Made by a program: the position numbers and the translations under genes. DNA of 64,000 bases from Arthrobacter woluwensis (GTDB lineage: Bacteria > Actinomycetota > Actinomycetes > Actinomycetales > Micrococcaceae): assembly GCF_030816155.1 (NCBI RefSeq), contig NZ_JAUSXR010000001.1:434001-498000 (forward strand). Direction: 5' to 3'. Under the pieces are notes generated by a model. That model worked only from the letters and a program-made list of their open reading frames with translations, did no database searches and was not told the origin of the DNA. Below, one piece after another: positions 1 to 64,000 of this stretch. Positions within the stretch are counted from its first letter, which is position 1. Each line of letters begins with the position of its first letter.

Positions 1-55
1 CATGGCCGTCGCCATCTCCCTGTACGAAGTCTCCCGGCGCCGATCCCACCCCTGA
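1..55 (+). CDS. C-terminal tail of an upstream gene (partial)
   Basis: An open frame enters from the left edge and ends at a TGA at 53-55, eight bases before the glgX start. Its last residues read MAVAISLYEV then SRRRSHP. The hydrophobic stretch followed by a basic tail would fit the end of a membrane protein, but 17 codons are too few to assign a family. The short spacing suggests it could be co-transcribed with glgX. Confidence 0.35.
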   Translation, partial: MAVAISLYEVSRRRSHP

Positions 56-62
56 CAGTCCC

Positions 63-2195
63 ATGAGCAATCCCATCACCATGCCCCTGGAATTCGTGGT
101 GACGGCCTCCCGGCCGTTCCCCCTGGGCGTGACCCCGGCCCGTCAGGCCGACCAGTACGCCCCTGACACCGTCAACGTGGCGGTGTTCGCCCCCGGGCTG
201 ACCGCCGTCGACGTCCACCACCTCGGCCAGGACGGCCAGTGGCACCGGACGCGCCTGACGGAGAAGAGCGGCGGGGTCCACCACGGCCTCGTGCCGCGGT
301 TCCCGCTGGGCACCCGGTACGGGTTCCTCGGGCCGGAGACGGCCGCTCGTCTGACGGGCAGCCTCCTCATGCGACGCGACGACGACGGCGCGCCGCACTC
401 CAGCGTGCCCTCCGGCCTGCTGCTGGACCCCTACGGACGGGGCGTGGACGTCGTCGACGGCTCGCTCGTGTCGATGCGGATGCACCAGGACTTCGACTGG
501 GGCGCCGACCGGCGCCCGAACACCCCGTGGCGGGACACCGTGGTCTACGAGGCCCACGTCCGCGGCCTGACGAAGCTGCACCCGGACATCCCCGAGGAGC
601 TCCGCGGCACGTACGCCGGCCTGGCGAACCCGGTCATGGTGGATTACCTGAAGGAACTCGGCGTGACCGCCGTGGAACTGCTCCCGGTGCACTTCCACCT
701 CGACGAGGCCCATCTGGAGAACGTCGGACTGACGAACTACTGGGGCTACAACACGGCGTCCTTCTTCGCGCCGCACCCGGACTACGCCACGGAGGCGGCC
801 CGTGCCGCGGGCCCCGGCGCGGTCCAGGACGAGTTCAAGGGCATGGTCAAGCTCCTGCACGCGGCCGGCATCGAGGTCATCCTCGACGTCGTGTACAACC
901 ACACGGCCGAGGGCGGCAAGGACCTGCCCGCGCAGAGCTTCCGGGGACTCGGCGACGGGACCTACTACCGGCACGACGGCAACGGGAACTACTACGACAC
1001 CACCGGCTGCGGGAACTCCCTCAACTTCGGCGAACCGCGCGTGGTGCAGCTCGTGCTGGACTCCCTGCGTCACTGGGTGCAGGACTACCACGTGGACGGC
1101 TTCCGTTTCGACCTGGCCACCACGCTGTGCCGGGACGAGAACAACCAGTTCGACCCCAAGCACCCCTTCCTTGTGGCGCTGGCCGCGGACCCGGTGTTCC
1201 ACGAGGTCAAGCTCATCTCCGAGCCGTGGGATGTGGGTCAGGGCGACTCCTGGCAGACGGGGCGCTTCCCCTTCGGCTGGGTGGACTGGAACGACCGGTT
1301 CCGGGACACGGTGCGCTCGTTCTGGCTGACGGAACGCGGCGCGATCGACGCCGGTCACCAGGGCCGGAGCGTCTCCGCGCTGGCGGATGTGGTGTCCGGC
1401 TCGGCGTCGCTCTTCGCGCCGTCCGGCCGCAACCGGCTCGCATCCCTGAACTTCATCACCGCGCACGACGGCTTCACGATGCGGGACCTGGTGTCCTACG
1501 ACCGGAAGCACAACGAGGCCAACGGTGAGAACAACCGGGACGGCAACGACAGCAATTTCAGCTACAACCATGGCTACGAAGGCCGCACCGAGGTGGAGTC
1601 CCTCCTCGCCGAGCGCGCGCTGACCAGCCGGAACCTCATGACGACACTCATGGTCTCCCTGGGCGTCCCCATGATCGTGGCCGGTGACGAGCTGGGCCGC
1701 ACCCAGCAGGGCAACAACAACGCGTACAACCAGGACAACGCCATCACCTGGATCGACTGGACGCCCACGCGAGAGAGCCGGCAGATGTTGCGGGCCACGC
1801 AGCGGGCCATCCGGATCCGCCGCGAGTTCATGGCGGCGCAGCCGTTCGACTACCCCCAGCGGGACGAGCACTCCTATCTGCACTGGTTCAACCAGGACGG
1901 CGAGTTCATGTCCGGCGAGGACTGGAACAACCCCGGCCAGCGCCTGGTGCAGCTGCTGCTCGGGGCCCGCAAGGGCAAGGTCGACGGTCTCGTGGTCATC
2001 AACGGCGGCCCGAGCGATGTGGAGATCGTGCTGCCGCGGCTGTCCGAGCTCGGCATCACTGCTGCCGAGGACACCGCCAAGTTCGAACTCCGGCTGTCCA
2101 CGTCCCTCGTCCATGACGAACGCCGAGGCACCCGTCGCGCGGAAGGGGAGAAGGACCTGGTGGACGCCTTCTCCATGAACATCTACCGACTCTGA
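63..2195 (+). CDS. glgX: Glycogen debranching enzyme GlgX
   Basis: Cytoplasmic GH13 isoamylase-type enzyme that hydrolyses alpha-1,6 branch points of glycogen, usually after phosphorylase has shortened the outer chains. The 710-residue protein has the usual family length, with an N-terminal CBM48 module (about 10-115) and a catalytic barrel. Visible GH13 motifs are DVVYNHT at D275, the nucleophile in GFRFDLA (D350), the acid/base in ISEPWD (E387) and ITAHDG with D469. The ATG at 63 is the first in-frame start. Its partner glgP lies nearby on the opposite strand and the glgE operon follows. A 17-bp tandem duplication spans its stop codon. Confidence 0.95.
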   Translation: MSNPITMPLEFVVTASRPFPLGVTPARQADQYAPDTVNVAVFAPGLTAVDVHHLGQDGQWHRTRLTEKSGGVHHGLVPRFPLGTRYGFLGPETAARLTGSLLMRRDDDGAPHSSVPSGLLLDPYGRGVDVVDGSLVSMRMHQDFDWGADRRPNTPWRDTVVYEAHVRGLTKLHPDIPEELRGTYAGLANPVMVDYLKELGVTAVELLPVHFHLDEAHLENVGLTNYWGYNTASFFAPHPDYATEAARAAGPGAVQDEFKGMVKLLHAAGIEVILDVVYNHTAEGGKDLPAQSFRGLGDGTYYRHDGNGNYYDTTGCGNSLNFGEPRVVQLVLDSLRHWVQDYHVDGFRFDLATTLCRDENNQFDPKHPFLVALAADPVFHEVKLISEPWDVGQGDSWQTGRFPFGWVDWNDRFRDTVRSFWLTERGAIDAGHQGRSVSALADVVSGSASLFAPSGRNRLASLNFITAHDGFTMRDLVSYDRKHNEANGENNRDGNDSNFSYNHGYEGRTEVESLLAERALTSRNLMTTLMVSLGVPMIVAGDELGRTQQGNNNAYNQDNAITWIDWTPTRESRQMLRATQRAIRIRREFMAAQPFDYPQRDEHSYLHWFNQDGEFMSGEDWNNPGQRLVQLLLGARKGKVDGLVVINGGPSDVEIVLPRLSELGITAAEDTAKFELRLSTSLVHDERRGTRRAEGEKDLVDAFSMNIYRL

Positions 2196-2210
2196 ACATC
2201 TACCGACTCT
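2177..2210 (+). repeat. 17-bp perfect tandem duplication across the glgX stop
   Basis: The unit GAACATCTACCGACTCT occurs twice back to back (2177-2193 and 2194-2210). The first copy encodes the last glgX codons and the second is the untranslated spacer before the RNase gene. The copies are identical, so the duplication looks recent. Because 17 is not a multiple of three, the second copy is out of frame. Confidence 0.9.
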
Positions 2211-2218
2211 GAGGTCCC

Positions 2219-2674
2219 GTGAACCGTAAAACGCTCCTGAGCCTGGCCGGCCTCGTCCTCGCCGCCGTCGTGGCGGGCCTGATCTGGCTCGGCGGCAGCG
2301 GATCGGGCAGCAAGCCGCTCGCCGGCGACGGCGGGAACGCCACGCCCGGCAGCTCGGCGACCCAGCGCCCGGGGGTGAAGAACCCGAGCAGTCTGGACAC
2401 CGTGAAGGAGTCCGCGCTGCCGGCGGAGGCCCGTCGCACGCTGGAGCTGATCGCGAAGGGTGGCCCGTACCCGTACGACCGGGACGGGATCAACTTCAAG
2501 AACTTCGAAGGAGTGCTGCCCAAGAAGCGCGGCGGCTACTACCAGGAGTTCACCGTGCCGACCCCGGGTTCGCGGGACCGTGGGGAGCGGCGCATCATCG
2601 TGGGGTCGGAGCACGAGAAGTACTACACCCCGGACCACTACAAGAGCTTCCGCTTCATCCTGGAGGGCCAGTGA
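2219..2674 (+). CDS. Secreted or anchored guanyl-specific ribonuclease (RNase Sa/T1-N1 family)
   Basis: Microbial RNase of the N1/T1 superfamily, cleaving RNA 3' of guanosine. The C-terminal 95 residues resemble RNase Sa of Streptomyces: GGPYPYDRDG, a YYQEFTV segment with the likely general base E110, a GSRDRGERRIIVG loop carrying arginines, and YTPDHYKSF with the likely general acid H140. Residues 5-25 form a hydrophobic signal or anchor, then a Gly/Ser/Pro linker. No cysteine is present, so it lacks the RNase Sa disulfide. The start is GTG with GAGG just upstream. It overlaps the barstar gene by 4 bp (GTGA), the arrangement of an RNase with its cytoplasmic inhibitor. Confidence 0.9.
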   Translation: MNRKTLLSLAGLVLAAVVAGLIWLGGSGSGSKPLAGDGGNATPGSSATQRPGVKNPSSLDTVKESALPAEARRTLELIAKGGPYPYDRDGINFKNFEGVLPKKRGGYYQEFTVPTPGSRDRGERRIIVGSEHEKYYTPDHYKSFRFILEGQ

Positions 2675-3006
2675 GGACCTACTCGGCCGCCGGCCACACG
2701 CTGAGCGAACTCGCGCACGCGAGTCTCGCCGTCGGGCGTGAGCCGTTCACCGTCCCCGCCGCCGCGGACAAGGCGGGCACCCTGGCAGCCTTCGCCACCG
2801 CACTCGGGTTCCCCGACTGGTTCGGGGGCAATCTGGACGCGCTCAACGACTGCCTCGGGGACTGGGCCGACGCGCTCAGCTCGCCGTCCGCTCTCCTGTG
2901 GCAGCGCTCCGCGACGCTCGACGCCGGCACCGCGGCCGCCGTCGAGAGCATCCTCGGCGAGGTGGAGGCGGGCAGCCCGCACCTCGCCGTCGTCATCCTC
3001 GGCTGA
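2671..3006 (+). CDS. Barstar-family ribonuclease inhibitor
   Basis: Cytoplasmic inhibitor expected to bind the active site of the RNase encoded immediately upstream and protect the producer. At 111 residues it has barstar size, and the family signature is clear in FPDWFGGNLDALNDCLGDW, which carries the conserved Trp, Asn and Asp residues around the second helix. The GTG start overlaps the RNase stop (GTGA), which implies translational coupling so that toxin is not made without inhibitor. It ends in front of a long intergenic hairpin element. Confidence 0.92.
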   Translation: MRTYSAAGHTLSELAHASLAVGREPFTVPAAADKAGTLAAFATALGFPDWFGGNLDALNDCLGDWADALSSPSALLWQRSATLDAGTAAAVESILGEVEAGSPHLAVVILG

Positions 3007-3013
3007 GGGGCCC

Positions 3014-3133
3014 GGCCTGGGGAGTGGGATCAGCGGAAGCTTGCGTAAAGGGGCCCCCGCAGCCCCTTGCACAGCGAAAGCCGAGTACCTCGCTGCGGGG
3101 ATAGCAAGCGGAGCTGATCCTGCTCCCCGGGCC
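3014..3133 (+). repeat. Structured intergenic element, copy A (covaries with 58901-59017)
   Basis: This folds as a long bulged hairpin. The outer stem is 3014-3024 with 3123-3133; a 2x2 TG/TG loop follows. The second stem is 3027-3034 with 3113-3120, and an asymmetric GGAA/GGA loop follows. The third stem is GCTTGC 3039-3044 with GCAAGC 3104-3109. Next comes an internal loop GTAAA plus GGGG facing ATA, and an inner stem 3055-3063 with 3092-3100. CCCC at 3063-3066 could pair with GGGG 3050-3053 as a pseudoknot. Core bases match copy B while the outer stems differ in sequence but still pair. It lies between convergent genes. Function unknown. Confidence 0.7.
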
Positions 3134-3148
3134 ACGTCCGCCCCGCGG

Positions 3149-5754
3149 CTACGCGTTGACGACCAGGCCGAGTTCCGCGCTGCTCGCCAGGCCCTCGTGG
3201 TGCGGGAAGATCCGCACCGTGTAGCCGAACGCGCCCGAGCGGTCCACCGGTATCGTGCCACGGAAGAGCCAGCGGCCGCCGCCCAGGTCCTCGGCGGGAT
3301 CCAGATCCACGCTGCGGGGGTCCTTGATCCGGTCGTCATGGCCGGCCTTGCCGTAGGCGGCCGTCACGCGGACCTCCTCGGGCGTCAGGCCGTCGAGGGC
3401 CACGTAGCTGTTCACCGTGAGGGTGTCCCCGATCTGGGGTGATTCGCCCACGCCGCTGCTGTCGACGTGCTCCACGTGCACACTCGGCCACGAGGCCCGG
3501 ACCCGCTGTGCGTAGGCGGCGAGGTCCTTCGCGAGGGCGTAGCCGTCCTCCGCGGCGTCCCGGCCGGAGACCGCGGCGGGCGTGTAGAGTCCCGAGACGT
3601 AGTCCTTGACCATGCGGTCCGCGGAGACCGCCGGGCCGAGGTGGGCCAGGGTGTGCTTGATCATGGAGATCCACGCGGTCGGCAGCCCGTCCTCCTCCGC
3701 CGAGGAGGGACCGGCGGCGCCCGCATCGGTGGAGAGCGCGGCGCCGTAGAAGCGCGGAGCCACCTGGGTCTCGAGCAGCTCGTACAGGGCGGCCGCCTCG
3801 ATGTCGTCCCGTTCCTCGGGGGACGCGCCGTTGTTCGCGGTCGGGATCGCCCAGCCGTTCTCGCCGTCGTACATCTCGTCCCACCAGCCGTCCAGCACCG
3901 AGAGGTTGAGCGAGCCGTTGATGGCGGCCTTCATGCCCGACGTCCCGCAGGCCTCCAGGGGCCGCAGCGGGTTGTTGAGCCAGACATCGCAGCCCGGGGA
4001 AGAGGGTCCGGGCCATGGCGATGTCGTAGTTGGGGAGGAACACGATCCGGTGCCGGACTTCGGGGTCGTCCGTGAAGTGCACCAGGTCCTGGATCATCTT
4101 CTTGCCCGCGTCGTCGGCCGGGTGCGACTTGCCCGCGATCACGAGCTGCACCGGATGCTCCGGGTGCAGGAGGATCCGCCGGAGCCGTTCCGGATCCCGC
4201 AGCATGAGGGTCAGACGCTTGTACGTGGGCACGCGACGGGCGAACCCGACGGTCAGGATGTCGGGGTCGAGCACGCCGTCCGTCCACCCGAGTTCGGCAT
4301 CGGCCGCGCCGCGTTTCTTCCAGGAGGACCGCAGGCGACGCCGCACATCCGCCACCAGCTTGCCGCGCAGCTCCCGGCGCAGGGCCCAGAGCGTCTCATC
4401 CGGCACGTTGTACGCCAGATCCCAGCGGCCCAGGGACTCGGCCTCCGGTCCGAAGGCGTCCCGCGCCAAGGTGCCGATGCTGGAGTCCACCCAGGTGGGG
4501 ACGTGCACGCCGTTCGTGACGGAGCCGATCGGTACTTCGGATTTCTCGAACCCCGGCCAGAGGCCCGCGAACATGCCGCGCGAGACCTCGCCGTGCAGCT
4601 TGGCGACGCCGTTGGCGCGCTGGGCCAGTCGGAGACCCATGACGGCCATGTTGAACTTGCCGGGATCGCCGCCGTCGTAGCTCTCCCGTCCGAGGTCCAG
4701 GATCCTGTCCACGGGGACTCCGGGGGCCAGGCCCGCCCGGAAGAAGTGCTCGATCTGGGCCAGTTCGAAGCGGTCGATTCCCGCCGCCACCGGGGTGTGG
4801 GTGGTGAAGACCGTCGACGCCCGGCCCGCGGCCAGGGCCTCGTCCCAGCTCAGACCCTGGCCCGTCATGAGCTCCTGGATGCGCTCGATGCCGAGGAATC
4901 CCGCGTGGCCCTCATTCGTGTGGAAGACCTCCGGCGCGGAGGTGCCCGTCAGGCGGGCGTAGGCGCGCAGGGCCTTCACGCCGCCCATGCCGAGGGAGCA
5001 GTTCCTGTTGGAGGCGGTGGTCCCCGCCGCCTCCGTAGAGCCGATCCGTGATGCCGCGCGCGGCGTCGTCGTTCCCCGGCACATTGGAGTCCAGCAGGAG
5101 CAGCGGCACGCGGCCCACCTCGGCGCGCCAGATCTGCGCAAGCAGCTGCCGTCCGTGGGGGAGCGGAAGCCGGACGGTCACGGGCGTCCCGTCCTCCTCC
5201 CGCAGGAGGGTCAGAGGGAGGTTGTCCGGGTCCAGCACCGGGTAGGTCTCCTGCTGCCAGGCGTCGCGGGAGAGGGACTGCTTGAAATACCCGGCCTGGT
5301 AGAGCAGCCCGACACCCACCAGGGGGACGCCGAGGTCGGACGCCGACTTGAGGTGGTCGCCGGCCAGGATGCCCAGGCCGCCCGAGTACTGCGGGAGCAC
5401 CTCGGTGATGCCGAATTCGGGGGAGAAGTACGCGATGCGCTCGGGGGCGTCGCCGTTCAGGCTCTGGTACCAGCGCGGTTCGGTGAGATAGCGGTCCAGA
5501 TCCGCAGCGGCCGTCCGGATGCGGGCCACCACGTCCTCATCCCGCGCCATGGCCCGGAACTCCTCGCCCGAGATGGCCCCCAGGAGCGCCACGGGGTCGT
5601 GCCGGCTCTTGTCCCACAGCACGGGATGCAGGCTTTCGAAGAGCCGGCGGGTCGGAAGGTGCCAGGACCAGCGGAGATTGTTCGCCAGGCGGGCCAGTGG
5701 GGCGATCGGTTCGGGCAGGACGGTTCTGACGGTGAATCTGCGGATGGCCTTCAC
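3149..5754 (-). pseudogene. glgP: Glycogen (alpha-glucan) phosphorylase, two frameshifts
   Basis: PLP enzyme releasing glucose-1-phosphate from glycogen; without the shifts it would be about 867 residues, matching actinobacterial GlgP. The likely start is the GTG at 5754, giving MKAIRRFTVRTVLPE. Frame one runs to about 4994, where one extra base in the GGG run 4994-4996 (plus strand) breaks ELLLGMGG. Frame two runs to about 3996, where one extra base in 3993-3999 breaks FPGCDVWLNNP. Frame three contains the PLP-lysine motif GTSGMKAAING. Removing one base at each site restores a continuous protein, so sequence error is likely. It is divergent from glgE. Confidence 0.85.
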
Positions 5755-5879
5755 GTGCGCCACACTAACCGAGTCATCCGACCATCGGAACAGGGGCAAG
5801 TTTCTTTTTGGTAAATGACGCGTGACGGCGGTTTCTTTCAAATGACCCTTAGCAATCGGCCCTGGTCCGGACTAACGTC

Positions 5880-7978
5880 GTGGGTGTGAGCAGCACCAAA
5901 CGAAGCGCCAGCCGAGCCAAGTCCACCCCCGAGCTCCCCGCGTCCAACGGGATCCCGAGCGGCCTGCGGTTCGGCAGGTTCCCCATCACGAATGTGCAGC
6001 CGAGCGTCGAGGGCGGCCGCTTCCCCGCCAAGGCCGTTCCGGGCCAGGGCCTTGTGGTGAGCGCCACCGTCTTCCGTGAGGGGCACGACCAGCTGGGCGT
6101 CACCGCGGTCCTGAAGGATCCCAAGGGCAAGGTCCGGGTGACCGTCCGTCTCCACCCCGCCCGCGGCGAGCGCGGCCTCGGCACCGATCTGTGGGAGGGC
6201 GTCTTCACTCCGACCGCCACGGGCGCCTGGACCTTCCTCATCGAGGCCTGGCATGACCGGTACGGCACCTGGCACCACAACGCGGAGATCAAGGTCGCCG
6301 CGGGCGTGGACGTGGAACTCATGCTCGCCGAGGGCGCCGCGCTGCTCGCCCAGGCCGCCGACGACGACGCCAAGCGCACCGCAGCGGACCGCCGCACCCT
6401 CCGCCGTGCCGCCGAGGCGCTCGCGGACTCCCGGCTGACCGTCGAGGAGCGCCTCGGGGCCGGCTTCTCGGACGCCGTGGCCGGCGCCGTCGAGCGCCAG
6501 CCGATCCGCGAGCTGGTGACCGAGTCGGAGGAGTTCCCGATTCTCGTGGAACGCACCGCCGCGGGCCAGGGCTCCTGGTACGAATTCTTCCCGCGGTCCG
6601 AGGGCGCCAAGCGAGACCCGGTCACGGGGGAGTGGACCTCCGGGAACTTCCGCATCGCCACCGGCCGTCTGCCCGGCGTCGCCGCCATGGGGTTCGACGT
6701 GCTGTACCTGCCGCCGATCCATCCGATCGGCCAAGCCCATCGGAAGGGCCCCAACAACACGCTCGTGGCAGGACCGGGTGACCCCGGCTCGCCGTGGGCC
6801 ATCGGTTCGGCCGAGGGAGGTCATGACGCGATCCACCCGGACCTCGGCACCTTCGAGGACTTCGACGCGTTCGTGGCGGAGGCCGAGGCGCAAGGCCTGG
6901 AGGTCGCGCTGGACCTCGCGCTTCAGGCGAGCCCCGACCACCCCTGGGTGCAGAGCAACCCGGAGTGGTTCACCCGGCGCGTGGACGGCAGCATCGCGTA
7001 TGCCGAGAATCCGCCGAAGAAGTACCAGGACATCTACCCGCTGAACTTCGACAACGACCCGGCGGGCCTCAGCAAGGAGATCCTCCGCATCGTGCAGCTG
7101 TGGATCAGCCACGGCGTGAAGATCTTCCGCGTGGACAACCCGCACACCAAGCCCGTGTGGTTCTGGGAGTGGCTGATCGGCCGCGTCAACAAGAAGCACC
7201 CCGAGGTGGTCTTCCTGGCCGAGGCCTTCACCCGTCCCGCCATGATGCACGCGCTCGGCCGGGCCGGTTTCCAGCAGTCGTACAGCTACTTCACCTGGCG
7301 GAACACCAAGGAGGAGATCGAGGAGTACTTCACGGAGGTCTCCCAGGAGTCCGCGCCGTTCTTCCGCCCGAACTTCTTCGTGAACACCCCGGACATCCTC
7401 ACGCAGTACCTGCAGTACGGTGGCCCGGCGGCGTTCAAGATCCGTGCCGTGCTGGCTTCGATGGGCAGCCCGCTCTGGGGCGTCTACGCCGGCTATGAGC
7501 TCTTCGAGCACGTGGCACGCCCGGGCGCCGAGGAGTACATCGACAGCGAGAAGTACGAGTACAAGGACCGTGACTGGGAGGCCGCCGAGGCGGCCGGGCG
7601 TTCGCTGGCGCCGTATCTGACGCGTCTGAACCACATCCGGCGTGGCCACCCGGCGCTGGGGGACCTGCAGAACCTCACGGTCCACCAGTCCTCGGACGAC
7701 GCGACGGTGGTCTTCTCGAAGCACAAGACGCTGCCGGACGGCTCCAAGGACACCCTGATCGTGGTGGTGAACGTGGATCCGCACGGCACCCGTGAGTGCA
7801 CCGTCTCCCTGGACCTGGACGCGCTCGAACTCGATCCCCAGGACTGGACCGCCTCCCACGGTTTCCGCGTGGATGACCTGATCAGCGGCCAGAGCTGGGA
7901 GTGGGGCGAGCACAACTACGTCCGGCTGGACCCGCACGTCGAACCTGCACACATCCTGCACATCCGCCGAGGAGTCTG

Positions 7979-7979
<1 letters not shown>
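5880..7979 (+). CDS. glgE: Alpha-1,4-glucan:maltose-1-phosphate maltosyltransferase GlgE
   Basis: GH13_3 enzyme that transfers maltosyl units from maltose-1-phosphate to the end of alpha-1,4-glucans. It has 699 residues, as usual for actinobacterial GlgE: an N-terminal beta-domain, helical insert (about 150-220), catalytic barrel and C-terminal beta-domain. Visible motifs are FRVDNPHTKP with nucleophile D419 and FLAEAFTRP with acid/base E448. Starts are GTG at 5880 or 5886; no good Shine-Dalgarno precedes them and a -10-like CTAACG lies within a few bases, so the mRNA may be leaderless. It is first in the operon glgE-treS-mak-glgB and its TGA overlaps the treS ATG. Confidence 0.96.
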
Positions 7980-9766
<1,787 letters not shown>

Positions 9767-9767
9767 C

Positions 9768-11253
9768 ATGACCGCCCCTGCCGACGAGCTCATGGGACTG
9801 CTGGAGCACTGGCTTCCGCAGCAACGGTGGTTCCCCGCCAAGGGGAGCGTGGTCACGATGTCCGTGGCCGCCGTGCTCCCAGGTGTCTCGCGGCCGGACC
9901 GGCATTCCGAGGTCAGGGTCCTGCGGCTCGAGTATCCCGATGCGCAGGGGTCGCCCGTGGTGACCCTGCTGCAGGTTCCGCTGCTCTTCCTCCGCGGCCG
10001 CCGACCAGGCGCCCGACGACGGCGCCGACGGTGCTGCCGGATTCATCGGCACTGGTTTCATCGGCGCCGTCTCCTCCGCCGGTGGCGAGGACGGCTCGCC
10101 CGCGGCGCCGGGGCCGTGGAATGTCTACGACGCCCCTCAGCGCCGCGAGTATCTGGACGAGGTCCTGGCCAGCACCTCGCTGAACGCCCACTCGGAGAAC
10201 CCGGGCGAGCACGCCGGCATCCAGGCCCGTCGCGGCCCCGATGCCGCCAAGAGCATCGCGCTCTCGGACCCGTTGCTGTCCATGGATCCCATGCGGAGCG
10301 AGCAGTCGAACACGTCCATCGTGCTCAACGCGCAGGGACGCGGCATGATCGTGAAGTTCTTCCGGACGCTCTCCAACGGTCAGAATCCCGAGGTCGAGCT
10401 GGGCGCCGTCCTGACGCGGCTCGGCACCCAGGACGTCCCCGCCACGCTCGGCTGGCTCGAGGCCCACTGGCAGGACCAGGGCGTGGCCAACCAGGCCGAT
10501 CTGGCGGTCATCCACGAGTTCCTCCCGGGCGGGTCCGACGCCTGGGGAGCCGCACTGGACGCGGCCGCCCGCGGGGAGTCGTTCGCGCGGCAGGCACACG
10601 CCATCGGGCAGGGAACGGCCCGGATTCACCGCCGCCTGGCCGAAGGGCTGCCGGTGTCGACCACGCCGGAGGGCGTGCTGAGCCGGCTGGCCGCCAGGGT
10701 GAGGGACAGCTGGGCGCAGGTGCGCGCCGTCGTCGGGCCGTACGACGCCGAGATCGAGGCACTGCTCACCTCGCTGTCCGCGGTGCCGGCGCAGCCGCAG
10801 CGGATCCACGGCGACCTTCACCTGGGGCAGATCCTCACCGTGCAGGCGCCCGCCGCCGGCGCCGACCGCTGGATCTTCCTCGACTTCGAGGGCGAGCCGC
10901 TCCGGCCCGTCTCCGAGCGGGCGCTGCCGGACCTGCCGTTGCGGGATGTGGTCGGGCTGCTCCGTTCCCTGGACTACGCCGCCGGGGCCGCTCAGCGCCA
11001 GGTGGCGGGAGCCGACGTCTCCGACGGGTGGGTGGCCGAGTGTTCGGCGGCCTTCCTGGAGGGTTATTCGAGTGTGGTGCCCGGGAGGATTGACCAGCGT
11101 TCTCCCCTTTTCATGGCATTGTGGCTGGACAAGGCCCTGTACGAGGTCCGTTACGAGCAGAGCAACCGCCCCGGCTGGCTGGACATCCCGGTCAGCGCGG
11201 CGCGTGCGACGCTGGACGAACTCGCAGGTCCCGACGCGAAAGGGAAACCATGA
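9768..11253 (+). pseudogene. mak: Maltokinase (Mak/Pep2), one frameshift
   Basis: ATP-dependent maltokinase making maltose-1-phosphate for GlgE, between treS and glgB as expected. The N-terminal part (ADELMGLLEHWLPQQRWFP, then PVVTLLQVPLL) reads from the ATG at 9768. At about 9984-9993 (CTCTTCCTCC) the frame moves by one extra base, and the remainder (NVYDAPQRREYLDEVL, SNTSIVLNAQGRG, RIHGDLHLGQILTV, FLDFEGEP) continues to the TGA at 11251. RIHGDLHLGQ is the kinase catalytic-loop motif. Corrected length is about 494 residues. ATGA overlap couples it to glgB. Sequence error is more likely than decay because both halves are conserved. Confidence 0.85.
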
Positions 11254-13463
11254 CCCCCACCCCGGAAGCCGCTGCGCCGGCTCCCTTGCCGATCGATCAG
11301 GCCACGCTGGGCCAGGTGGCTCATGGTGAACATCACGCACCGCACTCCGTGCTCGGCGCCCACTTGGATGACCGCGGCGTGGTCACCTTCCGCACGGTCA
11401 AGCACCTCGCGGAGGCGGTGACGGTCATCCTCGCCGACGACGCGCGGATCCCCCTTCATCACGAAGGTTTCGGCGTCTGGGTGGGCACCTATGTCTCGCC
11501 CGACGGCGCGCACGTGCCGGACTACCGGATCGAGGTCGCCTACGAGGACGCCGAGCCCGTCGTGGTCGACGAGCCCTACCGCTACCTGCCCACGCTGGGC
11601 GAGCTGGACCTCCACCTCCTGCAGGAGGGCCGTCACGAGACGCTCTGGACCGTGCTCGGCGCCAGGGTGCAGCGCTACAGCTCCGTGATGGGCGAGGTCA
11701 CCGGCGTCTCCTTCGCCGTCTGGGCCCCGAATGCTCAGGCCGTGCGGGTCATCGGCGACTTCAACTCCTGGGACGGACGTCAGCACTCCATGCGGTCCCT
11801 CGGTTCGAGCGGCGTGTGGGAGCTCTTCATTCCGGGGCTCGGTCCCGGCACTCGCTACAAGTTCGCGCTGCGCACGAAGCATGGACACTGGGTGGAGAAG
11901 GCGGATCCGCTGGCCTTCGGCACCGAGGTTCCGCCCATGACCGCGTCCGTGGTGGTGGAGCGCTCCTATGAGTTCAAGGACCAGGAGTGGATGACCGCCC
12001 GCGCGGCGCGCGATCCGCACAATTCGCCCATGAGCGTCTACGAGGTCCACCTCGGTTCCTGGCGCCTGGGCCTGAGCTACCGCGAGCTGGCGCGAGAGCT
12101 GGTCGAGTACGTCCAGTGGCTCGGCTTCACCCACGTGGAGTTCATGCCGGTGGCGGAGCACCCCTTCGGCGGCTCCTGGGGCTACCAGGTCACGTCCTAC
12201 TACGCGCCGACCTCCCGTTTCGGGCATCCCGACGAATTCCGATTCCTCGTGGACGCGCTGCACCAGGCCGGCATCGGCGTGATCATGGACTGGGTCCCCG
12301 CGCATTTCCCCAAGGATGAGTGGGCGCTGGCACGCTTCGACGGCGAGCCGCTGTACGAGCACGCCGATCCCCGTCTGGGTGAGCACCCGGACTGGGGCAC
12401 GTACATCTTCAACTTCGGCCGCAAGGAGGTCCGGAACTTCCTCGTGGCCAACGCCCTCTACTGGCTGGAGGAGTTCCACGTGGACGCCCTCCGCGTGGAC
12501 GCCGTGGCCTCGATGCTGTACCTGGATTACTCGCGTGAAGAGGGACAGTGGGTGCCCAACCAGTTCGGCGGCCGCGAGAACCTGGACGCCATCAGCTTCC
12601 TGCAGGAGACCAACGCGACGGTCTACAAGCGCAATCCGGGAGCCGTGACGATCGCGGAGGAATCGACGGCGTTCCCCGGTGTCACGGCGCCCACGTCCCA
12701 GGGTGGCCTGGGCTTCGGGCTCAAGTGGAACATGGGCTGGATGCACGACTCCCTGGCCTACATCGCCGAGGACCCGGTCAACCGGCGCTGGCACCACAAC
12801 ACCATCACCTTCTCCCTGGTCTACGCGTTCACGGAGAACTTCCTCCTGCCGATCAGCCATGACGAAGTGGTCCACGGCAAGGGGTCCATGCTCCGCAAGA
12901 TGCCCGGCGACCGCTGGCAGCAGCTCGCCAATCTGCGCGCGTTCCTCGCCTATCAGTGGGCTCATCCGGGCAAGCAGCTGATCTTCATGGGCACCGAGTT
13001 CGGCCAGGAAGCCGAGTGGAGCGAACAGCACGGGCTCGACTGGTGGCTCGCCGACGGCCCGGATCACCGCGGCGTCCAGCTTCTCGTCAAGCAGCTCAAC
13101 GCGATCTACCAGGACACGCCGGCCCTCTGGGAGCAGGACAACACGGGGGAGGGGTACCGCTGGATCAATGGCGGCGACGCCGACCGGAACGTTCTCAGCT
13201 TCATCCGCATCAGCGCCGACGGCGAGGAACTGGTCTGCGCGGTCAACTTCGGGGGAGCGCCGCATCACGACTACCCGCTCGGCTTCCCTTCCGAGGGCGA
13301 GTGGGTGGAGATCCTCAATACCGACGCCCGCGAATTCGGTGGCTCCGGAGTCACCAACGGGGGAACCGTGGTGGCGGACAACGGCCCATGGGATGGCCAG
13401 CCCGCCTCGGCGAAGGTGACCCTCCCGCCGCTGGGTGCGGTGTACTTCACAAAACTCGCCTGA
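11250..13463 (+). CDS. glgB: 1,4-alpha-glucan branching enzyme GlgB
   Basis: GH13_9 enzyme introducing alpha-1,6 branches into the linear glucan made by GlgE. The 737-residue protein has an N-terminal extra domain (about 20-110), a CBM48 module with [20 protein letters not shown], and a catalytic barrel. Motifs: [13 protein letters not shown] (nucleophile D417), TIAEEST (acid/base E470) and [14 protein letters not shown] (D538). The ATG overlaps the mak stop by 4 bp. This is the last gene of the operon; a 25-bp perfect hairpin follows 37 bp downstream. Confidence 0.97.
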
Positions 13464-13500
13464 GCTGATCGAGGGCCGGACAGGTCCTCTCAGACGACCG

Positions 13501-13555
13501 GCACCACGGCGTGAGGCCCGGAATCATCAGGATTCCGGGCCTCACGCCGTGGTGC
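13501..13555 (+). terminator. Long perfect hairpin after glgB
   Basis: A 25-bp arm (13501-13525) pairs perfectly with 13531-13555 around the loop ATCAG. It lies between glgB and the rRNA promoters and has no T-run, so it would act as a strong hairpin terminator or insulator protecting the rRNA operon from read-through. Confidence 0.75.
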
Positions 13556-13577
13556 GAAGAGCCACCGGCGCCGGGAG

Positions 13578-13606
13578 TTGGCATGGCCGCCGAACGGTGG
13601 TAGAGT
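13578..13606 (+). promoter_or_regulatory. rRNA operon promoter P1
   Basis: TTGGCA (13578-13583), a 17-base spacer and TAGAGT (13601-13606) form a sigma-70-like promoter about 300 bases upstream of 16S. It follows the glgB hairpin directly. Assignment rests on hexamers and spacing only. Confidence 0.55.
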
Positions 13607-13706
13607 TGATACCCGCACCGCAGCGAAGGAAACCTTCTGAGGAAGTCAACCGGACACGCTGCGGATCGCACAACATTCACCAAGAAATTGTGAGAAGTTG
13701 AGCGAT

Positions 13707-13735
13707 TTGCACCGAGGAATTCGGGGTGCTAAGCT
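13707..13735 (+). promoter_or_regulatory. rRNA operon promoter P2
   Basis: TTGCAC (13707-13712), a 17-base spacer and TAAGCT (13730-13735) form a second promoter about 175 bases before 16S. Tandem promoters are normal for rRNA operons. Confidence 0.6.
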
Positions 13736-13800
13736 TGAAAAGTTGCTTCGGGAACGGCAAGCAGGGCTAACGAGCCGGCTTGGAGATCCGAAAGCAGTCT

Positions 13801-13823
13801 GTTGTTTGAGAACTCAATAGTGT
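13801..13823 (+). promoter_or_regulatory. rRNA leader antitermination/processing box
   Basis: The leader carries TGTTTGAGAACTCAATAG in front of 16S, and a near-identical TGTTTGAGAACTGCATAG occurs at about 15867-15884 just before 23S. Repetition of this boxA-type sequence before both large rRNAs is typical of actinobacterial operons and supports a role in antitermination or rRNA processing. Confidence 0.6.
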
Positions 13824-13911
13824 GTCATGTTTTTTTGATACCAATGTTTTTTTGGTAATCACTGATTCGCCGCCCCTGTGGTGGATTGGTGTTTGCTGGG
13901 TTTTGAATTTC

Positions 13912-19104
<5,193 letters not shown>

Positions 19105-19334
19105 ACACCACACCCCACCCGGGTGTGGATCAAAAAAACTGTGCTACGCGTCCACCATGCGGTCCCCAAACAACAAACCCACCAGGTTTGACACGAGGGA
19201 ACCAACACAACTAAATAGAGCAACACCACCACCCCGCCACAACTGGGGAACCAATGGATCGGTGTTGCGTGTCACGGAAACGATCCAGTGACCCTTACAA
19301 ACCAACCCCCACCCACGGGCGGGGTGTTTGAAAG

Positions 19335-19452
19335 AGTTACGGCGGTCATAGCGTGGGGGAAACGCCCGGTCCCATTCCGAACCCGGAAGCTAAGACCCAC
19401 AGCGCCGATGGTACTGCACTCGCGAGGGTGTGGGAGAGTAGGACACCGCCGG
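19335..19452 (+). rRNA. rrf: 5S ribosomal RNA
   Basis: About 118 nt starting GTTACGGCGGTCATAGCG and ending near GACACCGCCGGACA, whose ends pair (GGCGGT with ACCGCC). The internal CCGAACCCGGAAGCTAAG segment is diagnostic of 5S. It lies 230 nt after 23S and closes the operon. Confidence 0.95.
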
Positions 19453-19470
19453 ACACAACCACACAGGGAC

Positions 19471-19496
19471 GGCCCCGAGCAACGACGCTCGGGGCC
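19471..19496 (+). terminator. rRNA operon terminator hairpin
   Basis: GGCCCCGAGC (19471-19480) pairs perfectly with GCTCGGGGCC (19487-19496) around AACGAC, 18 bases after 5S, followed by a weak T-containing tail (GTCATTTAA). Confidence 0.85.
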
Positions 19497-19526
19497 GCTC
19501 GTCATTTAACCACCAACCACCAACAC

Positions 19527-19700
19527 CAACAGCCCCCACACACAGGGGGCTGTTGGCGTTTAAGGGCACGCGACCGGCAGGAACCAGACCCCCATCACCA
19601 CGAACTGCCCCCAGCCACAAAAGCACCGGGGGCTGTTCCCGTTTAAGGCACACCACCGCAGCACCCCACACAGAGGGGCTGTTGGCGTTTAGGGCACTCG
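19527..19700 (+). repeat. Three degenerate hairpin repeats downstream of the rRNA operon
   Basis: GGGGCTGTTNNCGTTTA recurs at about 19546, 19630 and 19675. In each case it is preceded by a complementary C-rich arm, so each unit forms a terminator-like hairpin. The first is perfect (19527-19537 with 19545-19555), the second has one T/T mismatch and the third a bulge. All are followed by CGTTTA. Translated antisense the repeats give LNANSP-like peptides, but spacing and decay argue for a non-coding array. Confidence 0.7.
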
Positions 19701-19862
19701 ACCACCGGTGACCACACCGACCGGCCTCCGACAATGTGCGCGCATCACTCATCGCCTTGAGGGGTGCACGCCTGGTCCGGGGTCGGCCGTGCCCCTGTGA
19801 CAAGACGATCGTTTGGTCGCTGGATAGACTGTGCCGAAGGCCACAGTCTGAGGTGGCTCATC

Positions 19863-21152
19863 ATGAATATTGGGGACAACATGAAATTCTTCCGGCGTGC
19901 CGTTCTGCCATCTCTATGGCTGGTGCTCGGGGCTGTGATCGCGGCATCACTCGTCAAGATCGCATTCGTCGATGGGGTACGTGGTGCGGAACAGGTGTCC
20001 GCGCCCCAGGTCGGCTTCGAGGCGCCGGTGGTTCCGGCCGGCCGCGCGACGGTGACGAACGTCGTCGAGGTGAAAGGTTCGGTCCAGGCAGACCCTGCCA
20101 TCCCCGTGCGGAGCACGGAATCCGGCACGGTGGTGTTCCTGTACATCTCCGCCGGGAAGCCCGTGGCTCAGGGAAGCCCCTTGTTCCAGGTGCGCAGGGT
20201 TCGTGAGGCACCCGCTGACGCTGCCGACGCTGCCGGCTCTTCCGGCGCCGGCGAGTCGGCCCAGGGCAAGGACCCCGCCGCGGCCCCCGCCAAACCGGCA
20301 GCGACGCAGTACGATTACCTGGACGTTCTAGCACCATCCGCAGGGGTGCTCAAGGATTTCACGGCATTGCTGGGCCAGCAGGTCTCCGTGGGTGAGAACT
20401 TGGGAGCGGTGGAACCGGGCACCTTCAGTGTCTCCGGCTCCCTTGATGCTCAGCAGCAGTACCGGCTGCTCGACCGGCCTGCGAAGGCCGAGGTCACGGT
20501 GACAGGCGGTCCTGCTCCATTCATCTGCTCGGACATCTCCCTGGGGCAGGCCGCGGGCGGCGGTACCTCGAAGCCGGCCGACTCCAATGGCACGGGTGCG
20601 GCTGCGCCCGCTCAGCAAGGTGCTGGACCGGGGACGGGGTCATCAGACGGCGGCGCCTCTGCGACGGGAACGGTCTCCTGTCCGGTGCCGTCCGCAGTGA
20701 AGGTGTTCCCCGGCCTGGGGGCCACGCTCAAGCTGACTGCCGGTGTGGCGGAGAACGTCCTGACGGTGCCACTCACCGCCGTGAAGGGCACCTTCCAGCG
20801 CGGGACCGTCTGGGTGAGGTCGTCAAGTCCCGCGGGCGCGGGAGAGGGCCAGGGAGCCGACCCGGCCAAGGCACCTGACGGCAAGCCGGCGCAGGGGACC
20901 GCAGCGCAAGGCGGGACGGCCGGCGGCGGTGCGGCCGGCGACGGTTCTGTGCGGGGCACGACCGTGACGCCCGCAGGATTCGTCGAGCGCACCGTGTCAC
21001 TCGGTCTGAGTGACGGTGTTCAGGTGCAGATCACCTCGGGTCTGAAGGAAGGGGAGCAGATTCTCGAGTTCCTGCCCGGTGTGCCCTCTCCGCAGGGGCA
21101 GGGCGGTCCTGGCGGCTCGGGTCCAGCCGGCTTCAGCCCGATGGGCGGCTGA
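19863..21152 (+). CDS. Periplasmic-adaptor-like protein of a MacAB-type efflux system
   Basis: Membrane-fusion (HlyD/MacA-like) subunit. Residues 8-35 form an N-terminal anchor (FFRRAVLPSLWLVLGAVIAA), followed by a VEVKGSVQAD segment, a biotinyl-lipoyl-like half (GTVVFLYISAGKPVAQGSPLF), an Ala/Pro/Gly-rich insert replacing the usual coiled coil, a second lipoyl-like half (APSAGVLKDFTALLGQQVSV), a beta-barrel region and a Gly-rich tail. The ATG at 19863 has GAGGTGG upstream; ATG 19881 is an alternative. It is followed directly by the ATPase and permease genes. Substrate unknown; in Gram-positives such proteins act at the outer face of the membrane. Confidence 0.8.
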   Translation: MNIGDNMKFFRRAVLPSLWLVLGAVIAASLVKIAFVDGVRGAEQVSAPQVGFEAPVVPAGRATVTNVVEVKGSVQADPAIPVRSTESGTVVFLYISAGKPVAQGSPLFQVRRVREAPADAADAAGSSGAGESAQGKDPAAAPAKPAATQYDYLDVLAPSAGVLKDFTALLGQQVSVGENLGAVEPGTFSVSGSLDAQQQYRLLDRPAKAEVTVTGGPAPFICSDISLGQAAGGGTSKPADSNGTGAAAPAQQGAGPGTGSSDGGASATGTVSCPVPSAVKVFPGLGATLKLTAGVAENVLTVPLTAVKGTFQRGTVWVRSSSPAGAGEGQGADPAKAPDGKPAQGTAAQGGTAGGGAAGDGSVRGTTVTPAGFVERTVSLGLSDGVQVQITSGLKEGEQILEFLPGVPSPQGQGGPGGSGPAGFSPMGG

Positions 21153-21153
21153 G

Positions 21154-21873
21154 ATGAGTCTGCTGGTCAGCCTGCGGGAGGTCACCAAGTCCGTGACGCT
21201 GCCCGATGACACCGAGCTCCACATTCTCAAGGGCATCTCACTGGACCTCCACGAAGGCGACCGTCTCGCCGTCGTCGGGCGGTCGGGAGGAGGGAAGTCG
21301 ACCCTGCTCAACCTGCTGGGACTCCTCGATGTCCCGACGAACGGTGAGCTCGAGTTCCTGGGCCTCCCGGCGCAGCGCATGAGCGAAGCCCGCCGGGCCC
21401 GGGTCCGAGGGGAGAGCGTGGGATTCGTGTTCCAGCAGTTCAACCTCCTGCCGGAGCGCACGGCCCTGGAGAACGTCATGACGCCGCTGTACTACGCGTC
21501 AGGGCGGGCCTTCTGGCGGCGCCGCGAACTGGCTCTGCGGCTCCTGGACCGTGTGGGACTGGCCGCCCGTGCCGACGTGAAGCCCGTGCGGCTGTCGGGC
21601 GGTGAGCAGCAGCGCGTGGCGATCGCCAGGGCCCTGGTGCGCCGTCCGCGCCTCATCCTCGCCGATGAACCGACTGGGGCGCTCGACGTCGAGACCGGGC
21701 AGGCCGTCATGAGCCTCCTGGAGGAGGTCGCCGAGGAGACCTCGGCCGCGCTCGTGACGATCACGCACGACCGTGCCGTGGCGGACCGTTCGGCCTGGCG
21801 ACTGCACTTGGACGCCGGGGTTCTCTCCGGCGACGAGAACGTGGCGTCCGAGGAAGGGCTGGTGACGGCATGA
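21154..21873 (+). CDS. ABC transporter ATP-binding protein (MacB/LolD type)
   Basis: Cytoplasmic ATPase of 239 residues. Walker A is GRSGGGKST (about 44-52), the Q-loop is FVFQQFNLL, the signature is RLSGGEQQRVAIARAL, Walker B is RLILADEPTGALD, and the switch His is in VTITHDRAVAD. ADEPTGALD is typical of the MacB/FtsE/LolD group that partners with FtsX-fold permeases. It starts one base after the adaptor stop and overlaps the permease by 4 bp, so the three genes form one unit. Confidence 0.93.
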   Translation: MSLLVSLREVTKSVTLPDDTELHILKGISLDLHEGDRLAVVGRSGGGKSTLLNLLGLLDVPTNGELEFLGLPAQRMSEARRARVRGESVGFVFQQFNLLPERTALENVMTPLYYASGRAFWRRRELALRLLDRVGLAARADVKPVRLSGGEQQRVAIARALVRRPRLILADEPTGALDVETGQAVMSLLEEVAEETSAALVTITHDRAVADRSAWRLHLDAGVLSGDENVASEEGLVTA

Positions 21874-23054
21874 CCTCGTTGCTGGCAGCCATCCTCGAGG
21901 CCTGGCATGAACTCCGTGTCCACAAGGTCAGGGTGCTGCTCTCCTTGATCGGCGTCGCGGCCTCCGTCGCGGCGCTGACCGGAGTCCTCGGGATGGGCGA
22001 TGTGGTGCGGGAGGGGATGAAGGACCAGGCCGAACGGAACGGCGGGCGGGGCGCGACTCTGAGCGTGAGCTTCTACGCGGAATCCGGCCAGGTCCCGGCG
22101 TCGCAGAGTGACCCCCTCATGAAGAAGATGACCGAGCGCTACAAGCTGGACAAGGTCTCCCGGATCTCCCACGGTCGGCTGAGCATCCAGTTCCCGCGGG
22201 GTGTCGAGCCGGTCGAGGCGACCGTGGTGGATCCCGCGTACGCCACGATCCTCCGGACCACGGTGGTGCACGGCCGCTGGTTCACGGCCGACGACGCGCA
22301 GCGGCTGGCGCCGGCGGTGATCGTCAACGAGAACGCCTGGAGGCAGTTGGGCTCCCCGTCGCTGTCCCGGCAGCCGGGCGTCATGCTCTACCAGAACGGC
22401 GCGCAGAGCGCCGTGGTCGTGGGAGTCGCACGGTCCCAATGGCCGGAGGAGCCGCCATCGGCGTATCTCCTCAGCGGTGACGGAAAGAGGCTCGGCATGG
22501 GAGACGAGCGTCCGGAGTACCGGGTGTGGGTGGACCCGTCCCAGGCGGATCAGCTCCGGCAGACCCTGGAGGCCGATCTGGGGGCGCAACTGCCCGGGGC
22601 CTCCGCCTCAGTGAACCGGATGGATTACCTGGCCTACGGGGACCCCCTGGCGTCTCTGCAATGGGCTGTGATCGGAGTGGCGGCGGTGATCCTGGTGCTG
22701 GGCGCCCTGGGCATGCTCACCGTGGCCCTGGTGACGGTGAAGTACCGGGTCCGGGAGATCGGCATCCGGCGGAGTTTCGGGGCCACATCCGGCCGCATCT
22801 TCGTGGGGGTCATGATGGAGTCCTTGGTCGCCACGACCGTCGCGGGGCTGCTGGGTGTCATGCTCGCCGTCGCGGTGGTGAAGAATCCCTGGGTGGAGTC
22901 GAACCTCGCACCGGGACTCGACGCCTATCCGCCCTTCCCCCTGGGAGCCGCCCTGATCGGCATGGGCGCCGCCATCGTGGTGGGCGCACTCGCCGGGGCG
23001 ATCCCCGCGCTCATCGCCATCAGGGTGAAAGTCATCGACGCCATCCGGTTCTGA
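21870..23054 (+). CDS. FtsX/MacB-family ABC transporter permease
   Basis: A 394-residue permease with one N-terminal membrane segment (VRVLLSLIGVAASVAALTGV), a large extracellular MacB-PCD-like domain (about 50-265), then three C-terminal membrane segments ending in GALAGAIPALIAIRVKVIDAI. This is the four-helix mechanotransmission topology of MacB/FtsX. The ATG overlaps the ATPase stop (ATGA). With the adaptor and ATPase it should export a peptide, antibiotic or lipid-like substrate, or sense envelope stress; the sequence does not say which. Confidence 0.9.
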   Translation: MTSLLAAILEAWHELRVHKVRVLLSLIGVAASVAALTGVLGMGDVVREGMKDQAERNGGRGATLSVSFYAESGQVPASQSDPLMKKMTERYKLDKVSRISHGRLSIQFPRGVEPVEATVVDPAYATILRTTVVHGRWFTADDAQRLAPAVIVNENAWRQLGSPSLSRQPGVMLYQNGAQSAVVVGVARSQWPEEPPSAYLLSGDGKRLGMGDERPEYRVWVDPSQADQLRQTLEADLGAQLPGASASVNRMDYLAYGDPLASLQWAVIGVAAVILVLGALGMLTVALVTVKYRVREIGIRRSFGATSGRIFVGVMMESLVATTVAGLLGVMLAVAVVKNPWVESNLAPGLDAYPPFPLGAALIGMGAAIVVGALAGAIPALIAIRVKVIDAIRF

Positions 23055-23117
23055 GAGCACGCCGCGCGGCGGACGCCGCCGAAGCCGGGGAGGCAGGCTC
23101 TGAACAGCGGAAACGCA

Positions 23118-23149
23118 GTGGCCCGGCCGTGTTAACACGGCCGGGCCAC
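23118..23149. terminator. Perfect 32-bp palindrome between convergent genes
   Basis: The arms GTGGCCCGGCCGTGTT and AACACGGCCGGGCCAC abut with no loop, between the permease (+) and the DUF4032 gene (-). Symmetry and position suggest a bidirectional terminator. Confidence 0.7.
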
Positions 23150-23199
23150 TTCAGTTTCGGGTCGTTCCCGGGGCGTTCGCCCGGACCCTCTCCGGAGGA

Positions 23200-24606
23200 T
23201 CAGTCCTCATAGTCCTCATCGTCATCGTCCGCCTTGATGACACCGGCCTCGAGGACCTTGATCAGGTCGGTGTCCGGGTTCAGGAGCAAGGTAGCCTCGT
23301 CCCGGCGGTGTCGCAGCACGTCGTCGATGTAGGACTGCAGAGCCTCCGCCATGGGGACGTGCTGATTGCGCTTCTCCGTCATGTACCAGCGGTGTTCGAG
23401 CACTTCGTGGACCACCTCGGCCGGTTCGAGCTTGCCGGAGAGCTCGCGCGGGATCGAGCGGACGATCGGCTCGAACACCTGGGAGACCCAGGCGTGGGCG
23501 CTGATCTCCTCGTCCTGGCCGGGGTAGTTGTCCGCCCGGTAGGCGTCCATGTCGTTCAGGAGCCGGCGGGCCTGGTTCTCCTGAGCATCAAGGCCGGTGA
23601 GGCGCAGCAGGCGCCGCTGGTGATGACCGGCGTCCACCACCTTGGGCTGCAGCTGGATCGTGGAGCCGTCCGCCGTCGTCTTGATGGCGTACTCCTCCAC
23701 GTCGAAGCCCAGCTCGTTCAGGCGGCGGATGCGGGCGCCCACGCGCCAGCGTTCGCCCAGCTCGAAGGACTCCTTGGCGGTGAGCTCGTCCCAGAGCCGC
23801 CGGTAGGACTCCATGATCCGTTCGCTCGTGGCCACGGGGTCCACGAGCTCGTCGATCAGTTCGCCGTCCAGGAGGTCCATGAGCTCACCGGCGATGTTCA
23901 CGCGGGCGATCTCGAGGTCGTACTCGCGCTGACCGGTGGACAGATCGGGGTACAGCTCACCGGTCTCCGCATCCACGAGGTAGGCGGCGAAGGCCCCCGC
24001 GTCGCGGCGGAACAAGGTGTTCGAGAGGGACACGTCGCCCCAGTAGAACCCCACGAGGTGCAGCCGGACCAGGAGCAGGGCCAGGGCGTCGATGAGACGG
24101 GTCAGAGTGTCCTTGCGGAGCATCTGGGAGAAGAGCGCCCGGTATGGCATGGAGAATTTCAGATGCCGGGTCACCAGACAGGGGTTGAGCGGCCGCCCGT
24201 CGGGGGTGGTGCGACCGGTGATCACAGCCACCGGTTCCACGGCCGGGACGTCCAGCCGGGCCAGCTTGCGGAGCATGTGGTACTCGTGGCGGGCCACGTG
24301 CTCACTGGTCTCCTTGATGGCGATCACGGTGCCGCCCAGGTGGGCGAACCGCACCACGTGGCGGGAGATGCCGCGGGGGAGGGCCGCAAGGTTAGCCTGC
24401 GGCCACTCCTCCAGGGCGATGTGCCACGGCAGGTCCAGCAGCTCAGGGTCCGCGCTGGCCGCGGTGATGTTCAGGGAGCCGACGACGGGCCCCGAGGGGG
24501 CCTCGTCCACGCTCGCCGCCTCGGCACGGGGCAGCTTTCCCACCTGATCGTAGTCGGTGGGCTCGTCATGCCACTGTGCCCCGTTGGAGGGCGTGTTCTC
24601 ACTCAT
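23200..24606 (-). CDS. DUF4032 domain protein with kinase-like fold
   Basis: 468 residues. The middle resembles the lipopolysaccharide-kinase/RIO fold: VIAIKETSEHVARHEYHML (ATP-lysine and Glu), GFYWGDVSLSNTLF (catalytic-loop Asp and Asn) and AYLVDAETGEL (metal-binding Asp). The C-terminal half is the DUF4032 region found across Actinobacteria, and the tail is acidic (DDDDEDYED) with a 9-bp tandem repeat in the DNA. The start is the ATG at 24606. No function is established to my knowledge; the substrate may be a small molecule or lipid. It stands alone between the efflux genes and the hexosaminidase gene. Confidence 0.85.
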   Translation of the reverse strand: MSENTPSNGAQWHDEPTDYDQVGKLPRAEAASVDEAPSGPVVGSLNITAASADPELLDLPWHIALEEWPQANLAALPRGISRHVVRFAHLGGTVIAIKETSEHVARHEYHMLRKLARLDVPAVEPVAVITGRTTPDGRPLNPCLVTRHLKFSMPYRALFSQMLRKDTLTRLIDALALLLVRLHLVGFYWGDVSLSNTLFRRDAGAFAAYLVDAETGELYPDLSTGQREYDLEIARVNIAGELMDLLDGELIDELVDPVATSERIMESYRRLWDELTAKESFELGERWRVGARIRRLNELGFDVEEYAIKTTADGSTIQLQPKVVDAGHHQRRLLRLTGLDAQENQARRLLNDMDAYRADNYPGQDEEISAHAWVSQVFEPIVRSIPRELSGKLEPAEVVHEVLEHRWYMTEKRNQHVPMAEALQSYIDDVLRHRRDEATLLLNPDTDLIKVLEAGVIKADDDDEDYED

Positions 24607-24671
24607 GGTTCCATCTTCCCTTAAGCTCACCGGGCCCTGTGATGGCCCGGAGTGGATTACCCCGGCGTGGA

Positions 24672-26288
24672 CTACTCCGTGACAGCGGCGCCGGCAGCAC
24701 TGGCGACGCCGGCGTTCTCCGGCAGCGCGGTGACCGCGGGGAGGTCGACCCCTTCGAACGGATCGCGAGGGGTGGCGTTCCACTCGATGTCCGGGCTGGG
24801 CCGGAAGGTCACGCCGAGCGCCACGAGACGCTCACCCAGCCCGCCCAGACGGGAGGCGAACTCCGTCGCATTCTTCGCCGCGGCGTTGCTCCAGGCCGTT
24901 TCCGCGAGAGCGATGGCCCGGGGGTAGATCAGCCAGTGGGCCTCGTCCAGGCTCCGGATGGTCTCGCTCCAGAGCGGTGCCTCGACACCCAGCACCTGGT
25001 CCTCCTCGAGCCCGTCGCGGACCGGATCCCAGCCGTAGTAGAGGTCCCAGTCGCCCATGGCCGCCCACTTGAGGCCGATCGGGTCCGATTCCACGTACTT
25101 CTGGTCCAGGTAACTGCCCTTGCCCGGGGACATGACCACGCGGGCGGCGTTCTCCCGGACCTGCCGGAGCGTGGGCTCCAGGTCACCGTCCCAGTACTGG
25201 ATGACGGCGCCGGACGGCAGCTCGGCCTGGGCGTACTCGTTCCAGCCCATCACCGTCTTGCCGGTGGCCGCCACGGACGCCGCGAAGTCGGTCACCATGG
25301 CCACGAAGTCCTCCTTGGACGTGACGAGGGCCTCGTCGCCGCCGAGGTGGAGGTACGGACCGGGCGTCAGCTCCGCCAGCTGCCGGAACACCTCGGCCAC
25401 GAACGGGCGGGTGAGCGGATTGTCGTTGTACAGGGTGGAGAAGCCCACCTCGCCCGTGGCGGTGGGGCTCGTGGCGATCCCATCCGGGTTCAGCTCCGGG
25501 ATCGCGGCCAGCGCGGAGTTCACGTGACCCGGGACGTCGAATTCCGGCACCACCGTGACGAAGCGCTCGGCCGCGTAGGCCACGATCAGGCGGTAATCGT
25601 CCTTGGTGTAGTACCCGGTGCGGCCCGGACCGAGGCCCCAGCCTTCCCGGTTCACGGCCCCGTCCTTGCCGATTCGCGCCAGCTCCGTGAAGTCGATGCC
25701 GGTGGGGTTGTCCTCCGGGGTGTCCAGCTCGATGCGCCAGGACTGGTCGTCGGCCAGGTGCAGGTGGAGCACGTTGTACTTGAACCTGGTCATGACGTCG
25801 ATCAGCCGGCGGATCTCGTCGATCGGGTAGTAGCTGCGGGCCACGTCCAGCATGATGCCGCGGTACGCGAAACGGGGGGCGTCCCGGACCTCGACGTGGC
25901 CGAGCGGGATGTCCTCGGCCGGCGTCGCGGTGTAGCCGGACTCCAGGGTGGCGGGCAGCAGCTGCCGCAGCGACGACGACGCGTGGAACAGCCCCGCGGC
26001 GTGTGCGGCACTCAGCCGCACGCCGTCGTCGTCGACGGTCAGGGTGTAGGCCTCGTTCCCGTCGGGGTGGGCGGAGTCGATCCCGAAGCTGATGACCGGC
26101 CCGCCGGTCGCGGCGGTGAGGACGGGGACGGCCCAGCCGGTGCCGGCACGGAGCCAGCCGGCGAAGGCCCCGGCCACGGCTTCGGCTCCGGGGCCTGCGA
26201 CCACCTGGGTGCCGGAGGTGAGGACGAGGGTGCCGTCGGCGGTGACGGTCGAACGAGGTGCGGGGGTGATGAGGTGCTGAGATGACAC
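24672..26288 (-). CDS. Beta-N-acetylhexosaminidase (GH20)
   Basis: Releases terminal GlcNAc/GalNAc from chitin or peptidoglycan fragments. The 538-residue protein has the GH20b N-terminal domain (about 1-130) and catalytic barrel: YRGIMLDVARSYYP, HLHLADDQSWR, FDVPGHVNSAL and the catalytic Asp-Glu pair in HLGGDEALVT (D318, E319), with WNEYAQ and YWDGD later. The GTG at 26288 has AGGAGC just upstream and is preferred over longer frames. No signal peptide is evident, so it probably acts in the cytoplasm on imported oligosaccharides, in keeping with the multi-sugar ATPase gene next door. Confidence 0.93.
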   Translation of the reverse strand: MSSQHLITPAPRSTVTADGTLVLTSGTQVVAGPGAEAVAGAFAGWLRAGTGWAVPVLTAATGGPVISFGIDSAHPDGNEAYTLTVDDDGVRLSAAHAAGLFHASSSLRQLLPATLESGYTATPAEDIPLGHVEVRDAPRFAYRGIMLDVARSYYPIDEIRRLIDVMTRFKYNVLHLHLADDQSWRIELDTPEDNPTGIDFTELARIGKDGAVNREGWGLGPGRTGYYTKDDYRLIVAYAAERFVTVVPEFDVPGHVNSALAAIPELNPDGIATSPTATGEVGFSTLYNDNPLTRPFVAEVFRQLAELTPGPYLHLGGDEALVTSKEDFVAMVTDFAASVAATGKTVMGWNEYAQAELPSGAVIQYWDGDLEPTLRQVRENAARVVMSPGKGSYLDQKYVESDPIGLKWAAMGDWDLYYGWDPVRDGLEEDQVLGVEAPLWSETIRSLDEAHWLIYPRAIALAETAWSNAAAKNATEFASRLGGLGERLVALGVTFRPSPDIEWNATPRDPFEGVDLPAVTALPENAGVASAAGAAVTE

Positions 26289-26440
26289 GAGTGCTCCTGA
26301 CAGGGCCGCTGGAGTGGAGGACTTGCTGGCGGGCGCCACGAAGGGACGCCGAAGAGGGTGTACCAAAGACGGCCCGTTCCGTGAGGAACGGGCCGTCGAG
26401 GCTGAGGGTTCAGTGAACCGTCGAGTCAGCGAACGGAGGA

Positions 26441-27523
<1,083 letters not shown>

Positions 27524-27542
27524 AGTTATCGTGTCCCTTCAT

Positions 27543-27647
27543 CGGCAGGTACGTGCCGAACGATCCGTAGTGAATGGTGAGTATTCAGTTGTCATGAAAG
27601 TGCGGGGTCCTCCGGCCGGGCCGAGCCCTGCCACGTGGATCCCGCAC
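27543..27647 (-). promoter_or_regulatory. Hairpin-bearing 5' leader of the sugar ATPase gene
   Basis: In the 160-bp gap to otsB the minus strand can form an 11-bp stem (27637-27647 with 27600-27610, one mismatch) enclosing a GC-rich loop, then a small stem (CGGCA with TGCCG, 27543-27558) close to the start codon. An msiK RNA motif is known upstream of such genes in Actinobacteria. I cannot confirm from memory that this leader matches its consensus. Confidence 0.35.
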
Positions 27648-27687
27648 TCAGGCGATGCCGCACGGTAATGTGCGCCACATCACATCC

Positions 27688-28534
27688 TCAGTATGGCAGA
27701 TCGTTGTGACCTTTGTCTCCCTGATGACGTGAACGGTGGCTGAACAGGATCTCCAGCAGATCCGCCACCCCGTCAGGGGAGGGCACGCGGAACTGCGCGG
27801 CGGTGAAGTCCTCACCGACCTTCACCCCCAGATCGGGGTGGGGCAGTCCCGGGTTGGTGTCGAGGCGGGCGAAGGCGGTCTCGTCCGTGGTGTCATCCCC
27901 GGCGTAGAGCACGGCGACCGGGCCGAGCACCGTGCGGAGGAAATCCAGGGCCTCGCCCTTCGAGGAGCGGACCACGGACGCCTCCAGGACGCGCTTGCCC
28001 GTCATGAGGTGGACGCCCTGCTCGCGTTCGAGCAGATGCCGGGCCGCCGCTTCCGCATCCACGGCGTCCTCAACCGTGGCCTGACGGGTGTGCAGCACGG
28101 CACCGGCCGGCTTCTCCTCCACCCAGCACCCGGGGGCCACCTGGGCGACCTCCTCGAGGACCTGATGGACCTTCTCCAGCAGTGCCTGCTGGGCCGGGTC
28201 CAGCACCAGACCCGCGCTGCCGGCGCCCAGCCAGACCTCCGCGCCATGGCTGCCGACCAGCAGGGTGTCCGGAGTGGGCTGAGCCACCGCCCTCAGGCTC
28301 GCCAGGGAGCGGCCGGAGACGAGCGCCGTCGTCGTGCTCTCCAGGCCGGAGAGGCGACGGAAGGCCGCCGCCGCGCGGGGGAGAGGGCGTGCCTCGTCGG
28401 CGTGGGCGACCAGAGGGGAGAGGGTGCCGTCGAAGTCCAGTGCCACGAGCAGCTGTGGCGCGCCGGCCAGATGCTCGACGGCGCGGCGCAGCTCCGCGTT
28501 CAGGCTGCCACGCGTCTGCTCGGGCCAGATGGGC

Positions 28535-28542
<8 letters not shown>
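27688..28542 (-). CDS. otsB: Trehalose-6-phosphate phosphatase OtsB
   Basis: HAD-family phosphatase converting trehalose-6-phosphate to trehalose. The 284-residue protein has motif I LVALDFDGTLSP (D36 nucleophile, D38), the cap domain, and motif IV VLYAGDDTTDETAF. Its ATG lies 8 bp inside the end of otsA, so the two are coupled. Trehalose made here can enter the treS-mak-glgE route encoded earlier in the window. Confidence 0.95.
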
Positions 28543-30037
<1,495 letters not shown>

Positions 30038-30254
30038 GGCGCCCCCTCAGAGGTTGGCTTCTCGATTCCTGCTTCCAGCCTAGTCGCACGTCGGGCGCGG
30101 GGTGGATGTGTGACCGTGCGGGTCAGCAGGGGGCGGACGGCCGGTTCGGAGGCCCGCTCGTGTCGCCGACCAGCGGTTTCCCAGACATCTGGCCTAAAAT
30201 CGTGCTGAATGAGGTAGCCCAGGGCCCCGAGGCCCACTATCCCCCTGAGGAAGC

Positions 30255-31161
30255 ATGAGCCCTTCTAATGAACCGCGCCCCAGCAAGGCCGAACGTACCG
30301 CGCAGGCCCGTGAGCAGGCCCGCATCATCCGTGAACAGCAGGTGAAGAAGGAGAAGCGGAACAAGCTTCTGCTCATCTGGGGTGTGGTGGTGGCCGCCGT
30401 GCTGGTGGTCGCCATCGTCATCTGGGCCATCATGGCCAACAACGCGAACAACGCGCCCATCCCGGACTCCGGCAGCACCCCCGCCAACGCCAACCATCCA
30501 CGGCGGCGTGATCCTGACCAAGGACGGAGTCGCCGCTCAGACGGCGGCTCAGGTCAACACCGCGACCCTGCCTCCTCAGCCGACGGCCGCGCCGAGCCAG
30601 GGCGCCGCTGCGAAGGCCCCGGGTGTCGAGGCGGAGGCCGGCAAGCCGGTCAAGGTGGTCGCCTACGTCGACTTCATCTGCCCGGTCTGCAAGAACTTCG
30701 AGACCACGTACGGCTCCCTGCTGGATGAGAACGTGAAGAGCGGCAAGATCACGGTGGAGTACCGCCCGATCGGTCTGCTCGACTCGCGCTCGACCACCAA
30801 CTACTCGTCCCGCGCCGCCGCCGCCGCGGCCTGTGTCCTGAACGTGTCCCCGGACAAGTACCCGGCGTACTTCAAGGCCCTGTTCGACAAGCAGCCCGCC
30901 GAGGGCAGCGCCGGTCTGACCAACGATCAGTTGAAGTCGATCGCGCAGGAGGTCGGCGCGAAGGACATCGCCACCTGCGTGGACGAGCGCACGTACCGTC
31001 CGTTCGTAAAGGTCGCCACCATGGAGGCCACCGCGGTGGGCGTGAACGGCACCCCGACCATCTTCGTGGACGGCAAGCAGTACGGCGTCGGCGACTCCGC
31101 GAACGTCCAGTTCCCGGACATGATCACCCAGGCGATCGCCGCCAAGACCGCCAAGAAGTAG
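30255..31161 (+). pseudogene. Membrane-anchored DsbA-like thioredoxin-fold protein, one frameshift
   Basis: Extracytoplasmic disulfide oxidoreductase. The N-terminal part has a basic, charged segment (residues 1-36) and one membrane helix (LLLIWGVVVAAVLVVAIVIW). An extra C in the CC at 30494-30495 shifts the frame. After it, IHGGVILTKDG, an Ala/Pro linker, and VAYVDFICPVCKNFE with the CPVC active site follow, then the helical insert and GVNGTPTIFVDGKQY with the cis-proline. The corrected length is about 301 residues. Deleting one base restores a standard family member, so sequence error is likely. A 16-bp-period tandem duplication spans its stop. Confidence 0.85.
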
Positions 31162-31176
31162 GACCGCCAAGAAGTA
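31146..31176 (+). repeat. Tandem duplication across the DsbA-like gene stop
   Basis: GACCGCCAAGAAGTA occurs at 31146-31160 and again at 31162-31176 (period 16). The first copy supplies the last codons and the TAG stop; the second is in the 3' spacer and carries TAA. The design is the same as the duplication at the end of glgX. Confidence 0.85.
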
Positions 31177-31358
31177 AGCGCGGCGCTCGCGTCCCCTGGA
31201 TGGATCCAGCGCTCGACGACGGCCTGTCACCCTGAGAGGTGGCGGGCCGTCGTGCTGTCCCGGGTGGGTGCGGGGCGGCCTCCGGGCCGCCCGTTTGGGG
31301 AGTCCTCCCGCTCTCGGCTACGCTTTAAGCCGCGCCGCCGTGGCTTCACGCGGCGCCT

Positions 31359-31435
31359 GCCTCCTTAGCTCAGTTGGCCAGAGCACCTGTCTTGTAAACA
31401 GGGGGTCGCCGGTTCGAATCCGGCAGGGGGCTCCA
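31359..31435 (+). tRNA. tRNA-Thr (anticodon TGT)
   Basis: A 77-nt cloverleaf. The acceptor stem GCCTCCT pairs with AGGGGGC, the D-arm has AGCTCAGTTGG, the anticodon stem CCTGT/ACAGG encloses CTTGTAA with anticodon TGT, and the T-arm is CCGGTTCGAATCCGG. CCA is encoded at 31433-31435. It reads ACA (and ACG by wobble) threonine codons. Confidence 0.95.
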
Positions 31436-31439
31436 CGGG

Positions 31440-31474
31440 AAGGCCCCCGGAATCCGCGTGATTCCGGGGGCCTT
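31440..31474 (+). terminator. Terminator hairpin after tRNA-Thr
   Basis: AAGGCCCCCGGAATC (31440-31454) pairs perfectly with 31460-31474, a 15-bp stem with a 5-nt loop, starting 4 bases after the tRNA CCA end. Confidence 0.85.
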
Positions 31475-31485
31475 CGTCGCACCCT

Positions 31486-31552
31486 GAGTCCGCTGTCGAG
31501 GTGGTGAATCCGTTACATCTGATAGCGGATTCACCACCTCGACAGCGGACTC
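31486..31552. repeat. Perfect 27-bp inverted repeat with 13-base loop
   Basis: Left arm 31486-31512 is the exact reverse complement of 31526-31552. Pairing can extend three further pairs including one G-T, leaving a loop of about 7 bases. It sits 11 bases after the tRNA terminator and about 60 bases before the mgtA promoter. No coding frame or transposase is present. It may be a second terminator or insulator, or a mobile REP-like palindrome. Confidence 0.85.
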
Positions 31553-31614
31553 GGCGGGTGGGGCGGGGCCAGCGCGGTCCGGCGCCTCGTCACTCACGTC
31601 ACCCCCACCCCGAA

Positions 31615-31643
31615 TTGCCATTCCCGGCGGACCGGCCTAGCCT
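31615..31643 (+). promoter_or_regulatory. mgtA promoter
   Basis: TTGCCA (31615-31620), a 17-base spacer and TAGCCT (31638-31643) place transcription start at about 31650, immediately before the first conserved bases of the M-box. Confidence 0.65.
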
Positions 31644-31654
31644 GAAAAGGCAGC

Positions 31655-31828
31655 GCTTCGTTAGGCGAGGTTCCTGCACGAATACAGGCCACTGATCTGA
31701 CGACGTCGAGAGACGCCCAAGGTTAGGACAGGTCCTCCCGGATTAAGGGTTGACCCAAAGTGGCTTCCGGTTGCCGAGGGCAGCGGATACGTCGTGCAGT
31801 GCCAAAGCTCTTACGTGGAGGCGACTAC
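31655..31828 (+). promoter_or_regulatory. M-box (ykoK) magnesium riboswitch
   Basis: The conserved M-box segments appear in order: CTTCGTTAGGCGAGGTTCCTG near 31656, AGAGACGCCCAAGG near 31710, GGTTGACCCAAAGTGGCTTC near 31748, and the 3' block GTGCAGTGCCAAAGCTCTTA near 31795. These match the family that binds several Mg2+ ions and lowers expression of Mg2+ transporters when Mg2+ is ample. It lies in the mgtA leader, 380 bases before the mgtA start, so an upstream ORF and alternative stem-loops separate aptamer and gene. Confidence 0.93.
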
Positions 31829-31957
31829 GGCACCACCGGATCATCCATGACACACGCCATGCCCTGTCCGGCCACGCCAGTCCACCAGCCCGGGACCACA
31901 GCGCCCGGGACCTCCCCGTTCGTGAGGCGCGCACGAGCTTCACAGGAGGTGAGTCCC

Positions 31958-32029
31958 ATGTCAGCGGACAGTTGCAGTCAACCCCGTCATATCCAGGGGA
32001 CCGCCTCCGCGCGCAGCCTCCGCTCCTGA
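31958..32029 (+). CDS. Upstream leader peptide of mgtA (23 residues)
   Basis: An ATG with a very strong Shine-Dalgarno (AGGAGGTGA, 5-6 bases upstream) opens a 23-codon frame beginning MSADSCSQPR and ending SARSLRS. It lies between the M-box and two competing stem-loops. Position suggests a regulatory upstream ORF whose translation influences the downstream fold, by analogy with mgtL in enterobacteria; there is no sequence similarity to MgtL. Unlike mgtL it is not Pro-codon dominated. Whether it is translated is inference from the ribosome-binding site. Confidence 0.6.
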   Translation: MSADSCSQPRHIQGTASARSLRS

Positions 32030-32068
32030 ACTTCTCCTGCCCACGGCAGCCCCGTCCACCGCACCGGT

Positions 32069-32120
32069 GACGGCGGCGCCTGTCCGTGGTCCGCCGTCGT
32101 GCGCTTCAGCACGGACAGGC
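32069..32120 (+). promoter_or_regulatory. Two mutually exclusive stem-loops in the mgtA leader
   Basis: GACGGCGG (32069-32076) pairs with CCGCCGTC (32091-32098). Alternatively, 32078-32088 pairs perfectly over 11 bp with 32110-32120. Each helix uses sequence lying in the loop of the other, so they would compete or form a pseudoknot. This is the arrangement expected of an attenuation or anti-attenuation platform downstream of a riboswitch and leader ORF. Confidence 0.6.
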
Positions 32121-32206
32121 CAGGAGCGGCCGAGCGCCGAGCCGGATCCCCTTGCCCCGCCGCCCGCCGGTCACCATCCGGCCCTGCGGCAGCCAAGGAG
32201 TACCTC

Positions 32207-34956
32207 ATGCTGACCTTCCTCACCCGCGGCGCCGAGCGCACCGCGTTCTCCGAGACCACCCGGCAGGCCACCGCCCGCCGCTCCACCGCACTGCTGGACG
32301 TCGCCCGGATGACCCCGGACGCGGCCCTGCGCCACCTGGGCAGCGCCCCCGAAGGCCTCACGGCCCACGACGTCCTCGAACTGACGCAGCGCTTCGGCCC
32401 CAACGACATCCGCCATGACCGCCCGGCCCCGGCCTCGGTCCAGTTCGTGAAGGCGTTCGGGAACCCGTTCGTGCTGATCCTGCTGTTCCTGGCGGGGGCG
32501 TCCTGTTCATCACCGACGTCGTGATGGCGGATCCGGCCGATGGCCCCGACTACAAGGGCGTCCTGACCGTCTCCGTCATGGCGACCATCAGCGCCGTCCT
32601 CCGTTTCTGGCAGGAGTACCGGGCCGGGAACGCCGCCGAGAAGCTCCGCGCCATGGTCACCACCACCGCGGCCGTGACCCGGTGTGTGAGTGGCAAGCCG
32701 GTGAGCGGCGAACTCGACATCCAGGAGATCGTCCCCGGGGACATCCTGACCCTGGCCGCGGGGGACATGCTCCCCGCGGACGTGCGCTTCCTCCGGACCA
32801 AGGATCTGCAGCTCAACCAGTCCATGCTCACGGGCGAAGCCATGCCCGTCGAGAAGAGCGCGGCGCCTCTGCCGCCTGCCGCGGCCGGCGAAGAGGGTGA
32901 CGCGTCCGACGACGTCGACCCCCTGAACGCCGACAACCTCGGCTTCATGGGCACGTCGGTGGTGTCCGGGTCGGGTACCGCCGTGGTGGTCGCCACCGGG
33001 AACCGCACCGCGTTCGGCTCCCTCGCCGCGTCCCTGTCCGGCACCCGTCCCGAGACCTCGTTCGACGTCGGCATCCGGAAGGTCAGCACCACGCTGATCC
33101 GGTTCATGCTGATCATGGTGCCCACCGTGTTCGTCATCAACGGGCTGACCAAGGACTGGACCAGCGCGTTCCTGTTCGGCGTCACGACCGCCGTGGGCCT
33201 GACACCGGAGATGCTGCCGCTGGTGGTGACCGCGAACCTCGCCAAGGGCGCGAACCTCATGGCGAAGCACCGGGTGATCGTCCGGCGTCTGAACTCCATC
33301 CAGAACCTGGGCGCCATGGACGTGCTGGCCACGGACAAGACCGGCACGCTCACCGAGGACCGGATCGTCCTGGAGCAGCACCTCGACAGCACGGGCCGCC
33401 CGAGCGAGCGGACCCTGCTCTCGGCCGCGGTCAACGCCCATTTCCAGACCGGCCTCCGCGGCCTGCTGGACCGTGCCGTCCTCGACGCGGCGGGAGACGA
33501 GCTGCCCCGGATCACGGGAGCGTTCACCCTCGTGGACGAGATGCCGTTCGACTTCGCACGCCGCCGCCTCTCCGTGGTGGTGGAGGACCTGGACGGCCAC
33601 ACCGTGGTCACGAAAGGCGCGGTCGAAGAGGTCCTCTCGCTGTGCACGCACGAACTCGTGGGCCGGGTGCCCGGCGGACGTGCGGCGCCACTCGGTGAGG
33701 AACGCCGCCGGGAGATCGAGGAGCTGGTGGCCGCCCAGAACGCGCTCGGGCTGCGGGTGCTGGCCGTCGCGGTCCGGGAGATCCCCTTCTCTGCGGACGG
33801 GCCGCGGGCGGAGGAGGACCTGCCGCGCACCGAGTACACCGTGGACGACGAGCGGGACATGACGCTGCTCGGATTCCTCACCTTCCTGGATCCGCCGAAG
33901 GCGAGCGCCGGGCCTGCGCTGGCGAGCCTGGCCCGCAACGGTGTGGCCGTGAAGGTGATCACCGGTGACGGCGCGCTCGTGGCGCAGAAGGTCTGCGCCG
34001 ACGTCGGGCTCGACACCGGCCGCGTGGTCCTCGGTCAGGAGACCGAGTCCCTGGACCTGAAGCAGCTGGGTGAGCTGGCGGAGCGCACCACGCTCTTCGC
34101 CAAGGTCAACCCCGCCCAGAAGGCCCGCATTCTCGAGGCCATGCGCGAGCACGGCCACACGGTCGGGTACCTGGGCGACGGCGTGAACGATGCCCCGGCG
34201 CTCCGCACCGCGGACGTCGGGATCTCTGTGGACACCGCGGTGGACATCGCCAAGGAGTCCGCGGACATCATCCTGCTCGACAAAGATCTGACGGTCCTGG
34301 AGGCCGGAGTGATCGAGGGCCGCAGGACGTTCGTGAACACGATGAAGTACATCAAGATGACCGCGTCCAGCAATTTCGGCAACATGTTCAGCGTCCTGGT
34401 GGCCTCGGCCATGCTGCCGTTCCTGCCCATGATCCCCGTGGTGGCGCTCATCCAGGGGCTGGCCTACGACGTGTCCATGCTGACGCTCCCGTGGGACCGC
34501 GTGGACCGCAAGGAACTGAGCCGCCCCCGGGTCTGGGAGGCCGAGAGCCTGTCCCGGTTCATGATCCGCATCGGGCCGCTGTCCTCGATCTTCGACATCA
34601 GCACCTACGCCCTGATGTGGTTCGTGTTCGCGGCCAGCACCCCCGCGCACGCCGCGCTCTTCCAGTCCGGCTGGTTCGTGGAGTCGATCATCTCGCAGAC
34701 CCTGATCGTGCACTTCCTGCGCACCCGGAAAGTGCCGTTCCTGCGCTCGCGGGCGAGCCTGCCCGTGCTGATCGCGACCCTGGCGGTGTGTGTCTTCGGA
34801 CTGGTCCTGCCGTTCACCGGCTTCGGCGCGGGCCTCGGCCTGGTGCCGCTGCCGTGGACGTACTTCCCCTGGCTCGTGCTCACCCTGGCCGCGTACTGCG
34901 GCGTGGTCCAGCTGGCGAAGCGGCTCTTCATCCGCCGCTTCGGCGCCTGGATCTGA
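32207..34956 (+). pseudogene. mgtA: Magnesium-transporting P-type ATPase MgtA, one frameshift
   Basis: Integral membrane P3B ATPase importing Mg2+. The start ATG at 32207 has AAGGAG upstream. The N-terminal 100 residues include LTQRFGPNDI and the first helix NPFVLILLFLAG. At the GGGGG run 32495-32499 one base is missing (or two are extra), and the frame then continues VLFITDVVMADPADG. The rest is intact: TGEAMPVEKS, phosphorylation motif LATDKTGTLTED (Asp near residue 376), ITGDGALVAQKV, LGDGVNDAPALR and the C-terminal six-helix bundle. Corrected size is about 916 residues. The M-box leader supports the Mg2+ assignment. An assembly indel is likely. Confidence 0.9.
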
Positions 34957-34978
34957 GCCCTCGCCGCCCTCTCCGGAG

Positions 34979-35035
34979 CGCACGACGACGGCGGGCGGCC
35001 GCGCGCCGAGCCGCCGGCCGCCGTCGTGCGTTCCC
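34979..35035 (+). terminator. GC-rich hairpin after mgtA
   Basis: GCACGACGACGGCGG on the left pairs with CCGCCGTCGTGC ending at about 35029, with a 3-base bulge, 22 bases after the mgtA stop. There is no T-run. Confidence 0.5.
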
Positions 35036-35170
35036 GTCCCGGATCACTGTTCGGACTCGGCCTTCCCGGTCGTTTAACGATCCGGTGCTCATCGCTGCTC
35101 CAGCAGGATCCCGGAGGCCCGAACGGGCGTAGCGTGGGCCTATCAGCGTTCATTCTGCGGAGGAGCGGTC

Positions 35171-35716
35171 ATGAAAAAGATCCGTGCGCTGCTGATGGCA
35201 CTTCTCCTGCTGGCCGGACTCGGTCTGATCGCCCCCGCGGGCGCGCAGGCCAGCCCGTACTGCGGCATCACCTGGGGGTCGCTGGCGAAGAGCGCCGGCG
35301 GCATGTCCACGGCACCCGTGACGAACGTCCGGACAGGCCAGCAGACCTGTTACGACCGCCTCGTGGTGGACCTCCAGGGCAAGGCCAAGGGATACACCGT
35401 CAGCTATGTCACTCAGGTGCGGCAGATCGCCAGCGGGCAAGTGGTCCCGCTGCGCGGTGGGGCGTTCCTGAACATCGTGGTCAACGACCCGGCCTACCGG
35501 TCGGACGGGACCGCGAGCTACACCCCGGCCAATCCCCGGGAACTGTCCAATGTCTCCGGTTACTCGGCCTTCCGCCAGGTGGCGTTCGCCGGATCCTTCG
35601 AGGGCAAGACGTCGATCGGCCTAGGTGTGAGGGCCCGGCTGCCGTTCAGGGCGTTCATCCTGGACGGACCCGGAGGTGGATCCCGCCTGGTGGTGGATGT
35701 GGCGCATTACTGGTGA
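35171..35716 (+). CDS. Secreted AMIN-like domain protein
   Basis: A 181-residue exported protein with a clear signal peptide (KK, then LLMALLLLAGLGLIAP, likely cut after AQA at about residue 27). The mature part has YCGITWGSLAKS, CYDRLVVDLQGKAKGYTVSYV, RQVAFAGSFEGKTSIGLGVR and RLVVDVAHYW, the pattern of AMIN-like beta-sandwich domains common in actinobacterial secreted proteins. Two cysteines (in YCGI and TCYD) may form a disulfide. GCGGAGGAG precedes the ATG. Function is unknown; related domains bind cell-wall material. Confidence 0.8.
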   Translation: MKKIRALLMALLLLAGLGLIAPAGAQASPYCGITWGSLAKSAGGMSTAPVTNVRTGQQTCYDRLVVDLQGKAKGYTVSYVTQVRQIASGQVVPLRGGAFLNIVVNDPAYRSDGTASYTPANPRELSNVSGYSAFRQVAFAGSFEGKTSIGLGVRARLPFRAFILDGPGGGSRLVVDVAHYW

Positions 35717-35737
35717 GAGCAGGATGCGAGCGGACGA

Positions 35738-35764
35738 GGGGACGGCTTCAGGCCGTCCCCTTTT
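35738..35764 (+). terminator. Rho-independent terminator
   Basis: GGGGACGGC (35738-35746) pairs with GCCGTCCCC (35752-35760), followed by TTTT. It lies 22 bases after the AMIN-like gene. Confidence 0.85.
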
Positions 35765-36121
35765 CCGTGAGCGGCAGCCGGGTCACGGAGCGACTTTCTC
35801 CGTCACGAACCGCCGCCATCCGGCGGCGCGGGGTGCGGCCGGCGTCGCGCCATCCGCCGTGACGCGGCTTCACACGGCGTGATCGTGAGCCACGGAGCGT
35901 CACACCGGGCGCGCCTGCGCGCGTGTACCGGGGGCGGTTCCCAGGTCCGGAACTCACGGAGCGACGCCGGGCGTCATCCGCCGTCGCACGCTCGCCTGAT
36001 GCGCAATGTTGAGCCGCCTTTCCTCCCGTGAACGGACCCGCGAATTTCCGCCCTGCTTCTGCTCAGATGGTTCCCACACGGCGGGCCACCGGGTCCGCCA
36101 GAGCAATCGAGGAGAAGCCCC
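35765..36121 (+). promoter_or_regulatory. Upstream region of the sulfonate-type operon with repeated CACGGAGCG
   Basis: About 360 bases without a credible gene. CACGGAGCG occurs three times (35784-35792, 35891-35899, 35955-35963), spaced 107 and 64 bases apart. CATCCGCCGT also recurs near 35850 and 35980. The repeats could be binding sites for a regulator of the operon that starts at 36122, or remnants of repetitive DNA. I looked for SAM riboswitch signatures and found none. GAGGAG precedes the GTG start at 36122. Confidence 0.4.
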
Positions 36122-37171
36122 GTGGGCCAGCGCACCAGCAAGAGAACCGTGAGCAGGACTGTGATCGCAGCCGCGATCATGAGTGCCACCGCACTCGTGC
36201 TGAGCGCCTGCGGCGGGGCCGCCACGGCCCAGAGCGCGAAGGATCAGGTCAAGACCCTCCGCTACGAAGGCAGCGCCAACAGCGTGACGCTGCCGGAACT
36301 GGCGGCGGACCTCGGCTACCTGGGGGATCTGAAGCTCGACTGGGTGGGCAACACCATCAGCGGACCGGCCAGCATCCAGAACGCGGCCACGGGCAACACG
36401 GAGTTCGGCGGCGCGTTCGCCGGGGCCGTCGTGAAGCTCCAGGAGGCCGGCGCCCCGGTCAAGGCCGTGGTCAACTACTACGGCTCCGACGCGAAGTCCT
36501 TCTACGGTTTCTATGTGAAGGCGGACAGCCCGATCAAGACCGCGAAGGACCTGATCGGCCGGAAGATCGCCGTCAACACCCTGGGCGCCCATGCCGATGC
36601 CGTGATCACCACGTATCTGCAGAAGAACGGCCTCAGCAAGGACGAGATCAAGCAGGTCCAGCTCGTGGTGGTCGCGCCGAACGACACCGAACAGGCGATC
36701 CGCCGTGGACAGGTCGACGCCGGGGCACTCAGCGGCGTGCTGCAGGACAACGCGGTGGCCACGGGCGGTCTGCGGTCCCTCTTCAGCGATTACGGATTGT
36801 TCGGCGCGTTCGCCGGAGGCCAGTACGTCTTCCGGAACGACTTCATCGCGAAGAACCCGGACACGGTCCGCACCTTCACCACCGGCGTGGCCAAGGCGAT
36901 CCAGTGGGCGAGCACCACACCGCGCGCCACCGTCATTCAGCGGTTCACGGACATCATCACCAAGCGGCACCGCAACGAGAGCACCGCGACCCTGAAGTAC
37001 TTCAAGAGCATCGCCATCCCGGCGAACGGCGCGATCCAGGACGAGGACTTCCAGCGCTGGAACAACTGGCTCAAGGACACCGGCATCCTCAGCAAGGACG
37101 TGCAGCCGTCCAAGTACTACACGAATGAGTTCAATGCGCTCGCGGGCACCGGGACGGAGGGCAAGAAATGA
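36122..37171 (+). CDS. ABC transporter substrate-binding lipoprotein (sulfonate/taurine/nitrate type)
   Basis: A 349-residue SsuA/TauA-like periplasmic-type binding protein anchored by lipidation. It has a basic N-terminus, hydrophobic segment and lipobox LSAC with C30. The body has TLRYEGSANSVTLPELAADLGY, a GNTEFGGAFAGAVV segment and DLIGRKIAVNTLGAHADAVI, typical of the NMT1/SsuA fold. The GTG start is preceded by GAGGAG. It overlaps the ATPase gene by 4 bp and heads the operon SBP-ATPase-permease-monooxygenase-reductase. The downstream flavin enzymes suggest an organosulfur substrate. Confidence 0.88.
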   Translation: MGQRTSKRTVSRTVIAAAIMSATALVLSACGGAATAQSAKDQVKTLRYEGSANSVTLPELAADLGYLGDLKLDWVGNTISGPASIQNAATGNTEFGGAFAGAVVKLQEAGAPVKAVVNYYGSDAKSFYGFYVKADSPIKTAKDLIGRKIAVNTLGAHADAVITTYLQKNGLSKDEIKQVQLVVVAPNDTEQAIRRGQVDAGALSGVLQDNAVATGGLRSLFSDYGLFGAFAGGQYVFRNDFIAKNPDTVRTFTTGVAKAIQWASTTPRATVIQRFTDIITKRHRNESTATLKYFKSIAIPANGAIQDEDFQRWNNWLKDTGILSKDVQPSKYYTNEFNALAGTGTEGKK

Positions 37172-38106
37172 GCACCCCGAAGATCAGCCTCCGGAACGTC
37201 AACAAGACTTTCCGCCTGCGCCCCGGCAAGGGGTCGAAGTCCGGAGAAGGGGTCCGCCTCACCGCGCTCCAGGACGTGAGCCTGGACGTGGCCGCCGGGG
37301 AGTTCCTGACCCTCGTGGGGCCGAGCGGATCCGGCAAGACCACCCTGCTGGACATCCTGGCGGGCCTCGCCTCGCCCGACAGCGGGGAGGTCCTCCTGGA
37401 CGGCCGTCCCGTCACGGGTCCCGGTCCGGACCGGGCCGTGGTGTTCCAGCAGTACGCCCTGTTCCCGTGGCGCACCGCCGCGGAGAATGTGGCGTTCGGT
37501 CTGGAGGACCGTCAGCTCGACGGCAAGTCCCTGAACCGGAAGGAACGCCGGGCGCGGGCCCTCGAATACCTCTCGCTCGTCGGCCTGGAAGGGTTCGAGG
37601 ACCGGTACCCGCACGAGCTCTCGGGCGGCATGCGGCAACGCGTCGCGATCGCCCGGAGCCTGGCGTACGAGCCGGACGTGCTCCTGATGGACGAGCCGTT
37701 CGCGGCGCTGGATGCCCAGACCCGCGAACAGCTCCAGGACGAACTCGTCCGGCTCTGGCAGCGGACCGGCAAGACCATCATCTTCATCACCCACGGGATC
37801 GAGGAGGCGGTGTACCTGGGGCAGCGGGTCGCCGTGCTGAGCTCGCGTCCCGGGCGGGTCAAGACGATCGTGGACATCGACCTGGGGGACCGGGACGCCG
37901 AGGGCGATCTGCGGTCCAGCCCGGCGTTCGTCCGCCAGCGTCATCTGCTCTGGGAACTCCTGCATGACGAGGTCCGGCGGGCTCAGGCCTCCGGCCACGC
38001 CAAGATCCGCCCGGACGGCTCGGCCCCGGATGAGGTCCCGGCGGGGGCCTCGTCGGGAGCGGGCGCAGCCGGAGCGGGCGCGGCACGTGAAAGGAGTGCG
38101 GCCTGA
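37168..38106 (+). CDS. ABC transporter ATP-binding protein (SsuB/TauB type)
   Basis: A 312-residue ATPase with Walker A GPSGSGKTT, Q-loop VVFQQYALFPWRT (the FPW is typical of the nitrate/sulfonate/taurine family), signature LSGGMRQRVAIARSL, Walker B VLLMDEPFAALDAQTR and IIFITHGIEEAVYL. The C-terminal 40 residues are an Ala/Gly-rich extension beyond the usual 260. It overlaps its neighbours on both sides (ATGA and TGATG). Confidence 0.92.
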   Translation: MSTPKISLRNVNKTFRLRPGKGSKSGEGVRLTALQDVSLDVAAGEFLTLVGPSGSGKTTLLDILAGLASPDSGEVLLDGRPVTGPGPDRAVVFQQYALFPWRTAAENVAFGLEDRQLDGKSLNRKERRARALEYLSLVGLEGFEDRYPHELSGGMRQRVAIARSLAYEPDVLLMDEPFAALDAQTREQLQDELVRLWQRTGKTIIFITHGIEEAVYLGQRVAVLSSRPGRVKTIVDIDLGDRDAEGDLRSSPAFVRQRHLLWELLHDEVRRAQASGHAKIRPDGSAPDEVPAGASSGAGAAGAGAARERSAA

Positions 38107-39110
38107 TGAGCACGAGTACGGTGAACGACGAGATCATCACGACGGCGGAGGCCGGGGAGGCGGCCGCGGAACAGGCTGGTCCCGCGGCGTCCGCGCAGCC
38201 CGCCACCGCGGCGGCGGACGGCACTCCCGGTGGGGTGACCACGGCTGACGGTCCCACGACGGCCGGTCAGGGAGCGCGGGAGGGGGAGCCGGCGTCGTCC
38301 ACAGGGGCAAACGTTCGGCGGGTGGCAGGCGCGATCGGCAGGGTCTCCGGCCGCGTGCTGTGGTCCACCGGCGCGATCGCGCTGTTCCTGCTCCTGTGGG
38401 AGTTCGGCCCGGGGCTGTTCCTCGACGAGGCCACGCGGGTCTTCCTGCCGCCGCTGCACGAGGTGCTCGCCGCTCTGGGCAAGCTGATCGAGTCCGGGCA
38501 GTGGCAGGAACACGTGCTGGCCAGCCTCGGGAGGTCGGTGAGCGGCTTCGCCATCGCGGTGGGTCTGGGTGTGCCGCTCGGGCTCCTCATCGCCTGGTAC
38601 CGCGGGCTCGACCGCTTCCTCAACCCGCTGCTCGAGGTGTTCCGCAACACCGCGGCGCTCGCACTCCTGCCGGTGTTCACGCTGCTGCTCGGCATCGGAG
38701 AGGTCTCGAAGATCAGCATCGTCGCGTATGCGGCGTTCTTCCCGGTCTTGCTCAACACCATCCTGGGCGCCCGGAGCGTGGACCCGCTCCTGATCCGGGC
38801 CGCTCGGACCCTGGGCCTCGGGAGCGGGCGGCTGTTCCTCAAGGTCATCCTTCCCTCCGCCGTCCCCACCATCTTCACCGGCGTGCGGATGGCGGGCACC
38901 GCGTCCGTGCTCGTCCTGATCGCCGCGGAAATGGTCGGGGCCAAGGCCGGGCTCGGCTACCTGATCACCAATGCCCAGTCGAGCTTCCTGATCCCCGACA
39001 TGTACGCGGGCATCCTGACCGTCGCGGTGCTGGGGTTCACCGTGAACTACCTCCTGGTGGCCGTGGAACGCCACTTCTCCCGTTGGCGCCTGGCCGAGTC
39101 CAGCCGCTGA
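38106..39110 (+). CDS. ABC transporter permease (SsuC/TauC type)
   Basis: A 334-residue membrane protein. The first 75 residues are an unusual Ala/Glu/Gly-rich cytoplasmic extension. Six membrane segments follow, with the coupling-helix motif AARTLGLGSGRLFLKVILPSAVPTIFTGVR (EAA loop). The order of membrane segments and the final MYAGILTVAVLGFTVNYLL fit the SsuC family. It starts at an ATG overlapping the ATPase stop; the monooxygenase gene begins 33 bp later. Confidence 0.92.
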   Translation: MSTSTVNDEIITTAEAGEAAAEQAGPAASAQPATAAADGTPGGVTTADGPTTAGQGAREGEPASSTGANVRRVAGAIGRVSGRVLWSTGAIALFLLLWEFGPGLFLDEATRVFLPPLHEVLAALGKLIESGQWQEHVLASLGRSVSGFAIAVGLGVPLGLLIAWYRGLDRFLNPLLEVFRNTAALALLPVFTLLLGIGEVSKISIVAYAAFFPVLLNTILGARSVDPLLIRAARTLGLGSGRLFLKVILPSAVPTIFTGVRMAGTASVLVLIAAEMVGAKAGLGYLITNAQSSFLIPDMYAGILTVAVLGFTVNYLLVAVERHFSRWRLAESSR

Positions 39111-39142
39111 AAACTCCACCTGTCTGAAGAGGAAGGAACACC

Positions 39143-40576
39143 ATGCCACGCCAACTCATCCTGAACGCGTTCCTCATGAGCAATGGGCACCACGAGGCCT
39201 CCTGGCGGCTGCCGGAGAGCGACACCCGGGCCGCCACCGATGTGAAGCACTACCAGCGGCTCGCGCAGACCGCGGAGAAGGCGCACTTCGACGCCGTGTT
39301 CTTCGCGGACTCGCCGCTGCTGCACGGGGACGTCACTCAGCGCCCTTACGGCGTGATCGAGCCGACCGTGCTCCTGGCCGCCATCGCCGCGGTGACCGAG
39401 CGGATCGGACTCGTGGCCACGGCTTCCACGAGCTACAACGAGCCGTACAACCTGGCCCGCCGGTTCGCCGGGCTGGAGCAGATCAGCGGCGGACGGTCCG
39501 GCTGGAACGTGGTCACCACGGCCGGCGACGCCGCGGCCCGCAACTTCTCCCTGGACAGCCAGCCGGCTCACGCCGACCGCTATGCCCGGGCCGAGGAGTT
39601 CCTGCAGGTCACGGAGAAGCTCTGGGACAGCTGGGAGGACGAGGTCCACGTGGGGGACAAGGACCGCGGCGTGTGGGGCGATCCTTCCCGGGTCCACCCC
39701 GTGCTGCACCGTGGCGAGTTCTTCCAGGTGGAAGGTGCCCTCGACGCGCCGCGCTCGCCGCAGGGCCGCCCGGTCATCATCCAGGCGGGCTCTTCGGAGA
39801 GCGGCCGTGACTTCGCCGCCCGCTGGGCCGAGGCGATCTTCACGGCGCACCAGACCGTCGAGAGCGCGCGGGAGTTCTACGCCGACCTCAAGCGTCGGGT
39901 GGCGCTCGCGGGCCGCGACGCCGATGCGGTGAAGATCCTGCCCGGGATCGTCCCCGTCATCGGCGCCACCGAGGAGGAGGCGCGGGCCCTCGACGAGGAG
40001 CTGAACCGTCTCATCCTGCCCGAACACGCGCTGCGGCACCTCGCCGGCGTCATCGGCGTCGACCCGTCGCGCCTGGCCCTGGACGAGCAGCTTCCGGACG
40101 ACCTCCCGGAGGAGTCCCAGATCGAGGCGAACAAGAGCCGCCGCACCCTGATCGTGGAGCTGGGCCGCAGTGAGGGCCTGACGGTCCGGCAGATCATCGG
40201 CCGGCTCGGTGGCGGCCGGGGACATCAGACCTTCGCGGGGACGGCCGAGCAGGTGGCCGACCGTATCGAGCACTGGTTCACCACCGGCGCCGCCGACGGC
40301 TTCAACATCATGCCCCCGGTCCTGCCGTCCGGCCTGGACGTCTTCACCCGGGACGTGGTCCCGATCCTCCAGGAGCGCGGGCTCTTCCGCACCGAGTACA
40401 CGGGGACCACGCTGCGGGAACACTACGGCCTGCCGCGCCCGGCGAACCTCTTCGCCGCCCGCCACGACTCCGCGGAGCACGACGACGCCGCCTCGCCCGG
40501 CAGCCCCGGCGGCGGCGCTGCGGGGGAACAGCCCGTCCTGCTCGGGGGAGGTGCCGCCCGTGCCGCTCGTCAGTGA
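39143..40576 (+). CDS. FMN-dependent monooxygenase (NtaA/SnaA/DszA family, LLM class)
   Basis: A 477-residue flavin-dependent monooxygenase. It has the family N-terminus LILNAFLMSNGHHEASWRLP, FDAVFFADSP, a LVATASTSYNEPYNLARRFA segment, SGGRSGWNVVTT, and RPVIIQAGSSESGRDFAAR, all diagnostic of NtaA/DszA-type enzymes that use FMNH2 from a partner reductase to attack C-S or C-N bonds. The C-terminal 35 residues are a low-complexity extension. GAGGAAGGA precedes the ATG. Its place after a sulfonate-type importer and before a flavin reductase suggests desulfonation or thioether/thiophene oxidation; substrate not determinable here. Confidence 0.9.
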   Translation: MPRQLILNAFLMSNGHHEASWRLPESDTRAATDVKHYQRLAQTAEKAHFDAVFFADSPLLHGDVTQRPYGVIEPTVLLAAIAAVTERIGLVATASTSYNEPYNLARRFAGLEQISGGRSGWNVVTTAGDAAARNFSLDSQPAHADRYARAEEFLQVTEKLWDSWEDEVHVGDKDRGVWGDPSRVHPVLHRGEFFQVEGALDAPRSPQGRPVIIQAGSSESGRDFAARWAEAIFTAHQTVESAREFYADLKRRVALAGRDADAVKILPGIVPVIGATEEEARALDEELNRLILPEHALRHLAGVIGVDPSRLALDEQLPDDLPEESQIEANKSRRTLIVELGRSEGLTVRQIIGRLGGGRGHQTFAGTAEQVADRIEHWFTTGAADGFNIMPPVLPSGLDVFTRDVVPILQERGLFRTEYTGTTLREHYGLPRPANLFAARHDSAEHDDAASPGSPGGGAAGEQPVLLGGGAARAARQ

Positions 40577-41066
40577 TCCGGACAGCACCCAGCTGCGCCA
40601 CGCGTTCGCCAAGGTGCCGAGTGGCGTGGCGGCGCTCGCCGCCCTCGTGGACGGCGCCCCGCAGGGACTCGTGGTCTCGACGTTCACGGTCGGGGTGTCG
40701 CTGGACCCGCCACTCGTGATGTTCGCGGTGCAGAATTCCAGCCGCACCTGGCCTGTCCTGCGGAGCTCGGCCCGCCTGGGGGTCTCCGTCCTCTCGGCCC
40801 ATCAGGAGCACGCCGCACGGCAGATCGCGTCCAAGGACGGGGACCGCTTCGCCGGGCTTCCCGTGAGTGTCAGCAGCGAAGGTGCGCTGCTCCTGCCGGG
40901 GGCCGCACTCTGGCTCGACTGCTCGGTGGAGCAGGAGGTCCCGGCCGGGGACCACGCCGTCGTGCTGCTGCGCGTGCATGGGCACGAAGTGCGGGAGGGG
41001 CACGTGGACCCGCTCGTGTTCCACTCCTCGACCTTCACGGGGCTCCGGCAGCCGGCGCTGGTTTAG
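40560..41066 (+). CDS. Flavin reductase domain protein
   Basis: A 168-residue HpaC/DszD-like NAD(P)H:flavin reductase supplying reduced FMN to the monooxygenase. Family motifs: LRHAFAKVPSGVAALAAL, GLVVSTFTVGVSLDPPLVMF and SARLGVSVLSAHQ, then DRFAGLPV and the closing PLVFHSSTFTGL. I prefer the GTG at 40560 with GGGGGAG nine bases upstream; GTG 40551 would leave no spacing. It overlaps the end of the monooxygenase gene by 17 bp in another frame. Confidence 0.9.
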   Translation: MPLVSDPDSTQLRHAFAKVPSGVAALAALVDGAPQGLVVSTFTVGVSLDPPLVMFAVQNSSRTWPVLRSSARLGVSVLSAHQEHAARQIASKDGDRFAGLPVSVSSEGALLLPGAALWLDCSVEQEVPAGDHAVVLLRVHGHEVREGHVDPLVFHSSTFTGLRQPALV

Positions 41067-41140
41067 GGCCGTTTCAAAGAGTGTGCGCCGAACCCTGCTA
41101 CCGCGAGGCGGTCTGAGGACGGGCACGTGGGGGAGCCTCT

Positions 41141-41181
41141 CGGCCGCGTGAGCAAGGGCTATGCCTTTGCACACGCGGCCG
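41141..41181. terminator. Long hairpin between convergent genes
   Basis: CGGCCGCGTG (41141-41150) pairs with CACGCGGCCG (41172-41181). After an A/A mismatch, GCAAGGGC (41152-41159) pairs with GCCTTTGC (41163-41170) with one wobble, leaving a TAT loop. It lies between the flavin reductase gene (+) and the monooxygenase-like gene (-), so is probably a bidirectional terminator. Confidence 0.65.
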
Positions 41182-41201
41182 CTACTTCATCCGAGCGTCT
41201 C

Positions 41202-41513
41202 TCAGAGCCGGCCTTGACCTGCCGTGCCGGCGGGAATCGGGATCAGCCGGGTGACCACTGGGGCCGCCTCCAGCAATCCTTCCAGCGAAGCATTGAGCCG
41301 GGCGACCGCGGTTCCGGCGCCGTGCCGGTCGAGGAGTTCTTCGTCCGACCATTTTTCGATCATGACGATCTGCCCATTCGGTGCCTGATGGATGGCGTAG
41401 AGCTCACAGCCCGGCTCTTGGTGTACCTCAGAGATGGCGGGGGCCAAGGCTCCGACCACCTGCTCGTGTGCTCCCGGCAGCGGAGTGAAGATTGCGGTGA
41501 CGACGACGGACAT
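41202..41513 (-). CDS. Antibiotic-biosynthesis-monooxygenase (ABM) domain protein
   Basis: A 103-residue dimeric ferredoxin-like fold of the YgiN/quinol monooxygenase type: VVVTAIFTPLPGAHEQVVGAL at the start, EPGCELYAIHQAPNGQIVMIEKWSDEELLDRHGAG in the middle. Such proteins oxidise quinols or small aromatics without cofactor or act as auxiliary proteins. It is the last gene of the minus-strand LacI-controlled operon, coupled through a 31-codon ORF to the transporter ATPase. Confidence 0.82.
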   Translation of the reverse strand: MSVVVTAIFTPLPGAHEQVVGALAPAISEVHQEPGCELYAIHQAPNGQIVMIEKWSDEELLDRHGAGTAVARLNASLEGLLEAAPVVTRLIPIPAGTAGQGRL

Positions 41514-41608
41514 CAGGGGCCTTTCGGGTGCGGAGGGAAGGTGGCCTTGCCCGCGGGAAGGCCCAGGGCCTCCGCGGACACGACCGGATCAAGGTCTGCG
41601 GTGTTCAT
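41513..41608 (-). CDS. Micro-ORF of 31 residues linking the ATPase and ABM genes
   Basis: Its ATG overlaps the ATPase stop (ATGA at 41605-41608) and its TGA overlaps the ABM ATG (TGATG at 41511-41515), so it exactly fills the gap with both junctions coupled. The peptide begins MNTADLDPVVSAEALGLPAG and ends FPPHPKGP. Most third positions are G or C, as in neighbouring genes. There is no obvious Shine-Dalgarno of its own. It may encode a small protein, or may serve only to carry ribosomes from one gene to the next. Confidence 0.5.
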   Translation of the reverse strand: MNTADLDPVVSAEALGLPAGKATFPPHPKGP

Positions 41609-42798
41609 GCGATGGAAGGCAGCGCGCGGCCGGGCGATTCACGGGGAATCGACTCCAGGTTAACCCCGGACTCTTCGTCGAAATAGCTGGCGGCTCCGGC
41701 ATCGACGCCGACCGCGCAGGGGTCGCCGACCATGGCTCGGGTCTGACCCGGCTGACGGATCCAGAGGAGTTCGTCCTGGTTGAGATCCCACAATCTGAGA
41801 CCGAGGGTGGCCTTCGGCTGCACGCCGATCAGGGTGTCGGCGCCGAGGTCCTCGATCCGTCGCACGGTGGCCTCGAGGCCTTGCCCGTCACCAGTGGTGC
41901 GGAGGCTGAGATGTTCTGGCCGCAGTCCAACGGTGATCCCCCCGGAAGACGGGGCCCGGGCGGGCAGTGGCAGGTGCAGGTCACCCAGGATCAGGCGGCC
42001 GTCCGTGACCGTCCCGTGGAGGAGATTCATGGGAGGACTGCCGATGAACCGGGCGACATAGGTGTTGGCCGGCGTGCTGTAGATCTCTTGCGGGCTTCCC
42101 TGCTGTTGTGCCACTCCGTTGTGGAGCACCACGATCGTGGTCGCCATGGTCATGGCTTCCACCTGGTCGTGAGTCACGTAGATGAACGTCTTCCCGGTGT
42201 GCCGGTGGAGACGGACGATCTCTCCGCGCAGCTCTGCTCGGAGTTTGGCGTCCAGGTTGGACAGCGGTTCGTCCAGGAGGAACATCGACGGGTTACGGAT
42301 GAGGGCGCGGGCCAGGGCGACCCGCTGCCGCTGCCCTCCGGAAAGTTCGCCGGGCTTGCGCAGGGCGAACTGATCCAGATCGAGCATCGCCGACACCTCT
42401 GCCACCTTCGCTGAGACGTCTTTGCCGGTGCTGAAGACCCGCCGGGCGATGGGGCTGACACCGGGGACGTGGTGCCAGGCCTTGAACTTGTCCAGGGCGA
42501 GGGGAAAGGCGATGTTGTCCCGGACGTTGAGGTGTGGATACAGCGCATACGACTGGAAGACGAAGGCGATGTCACGTTCACGGGGGCTCTGCCGGTTCAC
42601 CCGGAGGTTGTCGAACACGATGTCGCCCGTCGTGGCATCGGTGAGTCCGGCGATGATACGCAGCAGGGTCGACTTCCCCGATCCCGAAGCGCCCAGGAGG
42701 ACCAGGAACTCGCCGTTGTCCACTTCGGCATTGAAGTCCTGGATGACCTTGGTGTCACCGAATCGTTTGCCGATGTTTCGCAGTGAAAGCTTTGTCAT
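41605..42798 (-). CDS. Sugar ABC transporter ATP-binding protein (CUT1)
   Basis: A 397-residue ATPase with Walker A GASGSGKST, Q-loop FVFQSYALYPHLNV, signature ELSGGQRQRVALARAL and Walker B MFLLDEPLSNLDAKLRAE, plus a TOBE-like C-terminal domain (about 260-397). An insertion of some 25 residues (FKAWHHVPGVSPIARRVFST) follows the Q-loop and is not typical of MsiK. The ATG at 42798 lies 3 bp from the permease stop. This importer carries its own ATPase and so need not depend on the shared ATPase gene at 26441-27523. Confidence 0.92.
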   Translation of the reverse strand: MTKLSLRNIGKRFGDTKVIQDFNAEVDNGEFLVLLGASGSGKSTLLRIIAGLTDATTGDIVFDNLRVNRQSPRERDIAFVFQSYALYPHLNVRDNIAFPLALDKFKAWHHVPGVSPIARRVFSTGKDVSAKVAEVSAMLDLDQFALRKPGELSGGQRQRVALARALIRNPSMFLLDEPLSNLDAKLRAELRGEIVRLHRHTGKTFIYVTHDQVEAMTMATTIVVLHNGVAQQQGSPQEIYSTPANTYVARFIGSPPMNLLHGTVTDGRLILGDLHLPLPARAPSSGGITVGLRPEHLSLRTTGDGQGLEATVRRIEDLGADTLIGVQPKATLGLRLWDLNQDELLWIRQPGQTRAMVGDPCAVGVDAGAASYFDEESGVNLESIPRESPGRALPSIA

Positions 42799-42800
42799 GA

Positions 42801-43694
42801 TCAACCTTTGACTGAGCCGGCAGTGAGTCCGGAGACGATGCGTCGCTGGACCAGGAGGAAGAAGATCAATGCCGGGAGGGTGAAGAGGAGTGCTGCGGCC
42901 ATCACGGAGTTCAGCGAGGTCAGATACTGGCCGATGAAGGAGGCCAGACCCACTGAGGCCGGCCAGAGATCCCGCTCTGCGATGAAGGTCTTCGCGAGAA
43001 GGAACTCGTTCCAGCCGTCGAAGAAATTGATGACCGCTGCCGCCGCAATGCTCGGGAGGATCAGGGGGACCAGAACAAGGGACAGGGTGGTGACCCTCGG
43101 ACATCCGTCCACGGATGCCGCTTCCTCGATCTCGTAGGGGATCGCGTCCACGGCCCCCTTGATGATCCATGCACTGACAGGCATGGTGAATGCGACATTC
43201 GCGAGGACGAGTCCTCCCATGCCATTGAGCAGGCCGAGCGAAGCGAACAGCGAGTAGATCGGCACCACGAGAAGCGCTTCCGGAAGCATCTGGGTGGCGA
43301 ACAGGAGGAACCCTGCGGCTCCCTTGCCGTGGAACTTGAAACGGGAGAGCGCGTAGCCGGCAAGAACAGCGAAGATCAGGGACAGCAACGTGGTGCCGCC
43401 GGCGATGATGAGCGAATTGGTGAGCCACTTGAAAATGGGCACGTTGCCGATGACGGCGCCGAGGTCGCCGAGGCGCTCCCAGTGCGGCCACCACCGCTGC
43501 GCTTGACCGTACAGCTCCGAGTCCTCACTGAGTGCCGTGTTGAGCATCCAGTAGAGGGGGAATCCGGAGAACAGCACCAGGGCGGCGAGCATGAGATAAC
43601 GTGCCGGTTTGCTGAAGTGGCGCTGTCCGGGGGCCTTGGCCCGCCGCCGCGAGGGAGCCTGCTGTGGGGGACTGGTGGTTTGACGGATGGTCAT
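42801..43694 (-). CDS. Carbohydrate ABC transporter permease (MalG family)
   Basis: A 297-residue protein with six membrane segments. The N-terminus is basic, then YLMLAALVLFSGFPLYWML; the EAA coupling loop is EIEEAASVDGCPRVTTLSLVLVPLILPSIAA and the C-terminus ends in LLVQRRIVSGLTAGSVKG, a MalG-family signature. It lies between the MalF-type permease and the ATPase with spacers of only a few bases. Confidence 0.94.
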   Translation of the reverse strand: MTIRQTTSPPQQAPSRRRAKAPGQRHFSKPARYLMLAALVLFSGFPLYWMLNTALSEDSELYGQAQRWWPHWERLGDLGAVIGNVPIFKWLTNSLIIAGGTTLLSLIFAVLAGYALSRFKFHGKGAAGFLLFATQMLPEALLVVPIYSLFASLGLLNGMGGLVLANVAFTMPVSAWIIKGAVDAIPYEIEEAASVDGCPRVTTLSLVLVPLILPSIAAAAVINFFDGWNEFLLAKTFIAERDLWPASVGLASFIGQYLTSLNSVMAAALLFTLPALIFFLLVQRRIVSGLTAGSVKG

Positions 43695-43698
43695 GGTT

Positions 43699-44646
43699 CT
43701 AGGCCTCCTTGGCGGTGTTGCGCCGTTCGATGATGAAGTACACGACGGTGACCAGCAGAGAGAGCACGAGCCCCAGGGCGCCGATGGCGGCGGCGCGGCC
43801 CAGCTCTTGATTGCTGAATGCCTGGCGGTAGACGTTCACGACCAGGGTGTTCGTGCTGTCCACCGGACCACCGCCTGTGAGGAGGTAGATGATCTCAAAG
43901 CGTCGGATGGACCAGATCGTCATGAGCAGGGTGACGACACGCACCGTGGGTGCGATGTGCGGCCAGGTGACCGCCTTGAAGGTCTCCAGGGCGCCGGCGC
44001 CGTCCATCCGGGTGGCTTCGTAGAGCTCCCCGGGGATCGACTGCAGCGAAGCCAGGACGACCAGCATCACCAATGGCATGACTTTCCAGACGGACGTCAG
44101 GACGACGGCGGCCATCCCATATTTGGGGTCCACCAGCCATCCCTGCTGGCCGACTCCCATCACACCGACCACTTCGTTGAGAACTCCGTCCGACCGGTTG
44201 AAGATCCAGCTGAAAATCAATGCCGTCGCCACGGTGGGAACAGCCCAGGGGAAGGTGATGATCGCTCGGACGATGGTCCGGCCCTTGAAGGCGCGATTCA
44301 GAAGCAGCGCGGCCCCGCCTCCGATCGCAACTGCGATGAGGACTGTCGCCGCGGTGTAGAGGAGTGTGGCGCCGAGGGAGTTGTAGAACTGGCTGCTGCT
44401 CAGCAGCCGTGTGTAGTTGTCCAGACCGACCTCAGTCCCGCCGTCGGGTTTGACGAGCGGTGTTCTGGTGAAGCTGAGACGCAGTCCCTGGATGACCGGG
44501 ATGATCATGAAGACGACCAGATAGATCACCGCTGGCCCGATGTAGAGGTAAGGGGAGATCCGCTGCCACAGATGGTGACGTGACGGAGCCTCCTTGAGGT
44601 GGTCCTGAGCCGCGAGGGGCGGGGACGTGGAAGTTCGGAGCGACAT
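43699..44646 (-). CDS. Carbohydrate ABC transporter permease (MalF/UgpA family)
   Basis: A 315-residue permease with six predicted membrane segments: YLYIGPAVIYLVVFMIIPVI, then GLRLSFTRTPLV, the coupling loop IPGELYEATRMDGAGALETF, and a final VLSLLVTVVYFIIERR. It pairs with the MalG-type permease four bases downstream and follows the binding-protein gene by 25 bp. Confidence 0.94.
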   Translation of the reverse strand: MSLRTSTSPPLAAQDHLKEAPSRHHLWQRISPYLYIGPAVIYLVVFMIIPVIQGLRLSFTRTPLVKPDGGTEVGLDNYTRLLSSSQFYNSLGATLLYTAATVLIAVAIGGGAALLLNRAFKGRTIVRAIITFPWAVPTVATALIFSWIFNRSDGVLNEVVGVMGVGQQGWLVDPKYGMAAVVLTSVWKVMPLVMLVVLASLQSIPGELYEATRMDGAGALETFKAVTWPHIAPTVRVVTLLMTIWSIRRFEIIYLLTGGGPVDSTNTLVVNVYRQAFSNQELGRAAAIGALGLVLSLLVTVVYFIIERRNTAKEA

Positions 44647-44671
44647 TGCCCTGATCCTTTGCTTGGTCCGT

Positions 44672-45946
44672 TCAGCCGATCAGCTGAGTCACTTGGGTCT
44701 GCGCTGTCGACAGCGCGGTCGCGGCGTTCCCGCCGTCCACGAGGTAGCGCTCCACCTGGGTCATCACCTCGCGCATGATCGCTTTGGTCTGTGCTTCGAA
44801 TCCCTTGATCAAGGGGCTTCGTGATTCCTTGGCGAGATTGATGAAGGACTCCGCCCACGGGTTGGCACGGGCGTAGTCGGCATCCAGCGGAATGTCCGTG
44901 GCGAGAGTGGAGGGACCCATGGCCTTTCTCAGCGCACTCTGCCCCTCGTCAGATCCCACCCAGCCGACGAAGTCGACGGCGAGATTGCGGTTTTTGCTGT
45001 ACCCGTTGACCGCGAGCACGATCTCCTGATGGGCCGAGGGCCGTGGAAGCGGGATGCGCTCCGCATAGCCGATGTCGTCGGAGGTGACGACTTTGGAGGA
45101 CCGCAGAATGCCGGCGACCGTCGATGAGACGTCGATCATCATGGCAAGGCGGCCCTCGCGGAACTTGGTGCGCATCGTGGAGGCGTCATCACCGATGGGC
45201 ATCGCACCGGAACGGTAGATCTCACCGAACGCCTCGACTCCCGCGAGGTTCTCCGCCGTGTCGATGGTGGGGCGTGACCCGTCGGACCAGGCTCCTCCGT
45301 GACCGTAAGTCCAGACGTCGAAGTCCATGAACCAGGAGTCGAACTCCGTCATCTGATGACGCACCCCGAAACCGTCCAGGCCGGTGGCTGAGCGGATCGC
45401 AGCTGATGCGGCGATCAGTTCCTTGACATTCGTGGGCGGCGTGACCTTCGCCTTCTCCAGGAGTTTGCGGTTCCAGAAGAAGTTCCAGTTCAGACGCTCC
45501 CACGTGATCCCGTATTGCGTCCCGTTCACGATGCCGGACGTGTTGGTGTGGTTCAGCGGCCGTCCGTGATGAGACGCCACCACGGACGTGAGCGGCGCGA
45601 GGATGCCGGCATCAGCCAAGGGGTAGAAGTTCACGTCCTGGACGACGAAGACGTCCGGACCCCCTTTGCCGCCGAGTTCAGTGTTGAGCTTGTCGGCGAA
45701 GGAGAGGAACGGGGTGGTGCTCTGGGCCAGTGCGGCTGATGGGTTCGCCTTCTGATAGGCCTGGATGGCCTGCCACATCGCCTGCCCGCGACCAGGTTCC
45801 AGCCATTGCCAGCTGCCGAATTTCAGGGTGCCGCCGGCGGATGCGGGCCGGTTCGGGTCGAGCGCCGTCCCGGTCCCGCAGCCGGTCAGGAGGAGCCCTG
45901 CGGCTGTCGCCCCGGCGGCACTCAGAAAGGAGCGTCGGGCGATCAT
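44672..45946 (-). CDS. Extracellular sugar-binding lipoprotein (family 1)
   Basis: A 424-residue solute-binding protein. Its signal has twin arginines (MIARRSFLS) and a lipobox LLTGC with C23, so it may be exported by Tat and lipidated. The body carries LKFGSWQWLEPGRGQAMWQAI, DVFVVQDVNFYPLADAGILAPL and a C-terminal NPWAESFINLAKESRSPLIKGF, the family-1 pattern. Its ATG overlaps the stop of the dehydrogenase gene by 4 bp. The ligand is presumably the inducer or precursor recognised by the LacI regulator across the promoter. Confidence 0.92.
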   Translation of the reverse strand: MIARRSFLSAAGATAAGLLLTGCGTGTALDPNRPASAGGTLKFGSWQWLEPGRGQAMWQAIQAYQKANPSAALAQSTTPFLSFADKLNTELGGKGGPDVFVVQDVNFYPLADAGILAPLTSVVASHHGRPLNHTNTSGIVNGTQYGITWERLNWNFFWNRKLLEKAKVTPPTNVKELIAASAAIRSATGLDGFGVRHQMTEFDSWFMDFDVWTYGHGGAWSDGSRPTIDTAENLAGVEAFGEIYRSGAMPIGDDASTMRTKFREGRLAMMIDVSSTVAGILRSSKVVTSDDIGYAERIPLPRPSAHQEIVLAVNGYSKNRNLAVDFVGWVGSDEGQSALRKAMGPSTLATDIPLDADYARANPWAESFINLAKESRSPLIKGFEAQTKAIMREVMTQVERYLVDGGNAATALSTAQTQVTQLIG

Positions 45947-47296
45947 GGCGCTGTGACCGCTTCGGAGGCCAGTGCCTCGGTTTCGCGGCGCAACTTCAGA
46001 GCCACTTCCAGGGAATGATCGATCTCGACGTCGTCCCAGCCGACGATACCGCCCTCGGGGACATCGTGAAGCAGCTTCACATGATGCGCCATGGCCACGG
46101 GAAGGGCACGGTCACGGACCGATTTTCCGGCGGAGATCAGTTTGCCCCACACGGTGTAGCCGCCTTCGCCGTCGAGGATCTCGCCTGCTTTCAGATCCTT
46201 CTTCGCGCAGGCCACGACGTCGGCGTGGAATCCTTCAGGGGCTCCGGTGGCGATACCGCGCAGCGCCGCGTTCGCGATCGAGACGTTCAGCTCGAGACCC
46301 ACATAGTGGTACGGCCGGTACAGGGCGGCGTACTGACCCGTGGGGTCCGGGTGCCAGGGGTACTCCTGGAAGCACCCCGACACGTAGTCATTGGTCGCCT
46401 TGACCACGACGAAGACGCCTTCCTGAGTGTTGTGGGGGATCCAGTCCCCCTCGCGCGTGACACTCGACATCACATCGACGCTTCCTTCAAGCGCCAGGCA
46501 CACCGCCGCTGCTCGCCGGCCGGCAGATGGTGGCGATTTCCTCGACGTCCCCAGGCGTGAAGGTGAGTCCGTCATCTGACGGCGTGAGGCCGGCCGCGTT
46601 CGCCACCGCTGCCATCTCTATGGCGGCTTTCGTGCCGTCACGGAACGAAGTGTGCATGTAAGGGTTGAGCTGGCCGGAGTCGGTCAGTTCCTTCGAGAAT
46701 TCCCAGTTCTCCCAGACGTTGTCCGGATTCATCTGGTGGTAGTGGGAGAGGTATTTGGCGCCCTTCCCCGCGCATACGACGTCGAAGCCGGACGTCCGGG
46801 CCCAGTCGACCAGTTCCCAGATGAGTGCCGGCTGGTCTCCGTACGCCAGAGAATAGACGACGCCGGCTTCGCGGGCGCGCCGGGCCAGTGCCGGCCCTGC
46901 CAGGGCATCAGCCTCGACGGTCACCATGATGATGTGCTTGCCGGTTTCGATGGCCCGCAGCGCATGCTGGATCCCCACGATCGGATTGCCCGTCGCTTCG
47001 ACGATGACGTCCAGATCCGCGTCGAAGAGAGCGGATGCGTCGGTCAAGACTGTTGTGGCACGGCTGGCGAGTGCGGTCGGAATGTCTTCGACGAACGCCT
47101 CTTCCGGCCAGTCCACCAGTTTGAGAGCGCCCTTGGCGCGTTCGGCATTGATGTCGGCGATGGCGACCACGTGGATGCCGGGGATATTGCGAGCCTGCGC
47201 AAGATACATGGTGCCGAAACGGCCCGCTCCGATCAGGCCGACGCGGATCGGAGCGCCATCGGCCTCGCGGTCGGTCAGCAGTTTGTGCAGATTCAT
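45943..47296 (-). pseudogene. NAD(P)-dependent dehydrogenase with SAF domain, one frameshift
   Basis: First gene of the transporter operon. The N-terminal half (from the ATG at 47296) has a Rossmann motif VGLIGAGRFGTMYL and a homoserine-dehydrogenase-like core, FDADLDVIVEATGNPIVG. At the GG 46497-46498 one extra base interrupts SSGGVLALEGSVDV. The C-terminal half (DWIPHNTQEGVFVVV, YRPYHYVGLELNVSIA, DLKAGEILDGEGGYTVWG) is the SAF-domain region of this family. The corrected size is about 450 residues. Relatives are described as homoserine-dehydrogenase-like oxidoreductases linked to carbohydrate catabolism; substrate unknown. Both halves are well conserved, so a sequence error is likely. Confidence 0.8.
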
Positions 47297-47441
47297 GACT
47301 ACCTTTCGGGATACGCGCCTCGGGATGCGCGTGGTTGCACTGTGGTCAGTGTCGGATGGGTGGGTTCCACAGGGGCTGGTCGGCCCGGGCTCTGCGTGAT
47401 CTGGGACGCCGCCCGGGGTGAGGGCGGATTGAGTAAACAGA

Positions 47442-47488
47442 GTGGAACCGGTTACACTTTTATGACATGCCGTCCCCGGCGAGGTCAA
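47442..47488 (-). promoter_or_regulatory. Operon promoter with LacI-family operator
   Basis: On the minus strand TTGACC (47488-47483), a 17-base spacer and TCATAA (47465-47460) form a good promoter. Directly downstream, 47442-47457 reads GTGGAACCGGTTACAC, symmetric at 14 of 16 positions around the central CG typical of LacI-family operators. A repressor bound here would cover the transcription start. The lacI-type gene starts about 100 bases away on the other strand. Confidence 0.75.
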
Positions 47489-47563
47489 TACCCTAGTCTG
47501 AAAAAGTTCCACGAGCCTTGACGAACAGGTTCCGGAAATCCGAGCGCAGAAGTCAGGAGCCCA

Positions 47564-48580
47564 GTGCAGAAGTCGCCTACGATCCGCGATGTCGCTCATG
47601 CGGCCGGAGTCTCCGTCGCCGTCGTTTCCCGCGTCCTGAACCCCGGCTCAGGACCGGTTGCCGATGCCACCCGGGAACGGGTGCGGAACGTCATGCAGTC
47701 GATGGGCTACCACCCCCGCACGGCCGCGCGGGAGCTCAAGCATGGCGCGCCCACGACCCTGGGTCTGCTTCTGGCGGATGTCTCCAATCCCTTTTTCGCC
47801 CGGCTGGCGGATCAGGTGGTGCAGGAGGCGCATGCCCGCGGGATCCAGGTGCTGCTGATGACCACTCAGGAGGATGACCGGCTCGAGTCCGAGCGCTTGG
47901 AAACCCTGATCGAGCGCAGGGTCAGCGGCATCATCGCCACCCCGACGGGCAACAACCTGGAGATCTGGAAGAGGCTGCGGGAACTGGGGACCGACGTGGT
48001 GTTCGTCGATCGTTCCATTCCCGCGCTGCCCGACGTCGACGTCGTCAGTATCGACAACGTCGAGTCGGCTCGCTCAGCCACGGCTCTGATGGTGGCACAC
48101 GGGCATCAGCGCATCGGGATCATTTCCGGACCTGCCCACTCCACCACTGGTCGCGACCGCGTCGGTGGGTACCGTGAGGCTCTGGAGGCCGCGGGACTCG
48201 CGGTCGATGAGAATCTCATCAGACACGCCGCGTTCCGTGGAGCTGCCGGCGGAGATGCGGTCACGGCGTTGCTCAACCTGGACGAACCTCCCACGGCGCT
48301 CGTGGTGGCCAACACGGCTCAGGTGACGACGGTGCTGAGCCGCCTCTCACACGCGGGTGTGTCCGTCCCGCACCAACTGTCGGTCATCGTCTTCGACGAC
48401 TCTCCCTGGACCGAGCTCATGTCCCCGCCGCTCACCATCATCCGGCAGCCGGTCGACCTCCTGGCCAAGCATTCGGTGCAGCTCGCCCTGGCCAAGGCGA
48501 GCGGGAAGAGCGCGGACAAGCCGACCGCTGTCCGCGTGCTGGCCGAACTGGTCGAACGCTCCAGCGTCTCCCGCCCCTAG
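47564..48580 (+). CDS. LacI-family transcriptional regulator
   Basis: A 338-residue repressor. The HTH and hinge PTIRDVAHAAGVSVAVVSRVLN and KHGAPTTLGLLLADVSNPFFARL are canonical, followed by the periplasmic-binding-protein-like sensor domain (about 62-338) with VVFVDRSIPAL and ISGPAHSTTGRDRVGGYREAL. The hinge helix is slightly degenerate: the usual ARxLxxG is AARELKHG. The start is GTG at 47564 with AGGAGCCCA upstream. It is divergent from the transporter operon, with a matching operator between them. Confidence 0.94.
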   Translation: MQKSPTIRDVAHAAGVSVAVVSRVLNPGSGPVADATRERVRNVMQSMGYHPRTAARELKHGAPTTLGLLLADVSNPFFARLADQVVQEAHARGIQVLLMTTQEDDRLESERLETLIERRVSGIIATPTGNNLEIWKRLRELGTDVVFVDRSIPALPDVDVVSIDNVESARSATALMVAHGHQRIGIISGPAHSTTGRDRVGGYREALEAAGLAVDENLIRHAAFRGAAGGDAVTALLNLDEPPTALVVANTAQVTTVLSRLSHAGVSVPHQLSVIVFDDSPWTELMSPPLTIIRQPVDLLAKHSVQLALAKASGKSADKPTAVRVLAELVERSSVSRP

Positions 48581-48649
48581 GCAGCCCTCCTCGGCTGCTT
48601 CTCTCGCGTCAACCGGTCTCCTGTGGCGACCGGAGGAAAGGATGCCGTC

Positions 48650-49576
48650 ATGGCACAAGACACCTCGATCGCCCTCCTGGGGCTCGGGCCCATGGGTGAC
48701 CCGATGAGCCGCAATCTCCTGGCCGTCCATCCGGAACTCGTCGTGTGGAACCGGACGGCATCGAAGACCCAGCCGCTCGTCGACGCGGGCGCGCGGGCCG
48801 CGTCCTCCCCGGCTGAGGCAGCGGCGGCGATCACCCTCACTGTTCTGCCGGATCTCGCTCAGGTGGAAGCACTCCTTTCTGGGTCTGACGGGCTCCTGGC
48901 GGGGTGGGCGGACAAGGGCGTCGAGGCTCCGGTCCTCGTCGTCCATGGCACGGTTTCCCCCACTGCGGTGGCTGCGTTCGCGGAACAGATGTTCGTGGAG
49001 CATGGCGTGAGCGTGGTCGACGCACCTGTCAGTGGCGGTACCGCCGGCGCCCGCCAGGGGACGCTGAGCATCATGGTGGGTGGCGACGAAGCCGTCGTCC
49101 GCGACCTCGACCCGGTGTTCAGGGCCATGGGCTCGACGGTCCGCCACATGGGTCCTTCGGGCGCCGGCGCGCTCGCGAAAGCCTGTAACCAGGTGATCGT
49201 CGCGGCCACGGTGACCGCAGTCTCTGAGGCTATGCTGCTGGCCCGCGCCGGCGGCCTCGACCTCGGCGTGTTGCTGGAACTTCTGCGGGGTGGGCTTGCC
49301 GATTCCGAAGTCCTCCGGCAGAAGGGTACCCGGTGGATCACCGGTGACTTCGACGGCGGGGGGAACGCCAGGAATCAGCTCAAGGATCTCGGTTTCGTCC
49401 ACGATGCGGCGACTGCGCGCGGCCTTGATCTGCCCCTCAGCGCCACTGTCACCGAGCTGTTCAGCGCCATGGTGGAGAACGGCGACGGAGCCCTCGACCA
49501 TACGGGCATCCAGAAAACCCTTGCTTCACGCTCCGCGGCTCTCAAGGGTGGCCCGACTGAGGCGAGGGACGTCTGA
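48650..49576 (+). CDS. NAD(P)-dependent oxidoreductase, 3-hydroxyisobutyrate dehydrogenase family
   Basis: A 308-residue beta-hydroxyacid dehydrogenase. Motifs: Rossmann IALLGLGPMGDPMSRNLL, the substrate-binding DAPVSGGTAGARQGTLSIMV and the catalytic-lysine segment GAGALAKACNQVIVAA. Family members act on hydroxyisobutyrate, tartronate semialdehyde, threonate and related acids. GGAGGAAAGGA precedes the ATG at 48650. It follows the lacI gene by 69 bp, and the spacer contains AACCGGT (48611-48617), a near copy of the operator core, so it is probably part of the same regulon. Confidence 0.9.
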   Translation: MAQDTSIALLGLGPMGDPMSRNLLAVHPELVVWNRTASKTQPLVDAGARAASSPAEAAAAITLTVLPDLAQVEALLSGSDGLLAGWADKGVEAPVLVVHGTVSPTAVAAFAEQMFVEHGVSVVDAPVSGGTAGARQGTLSIMVGGDEAVVRDLDPVFRAMGSTVRHMGPSGAGALAKACNQVIVAATVTAVSEAMLLARAGGLDLGVLLELLRGGLADSEVLRQKGTRWITGDFDGGGNARNQLKDLGFVHDAATARGLDLPLSATVTELFSAMVENGDGALDHTGIQKTLASRSAALKGGPTEARDV

Positions 49577-49640
49577 GGGGCCGGCGCTGGTCGTGGAGTA
49601 ACGCATCGGGGACGTGAGCCCTCCGCTCACTTTCCCATGA

Positions 49641-50348
49641 TCATTTCCCGGTGATCGTGTTCAGGGCGAGGACGATGATGAAGCCGTTGAAGAAGAAGCT
49701 GAGCACCGAGTGCCACGTGACCAGCCAGCGTCCGCGGGAGTCCAGCACTTCACAGTCCGACGCCGCGAACGTGGTTCCCATGGTGAAAGCGAAATAGACG
49801 AAATCCACCATCCGGGGCGTCGTGGTCCCCGGTACCCGCAGGAGCGGCCCGGTCTTCCCGTAGTGCCGCTGGAAGTAGATCTGGGCGAATCCCCACTGCA
49901 TGAGGGCCCAGGACAGCAGCATGCTCCACACACCCACGGTGTCGGCCAGGAGCCGCAGATCCTCGTCCCCCGCGTTGGGGGCGAGGAGCACCTGCGCCGC
50001 TGCGGTGAGCCCGATCAGGCTGGCCAGCGCCGTCCCGACGACGGTGAGGATCCGGACCGCGGGAGCGATCTCGGCCGCGGCCGGGACCGCCTGGGACGCC
50101 GGCGGGATGATGCGGGCCTCCCGGCTGAGGCGGAACAGGATGATGACCGCGTAGATCGACCCGAGCAGGCACCACAGGGCCAGCAGTTCCAGGATGCTGG
50201 TGTCCTTCTCGGCGACCACCACCGGGAAGAACCCGAGCACGCACAGCCCGAACTGGGCGACCAGATGCACGATGAACCCGACGCTCACCGCCCTGTTCTG
50301 CGGACGTCGCTTCGTGGCGCTGCGTGATCTTCTGCTGCTCCGGCCCAT
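49641..50348 (-). CDS. DUF1345 family membrane protein
   Basis: About 235 residues with five hydrophobic segments: HLVAQFGLCVLGFFPVVV, LLALWCLLGSIYAVIILF, ILTVVGTALASLIGLTAAA, VWSMLLSWALMQWGFAQIYF, and a C-terminal VLSFFFNGFIIVLALNTI. The segments RHYGKTGPLLRVPG and VDFVYFAFTMGTTFAASD are the DUF1345 signature. I place the start at the ATG 50348; a longer frame to 50420 would use the space needed for the divergent promoter. Function unknown; the last segments resemble ion-channel-like proteins. Confidence 0.82.
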   Translation of the reverse strand: MGRSSRRSRSATKRRPQNRAVSVGFIVHLVAQFGLCVLGFFPVVVAEKDTSILELLALWCLLGSIYAVIILFRLSREARIIPPASQAVPAAAEIAPAVRILTVVGTALASLIGLTAAAQVLLAPNAGDEDLRLLADTVGVWSMLLSWALMQWGFAQIYFQRHYGKTGPLLRVPGTTTPRMVDFVYFAFTMGTTFAASDCEVLDSRGRWLVTWHSVLSFFFNGFIIVLALNTITGK

Positions 50349-50465
50349 AACGGCAATGCTAGAGGCCCCGGCGGCGCTCTGCGGGACGACGTCGGGGCGC
50401 CGCCGTCGAGCGTCTGACATCCCCTGCTTGACCTTGACGCAGCGTCAACTTCTACGCTGGTGATC

Positions 50466-51236
50466 ATGGAGGACGACGAGGACTGGAGCATCCAAGAAGT
50501 GGCCCGCATGGCCGGGACCACCAGCCGCACCCTGAGGCACTACGAACAGGTGGGGCTGCTGAAGCCGAGCCGAGTGGGGCACAACGGCTATCGCCATTAC
50601 GACCGCGACGCCCTGGTCACCTTGCAGAGGATCCTCCTGCTCCGCGGACTGGGACTCGGTCTGCCGGCGATCGGTGAAGTGCTGTCCCGGCAGTCCGACC
50701 AGGCGGAGGCACTCAGCCGGCACCTGGAGCTGCTGCGGCAGGACCAGGAGCGGCTGGCCCGCCAGATCCAGGCGGTGGAGCACACGATCAGACAAGTGAA
50801 AGGAGGTGGTCGGCTCATGGCACAGGACATGTTCGATGGATTCGATCACACGCAGTACAAGGAAGAGGTCGAGCAGCGCTGGGGCGCCAAGGCGTACGCG
50901 GATTCGGATGCCTGGTGGCGCGGGCTCGGCGAGGACGGGCGGCGCGTCTGGCAGGAACGCCAGCAGCGGCTGGGCGCCGACTGGACCGCCGCGGCGGGCC
51001 GCGGCGTCGACCCGGCGAGCGACGAGGCCCAGGCTCTCGCCGCACGGCACGATGCCTGGCTCTCCGGGATCCCCGGGACGCCTGGACATCCGGACGGCGC
51101 TCCGAAGGAGTATCTGCTCGGCCTGGCCGAGATGTACGTGTCGGACCCGAGATTCGCGGCGAACTACGGCGGACAGGGCGGAGCGGAATTCGTGCGTGAC
51201 GCCCTGCGCGTCTATGTGGAGCACCGGGACGCCTGA
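50466..51236 (+). CDS. TipA-like MerR-family transcriptional regulator
   Basis: A 256-residue regulator. The MerR winged helix spans residues 5-75 (SIQEVARMAGTTSRTLRHYE, LKPSRVGHNGYRHYD), followed by a long coiled coil (about 75-115) and a C-terminal TipAS antibiotic-binding domain (YKEEVEQRWGAKAYADSDAWW, AEMYVSDPRFAANYGG). TipA proteins bind thiopeptides and other compounds and activate their own transcription. The ATG at 50466 is preferred over GTG 50460. A strong internal ribosome-binding site would also produce the C-terminal domain alone, as in the Streptomyces prototype. Confidence 0.92.
   Translation: MEDDEDWSIQEVARMAGTTSRTLRHYEQVGLLKPSRVGHNGYRHYDRDALVTLQRILLLRGLGLGLPAIGEVLSRQSDQAEALSRHLELLRQDQERLARQIQAVEHTIRQVKGGGRLMAQDMFDGFDHTQYKEEVEQRWGAKAYADSDAWWRGLGEDGRRVWQERQQRLGADWTAAAGRGVDPASDEAQALAARHDAWLSGIPGTPGHPDGAPKEYLLGLAEMYVSDPRFAANYGGQGGAEFVRDALRVYVEHRDA
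50799..51236 (+). promoter_or_regulatory. Internal Shine-Dalgarno and start for a TipAS-like short product
   Basis: AAAGGAGGTG (50799-50808) lies 8 bases before the in-frame ATG at 50817, exactly at the junction of coiled coil and ligand-binding domain. It would yield a 139-residue protein from the same mRNA. This matches dual TipAL/TipAS expression known for Streptomyces tipA, where the short form is in excess and sequesters the drug. Confidence 0.75.
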
Positions 51237-51269
51237 GCATCGGCTTCCGCCGCGGGCACTGTCACAGGA

Positions 51270-51310
51270 CGAACGGGCGCCCTCCTGAACCTCAGGAGGG
51301 CGCCCGTTCG
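51270..51310. terminator. Strong hairpin between convergent genes
   Basis: A perfect 19-bp stem (51270-51288 with 51292-51310) with the 3-base loop ACC lies between the tipA-like gene (+) and the DUF4395 gene (-). Confidence 0.85.
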
Positions 51311-51339
51311 GCGTTCGGGTAGCGGGGACCGTGAAGGGT

Positions 51340-51855
51340 TCAGGCCCGGCGGAGGGTGGTGTTGTTGCAGGCCTCGCAGACGCTCTCCGGGATGACACCG
51401 GCGTTCTGGAGCTTGCCGAAGATCCAGCAGCCCAGGCAGAACCCGGCGAAGGATTCGAGGGACGCCGCCACGATCAGCAGGCCCAGCAGGACCCACGCCA
51501 CCGGGGCGAGACCGACGGTCCAGAGGATGGCCGCGGCGGTCGAGAGGACAGCGCCGATGGTCTGGGCGAACCTCTTCGGAGGGCCGGGCACCAGACGCGG
51601 TGCGCCCAGGCGCGGGGCGATGACGTGCACCGCGAGGCGTCCGGCGGGCGAGTAGCGTGGGCCGCCGGCCACCCGGAGCCAGAAGCCCAGGGCGATGAGC
51701 CAGAGCAGCCATCCCCAGCCGGCCGTCAGGCCGAGGACCAGGGTGACGACGCTCAGCACCACGATGATGCCCGCGGTGGAACGCGCGGCGTACTCGTTCA
51801 CCGGGTTCGGGAACGCGAACAGCCGCTTCAATCCGGAGCTGGTGGAAGTGGTCAC
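51340..51855 (-). CDS. DUF4395 family membrane protein
   Basis: A 171-residue protein with four membrane segments: GIIVVLSVVTLVLGLTAGWG, LLWLIALGFWLRVAGG, TIGAVLSTAAAILWTVGL and VAWVLLGLLIVAASLESFAGF. FPNPVNEYAARSTAG at the N-terminus and the Cys-containing FAGFCLGCWIFGKL with a late CEACNN are DUF4395 features. The CxxC-like cysteines suggest a redox or thiosulfate-related role, as relatives often sit beside thioredoxin or rhodanese genes; none is present here. Confidence 0.82.
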   Translation of the reverse strand: MTTSTSSGLKRLFAFPNPVNEYAARSTAGIIVVLSVVTLVLGLTAGWGWLLWLIALGFWLRVAGGPRYSPAGRLAVHVIAPRLGAPRLVPGPPKRFAQTIGAVLSTAAAILWTVGLAPVAWVLLGLLIVAASLESFAGFCLGCWIFGKLQNAGVIPESVCEACNNTTLRRA

Positions 51856-51981
51856 CCTGCCAGACTACGGACGGCCCGCCCGCGCACGGAAGCATTATTG
51901 CTCCATGCGACGAGCGGGCCATCTCGAAGGGCGAGCCGTCACTCAGGCCGGTCAGGCCCAGACCACTCAGGCGCAGACCGC

Positions 51982-53016
51982 TCAGAAGGAGAGCGGGACG
52001 TGCAGTTCCTTGATCCACTGCCGGCGTCGGTAGTCCCGGGCCCGGAGCAGCACGGAGTCGTGGGAGACCTCCACCTGCAGGCCGCTGGCCTCCAGGCCGT
52101 CCAGGGCGCGCTCGCTGCCGTGGCCGTCGTCCTCCCAGAGGGTCTGGATGGCGCCCGTGTTGACGGTCATGAAGCCCTCCGGGTTGCTGGTGCCGGGCAC
52201 CACGCGGCGCACGGCCCAGTCGGAGAGGTTCAGGTCCCAGTGGGTGTGCCCGCTGAAGAAGAACACGTTCTTGTACTGGCCCAGAATGTTGAGGAGCCGG
52301 TCGGCCTGCAGGTAATCACCCTTGTAGAGCGCGTTCCGGGTGCCGGAGACGGTGTTGGAAAGCGGGTGGTGGCAGAACACCATCACGGGCTTGCGGCGGC
52401 GGGCGTAATAGGCCAGGCGCGATTCGAGCCAGGCGAACTGCTCGTCGCTCAGCCACACCTCGTCCCAGAGCTTGCTGTCGTGGTAGTGCATGTACTTCTC
52501 GGTGCCCAGCAGGAGCGCCGGGACGCCGCCCAGGTCCACCTCGGTGTAGACCTTCTTGCGGCCCGTGAAGTCGTAGAAGTTGTTGTACAGCTTCTCCTCG
52601 GTGCACCCGTTCGGCCAGGTCTCCTGACGGAGTGTGGTGGGGTTCAGCCACTTCGGGACGTAGAACTCGTGGTTTCCGATCACCCAGTGGGCGTTGCGGG
52701 GGTGCGGATTGGAATCCAGCACCTTGCGGACGTCGGTGTATTCGAAGTCGTAGCCGCGCGGGGTGATGTCGCCGTTGATCACCAGGCCGGCGCTGCGGGT
52801 GCGGGGGTTGGTGGTCTCGATGTCCTGCAGGGCCATGGCGAAATCGTGCAGATCACCCTGGATGTCACTGATGACCGAGAAGACGCTGCGGGCACGGCCC
52901 CAGCCGGACGTGGTGGGTGCGGACGTGCTGCCGGCCTGAGCTGCCGATGCGGTGCCCACGGCGGCGAGTCCGGCCAGGGAGGTGGCGATCGCCGTGCGGC
53001 GGGTGAGGGGTTTCAT
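51982..53016 (-). CDS. Exported calcineurin-like metallophosphoesterase
   Basis: A 344-residue protein with a Tat signal (LTRRTAIATSLAGLAAVG, likely cut after AQA at about 28). Metallophosphoesterase blocks appear in order: VISDIQGD, GLVINGDIT, HWVIGNHEFY, VMVFCHHPLS and FFFSGHTHWDL, covering the dimetal ligands; block one has DIQ in place of the usual DxH. The substrate could be a nucleotide, phospholipid or other extracellular phosphate ester. It is monocistronic, with an ATG start at 53016. Confidence 0.9.
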   Translation of the reverse strand: MKPLTRRTAIATSLAGLAAVGTASAAQAGSTSAPTTSGWGRARSVFSVISDIQGDLHDFAMALQDIETTNPRTRSAGLVINGDITPRGYDFEYTDVRKVLDSNPHPRNAHWVIGNHEFYVPKWLNPTTLRQETWPNGCTEEKLYNNFYDFTGRKKVYTEVDLGGVPALLLGTEKYMHYHDSKLWDEVWLSDEQFAWLESRLAYYARRRKPVMVFCHHPLSNTVSGTRNALYKGDYLQADRLLNILGQYKNVFFFSGHTHWDLNLSDWAVRRVVPGTSNPEGFMTVNTGAIQTLWEDDGHGSERALDGLEASGLQVEVSHDSVLLRARDYRRRQWIKELHVPLSF

Positions 53017-53154
53017 GGCGGAGTGGATCCTTCACTGGGGGAGTGGTCGCTTCCACGATAGGAAGGCTAAGTGAAGGGCATTCGCTTCTTGATTGCACTT
53101 GTCTATACAGCTGGATGAACGCGGCGTGAACGGTTCTGCGAGTCGCGCCTCGGT

Positions 53155-53970
53155 TCAGGCGTGAGGGGCTCTCCCTACGCCGGGCGCCGGGAGTCCGTCG
53201 AGGGAGTTGAAGGTGTAGAGCTGCACGCTGTCGATGCCCGGCGTCCTCCGGAGCCGGTCGATCATCTCCCCGGGCGCGTACCGGCTGCCGGGCAGGAGAT
53301 TGCGGGCCAGGGACGTCTTGCCGCTGAGGAAACGAAGGGACGACCCCACCCCGATCTTCGCGGCGAGGGTGACGAGCCGGGCGGTGGGGACCGCCCCGGC
53401 CACACCCACCCGGACGGGAAGGTCCACTCCCTCGCGGCGAAGCCCGGTGACGTACTCGCCGATCCTCTCGACCGAGAAGCACATCTGCGTCACGACCCTG
53501 CTCGCATGCTCCTGTTTGCGCCGCAGGGATTCCAGCAGCACGCGGTCAGGGATCCCCGGGTGCCCTTCGGGATACCCGGCCACGCCGACGGTGAAGCGCC
53601 CGCCACCCAGCTCCGCGACGTCCCGCAGCAGCGCCTCGCCGTCGGCGTACGGCCCGGCGGGAGTGCCGGCGTCGCCGCCCACCGCGAAGAGCTCGGTGAT
53701 GCCCGCGTCCGCGCATTCCTCCAGGACCCGGCGCAGGCGCTCCCGGCTGCTCAGCCCCTTCGCCGCGAGGTGCGGCACCACCCGGTGACCGTCCTGTGCG
53801 AGCTCGGTGGCCACCGCGAGCGTGGCGTCCACGCCGTGCTTGGGCAGGCAGGTGACGCTGATCGAGCCGGACGACGACGGCGGCACGGCCTTCCGCACCG
53901 CCTCCACGATGCCGGGGGCCGGGATGACCTCGAGATGTATGGACAGCGTGCGGGCTTCCGGGGTTTCCAC
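53155..53970 (-). CDS. Methylenetetrahydrofolate reductase-like protein
   Basis: 271 residues with the MTHFR barrel signatures: LSIHLEVIPAPG, ISVTCLPKHGVDATLAVATEL, GITELFAVGGDAGTPAG, FTVGVAGYPEGHP and VTQMCFSVERIGEYV, which line the FAD and folate site. It is shorter than typical MetF (about 290-300) but complete. The start is GTG at 53970. It lies 14 bp after lipA and at the end of a gcvH-glyA-lipA set, consistent with channelling glycine-derived methylene-THF toward methyl-THF. Confidence 0.85.
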   Translation of the reverse strand: METPEARTLSIHLEVIPAPGIVEAVRKAVPPSSSGSISVTCLPKHGVDATLAVATELAQDGHRVVPHLAAKGLSSRERLRRVLEECADAGITELFAVGGDAGTPAGPYADGEALLRDVAELGGGRFTVGVAGYPEGHPGIPDRVLLESLRRKQEHASRVVTQMCFSVERIGEYVTGLRREGVDLPVRVGVAGAVPTARLVTLAAKIGVGSSLRFLSGKTSLARNLLPGSRYAPGEMIDRLRRTPGIDSVQLYTFNSLDGLPAPGVGRAPHA

Positions 53971-53984
53971 GTCAGTCGATCCCG

Positions 53985-55004
53985 TCAGGCCTGGGTGGTG
54001 AGGAGGGTGCGGGCTTCTTGGCGGGTGGTGCCGGAGTCTTGGATGCCTTCGGCGATGTGGGCGAGGTTTTCGGGGATGTCGCGTCCTTTTTTGCGCATGG
54101 CGGTGGCCCAGAGGCGTCCGGCGCGGTAGGAGGAGCGGACCAGGGGTCCGGACATGACGCCGAGGAAGCCGATGTCTTCGGCTTCGTCGGCGAGGTCGAC
54201 GAATTCCTGGGGTTTGACCCAGCGGTCCACGGGCAGGTGGCGTTCGGAGGGTCGGAGGTATTGGGTGATGGTGATCAGGTCACAGCCGGCCTCGTGCAGA
54301 TCGCGCAGGGCCTCGGAGATCTCCTGGCGGGTTTCGCCCATGCCGAGGATGAGGTTGGATTTGGTGACCATGCCGTGGGTGCGGCCTTGGGTGATGACAT
54401 CCAGGGAGCGTTCGTAGCGGAAGGCGGGGCGGATGCGTTTGAAGATGCGGGGGACGGTTTCGACGTTGTGGGCGAACACTTCCGGGGCGGAGTCGCAGAT
54501 GGCTTGGATGTGTTCGGGTTTGCCGGAGAAGTCGGGGATGAGCAGTTCCACTCCGGTGCCGGGGTTGAGTTCGTGGATTTTGCGCACGGTTTCGGCGTAG
54601 AGCCAGACGCCTTCGTCTTCGAGGTCGTCGCGGGCGACGCCGGTGACGGTGGCGTAGCGCAGGTTCATGGACTGCACGGAGCGGGCGACTTTGGTGGGTT
54701 CGAGCCGGTCCAGGGGGGAGGGTTTGCCGGTGTCGATCTGGCAGAAGTCGCAGCGGCGGGTGCATTCGGAGCCGCCGATGAGGAAGGTTGCTTCTTTGTC
54801 TTCCCAGCATTCGAAGATGTTGGGGCAGCCGGCTTCTTCGCAGACGGTGTGCAGGCCTTCTTTTTTGACGAGGTTTTTCAGGCCGACGAACTCGGGTCCC
54901 ATCTGGACTTTGGCTTTGATCCAGTCGGGTTTGCGTTCCACGGGGGTCGCGGCATTGCGTTGTTCGATCCGCAGGAGTTTACGGCCTTCGGGGACAAGAG
55001 TCAC
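53985..55004 (-). CDS. lipA: Lipoyl synthase LipA
   Basis: A radical-SAM enzyme inserting two sulfurs into octanoyl groups on lipoyl domains such as GcvH. The 339-residue protein has the auxiliary cluster motif [12 protein letters not shown] and the radical-SAM motif CTRRCDFC, then [24 protein letters not shown] and [17 protein letters not shown]. The start is GTG at 55004 ([13 protein letters not shown]); upstream in-frame codons run into a 9-bp tandem repeat and are unlikely to be coding. Codon choice (GAA and CAA favoured over GAG and CAG) differs visibly from neighbouring genes. Confidence 0.95.
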
Positions 55005-55022
55005 AGCACGGGTCCTTCGTCG

Positions 55023-55090
55023 TCGGGTGAAGCGGGTGAAGCGGGTGAAGCGGTGCGGCAGGTGATGCGGTGGAACGAGTGATGCGGTGG
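55023..55090. repeat. Short tandem repeats upstream of lipA
   Basis: GCGGGTGAA is repeated almost perfectly three times (55023-55049). The 12-mer GTGATGCGGTGG then occurs twice with a 17-base period (55062-55073 and 55079-55090). All lie in the 160-bp gap between glyA and lipA, where a promoter or leader for lipA would be. Confidence 0.85.
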
Positions 55091-55164
55091 CGCGAGAAAA
55101 CAAGTTCGGAACAGCGTAGCCGCCGGTGCTGCGCGGACCCCCGTCCACGCAGCACCGGAGACGA

Positions 55165-56481
55165 TCAGCTGAGGCCGTTCACGCCCGGGTACAGCGGGTG
55201 GGCCGCGGCGAGCGCACGCACACGGTCCCGCAGGCCGGTGAGGTCGGCGTCGTCGTCGGCGATCAGGGCCTCCGCGATGATGTCCGCGACCTCACGGAAG
55301 GCTGCCTCGCCGAAGCCGCGGGTGGCCAGGGCCGGGGTGCCGATCCGCAGGCCCGAGGTGACCATCGGCGGACGCGGGTCGAACGGGACGGCGTTGCGGT
55401 TGACCGTGATGTCGATGGCGGCCAGGCGGTCCTCGGCCTGCTGGCCGTTCAGCTCGCAATCGCGCAGATCCACCAGCACCAGGTGAACATCGGTGCCGCC
55501 GGAGACCACGGAGATGCCCTTGTCGGCCACGTCGGACCGGGTGAGACGCTCGGCCAGGATCCGCGCACCTGCCAGGACGCGCTCCTGACGCTCACGGAAC
55601 TCCTCGGACGCCGCGATCTTGAAGGCCACTGCCTTGCCCGCGATGACGTGCTCCAGCGGGCCGCCCTGCTGCCCGGGGAACACGGCCGAGTTGATCTTCT
55701 TGGCGATGTCCGCGTTGTTGGACAGGATGATGCCGCCGCGCGGGCCCGCCAGCGTCTTGTGCGTCGTGGAGGTCGTGACGTGGGCATGCGGCACGGGCGA
55801 GGGGTGCAGCCCGGCCGCGACCAGCCCGGCGAAGTGCGCCATGTCCACCATGAGGTAGGCGCCCACGGAGTCGGCGATCCGGCGGAACTCGGCGAAGTCG
55901 AGCTGACGGGCGTAGGCGGACCAGCCGGCCACGATCAGGGCGGGCCGGTGCTCCTGCGCCAGCCGCTCGACCTCGGCCATGTCCACGGTGTGCGTGTCCT
56001 CGCGGACGCCGTACGGGACGACGTTGTAGAGCTTGCCGGAGAAGTTGATCCGCATGCCGTGCGTGAGGTGGCCGCCGTGGGCCAGGTTCAGGCCCATGAT
56101 GGTGTCGCCGGGCTTGATGAGCGCGTGCATGACGGAGGCGTTGGCCTGGGCGCCGGAGTGCGGCTGGACGTTGGCGAACTCCGCGCCGAAGAGGTCCTTG
56201 ATCCGGTCGATGGCGAGCTGCTCGATGACGTCCACGTGCTCGCAGCCGCCGTAGTAGCGCTTGCCCGGGTAGCCCTCGGCGTACTTGTTGGTCAGGACGG
56301 AGCCCTGGGCCTGCATGACGGCGAACGCGGTGTGGTTCTCCGACGCGATCATCTCGAGGCCCTCGCGCTGGCGGTGCAGTTCGTCGTCGATCTTCGCCGC
56401 GACCTCGGGATCCAGCTCCGCGAGGGACGCGTTCAGCGAAGCCGGGACGACCTGCTCGTACTCGGAGACGGCGGCGCTCAC
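55165..56481 (-). CDS. glyA: Serine hydroxymethyltransferase GlyA
   Basis: A PLP enzyme interconverting serine and glycine with methylene-THF. The 438-residue protein shows [72 protein letters not shown] and the PLP-lysine segment [15 protein letters not shown]. The GTG start overlaps the gcvH stop (GTGA), so the pair is coupled and lies under the glycine riboswitch. Confidence 0.97.
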
Positions 56482-56861
56482 AGTTCGCCTCCGTTGGCCG
56501 CGGCGTACTCCTCGGCGGACAGCAGCGGGCCCTCAGCGGTGACGGCCACGGTGAAGAGCCAGCCCTCGCCGTACGGGTCGCTGTTGATCAGGGCCGGGTC
56601 GTCCGACGCCGCGGCGTTGACCGCGGTGATCTCGCCCGAGACCGGGGCGTACAGATCGGACACGGACTTGGTGGACTCCACCTCGCCGCAGGTCTCCCCG
56701 GCGGTGATGACGGCGCCGACCTCGGGCAGGTCCACATAGACGATGTCTCCCAGGGCATCCGCCGCCACGGCGGAGATGCCGACGCGCACGGCGCCGTCCC
56801 CGTCCTGCGCGACCCACTCGTGCTCGGCCGAATACCTCAGACCGGCGTCCACTGTGCTCAT
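56478..56861 (-). CDS. gcvH: Glycine cleavage system H protein
   Basis: A lipoyl carrier protein shuttling the aminomethyl group between P, T and L proteins. It is about 127 residues with [22 protein letters not shown], the lipoylation site [15 protein letters not shown] (Lys at about 65) and [15 protein letters not shown]. Two ATGs are six bases apart; the second (56861) has AGAGG at 8 bases and is preferred, while 56867 would put the ribosome-binding site too close. It is the first recognisable enzyme after the riboswitch; gcvT and gcvP are not in the window. Confidence 0.95.
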
Positions 56862-56863
56862 CT

Positions 56864-57076
56864 TCATTTCCTCTTTCCGCTGTTGCTCCTGCGCTGGGCG
56901 TCACGGCCCGTTCCTTCCAAGGTCCCGGACATCCGAGGCGAGGGAGGTGAGGGCCGTGCTGACTGCATCGTCGAGAAGAGGAGTCCTGATGCCGGAACCC
57001 GCTGCGGCGTGGACGCGGCGCGAGCGCGTGCGGCATTCCGCTGCAAGGGTGTGAGGACGGTCGGTCCGGCGGACAT
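56864..57076 (-). CDS. Possible small ORF (70 codons) between glycine riboswitch and gcvH
   Basis: An ATG at 57076 with GAAGGG upstream opens a 70-codon frame ending two bases before the preferred gcvH start. It begins [18 protein letters not shown] and has no family I recognise. Third-position GC is visibly lower than in real neighbours, arguing against coding. An overlapping frame ([15 protein letters not shown], then [10 protein letters not shown]) looks equally protein-like. It could be a coupling leader ORF, a decayed remnant, or untranslated leader. Confidence 0.3.
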
Positions 57077-57139
57077 GAGGAACCCTTCGGCTCAGGCGCC
57101 CGGAAGGCGCCACGATGACAGGCGTTCCTCCCCGCTCTG

Positions 57140-57318
57140 TGTGGGACCTGAGAGATTCCGCGGGCTGAAGGGGCCCGCTTGCACCGTCGGTGAGCCCGGC
57201 GGACCGGGCTGCTTTCCAGAGTTGCCTCGCCGCGGCGGTACGGGTGCCTGAGAGATTCCCGGGGAGGGTTTGCTCCTACGGCGCCTGCCCGGGGTGCCGG
57301 GAGGTCTCTCCCGCCGCG
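57140..57318 (-). promoter_or_regulatory. Tandem glycine riboswitch
   Basis: Reading the minus strand, aptamer 1 begins GCGGGAGAGACC at 57318, has GCGCCGTAGGAGCAA in its core and closes with GGAATCTCTCAGGC. Aptamer 2 follows with CAACTCTGGAAAGC, ACCGACGGTGCAAGC and again GGAATCTCTCAGG, ending near 57140. The double ATCTCTCAGG 3' signature and two aptamers in series are diagnostic. It should switch on the gcvH-glyA genes when glycine is abundant. Confidence 0.95.
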
Positions 57319-57332
57319 GATCAACAGCGTCC

Positions 57333-57352
57333 GCATCACCTGCCGGTGATGC
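57333..57352 (-). promoter_or_regulatory. 8-bp hairpin at the glycine leader start, with candidate promoter
   Basis: GCATCACC (57333-57340) pairs with GGTGATGC (57345-57352), just upstream of the first aptamer. On the minus strand TTGCGC near 57388, an 18-base gap and TATCGT near 57360 could form the promoter; the hexamers are weak. Confidence 0.4.
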
Positions 57353-57472
57353 GGCTCACACGATATCCGTAATCACTGGTCATGCGCAAAACTCCGGGGA
57401 TTCGACGCAGGTTTTCGACACCTTCGGGCTCTATGATCGGCTCGACATCATCATAGGGGGGCTCCACCAGTC

Positions 57473-58300
57473 ATGCCGGAATCATTCATCAGCCGCCGCG
57501 CGGCTCTGCTGGCCTTGGGAGCCGCCACGGCCCCGTTGCTAGGGGCCTGCGCCGACTCGCCGACCGCCGCTCCCGGCGCGAAAACAGGCGGCGGTCAGGG
57601 CCCGTCCGCGAGCGGAGGCGCGACGTCGTCGGCCACTCCGACGCCGACCCAGACGCCGAGCGCCACCCCCACACCCCGCAAGACCTTCGTGGGTGACTTC
57701 AGGCTTCCGCCCGTCCAGAACGGCCTGGCGCCGGTCATCACCCGGGTGACGACGAAGCAGCCGGTGGTGTTCCTGACGATCGACGACGGCGTGGTCAGGA
57801 CCCAGGAGTCCCTCGATCTGCTGGACGAGTACGGGTACCCGGCCACGCTGTTCCTGACGAAGAGCGCGATCGCGGGCAACCCGGACTTCTTCAAGAAGTT
57901 CCAGGCCCGCGGCGATCGCATCCAGAACCACACCATCAGTCACAATACCTCCATGGTCCAGGCGAGCTACGAGTACCAGCTCGGCGAGGTCGCCGGCATG
58001 CAGGACTACATCAAACGTCACTACGGGACCACGCCCTCGCTGTTCCGGCCGCCCGGAGGGGCGTACTCGAACGCCATGCGCACCGCCGTGGCCGCCGCGG
58101 GTCTGAAAGCCGTCATCGACTGGGAGTGCAAGGCCAACGCCGGGCGGATGGACTACCAGGTGGGCAACGGCCTGCGCCCGGGTGACATCTGCCTCATGCA
58201 CTTCCGGCCGGAATTCAAACGGGACCTCGCGGCGTTTCACCAGGCACAGAAGGCCTCCGGACTGACCGTGGTCCGCCTGGAGGAGTTCCTCGGAATCTGA
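57473..58300 (+). CDS. Lipoprotein polysaccharide deacetylase (NodB domain, CE4)
   Basis: 275 residues. The signal SRRAALLALGAATAPLLGAC has a Tat-like RR and a lipobox with C26, followed by a Ser/Thr/Pro linker (about 30-70). The NodB domain has motif 1 FLTIDDGV, motif 2 HTISHNT and motif 3 RPPGGAYS, giving the Asp-His-His metal site. It probably removes N- or O-acetyl groups from peptidoglycan or surface polysaccharide outside the membrane. It is divergent from the glycine riboswitch operon. Confidence 0.9.
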   Translation: MPESFISRRAALLALGAATAPLLGACADSPTAAPGAKTGGGQGPSASGGATSSATPTPTQTPSATPTPRKTFVGDFRLPPVQNGLAPVITRVTTKQPVVFLTIDDGVVRTQESLDLLDEYGYPATLFLTKSAIAGNPDFFKKFQARGDRIQNHTISHNTSMVQASYEYQLGEVAGMQDYIKRHYGTTPSLFRPPGGAYSNAMRTAVAAAGLKAVIDWECKANAGRMDYQVGNGLRPGDICLMHFRPEFKRDLAAFHQAQKASGLTVVRLEEFLGI

Positions 58301-58368
58301 GTTCTCCCGCCACCGCCGAAGTGGGATAGCGTCATAAGTACGGAACAATTCACACCACAGGAGGAAGC

Positions 58369-58818
58369 ATGAAGGCATCACCCACGCTCGCGGCCAATCT
58401 CCAGGCCGTGCTGACCGACCTGATCGAATTGCACCTGCAGGGCAAGCAGGCCCACTGGAACATCGTGGGACCGAACTTCCGCGATCTGCACCTCCAGCTG
58501 GACGTCCTGATCGACCTGGCCCGCAACCTCAGTGACGACGTCGCCGAGCGCATGCGCGCCCTGGAGGCCGTTCCGGACGGCCGCAGCGTCACCGTCGAGA
58601 AGGAGACCAACCTCGCGGCCTTCCCCGAGGGCCTGATCTCCACGCACGACGCCATCGACCGCATCGTCGCGGCCATCAACGCCACCGTGGGCACCACCCG
58701 CAAGGTCCACGACCAGGTGGACGAGGAGGACCCCACCTCGGCGGACCTCCTGCACACCGTGCTCGAGGGACTCGAGCAGCAGGCCTGGCTCATCGGCGCG
58801 GAGAACATGAAGCCCTGA
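58369..58818 (+). CDS. dps: Dps ferritin-like DNA-protection protein
   Basis: A 149-residue subunit of a dodecamer that oxidises and stores iron and shields DNA. The ferroxidase motif is HLQGKQAHWNIVGPNFRDLH plus LIDLARNLSDDVAERM, giving the inter-subunit His and Asp/Glu ligands. The N-terminus is short and not strongly basic, so DNA binding may be weak. AGGAGGAAGC precedes the ATG. A 14-bp hairpin follows 20 bases after the stop. Confidence 0.95.
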   Translation: MKASPTLAANLQAVLTDLIELHLQGKQAHWNIVGPNFRDLHLQLDVLIDLARNLSDDVAERMRALEAVPDGRSVTVEKETNLAAFPEGLISTHDAIDRIVAAINATVGTTRKVHDQVDEEDPTSADLLHTVLEGLEQQAWLIGAENMKP

Positions 58819-58838
58819 CAGCAGGCTGACGGAACGAC

Positions 58839-58873
58839 GACGGCGCCGCACCCTCCCGGGGTGCGGCGCCGTC
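58839..58873 (+). terminator. Terminator hairpin after dps
   Basis: GACGGCGCCGCACC (58839-58852) pairs perfectly with 58860-58873 around CTCCCGG. Confidence 0.85.
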
Positions 58874-58900
58874 ATCGTGTCTGAGCTCCACATTACCGCG

Positions 58901-59017
58901 CGGGTTCGGCTACTGATCCGTGGCAGCTTGCGTAAAGGGGCCCCGCGCCCCGCCAGCGGCGTGAGCATTCAACTCCGCGCGGGGATAGCAAGCAGAACGG
59001 ATCAGCAGCCGAACCCG
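58901..59017 (+). repeat. Structured intergenic element, copy B (covaries with 3014-3133)
   Basis: The outer stem CGGGTTCGGC (58901-58910) pairs with 59008-59017; a 2x2 TA/CA loop follows. CTGATCCGT (58913-58921) pairs with 58997-59005, and a GGCA/AGA asymmetric loop follows. GCTTGC (58926-58931) pairs with GCAAGC (58988-58993). An internal loop GTAAA plus GGGG faces ATA, and an inner stem runs 58941-58948 with 58977-58984. CCCC at 58948-58951 can reach GGGG 58937-58940. The core is identical to copy A and the outer helices are rewritten but still perfectly paired. It lies between dps (+) and the permease gene (-). Confidence 0.7.
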
Positions 59018-59036
59018 GGCTCCGGTCCCAGGCGGC

Positions 59037-60554
59037 TCAGTCCACCAGGGCCGGGGTGTCCATCTTCAGGGTCTCCCCGCGGAAGAACTCGGGCCGCTTG
59101 CGAGCCATCACGAACATCACCACGACGCCGAGGAGCAGGATCCCCACGCCCACCACGAACACCAGGCCGACGCCGAACACGGCCGTGCCGGAACCGAAGG
59201 CCGGGTCCCACGAGTCGACCGCGGTCTGGATCATGACGACGAACAGCATGATGCCGCCCACCACCGGCGCCAGGCCGCGCAGGAGGAAGTTCCGCGGGCT
59301 GGCCAGCAGGGTCTTCCGGAAGTACCAGACGCAAGCGAACGCCGTGAGGCCGTAGTAGAAGCAGATCATCAGGCCGAGGGCCAGGATGGTGTCATTGAGG
59401 ACGTTCTGGCTCACGATGTGCATCACCGCGTAGAAGCCCCACGAGATCACGCCCGCCGCGACGGTGGCGTTGGCCGGGGTGAAGTGCACCGGGTCGACCT
59501 TGGCCATCGACTTGGGCAGGGCGCCGTAGTGTCCCATGGCGAGCAGGCCGCGGGCCGGCGACATGAAGGTCGACTGCAGGGACGCCGCCGAGCTGGAGAG
59601 CACGGCCAGGGACATCAGGATGGCGAGCGGGCCCATGATGGGCGAGGCGAGCGCCGTGAAGATGTTGCCCGAGTTCTCCGGGTTCCGCAGGCCGAAGCCC
59701 TGTTCCCCGATGCCGGCGAACATGATGCAGGCGATGGCGACCAGCAGGTAGATGGCTAGCACGGAGAGGGCCGTGATGGTGCCCGCCTTGCCGGCGGTCT
59801 TCCGGCCGTCCTTGGCCTCCTCATTCAGGGTCAGGCAGACGTCCCAGCCCCAGTACACGAAGATCGAGAGGGAGATGCCCGCGGTGATCGCGCTGAAGCT
59901 GTCCACCTTGGTGATGTCGAACCAGTCCCAGGAGAAGGCCATGCCCTGGCCGGAGTTCTCCCAGTTCACGATCGCCATGACGGCGAAGAGGCCCAGCACC
60001 AGGAGCTGGAAGCCCACCAGGACGTACTGGACGTTCTTGGCGGTCTCCAGCCCGCGGTAGCTGATCCACACGGCCGCCACCACGAAGACGAGGCACGTGG
60101 CCACGTTGATCCACTGGTTGCCCGCCAGATCGGCCAGCCCCGCCACGCCCGTGACCTGCGCCAGGAAGAGGTAGAAGAAGTCCACTGCCACGCCCGCCAG
60201 ATTGGACAGCACGATGATGTTCGCGGCGAGCAGGCCCCAGCCGCCCATGAAGCCGATCCAGGGTCCGAAGGCCTTGGTGCTCCAGGTGAAGGTGGTGCCG
60301 GAATCCGGGGAGTCGGTGTTGAGCTCGCGGTACGCCAGGGCCACCAGGATCATCGGGATGAAGCCGATGACGAAGATGATGGGAAGCTGCGCGCCCACCT
60401 CCTGGACCGTGGGGCCGAGGGCGCCGGTCAGGGTGTACGCGGGGGCGATGGTCGAGAGGCCGATGACGACGATCGCCAGCAGGCCGAGCTGACCGGACTT
60501 GAGCCCTTTGCCGTCCACATCCTGGTGGGCGCTGCGGGGGTGATGTTGTTCCAT
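59037..60554 (-). CDS. APC-family amino acid/polyamine permease
   Basis: A 505-residue transporter with about 12-14 membrane segments. The APC signature is near the N-terminus: LLAIVVIGLSTIAPAYTLTG, then YRELNTDSPDSGTTFTWSTKAFGPWIGFMGGW, and VYWGWDVCLTLNEEAKD. I use ATG 60554; ATG 60572 is possible. It lies downstream of agmatine deiminase on the same strand with a 121-bp gap, so agmatine, putrescine or a related compound is a reasonable substrate guess. Confidence 0.92.
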   Translation of the reverse strand: MEQHHPRSAHQDVDGKGLKSGQLGLLAIVVIGLSTIAPAYTLTGALGPTVQEVGAQLPIIFVIGFIPMILVALAYRELNTDSPDSGTTFTWSTKAFGPWIGFMGGWGLLAANIIVLSNLAGVAVDFFYLFLAQVTGVAGLADLAGNQWINVATCLVFVVAAVWISYRGLETAKNVQYVLVGFQLLVLGLFAVMAIVNWENSGQGMAFSWDWFDITKVDSFSAITAGISLSIFVYWGWDVCLTLNEEAKDGRKTAGKAGTITALSVLAIYLLVAIACIMFAGIGEQGFGLRNPENSGNIFTALASPIMGPLAILMSLAVLSSSAASLQSTFMSPARGLLAMGHYGALPKSMAKVDPVHFTPANATVAAGVISWGFYAVMHIVSQNVLNDTILALGLMICFYYGLTAFACVWYFRKTLLASPRNFLLRGLAPVVGGIMLFVVMIQTAVDSWDPAFGSGTAVFGVGLVFVVGVGILLLGVVVMFVMARKRPEFFRGETLKMDTPALVD

Positions 60555-60675
60555 GGGTGGCTTTCTGTGCATGGCCAGGCGGCAGCGTCGCCGCGGTGGG
60601 CAGACCGGAGAGGGCCTGCCCGCCGACCCGGAAGGGCGGGTCTGGCCGGGCCGGGCGGGGGCCTGGCGCGACGGG

Positions 60676-61735
60676 TCAGCGAGCGGCGCGCGGCTGCTGC
60701 TGGGTGATGCAGTGGATGCCGCCGCCGCGGGCGAAGAGCTCACGGGCGTCGACGGTGACGATCTCGCGTCCCGGGTAGGCGGCGGAGAGGGCTTCGACGG
60801 CGCGGGCGTCGTTGGCGTCGTTGAAGGAGCAGGCGATGACGGCGCCGTTGAGGACCACGTGGTTGATGTAGCTGAAGTCCACGAAGCCCTCCTCATCGGT
60901 GAGGGTGGCGGGTGCGGGCACCGGGATGACCGTGAGCGTGCGGCCTGCGGCGTCCGTGCTGTCCTTGAGGAGCGCGATGATCTCCTGGGAGACCTCATAG
61001 TCGGGGTGTTCCGGGTTCTCCTGGTGGTGGACCAGGACCGTGCCGGGGGAGGAGAGCGTGGCGACGATGTCCACGTGGCCGCGGGTGCCGAACTCCTCGG
61101 AGTCGCGAGTGAGGCCGCGGGGCAGCCAGATGGCCTTGGTGGCGCCGATGGTGCGGGCCAGCTCGGCCTCGATCTGCTCCTTGGTGGCGCCGGGGTTCCG
61201 GCCCTGATCCAGCTGCACGGTCTCGGTGAGGAGCACGGTGCCTTCGCCGTCCACGTGGATGCCGCCGCCCTCGTTGACGATCGGGGAGGAGATCAGTTCC
61301 GCGGGGGTCTGTCCGGCCACGAACGCGCCGATCTTCGAGTCCTTGTCCCAGGCGGCCCAGTCCTGGGCGCCCCAGCCGTTGAAGACCCAGTCCACGGCGC
61401 CGAGGTGGCCCTCGGCGTCCAGGACGAAGCTCGGGCCGATGTCGCGCATCCAGGCGTCGTTGAGCTCGGCGGTGACGACCTCGACGCGCGGGTCCAGGGT
61501 ACTGGGCGGCGATCTCGGTGTCCGCGGGATCGACGACCATGGTGACCGGCTCGAAGCGGACGGCCGCATTGGCGACGGCGGCCCAGGTGGTGCGGGCGGC
61601 GTGGGCGTCCTCCGCCGTCTCGCCCAGGGTGTATCCCTCGTGCGGGAAGGCCATCCAGAGACGTTCCTGCTCGGCGGTCTCAGAAGGCATGACCCAGCGC
61701 TGGGCGTTGTCGGCGGGAGTGGTTTCGTCAGCCAC
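60676..61735 (-). pseudogene. aguA: Agmatine deiminase, one frameshift
   Basis: A guanidino-modifying enzyme converting agmatine to N-carbamoylputrescine and ammonia. The start is GTG at 61735 with GGAG upstream. The first part gives RWVMPSETAEQERLWMAFPH and ends at DTEIAAQY. One extra base in the GGG run 61497-61499 (plus strand) shifts the frame; LDPRVEVVTAELNDAWMRD continues, with NEGGGIHVDGEGT, WLPRGL and the catalytic cysteine in GGGIHCITQQQP. Corrected size is about 352 residues. The shift is again a one-base insertion in a short run, so a sequence error is likely. Confidence 0.88.
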
Positions 61736-61780
61736 GTCAGACTCCAATGTGTGATGGCTAGCTTGTGAGGAGGGCCACAA

Positions 61781-61829
61781 AAATGAACAATGTTCATTTA
61801 GTATGGGTGGTGCGCTTCACATTTGGCAA
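61781..61829 (-). promoter_or_regulatory. Promoter and perfect operator of the agmatine deiminase/permease genes
   Basis: On the minus strand TTGCCA (61829-61824), an 18-base spacer and CATACT (61805-61800) are followed at once by the palindrome AAATGAACA-T-TGTTCATTT (61781-61799), two perfect 9-bp arms around one base. Symmetry and position over the transcription start suggest a repressor of TetR or GntR type; none is encoded immediately alongside. Confidence 0.65.
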
Positions 61830-61971
61830 GCCGTCGACGGCGGGCGGCACGTCCCGGGCGTCTGACCAGCGGATTCACTGGCAGACGCCCGGGGCGCTTC
61901 TCCCCAGGGGTCGGAGGTGATTCCGGCCCAGGTCAGCCTCCCCAGACTGACCGGTCGTGCGCAGGAGCCGG

Positions 61972-63534
61972 TCAGTGACCGGGACGCTCCTGCCGGCTTT
62001 CCTTGGTGGCGCGCGGGACCTTCCTCAGGCCGAGCGCCGCGGCGACGGTCACGCTGACCATCAGCAGGGCGCCGATGGTGGCCGTGAGGGTGACGCCCGA
62101 GTCGAAGGCGTGCTGCGCCGTCGTCGTGAGCTGATGACCCAGCTCGCCGCCCACGTGGTGTGCGACGTCGATCGCGCCGGCGAGCGTCTCCTTCGCCGCG
62201 TGGCCGTCCGCCTCACTCAGTCCGGCCGGCAGCCGCAGGTGCTGCTGGTAGCTGGCCGTCAGGATCGACCCGAGGATCGCGGTGCCCAGCAGGGCTCCGA
62301 ACTCGTAGCCGGTCTCCGAGATCGCGGAGGCCGAACCGGCCTTCTCCGGCGGCACCGACCCCATGATGAGGTCGTTGGAGATGGTCTCCGCCGCGCCGAT
62401 GCCGATCGACAGCAGGTAGACGGCCAGGAGGAAGACTGGCATGCCGACGCTGTTGCCGAAGAGTGCCACCAGGACGTAGGCGGTGGTGCTCAAGGCGAGG
62501 CCCGCTGTGACCACGGTGCCGGGGCGCAGAGCGCGCACCAGCGGGACCGAGGACAGGCCCGCGATGATCGTCGCCACGGAGGCCGGCAGCAGGGTGATGC
62601 CGGCCTGGAACGGGCTCATGTCTTCCACCAGCTGCAAGTGCTGGGAGAAGAAGAAGATGAAGCCCGTCATGGAGACGAAGGACAGGACGTTGGCCGCGAT
62701 CGACGTGCTGAACACCGGGTTCGTGAACAGCGTGACGTCCAGCATGGGAGCCGGGATCCGGCGCTGGCGGCGGACGAACAGCACGCCCATGCCCACGCCG
62801 AAGAACGCCAGGGCCAGCGGGAGCGGCTCGAAGCCGTGCACCGTGAGCTCCTTGATGGCCACCGCGACAGGACCCATCGAGAGGATCGACAGGAAGACGC
62901 TCGGGACGTCGATGGGGTGCGGCGAGTTGTCCTTGGACTCCGGGATCATCCGGGTGCCCAGCACCAGGAGCGGCGCCAGCAGGAAGGCGGGCATCATGAG
63001 GACCGCGCCCCACCAGAAGTGGTCCACGAGCCAGCCGCCGACGATCGGGCCGAGGGCCGCGCCGCCGGAGAAGAAGGCTGCCCAGATGGCGATCGCCAGC
63101 CGGCGCTGGTTGTTGTCCGTGAAGATGTTCCGGATCAGGGACAACGTGCTCGGCATGAGGGTGGCGCCGAACAGGCCGAGGGCCGCACGTCCGGCGATCA
63201 GGGCGCCGGCGGTGGGCGAGAAGGCCGCCGCGATGGAGGCCAGGCCGAAGCCGGCGCTGCCGATCATGAGGAGCTTCCGGCGCCCGATGCGGTCGCCCAG
63301 ATTGCCCATGGCCACGAGGAGCGCGGCCAGGACGAGCGGGTACGCGTCGATGATCCAGAGCAGTTCCACGCCGCTCGCCTGCAAGGAGCTGGCGATGGCG
63401 GGGAGTGCGAAAGTGAGGGCGGTGTTGTCCACTGCCACGAGCAGCACGGGCACCATGAGCAGTGCCAGGGCCGCCCACTTCTGCCATGGCGCCGTCCCGT
63501 TGCTCGTGTTCGGAGTCAAGGTCTTGGTCGTCAT
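61972..63534 (-). CDS. MFS drug-efflux transporter (DHA2, EmrB/QacA type)
   Basis: A 520-residue exporter with 14 predicted membrane segments. Motif D1 is LLVAVDNTALTFALPAIAS in helix 1, motif A is LGDRIGRRKLLMIG, and motif C-like glycines occur in FFSGGAALGPIVGGWLV. It likely extrudes amphipathic cations or antibiotics in exchange for protons. The ATG at 63534 falls where transcription should begin, so translation may be leaderless; ATG 63540 is the alternative. It is divergent from a TetR gene, the standard arrangement of a repressor and its efflux pump. Confidence 0.93.
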   Translation of the reverse strand: MTTKTLTPNTSNGTAPWQKWAALALLMVPVLLVAVDNTALTFALPAIASSLQASGVELLWIIDAYPLVLAALLVAMGNLGDRIGRRKLLMIGSAGFGLASIAAAFSPTAGALIAGRAALGLFGATLMPSTLSLIRNIFTDNNQRRLAIAIWAAFFSGGAALGPIVGGWLVDHFWWGAVLMMPAFLLAPLLVLGTRMIPESKDNSPHPIDVPSVFLSILSMGPVAVAIKELTVHGFEPLPLALAFFGVGMGVLFVRRQRRIPAPMLDVTLFTNPVFSTSIAANVLSFVSMTGFIFFFSQHLQLVEDMSPFQAGITLLPASVATIIAGLSSVPLVRALRPGTVVTAGLALSTTAYVLVALFGNSVGMPVFLLAVYLLSIGIGAAETISNDLIMGSVPPEKAGSASAISETGYEFGALLGTAILGSILTASYQQHLRLPAGLSEADGHAAKETLAGAIDVAHHVGGELGHQLTTTAQHAFDSGVTLTATIGALLMVSVTVAAALGLRKVPRATKESRQERPGH

Positions 63535-63541
63535 GATCATA

Positions 63542-63570
63542 ACTGTACCGTCTGGACTGTATAGTTTCAA
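63542..63570 (-). promoter_or_regulatory. Promoter of the efflux gene with embedded TetR-type operator
   Basis: On the minus strand TTGAAA (63570-63565), a 17-base spacer and TACAGT (63547-63542) form the promoter. An inverted repeat TAC-n-GTC-nn-GAC-n-GTA (63546-63561) occupies the spacer and -10, so a bound repressor would block polymerase. Transcription would start at about 63534-63535, at the start codon. Confidence 0.7.
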
Positions 63571-63620
63571 TCCGGGCGTCATCCTCCCGCGCCACCACCG
63601 AACCATGCAGAATGGAAGCC

Positions 63621-64000
63621 ATGTCACGAAAGCCCGTAGCCAGGAACGCCGTCCTCGACGCCTTCGAATCGATGCTGATCGAAGTGGGGGAGCGGGGCGC
63701 CACCCTGGATGCGGTGGCTGCGCGTGCCGGGGTCTCCAAGGGCGGTCTGCTGTACCACTACCCGAATAAGGAGGCGCTGGTCGCCGCCCTTCTGGACCGC
63801 TTCGACACCCTGGCCCAGGAGGAGATCGAAGCCATGAAGACGGCTCCGGAAGGCGCCGGCGTCTACTTCATCAAGGAGGCCATCTGGGACGGTGGACCTC
63901 TGGACCGGTCGTTCGTCGCGGCGACCCGCCTCGCCGAAGTGGCCCACGCCGAGACCCAGCGCCGTTTCGCCAGAATCCAGAAGCAGTGGCTCGAGGTGCT
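63621..64000 (+). CDS. TetR-family transcriptional regulator (partial, runs off the window)
   Basis: It starts at the ATG 63621 and is open to the window end (about 126 codons visible). The N-terminal HTH is clear: VLDAFESMLIEVGERGATLD, VAARAGVSKGGLLYHYPNKE, then the start of the ligand-binding domain with FIKEAIWDGGPLDRSFVAA. It is divergent from the DHA2 exporter with an operator between, so it is the probable local repressor of that pump. Confidence 0.92.
   Translation, partial: MSRKPVARNAVLDAFESMLIEVGERGATLDAVAARAGVSKGGLLYHYPNKEALVAALLDRFDTLAQEEIEAMKTAPEGAGVYFIKEAIWDGGPLDRSFVAATRLAEVAHAETQRRFARIQKQWLEV

Follow-up and report, generated by a model that had tools for sequence, protein, structure and literature searches.

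MITEs of the ERIC and NEMIS type are hairpin-forming, intergenic elements of about 100-130 bp whose terminal repeats are common to the copies, and the attC sites of integrons are folded single strands with variable stem sequence and conserved unpaired bases. The element described here, two copies of which (A and B) lie in one stretch of Arthrobacter woluwensis DNA, is like the former in size, hairpin and location. It has 5-bp direct repeats at both A and B, but its arms are unshared between copies and differ at almost every site, and no autonomous element was found. It is like the latter in joining variable stems to conserved loops, although by eye no integrase was recognised beside its copies, nor was a reverse transcriptase of the retron kind.

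REPs are described in one published account as lying between convergent and unidirectional genes, in pairs of opposite orientation, sometimes in genes and sometimes within palindromes (PMC3733652). The class of REP, BIME and REPIN (GTAG-tagged and mobilised by RAYT, or TnpA_REP) is alike in its dispersed intergenic palindromes, its presence or absence and its inverted pairs. Our element, however, is longer (122-134 nt where measured, against 20-40 bp), has arms that are free in sequence and near-constant in length, and amounts in its full form to 1-7 copies per genome where found. Just 1 of 19 copies of the genus has GTAG or CTAC in a 16-nt stretch across its arm ends, no REP tag being conserved, and the Y1_Tnp domain (PF01797) was found in 0 of 20 genomes of the two genera that carry the element, controls being positive in 5 of 14; nor was any transposase recognised by eye beside the copies. 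Membership of the REP/RAYT class was rejected on tag and Y1 transposase, though the behaviour is alike. A match to a REP or BIME family, which the preliminary description of this DNA had named as a finding that would refute it, thus exists in behaviour and not in tag or transposase. The same account describes CGTC-tagged repeats as having no dedicated transposase, stems of 8-9 bp, loops of 4-5 nt and an unpaired end tag, and units of the CGTC or RPE kind as lying inside protein genes (PMC3733652). In-frame units in protein genes are found here too, by way of a minimal relative of the element, but the stems are of 20-21 and 6 bp and there is no unpaired CGTC end tag; where CGTC does occur, as in the GTCAAGGGG copies and the minimal form, it stands at the inner end of the 6-bp helix.

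The open-licence literature yielded no mention of GCTTGCGTAAAGGGG or TAAGCGAGGAACGAGCGAG and, on Arthrobacter REP, MITE and intergenic repeats, nothing on this hairpin family. Palindromes as such are already in print in the part of the RepRanger report that gives counts of REP-like palindromes for Arthrobacter livingstonensis (PMC12306157). The family looks to be a small mobile palindrome of a kind not seen before in Actinobacteria, and no RAYT was found for it.

Copies, fold and distribution

The window, by which we mean the whole 64,000-nucleotide stretch analysed, comprises bases 434001-498000 of a 3.51-Mb genome. Copy A (3014..3133, + strand) lies between a barstar gene (PF01337, +) and a convergent gene on the - strand, for which a Pfam search gave no match, and copy B (58901..59017, +) between a ferritin-like gene (PF00210, +), which by eye we take to be dps, and a convergent amino-acid permease gene (-). 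Here and below gene names were assigned by eye, apart from the Pfam-matched genes flanking A and B. The preliminary description, drawn from the letters alone, had reported two structured copies at these positions with shared blocks, each after a plus-strand gene and before a convergent one; both the copies with their blocks and the gene arrangement are confirmed, and the two-copy observation is real.

In copy A the outer arms, site-specific in sequence and 21 nt long on the 5' side (3014..3034), close with 3113..3133, both on the + strand. Inwards follow GGAA (3035..3038), the 5' half of an asymmetric GGNN/RGA loop of which GGA at 3110-3112 is the 3' half, then the middle helix, in which GCTTGC (3039..3044) pairs with GCAAGC (3104-3109), then a second loop with GTAAAGGGG (3045..3053) on its 5' and ATA (3101-3103) on its 3' side, and finally a variable inner hairpin CCCC...GGGG (3054..3100). 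Copy B likewise has arms of 21 nt at 58901..58921 and of matching position at 58997..59017, enclosing a core (58922..58996, +) of GGCA, GCTTGC, GTAAAGGGG, inner hairpin, ATA, GCAAGC and AGA. Direct repeats flank both: GGGCC at 3008..3012 and 3129..3133, the right one overlapping the end of the 3' arm, and GCTCC at 58885..58889 and 59019..59023, 11 nt before the 5' and 1 nt after the 3' arm. The unit, outer arms included, measures 122 nt at A and about 134 nt at B. A separate terminator-like hairpin of dps (58834..58877) is kept in all four genomes compared, and the element is therefore not the only terminator-like hairpin of dps.

Both copies fold far below shuffled sequences: A as read reaches -77.9 kcal/mol (z -7.1) and B -69.2 kcal/mol (z -6.6), energies attained by 0 of 200 shuffles in either case. 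On the reverse strand the values are -70.9 and -76.0 kcal/mol, so that A folds better as read and B better reversed, and single copies disagree on the strand. A descriptor of the structure, made up of GGVN, the 6-bp helix, RGA and an outer arm and run over both strands of the window, matches A and B alone, against 0.05 matches per 64 kb in 20 mononucleotide shuffles scanned on one strand each.

In general the fold consists, from the outside in, of a 20-21 bp outer helix, the GGNN/RGA loop, a 6-bp GNNNGC/GCNNNC helix, the GTMAAGGGG/AWA loop, a CCCC/GGGG inner helix and a variable tip. Two details of the first account do not survive: copy A is predicted to form 21 continuous outer pairs in place of a 2x2 internal loop, B having one mismatch, and the proposed GGGG/CCCC pseudoknot is not general, the second CCCC being missing in the copy at 1,033,587 and in the locus-4 copies of genomes G000 and G047. 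Similarly, a GNRA-like apical loop was discarded as a general feature; several copies of the genus have one and those of the second genus do not. The outer helix differs in sequence at almost every site and the arms still pair. Pairing dips to about 0.6-0.75 inside the arm and falls near its end, from 0.74 at position 21 to 0.32 at position 22 in 19 copies of the genus; for 66 other scanned copies the values are 0.62 at position 20, 0.35 at position 21 and 0.26 at position 22 (a repeat of the count with genus copies removed, some having been mixed in earlier). Since this drop near position 21 occurs whatever the sequence, the boundary is set by length and not by sequence. Short-loop hairpins as such are common in the window: counting those in coding sequence there are 47, and their stems run from 13 to 34 bp.

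A third copy was found by exact pattern, a fourth by BLAST and a fifth, facing away from the fourth, by reading that locus; these five made up covariance model R1, which matches copy A, one of its own source sequences, with E 4.8e-17. The covariance-model search of family genomes that had been proposed as a check did bring up more copies: R1 places seven, dispersed, in this genome and finds 5, 6 and 1 in the three remaining genus genomes, further listings there being the reverse strand of the same places. Of 197 family genomes, which span 32 genera, a second model, R2, matches 12 in two genera, and of 347 order genomes, spanning 105 genera, it matches 6, again in those two; both draws had stricter filters that lose weak matches; no model match came from other genera among the order genomes sampled. 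Related copies thus occur in all four genus genomes and in a second genus of the family. Of 59 genomes around G009, 34 contain a looser motif (33 belong to the second genus), and part of these matches are due to chance, because controls with the reversed pattern were not empty. The exact pattern matches this genome alone among 295 family genomes and one locus, in Arthrobacter horti, among named genomes, and is too strict to gauge distribution; in viral contigs it had 0 matches. An origin from plasmid or phage was considered and nothing was found for it besides one 23-bp match to a Streptomyces plasmid (E 0.08).

Over the whole window Rfam (release 15) gave no match to the element at or above the gathering threshold, in keeping with the earlier statement that it resembles no known riboswitch or ribozyme family; at lax thresholds (E up to 5), six loci yielded just microRNA models at chance level (E 3.5-4.9), overlapping one copy (L016). 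What Rfam does place in the window are a glycine riboswitch (57226-57323, -), an M-box riboswitch (31650-31827, +) and an msiK RNA (27527-27585, -). At 31482-31555, after a tRNA-Thr and another hairpin and before the M-box riboswitch, there is a 34-bp stem with a 7-nt loop.

Paired changes and the question of the strand

That the outer helices change and remain paired was proposed from two copies and extends to 19 distinct copies of the genus. In their alignment (A4, 25 rows, fitted to the structure, loci mixed, pair counts leaning towards the fitted model) both sides have changed in 18 of 25 pairs, 96.6% of cells pair against 72.6% in shuffles, and the covariation score is 0.66 against 0.17 in shuffles and at most 0.11 in slid structures. 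At one orthologous locus, dcp-pdxS of the second genus, 36 distinct copies have both sides changed in 14 of 25 pairs, a count that leans the same way in alignment A5 of 38 loci picked for holding the core; the score there is 0.42 against 0.16 and is reached by 0 of 500 shuffles, the two counts (pairs and types) being reached by 3 and 8 of 500. Alignments A6-A9 are plain MAFFT (A6 and A7 with 27 of the 38 loci, A8 and A9 with all 19 genus copies), and from these RNAalifold recovers the three helices in both genera, 16 of 23 predicted pairs in the genus alignment being changed on both sides. The interpretation first offered therefore stands in so far as the element is real and its compensatory changes exceed shuffled and slid controls, whereas a self-contained RNA like a riboswitch or ribozyme is not supported. 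Covariation among dispersed copies, even when strong, does not by itself imply a regulatory RNA.

Whether the selected form is RNA or hairpin DNA had been left open, and in the window's genus the strands are indeed indistinguishable: RNAalifold gives -43.04 kcal/mol as read and -42.13 reversed for the 19 copies, so that neither strand is preferred. For the second genus, with 27 of its 38 copies aligned, the corresponding values are -29.97 and -17.67. G-U pairs stand to A-C as 58 to 14 in A5, nine of the 14 coming from one probably misaligned column pair, and as 7 to 3 in A4, where G-U is rare (7 of 475 cells). In arms from outside the genus the ratio is 55 to 4 at positions 1-8, a stretch where the scans, which admit only perfect middle helices and give G-U an advantage over A-C, bias the G-U count, and 64 to 32 at positions 9-20; in genus arms, whose first 8 positions are subject to the same bias, it is 6 to 1 at positions 1-11 and 4 to 8 at 12-20. 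Because RNAalifold energies and G-U/A-C counts agree, a strand-specific fold is supported for the second genus only. Two copies, L091 and L094, with GCGTGC/GCGCGC, give hints of G-U intermediates on one strand.

Presence, core exchange and competing readings

Copy A is precisely absent from G047, which reads TGA and then GGGCCACG, the whole hairpin with GGGCC on both sides being present in G000 and G019; the element-free sister genome has a single GGGCC there. In G071 the contig ends before the site, and the comparison of empty and filled sites is that of G000, G019 and G047. Copy B is absent from G047, G019 and G071, in which dps is 98, 98 and 84% identical and the dps hairpin remains. At the empty sites of A and B, the only two intergenic sites with usable empty counterparts, the arms are missing along with the core, and the element is thus a unit present or absent as a whole.

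Cores were compared within six orthologous loci whose flanks are 87-98% identical: of 16 same-locus pairs, 7 keep the core (0.85-0.99) and in 9 it is replaced (0.62-0.74, the level of unrelated loci). At locus 4 of G019 the core is 0.88 identical to the locus-6 core of G000 and the arms are like those of G047 at locus 4, while at locus 5, between G000 and G047, the outermost 15 bp are kept and all inside has changed on both sides. Exchange between loci has affected the cores and left the arms in place.

In the second genus the core pattern finds the core in 38 of 65 dcp-pdxS regions, a relaxed scan in 35 of 65. One core-free region, L146, holds an apparent remnant of the 3' arm, which implies that loss also happens and that presence or absence can be loss. 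Exact target duplications at dcp-pdxS had to be given up, the flanks being too diverged. In several of these regions (for example L089, L098 and L102) the dcp stop is followed, ahead of the terminator-like hairpin of dcp, by a second hairpin repeat with a core like GTCGTTTTGAGCCC...AAAACGAC and varying arms (CATCGATTGCTCCGTA..., CAAGTAGGTAGCGCTAAG...), the core pattern of which is absent from the window. The core of L124, L134, L150 and L157 contains, or is replaced by, another kind of repeat, about 85 nt long (GTTCGACTGCTTCTCCACA...GGCGCC...CTGCAGTCTCTCTTA...), which occurs in both orientations.

Copies are found between convergent genes (A, B and locus 4), in co-directional intervals and as divergent pairs, such as ald-[-][+]-ABC-F in this genome and aceB-[-][+]-aceA in L066 (names by eye). 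Both orientations occur, and in every divergent pair one copy lies antisense to the adjoining gene, which argues against a simple mRNA signal. That the outer helix is the gene's own terminator is unlikely at dps and dcp, which have separate hairpins.

Given presence and absence, core exchange, both orientations, divergent pairs and in-frame minimal relatives, we consider the element probably to be a non-autonomous mobile palindromic repeat family of Arthrobacter (Micrococcaceae). The machinery copying or moving it would recognise the folded strand by its loops and 6-bp helix, irrespective of the arm sequence; the recognised form would be a single strand, and selection on the fold would come from recognition by a putative mobilising enzyme. 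Where copies are tolerated at the 3' ends of genes, they are probably transcribed and may have a side effect on the ends of the mRNAs. Several points count against this mobile reading: no moving enzyme was found (no Y1_Tnp in 20 genomes, no transposase by eye beside the copies), presence or absence can reflect loss, usable empty counterparts exist for two intergenic sites only, copies of an active transposon would be expected to share their arms, and those of this family do not, and the strand evidence is confined to the second genus.

The alternative that carries most weight with us, though we think it unlikely, is a cis-acting structured RNA of mRNA 3' ends, copied to several operons and kept by selection, which might serve processing or protection, for instance as a 21-bp stem with asymmetric loop cut by RNase III, or act as terminator or antiterminator. 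The strand preference in the second genus, the sense orientation of A, B and several other copies 3' of a gene, the retention of the same loci across species (dcp-pdxS and aceA-aceB, names by eye) and an outer stem of about two helical turns would all fit such an RNA. They have to be set against the want of strand preference in the window's genus, neighbours that share no class and in divergent pairs include one facing an antisense copy, the clean absence of A and B in sisters, the separate terminator-like hairpins of dps and dcp, and relatives lying in frame within coding sequence. If, on the other hand, the structure mattered at the level of DNA only, template switching in palindromes keeping the arms complementary with no selection on a single-stranded fold, both strands should fold alike, as they do in the window's genus, where G-U is also rare and falls below A-C in the distal arms; that paired changes come in blocks would likewise be expected. 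This we regard as quite improbable, given the conserved unpaired loops, the excess of G-U over A-C in the core and proximal arm of the second genus (even if the scans favour G-U), the end of pairing at about 21 bp, and arbitrary new arms, which need more than the copying of one arm onto the other.

Very doubtful in our estimation is the proposal that the arms are ordinary host terminator palindromes into whose loops a small mobile core was inserted. REPs inside palindromes are indeed described (PMC3733652), at locus 5 the inside was swapped within a kept outer 15 bp, and long short-loop hairpins abound in the window; but the empty sites of A and B lack arms as well as core, coding copies also have arms of about 20 bp, and beside the element dps and dcp each possess a hairpin of their own. 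That two hairpins are alike merely by chance has nothing in its favour except a GC-rich genome and is practically negligible in view of the further copies, fold z-scores, covariation and descriptor control.

We know of no nameable kind of element that explains arms of near-constant length and free sequence changing together. With little confidence we suggest a molecular ruler of about 21 bp, or two helical turns, by which the arms would be defined through length and complementarity, their sequence being re-made at each site by the copying step; the element would then rewrite its own inverted repeats, and the cores would be exchangeable cassettes. The puzzle is a testable one: how both arms can change together while flanking genes stay about 93-98% identical.

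Minimal, nested and in-frame relatives

The family appears to include relatives that insert in frame into genes, carry hairpins within hairpins and trade cores. R2 also matches the shorter L038, L042, L043 and L044 (E 1.6e-6 to 2e-5), and eight minimal forms found by scanning agree with the full form in outer arms, GGMA/RGA loop and 6-bp helix, which in several surround a loop of the type GTCNAAGSGAGG-CGASCGA. Their shared loops and the E-values of the model suggest that minimal and full form belong to one family. Fifteen further loci have the minimal-form loop, 8 fitting the whole descriptor and 7 with a changed or missing outer GGNN/RGA loop; a locus of the latter kind lies in this genome at 424425-424449, 9.6 kb before the window. 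The minimal-loop pattern occurs in 21 of 197 genomes and 10 of 32 genera, its reversed control matching in at least 13 genomes, and single long-gap matches outside the two genera are read as chance.

The copy at L048 is of the L046 type, its loop lengthened by 56 nt that make up a further hairpin. At L048, L146 and G086:C29:228011-228054 a nested hairpin GGGCCCACGCC...GGTGGGG is seen inside other hairpins, in one case in an arm of the second family.

Coding copies at five loci (L181, L182, L203, L042 and L043) have imperfect arms of about 20 bp, the genes with in-frame copies being those of a P1-peptidase and a copper-ATPase (named by eye and partly by search); at L181 GSVRLSEERASTPR is in frame. 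In the P1-peptidase linker P0012 differs from P0043, P0046 and P0066 by exactly 22 residues, and a stretch similar to the linker insert is carried by P0003 and not by P0004. Of the 120 best among 7009 homologues 6 were unparsed; the linkers of the other 114, sorted by regular expression, comprise 50 with the minimal insert, 12 with the nested form, 13 of PSAR type, 8 of KLNQ type and 31 with none of these inserts. The P1-peptidase linker (P0001-P0120) is a hot spot with at least three kinds of in-frame insert: the minimal form, the PSARSVVPP type and the KLNQR type.
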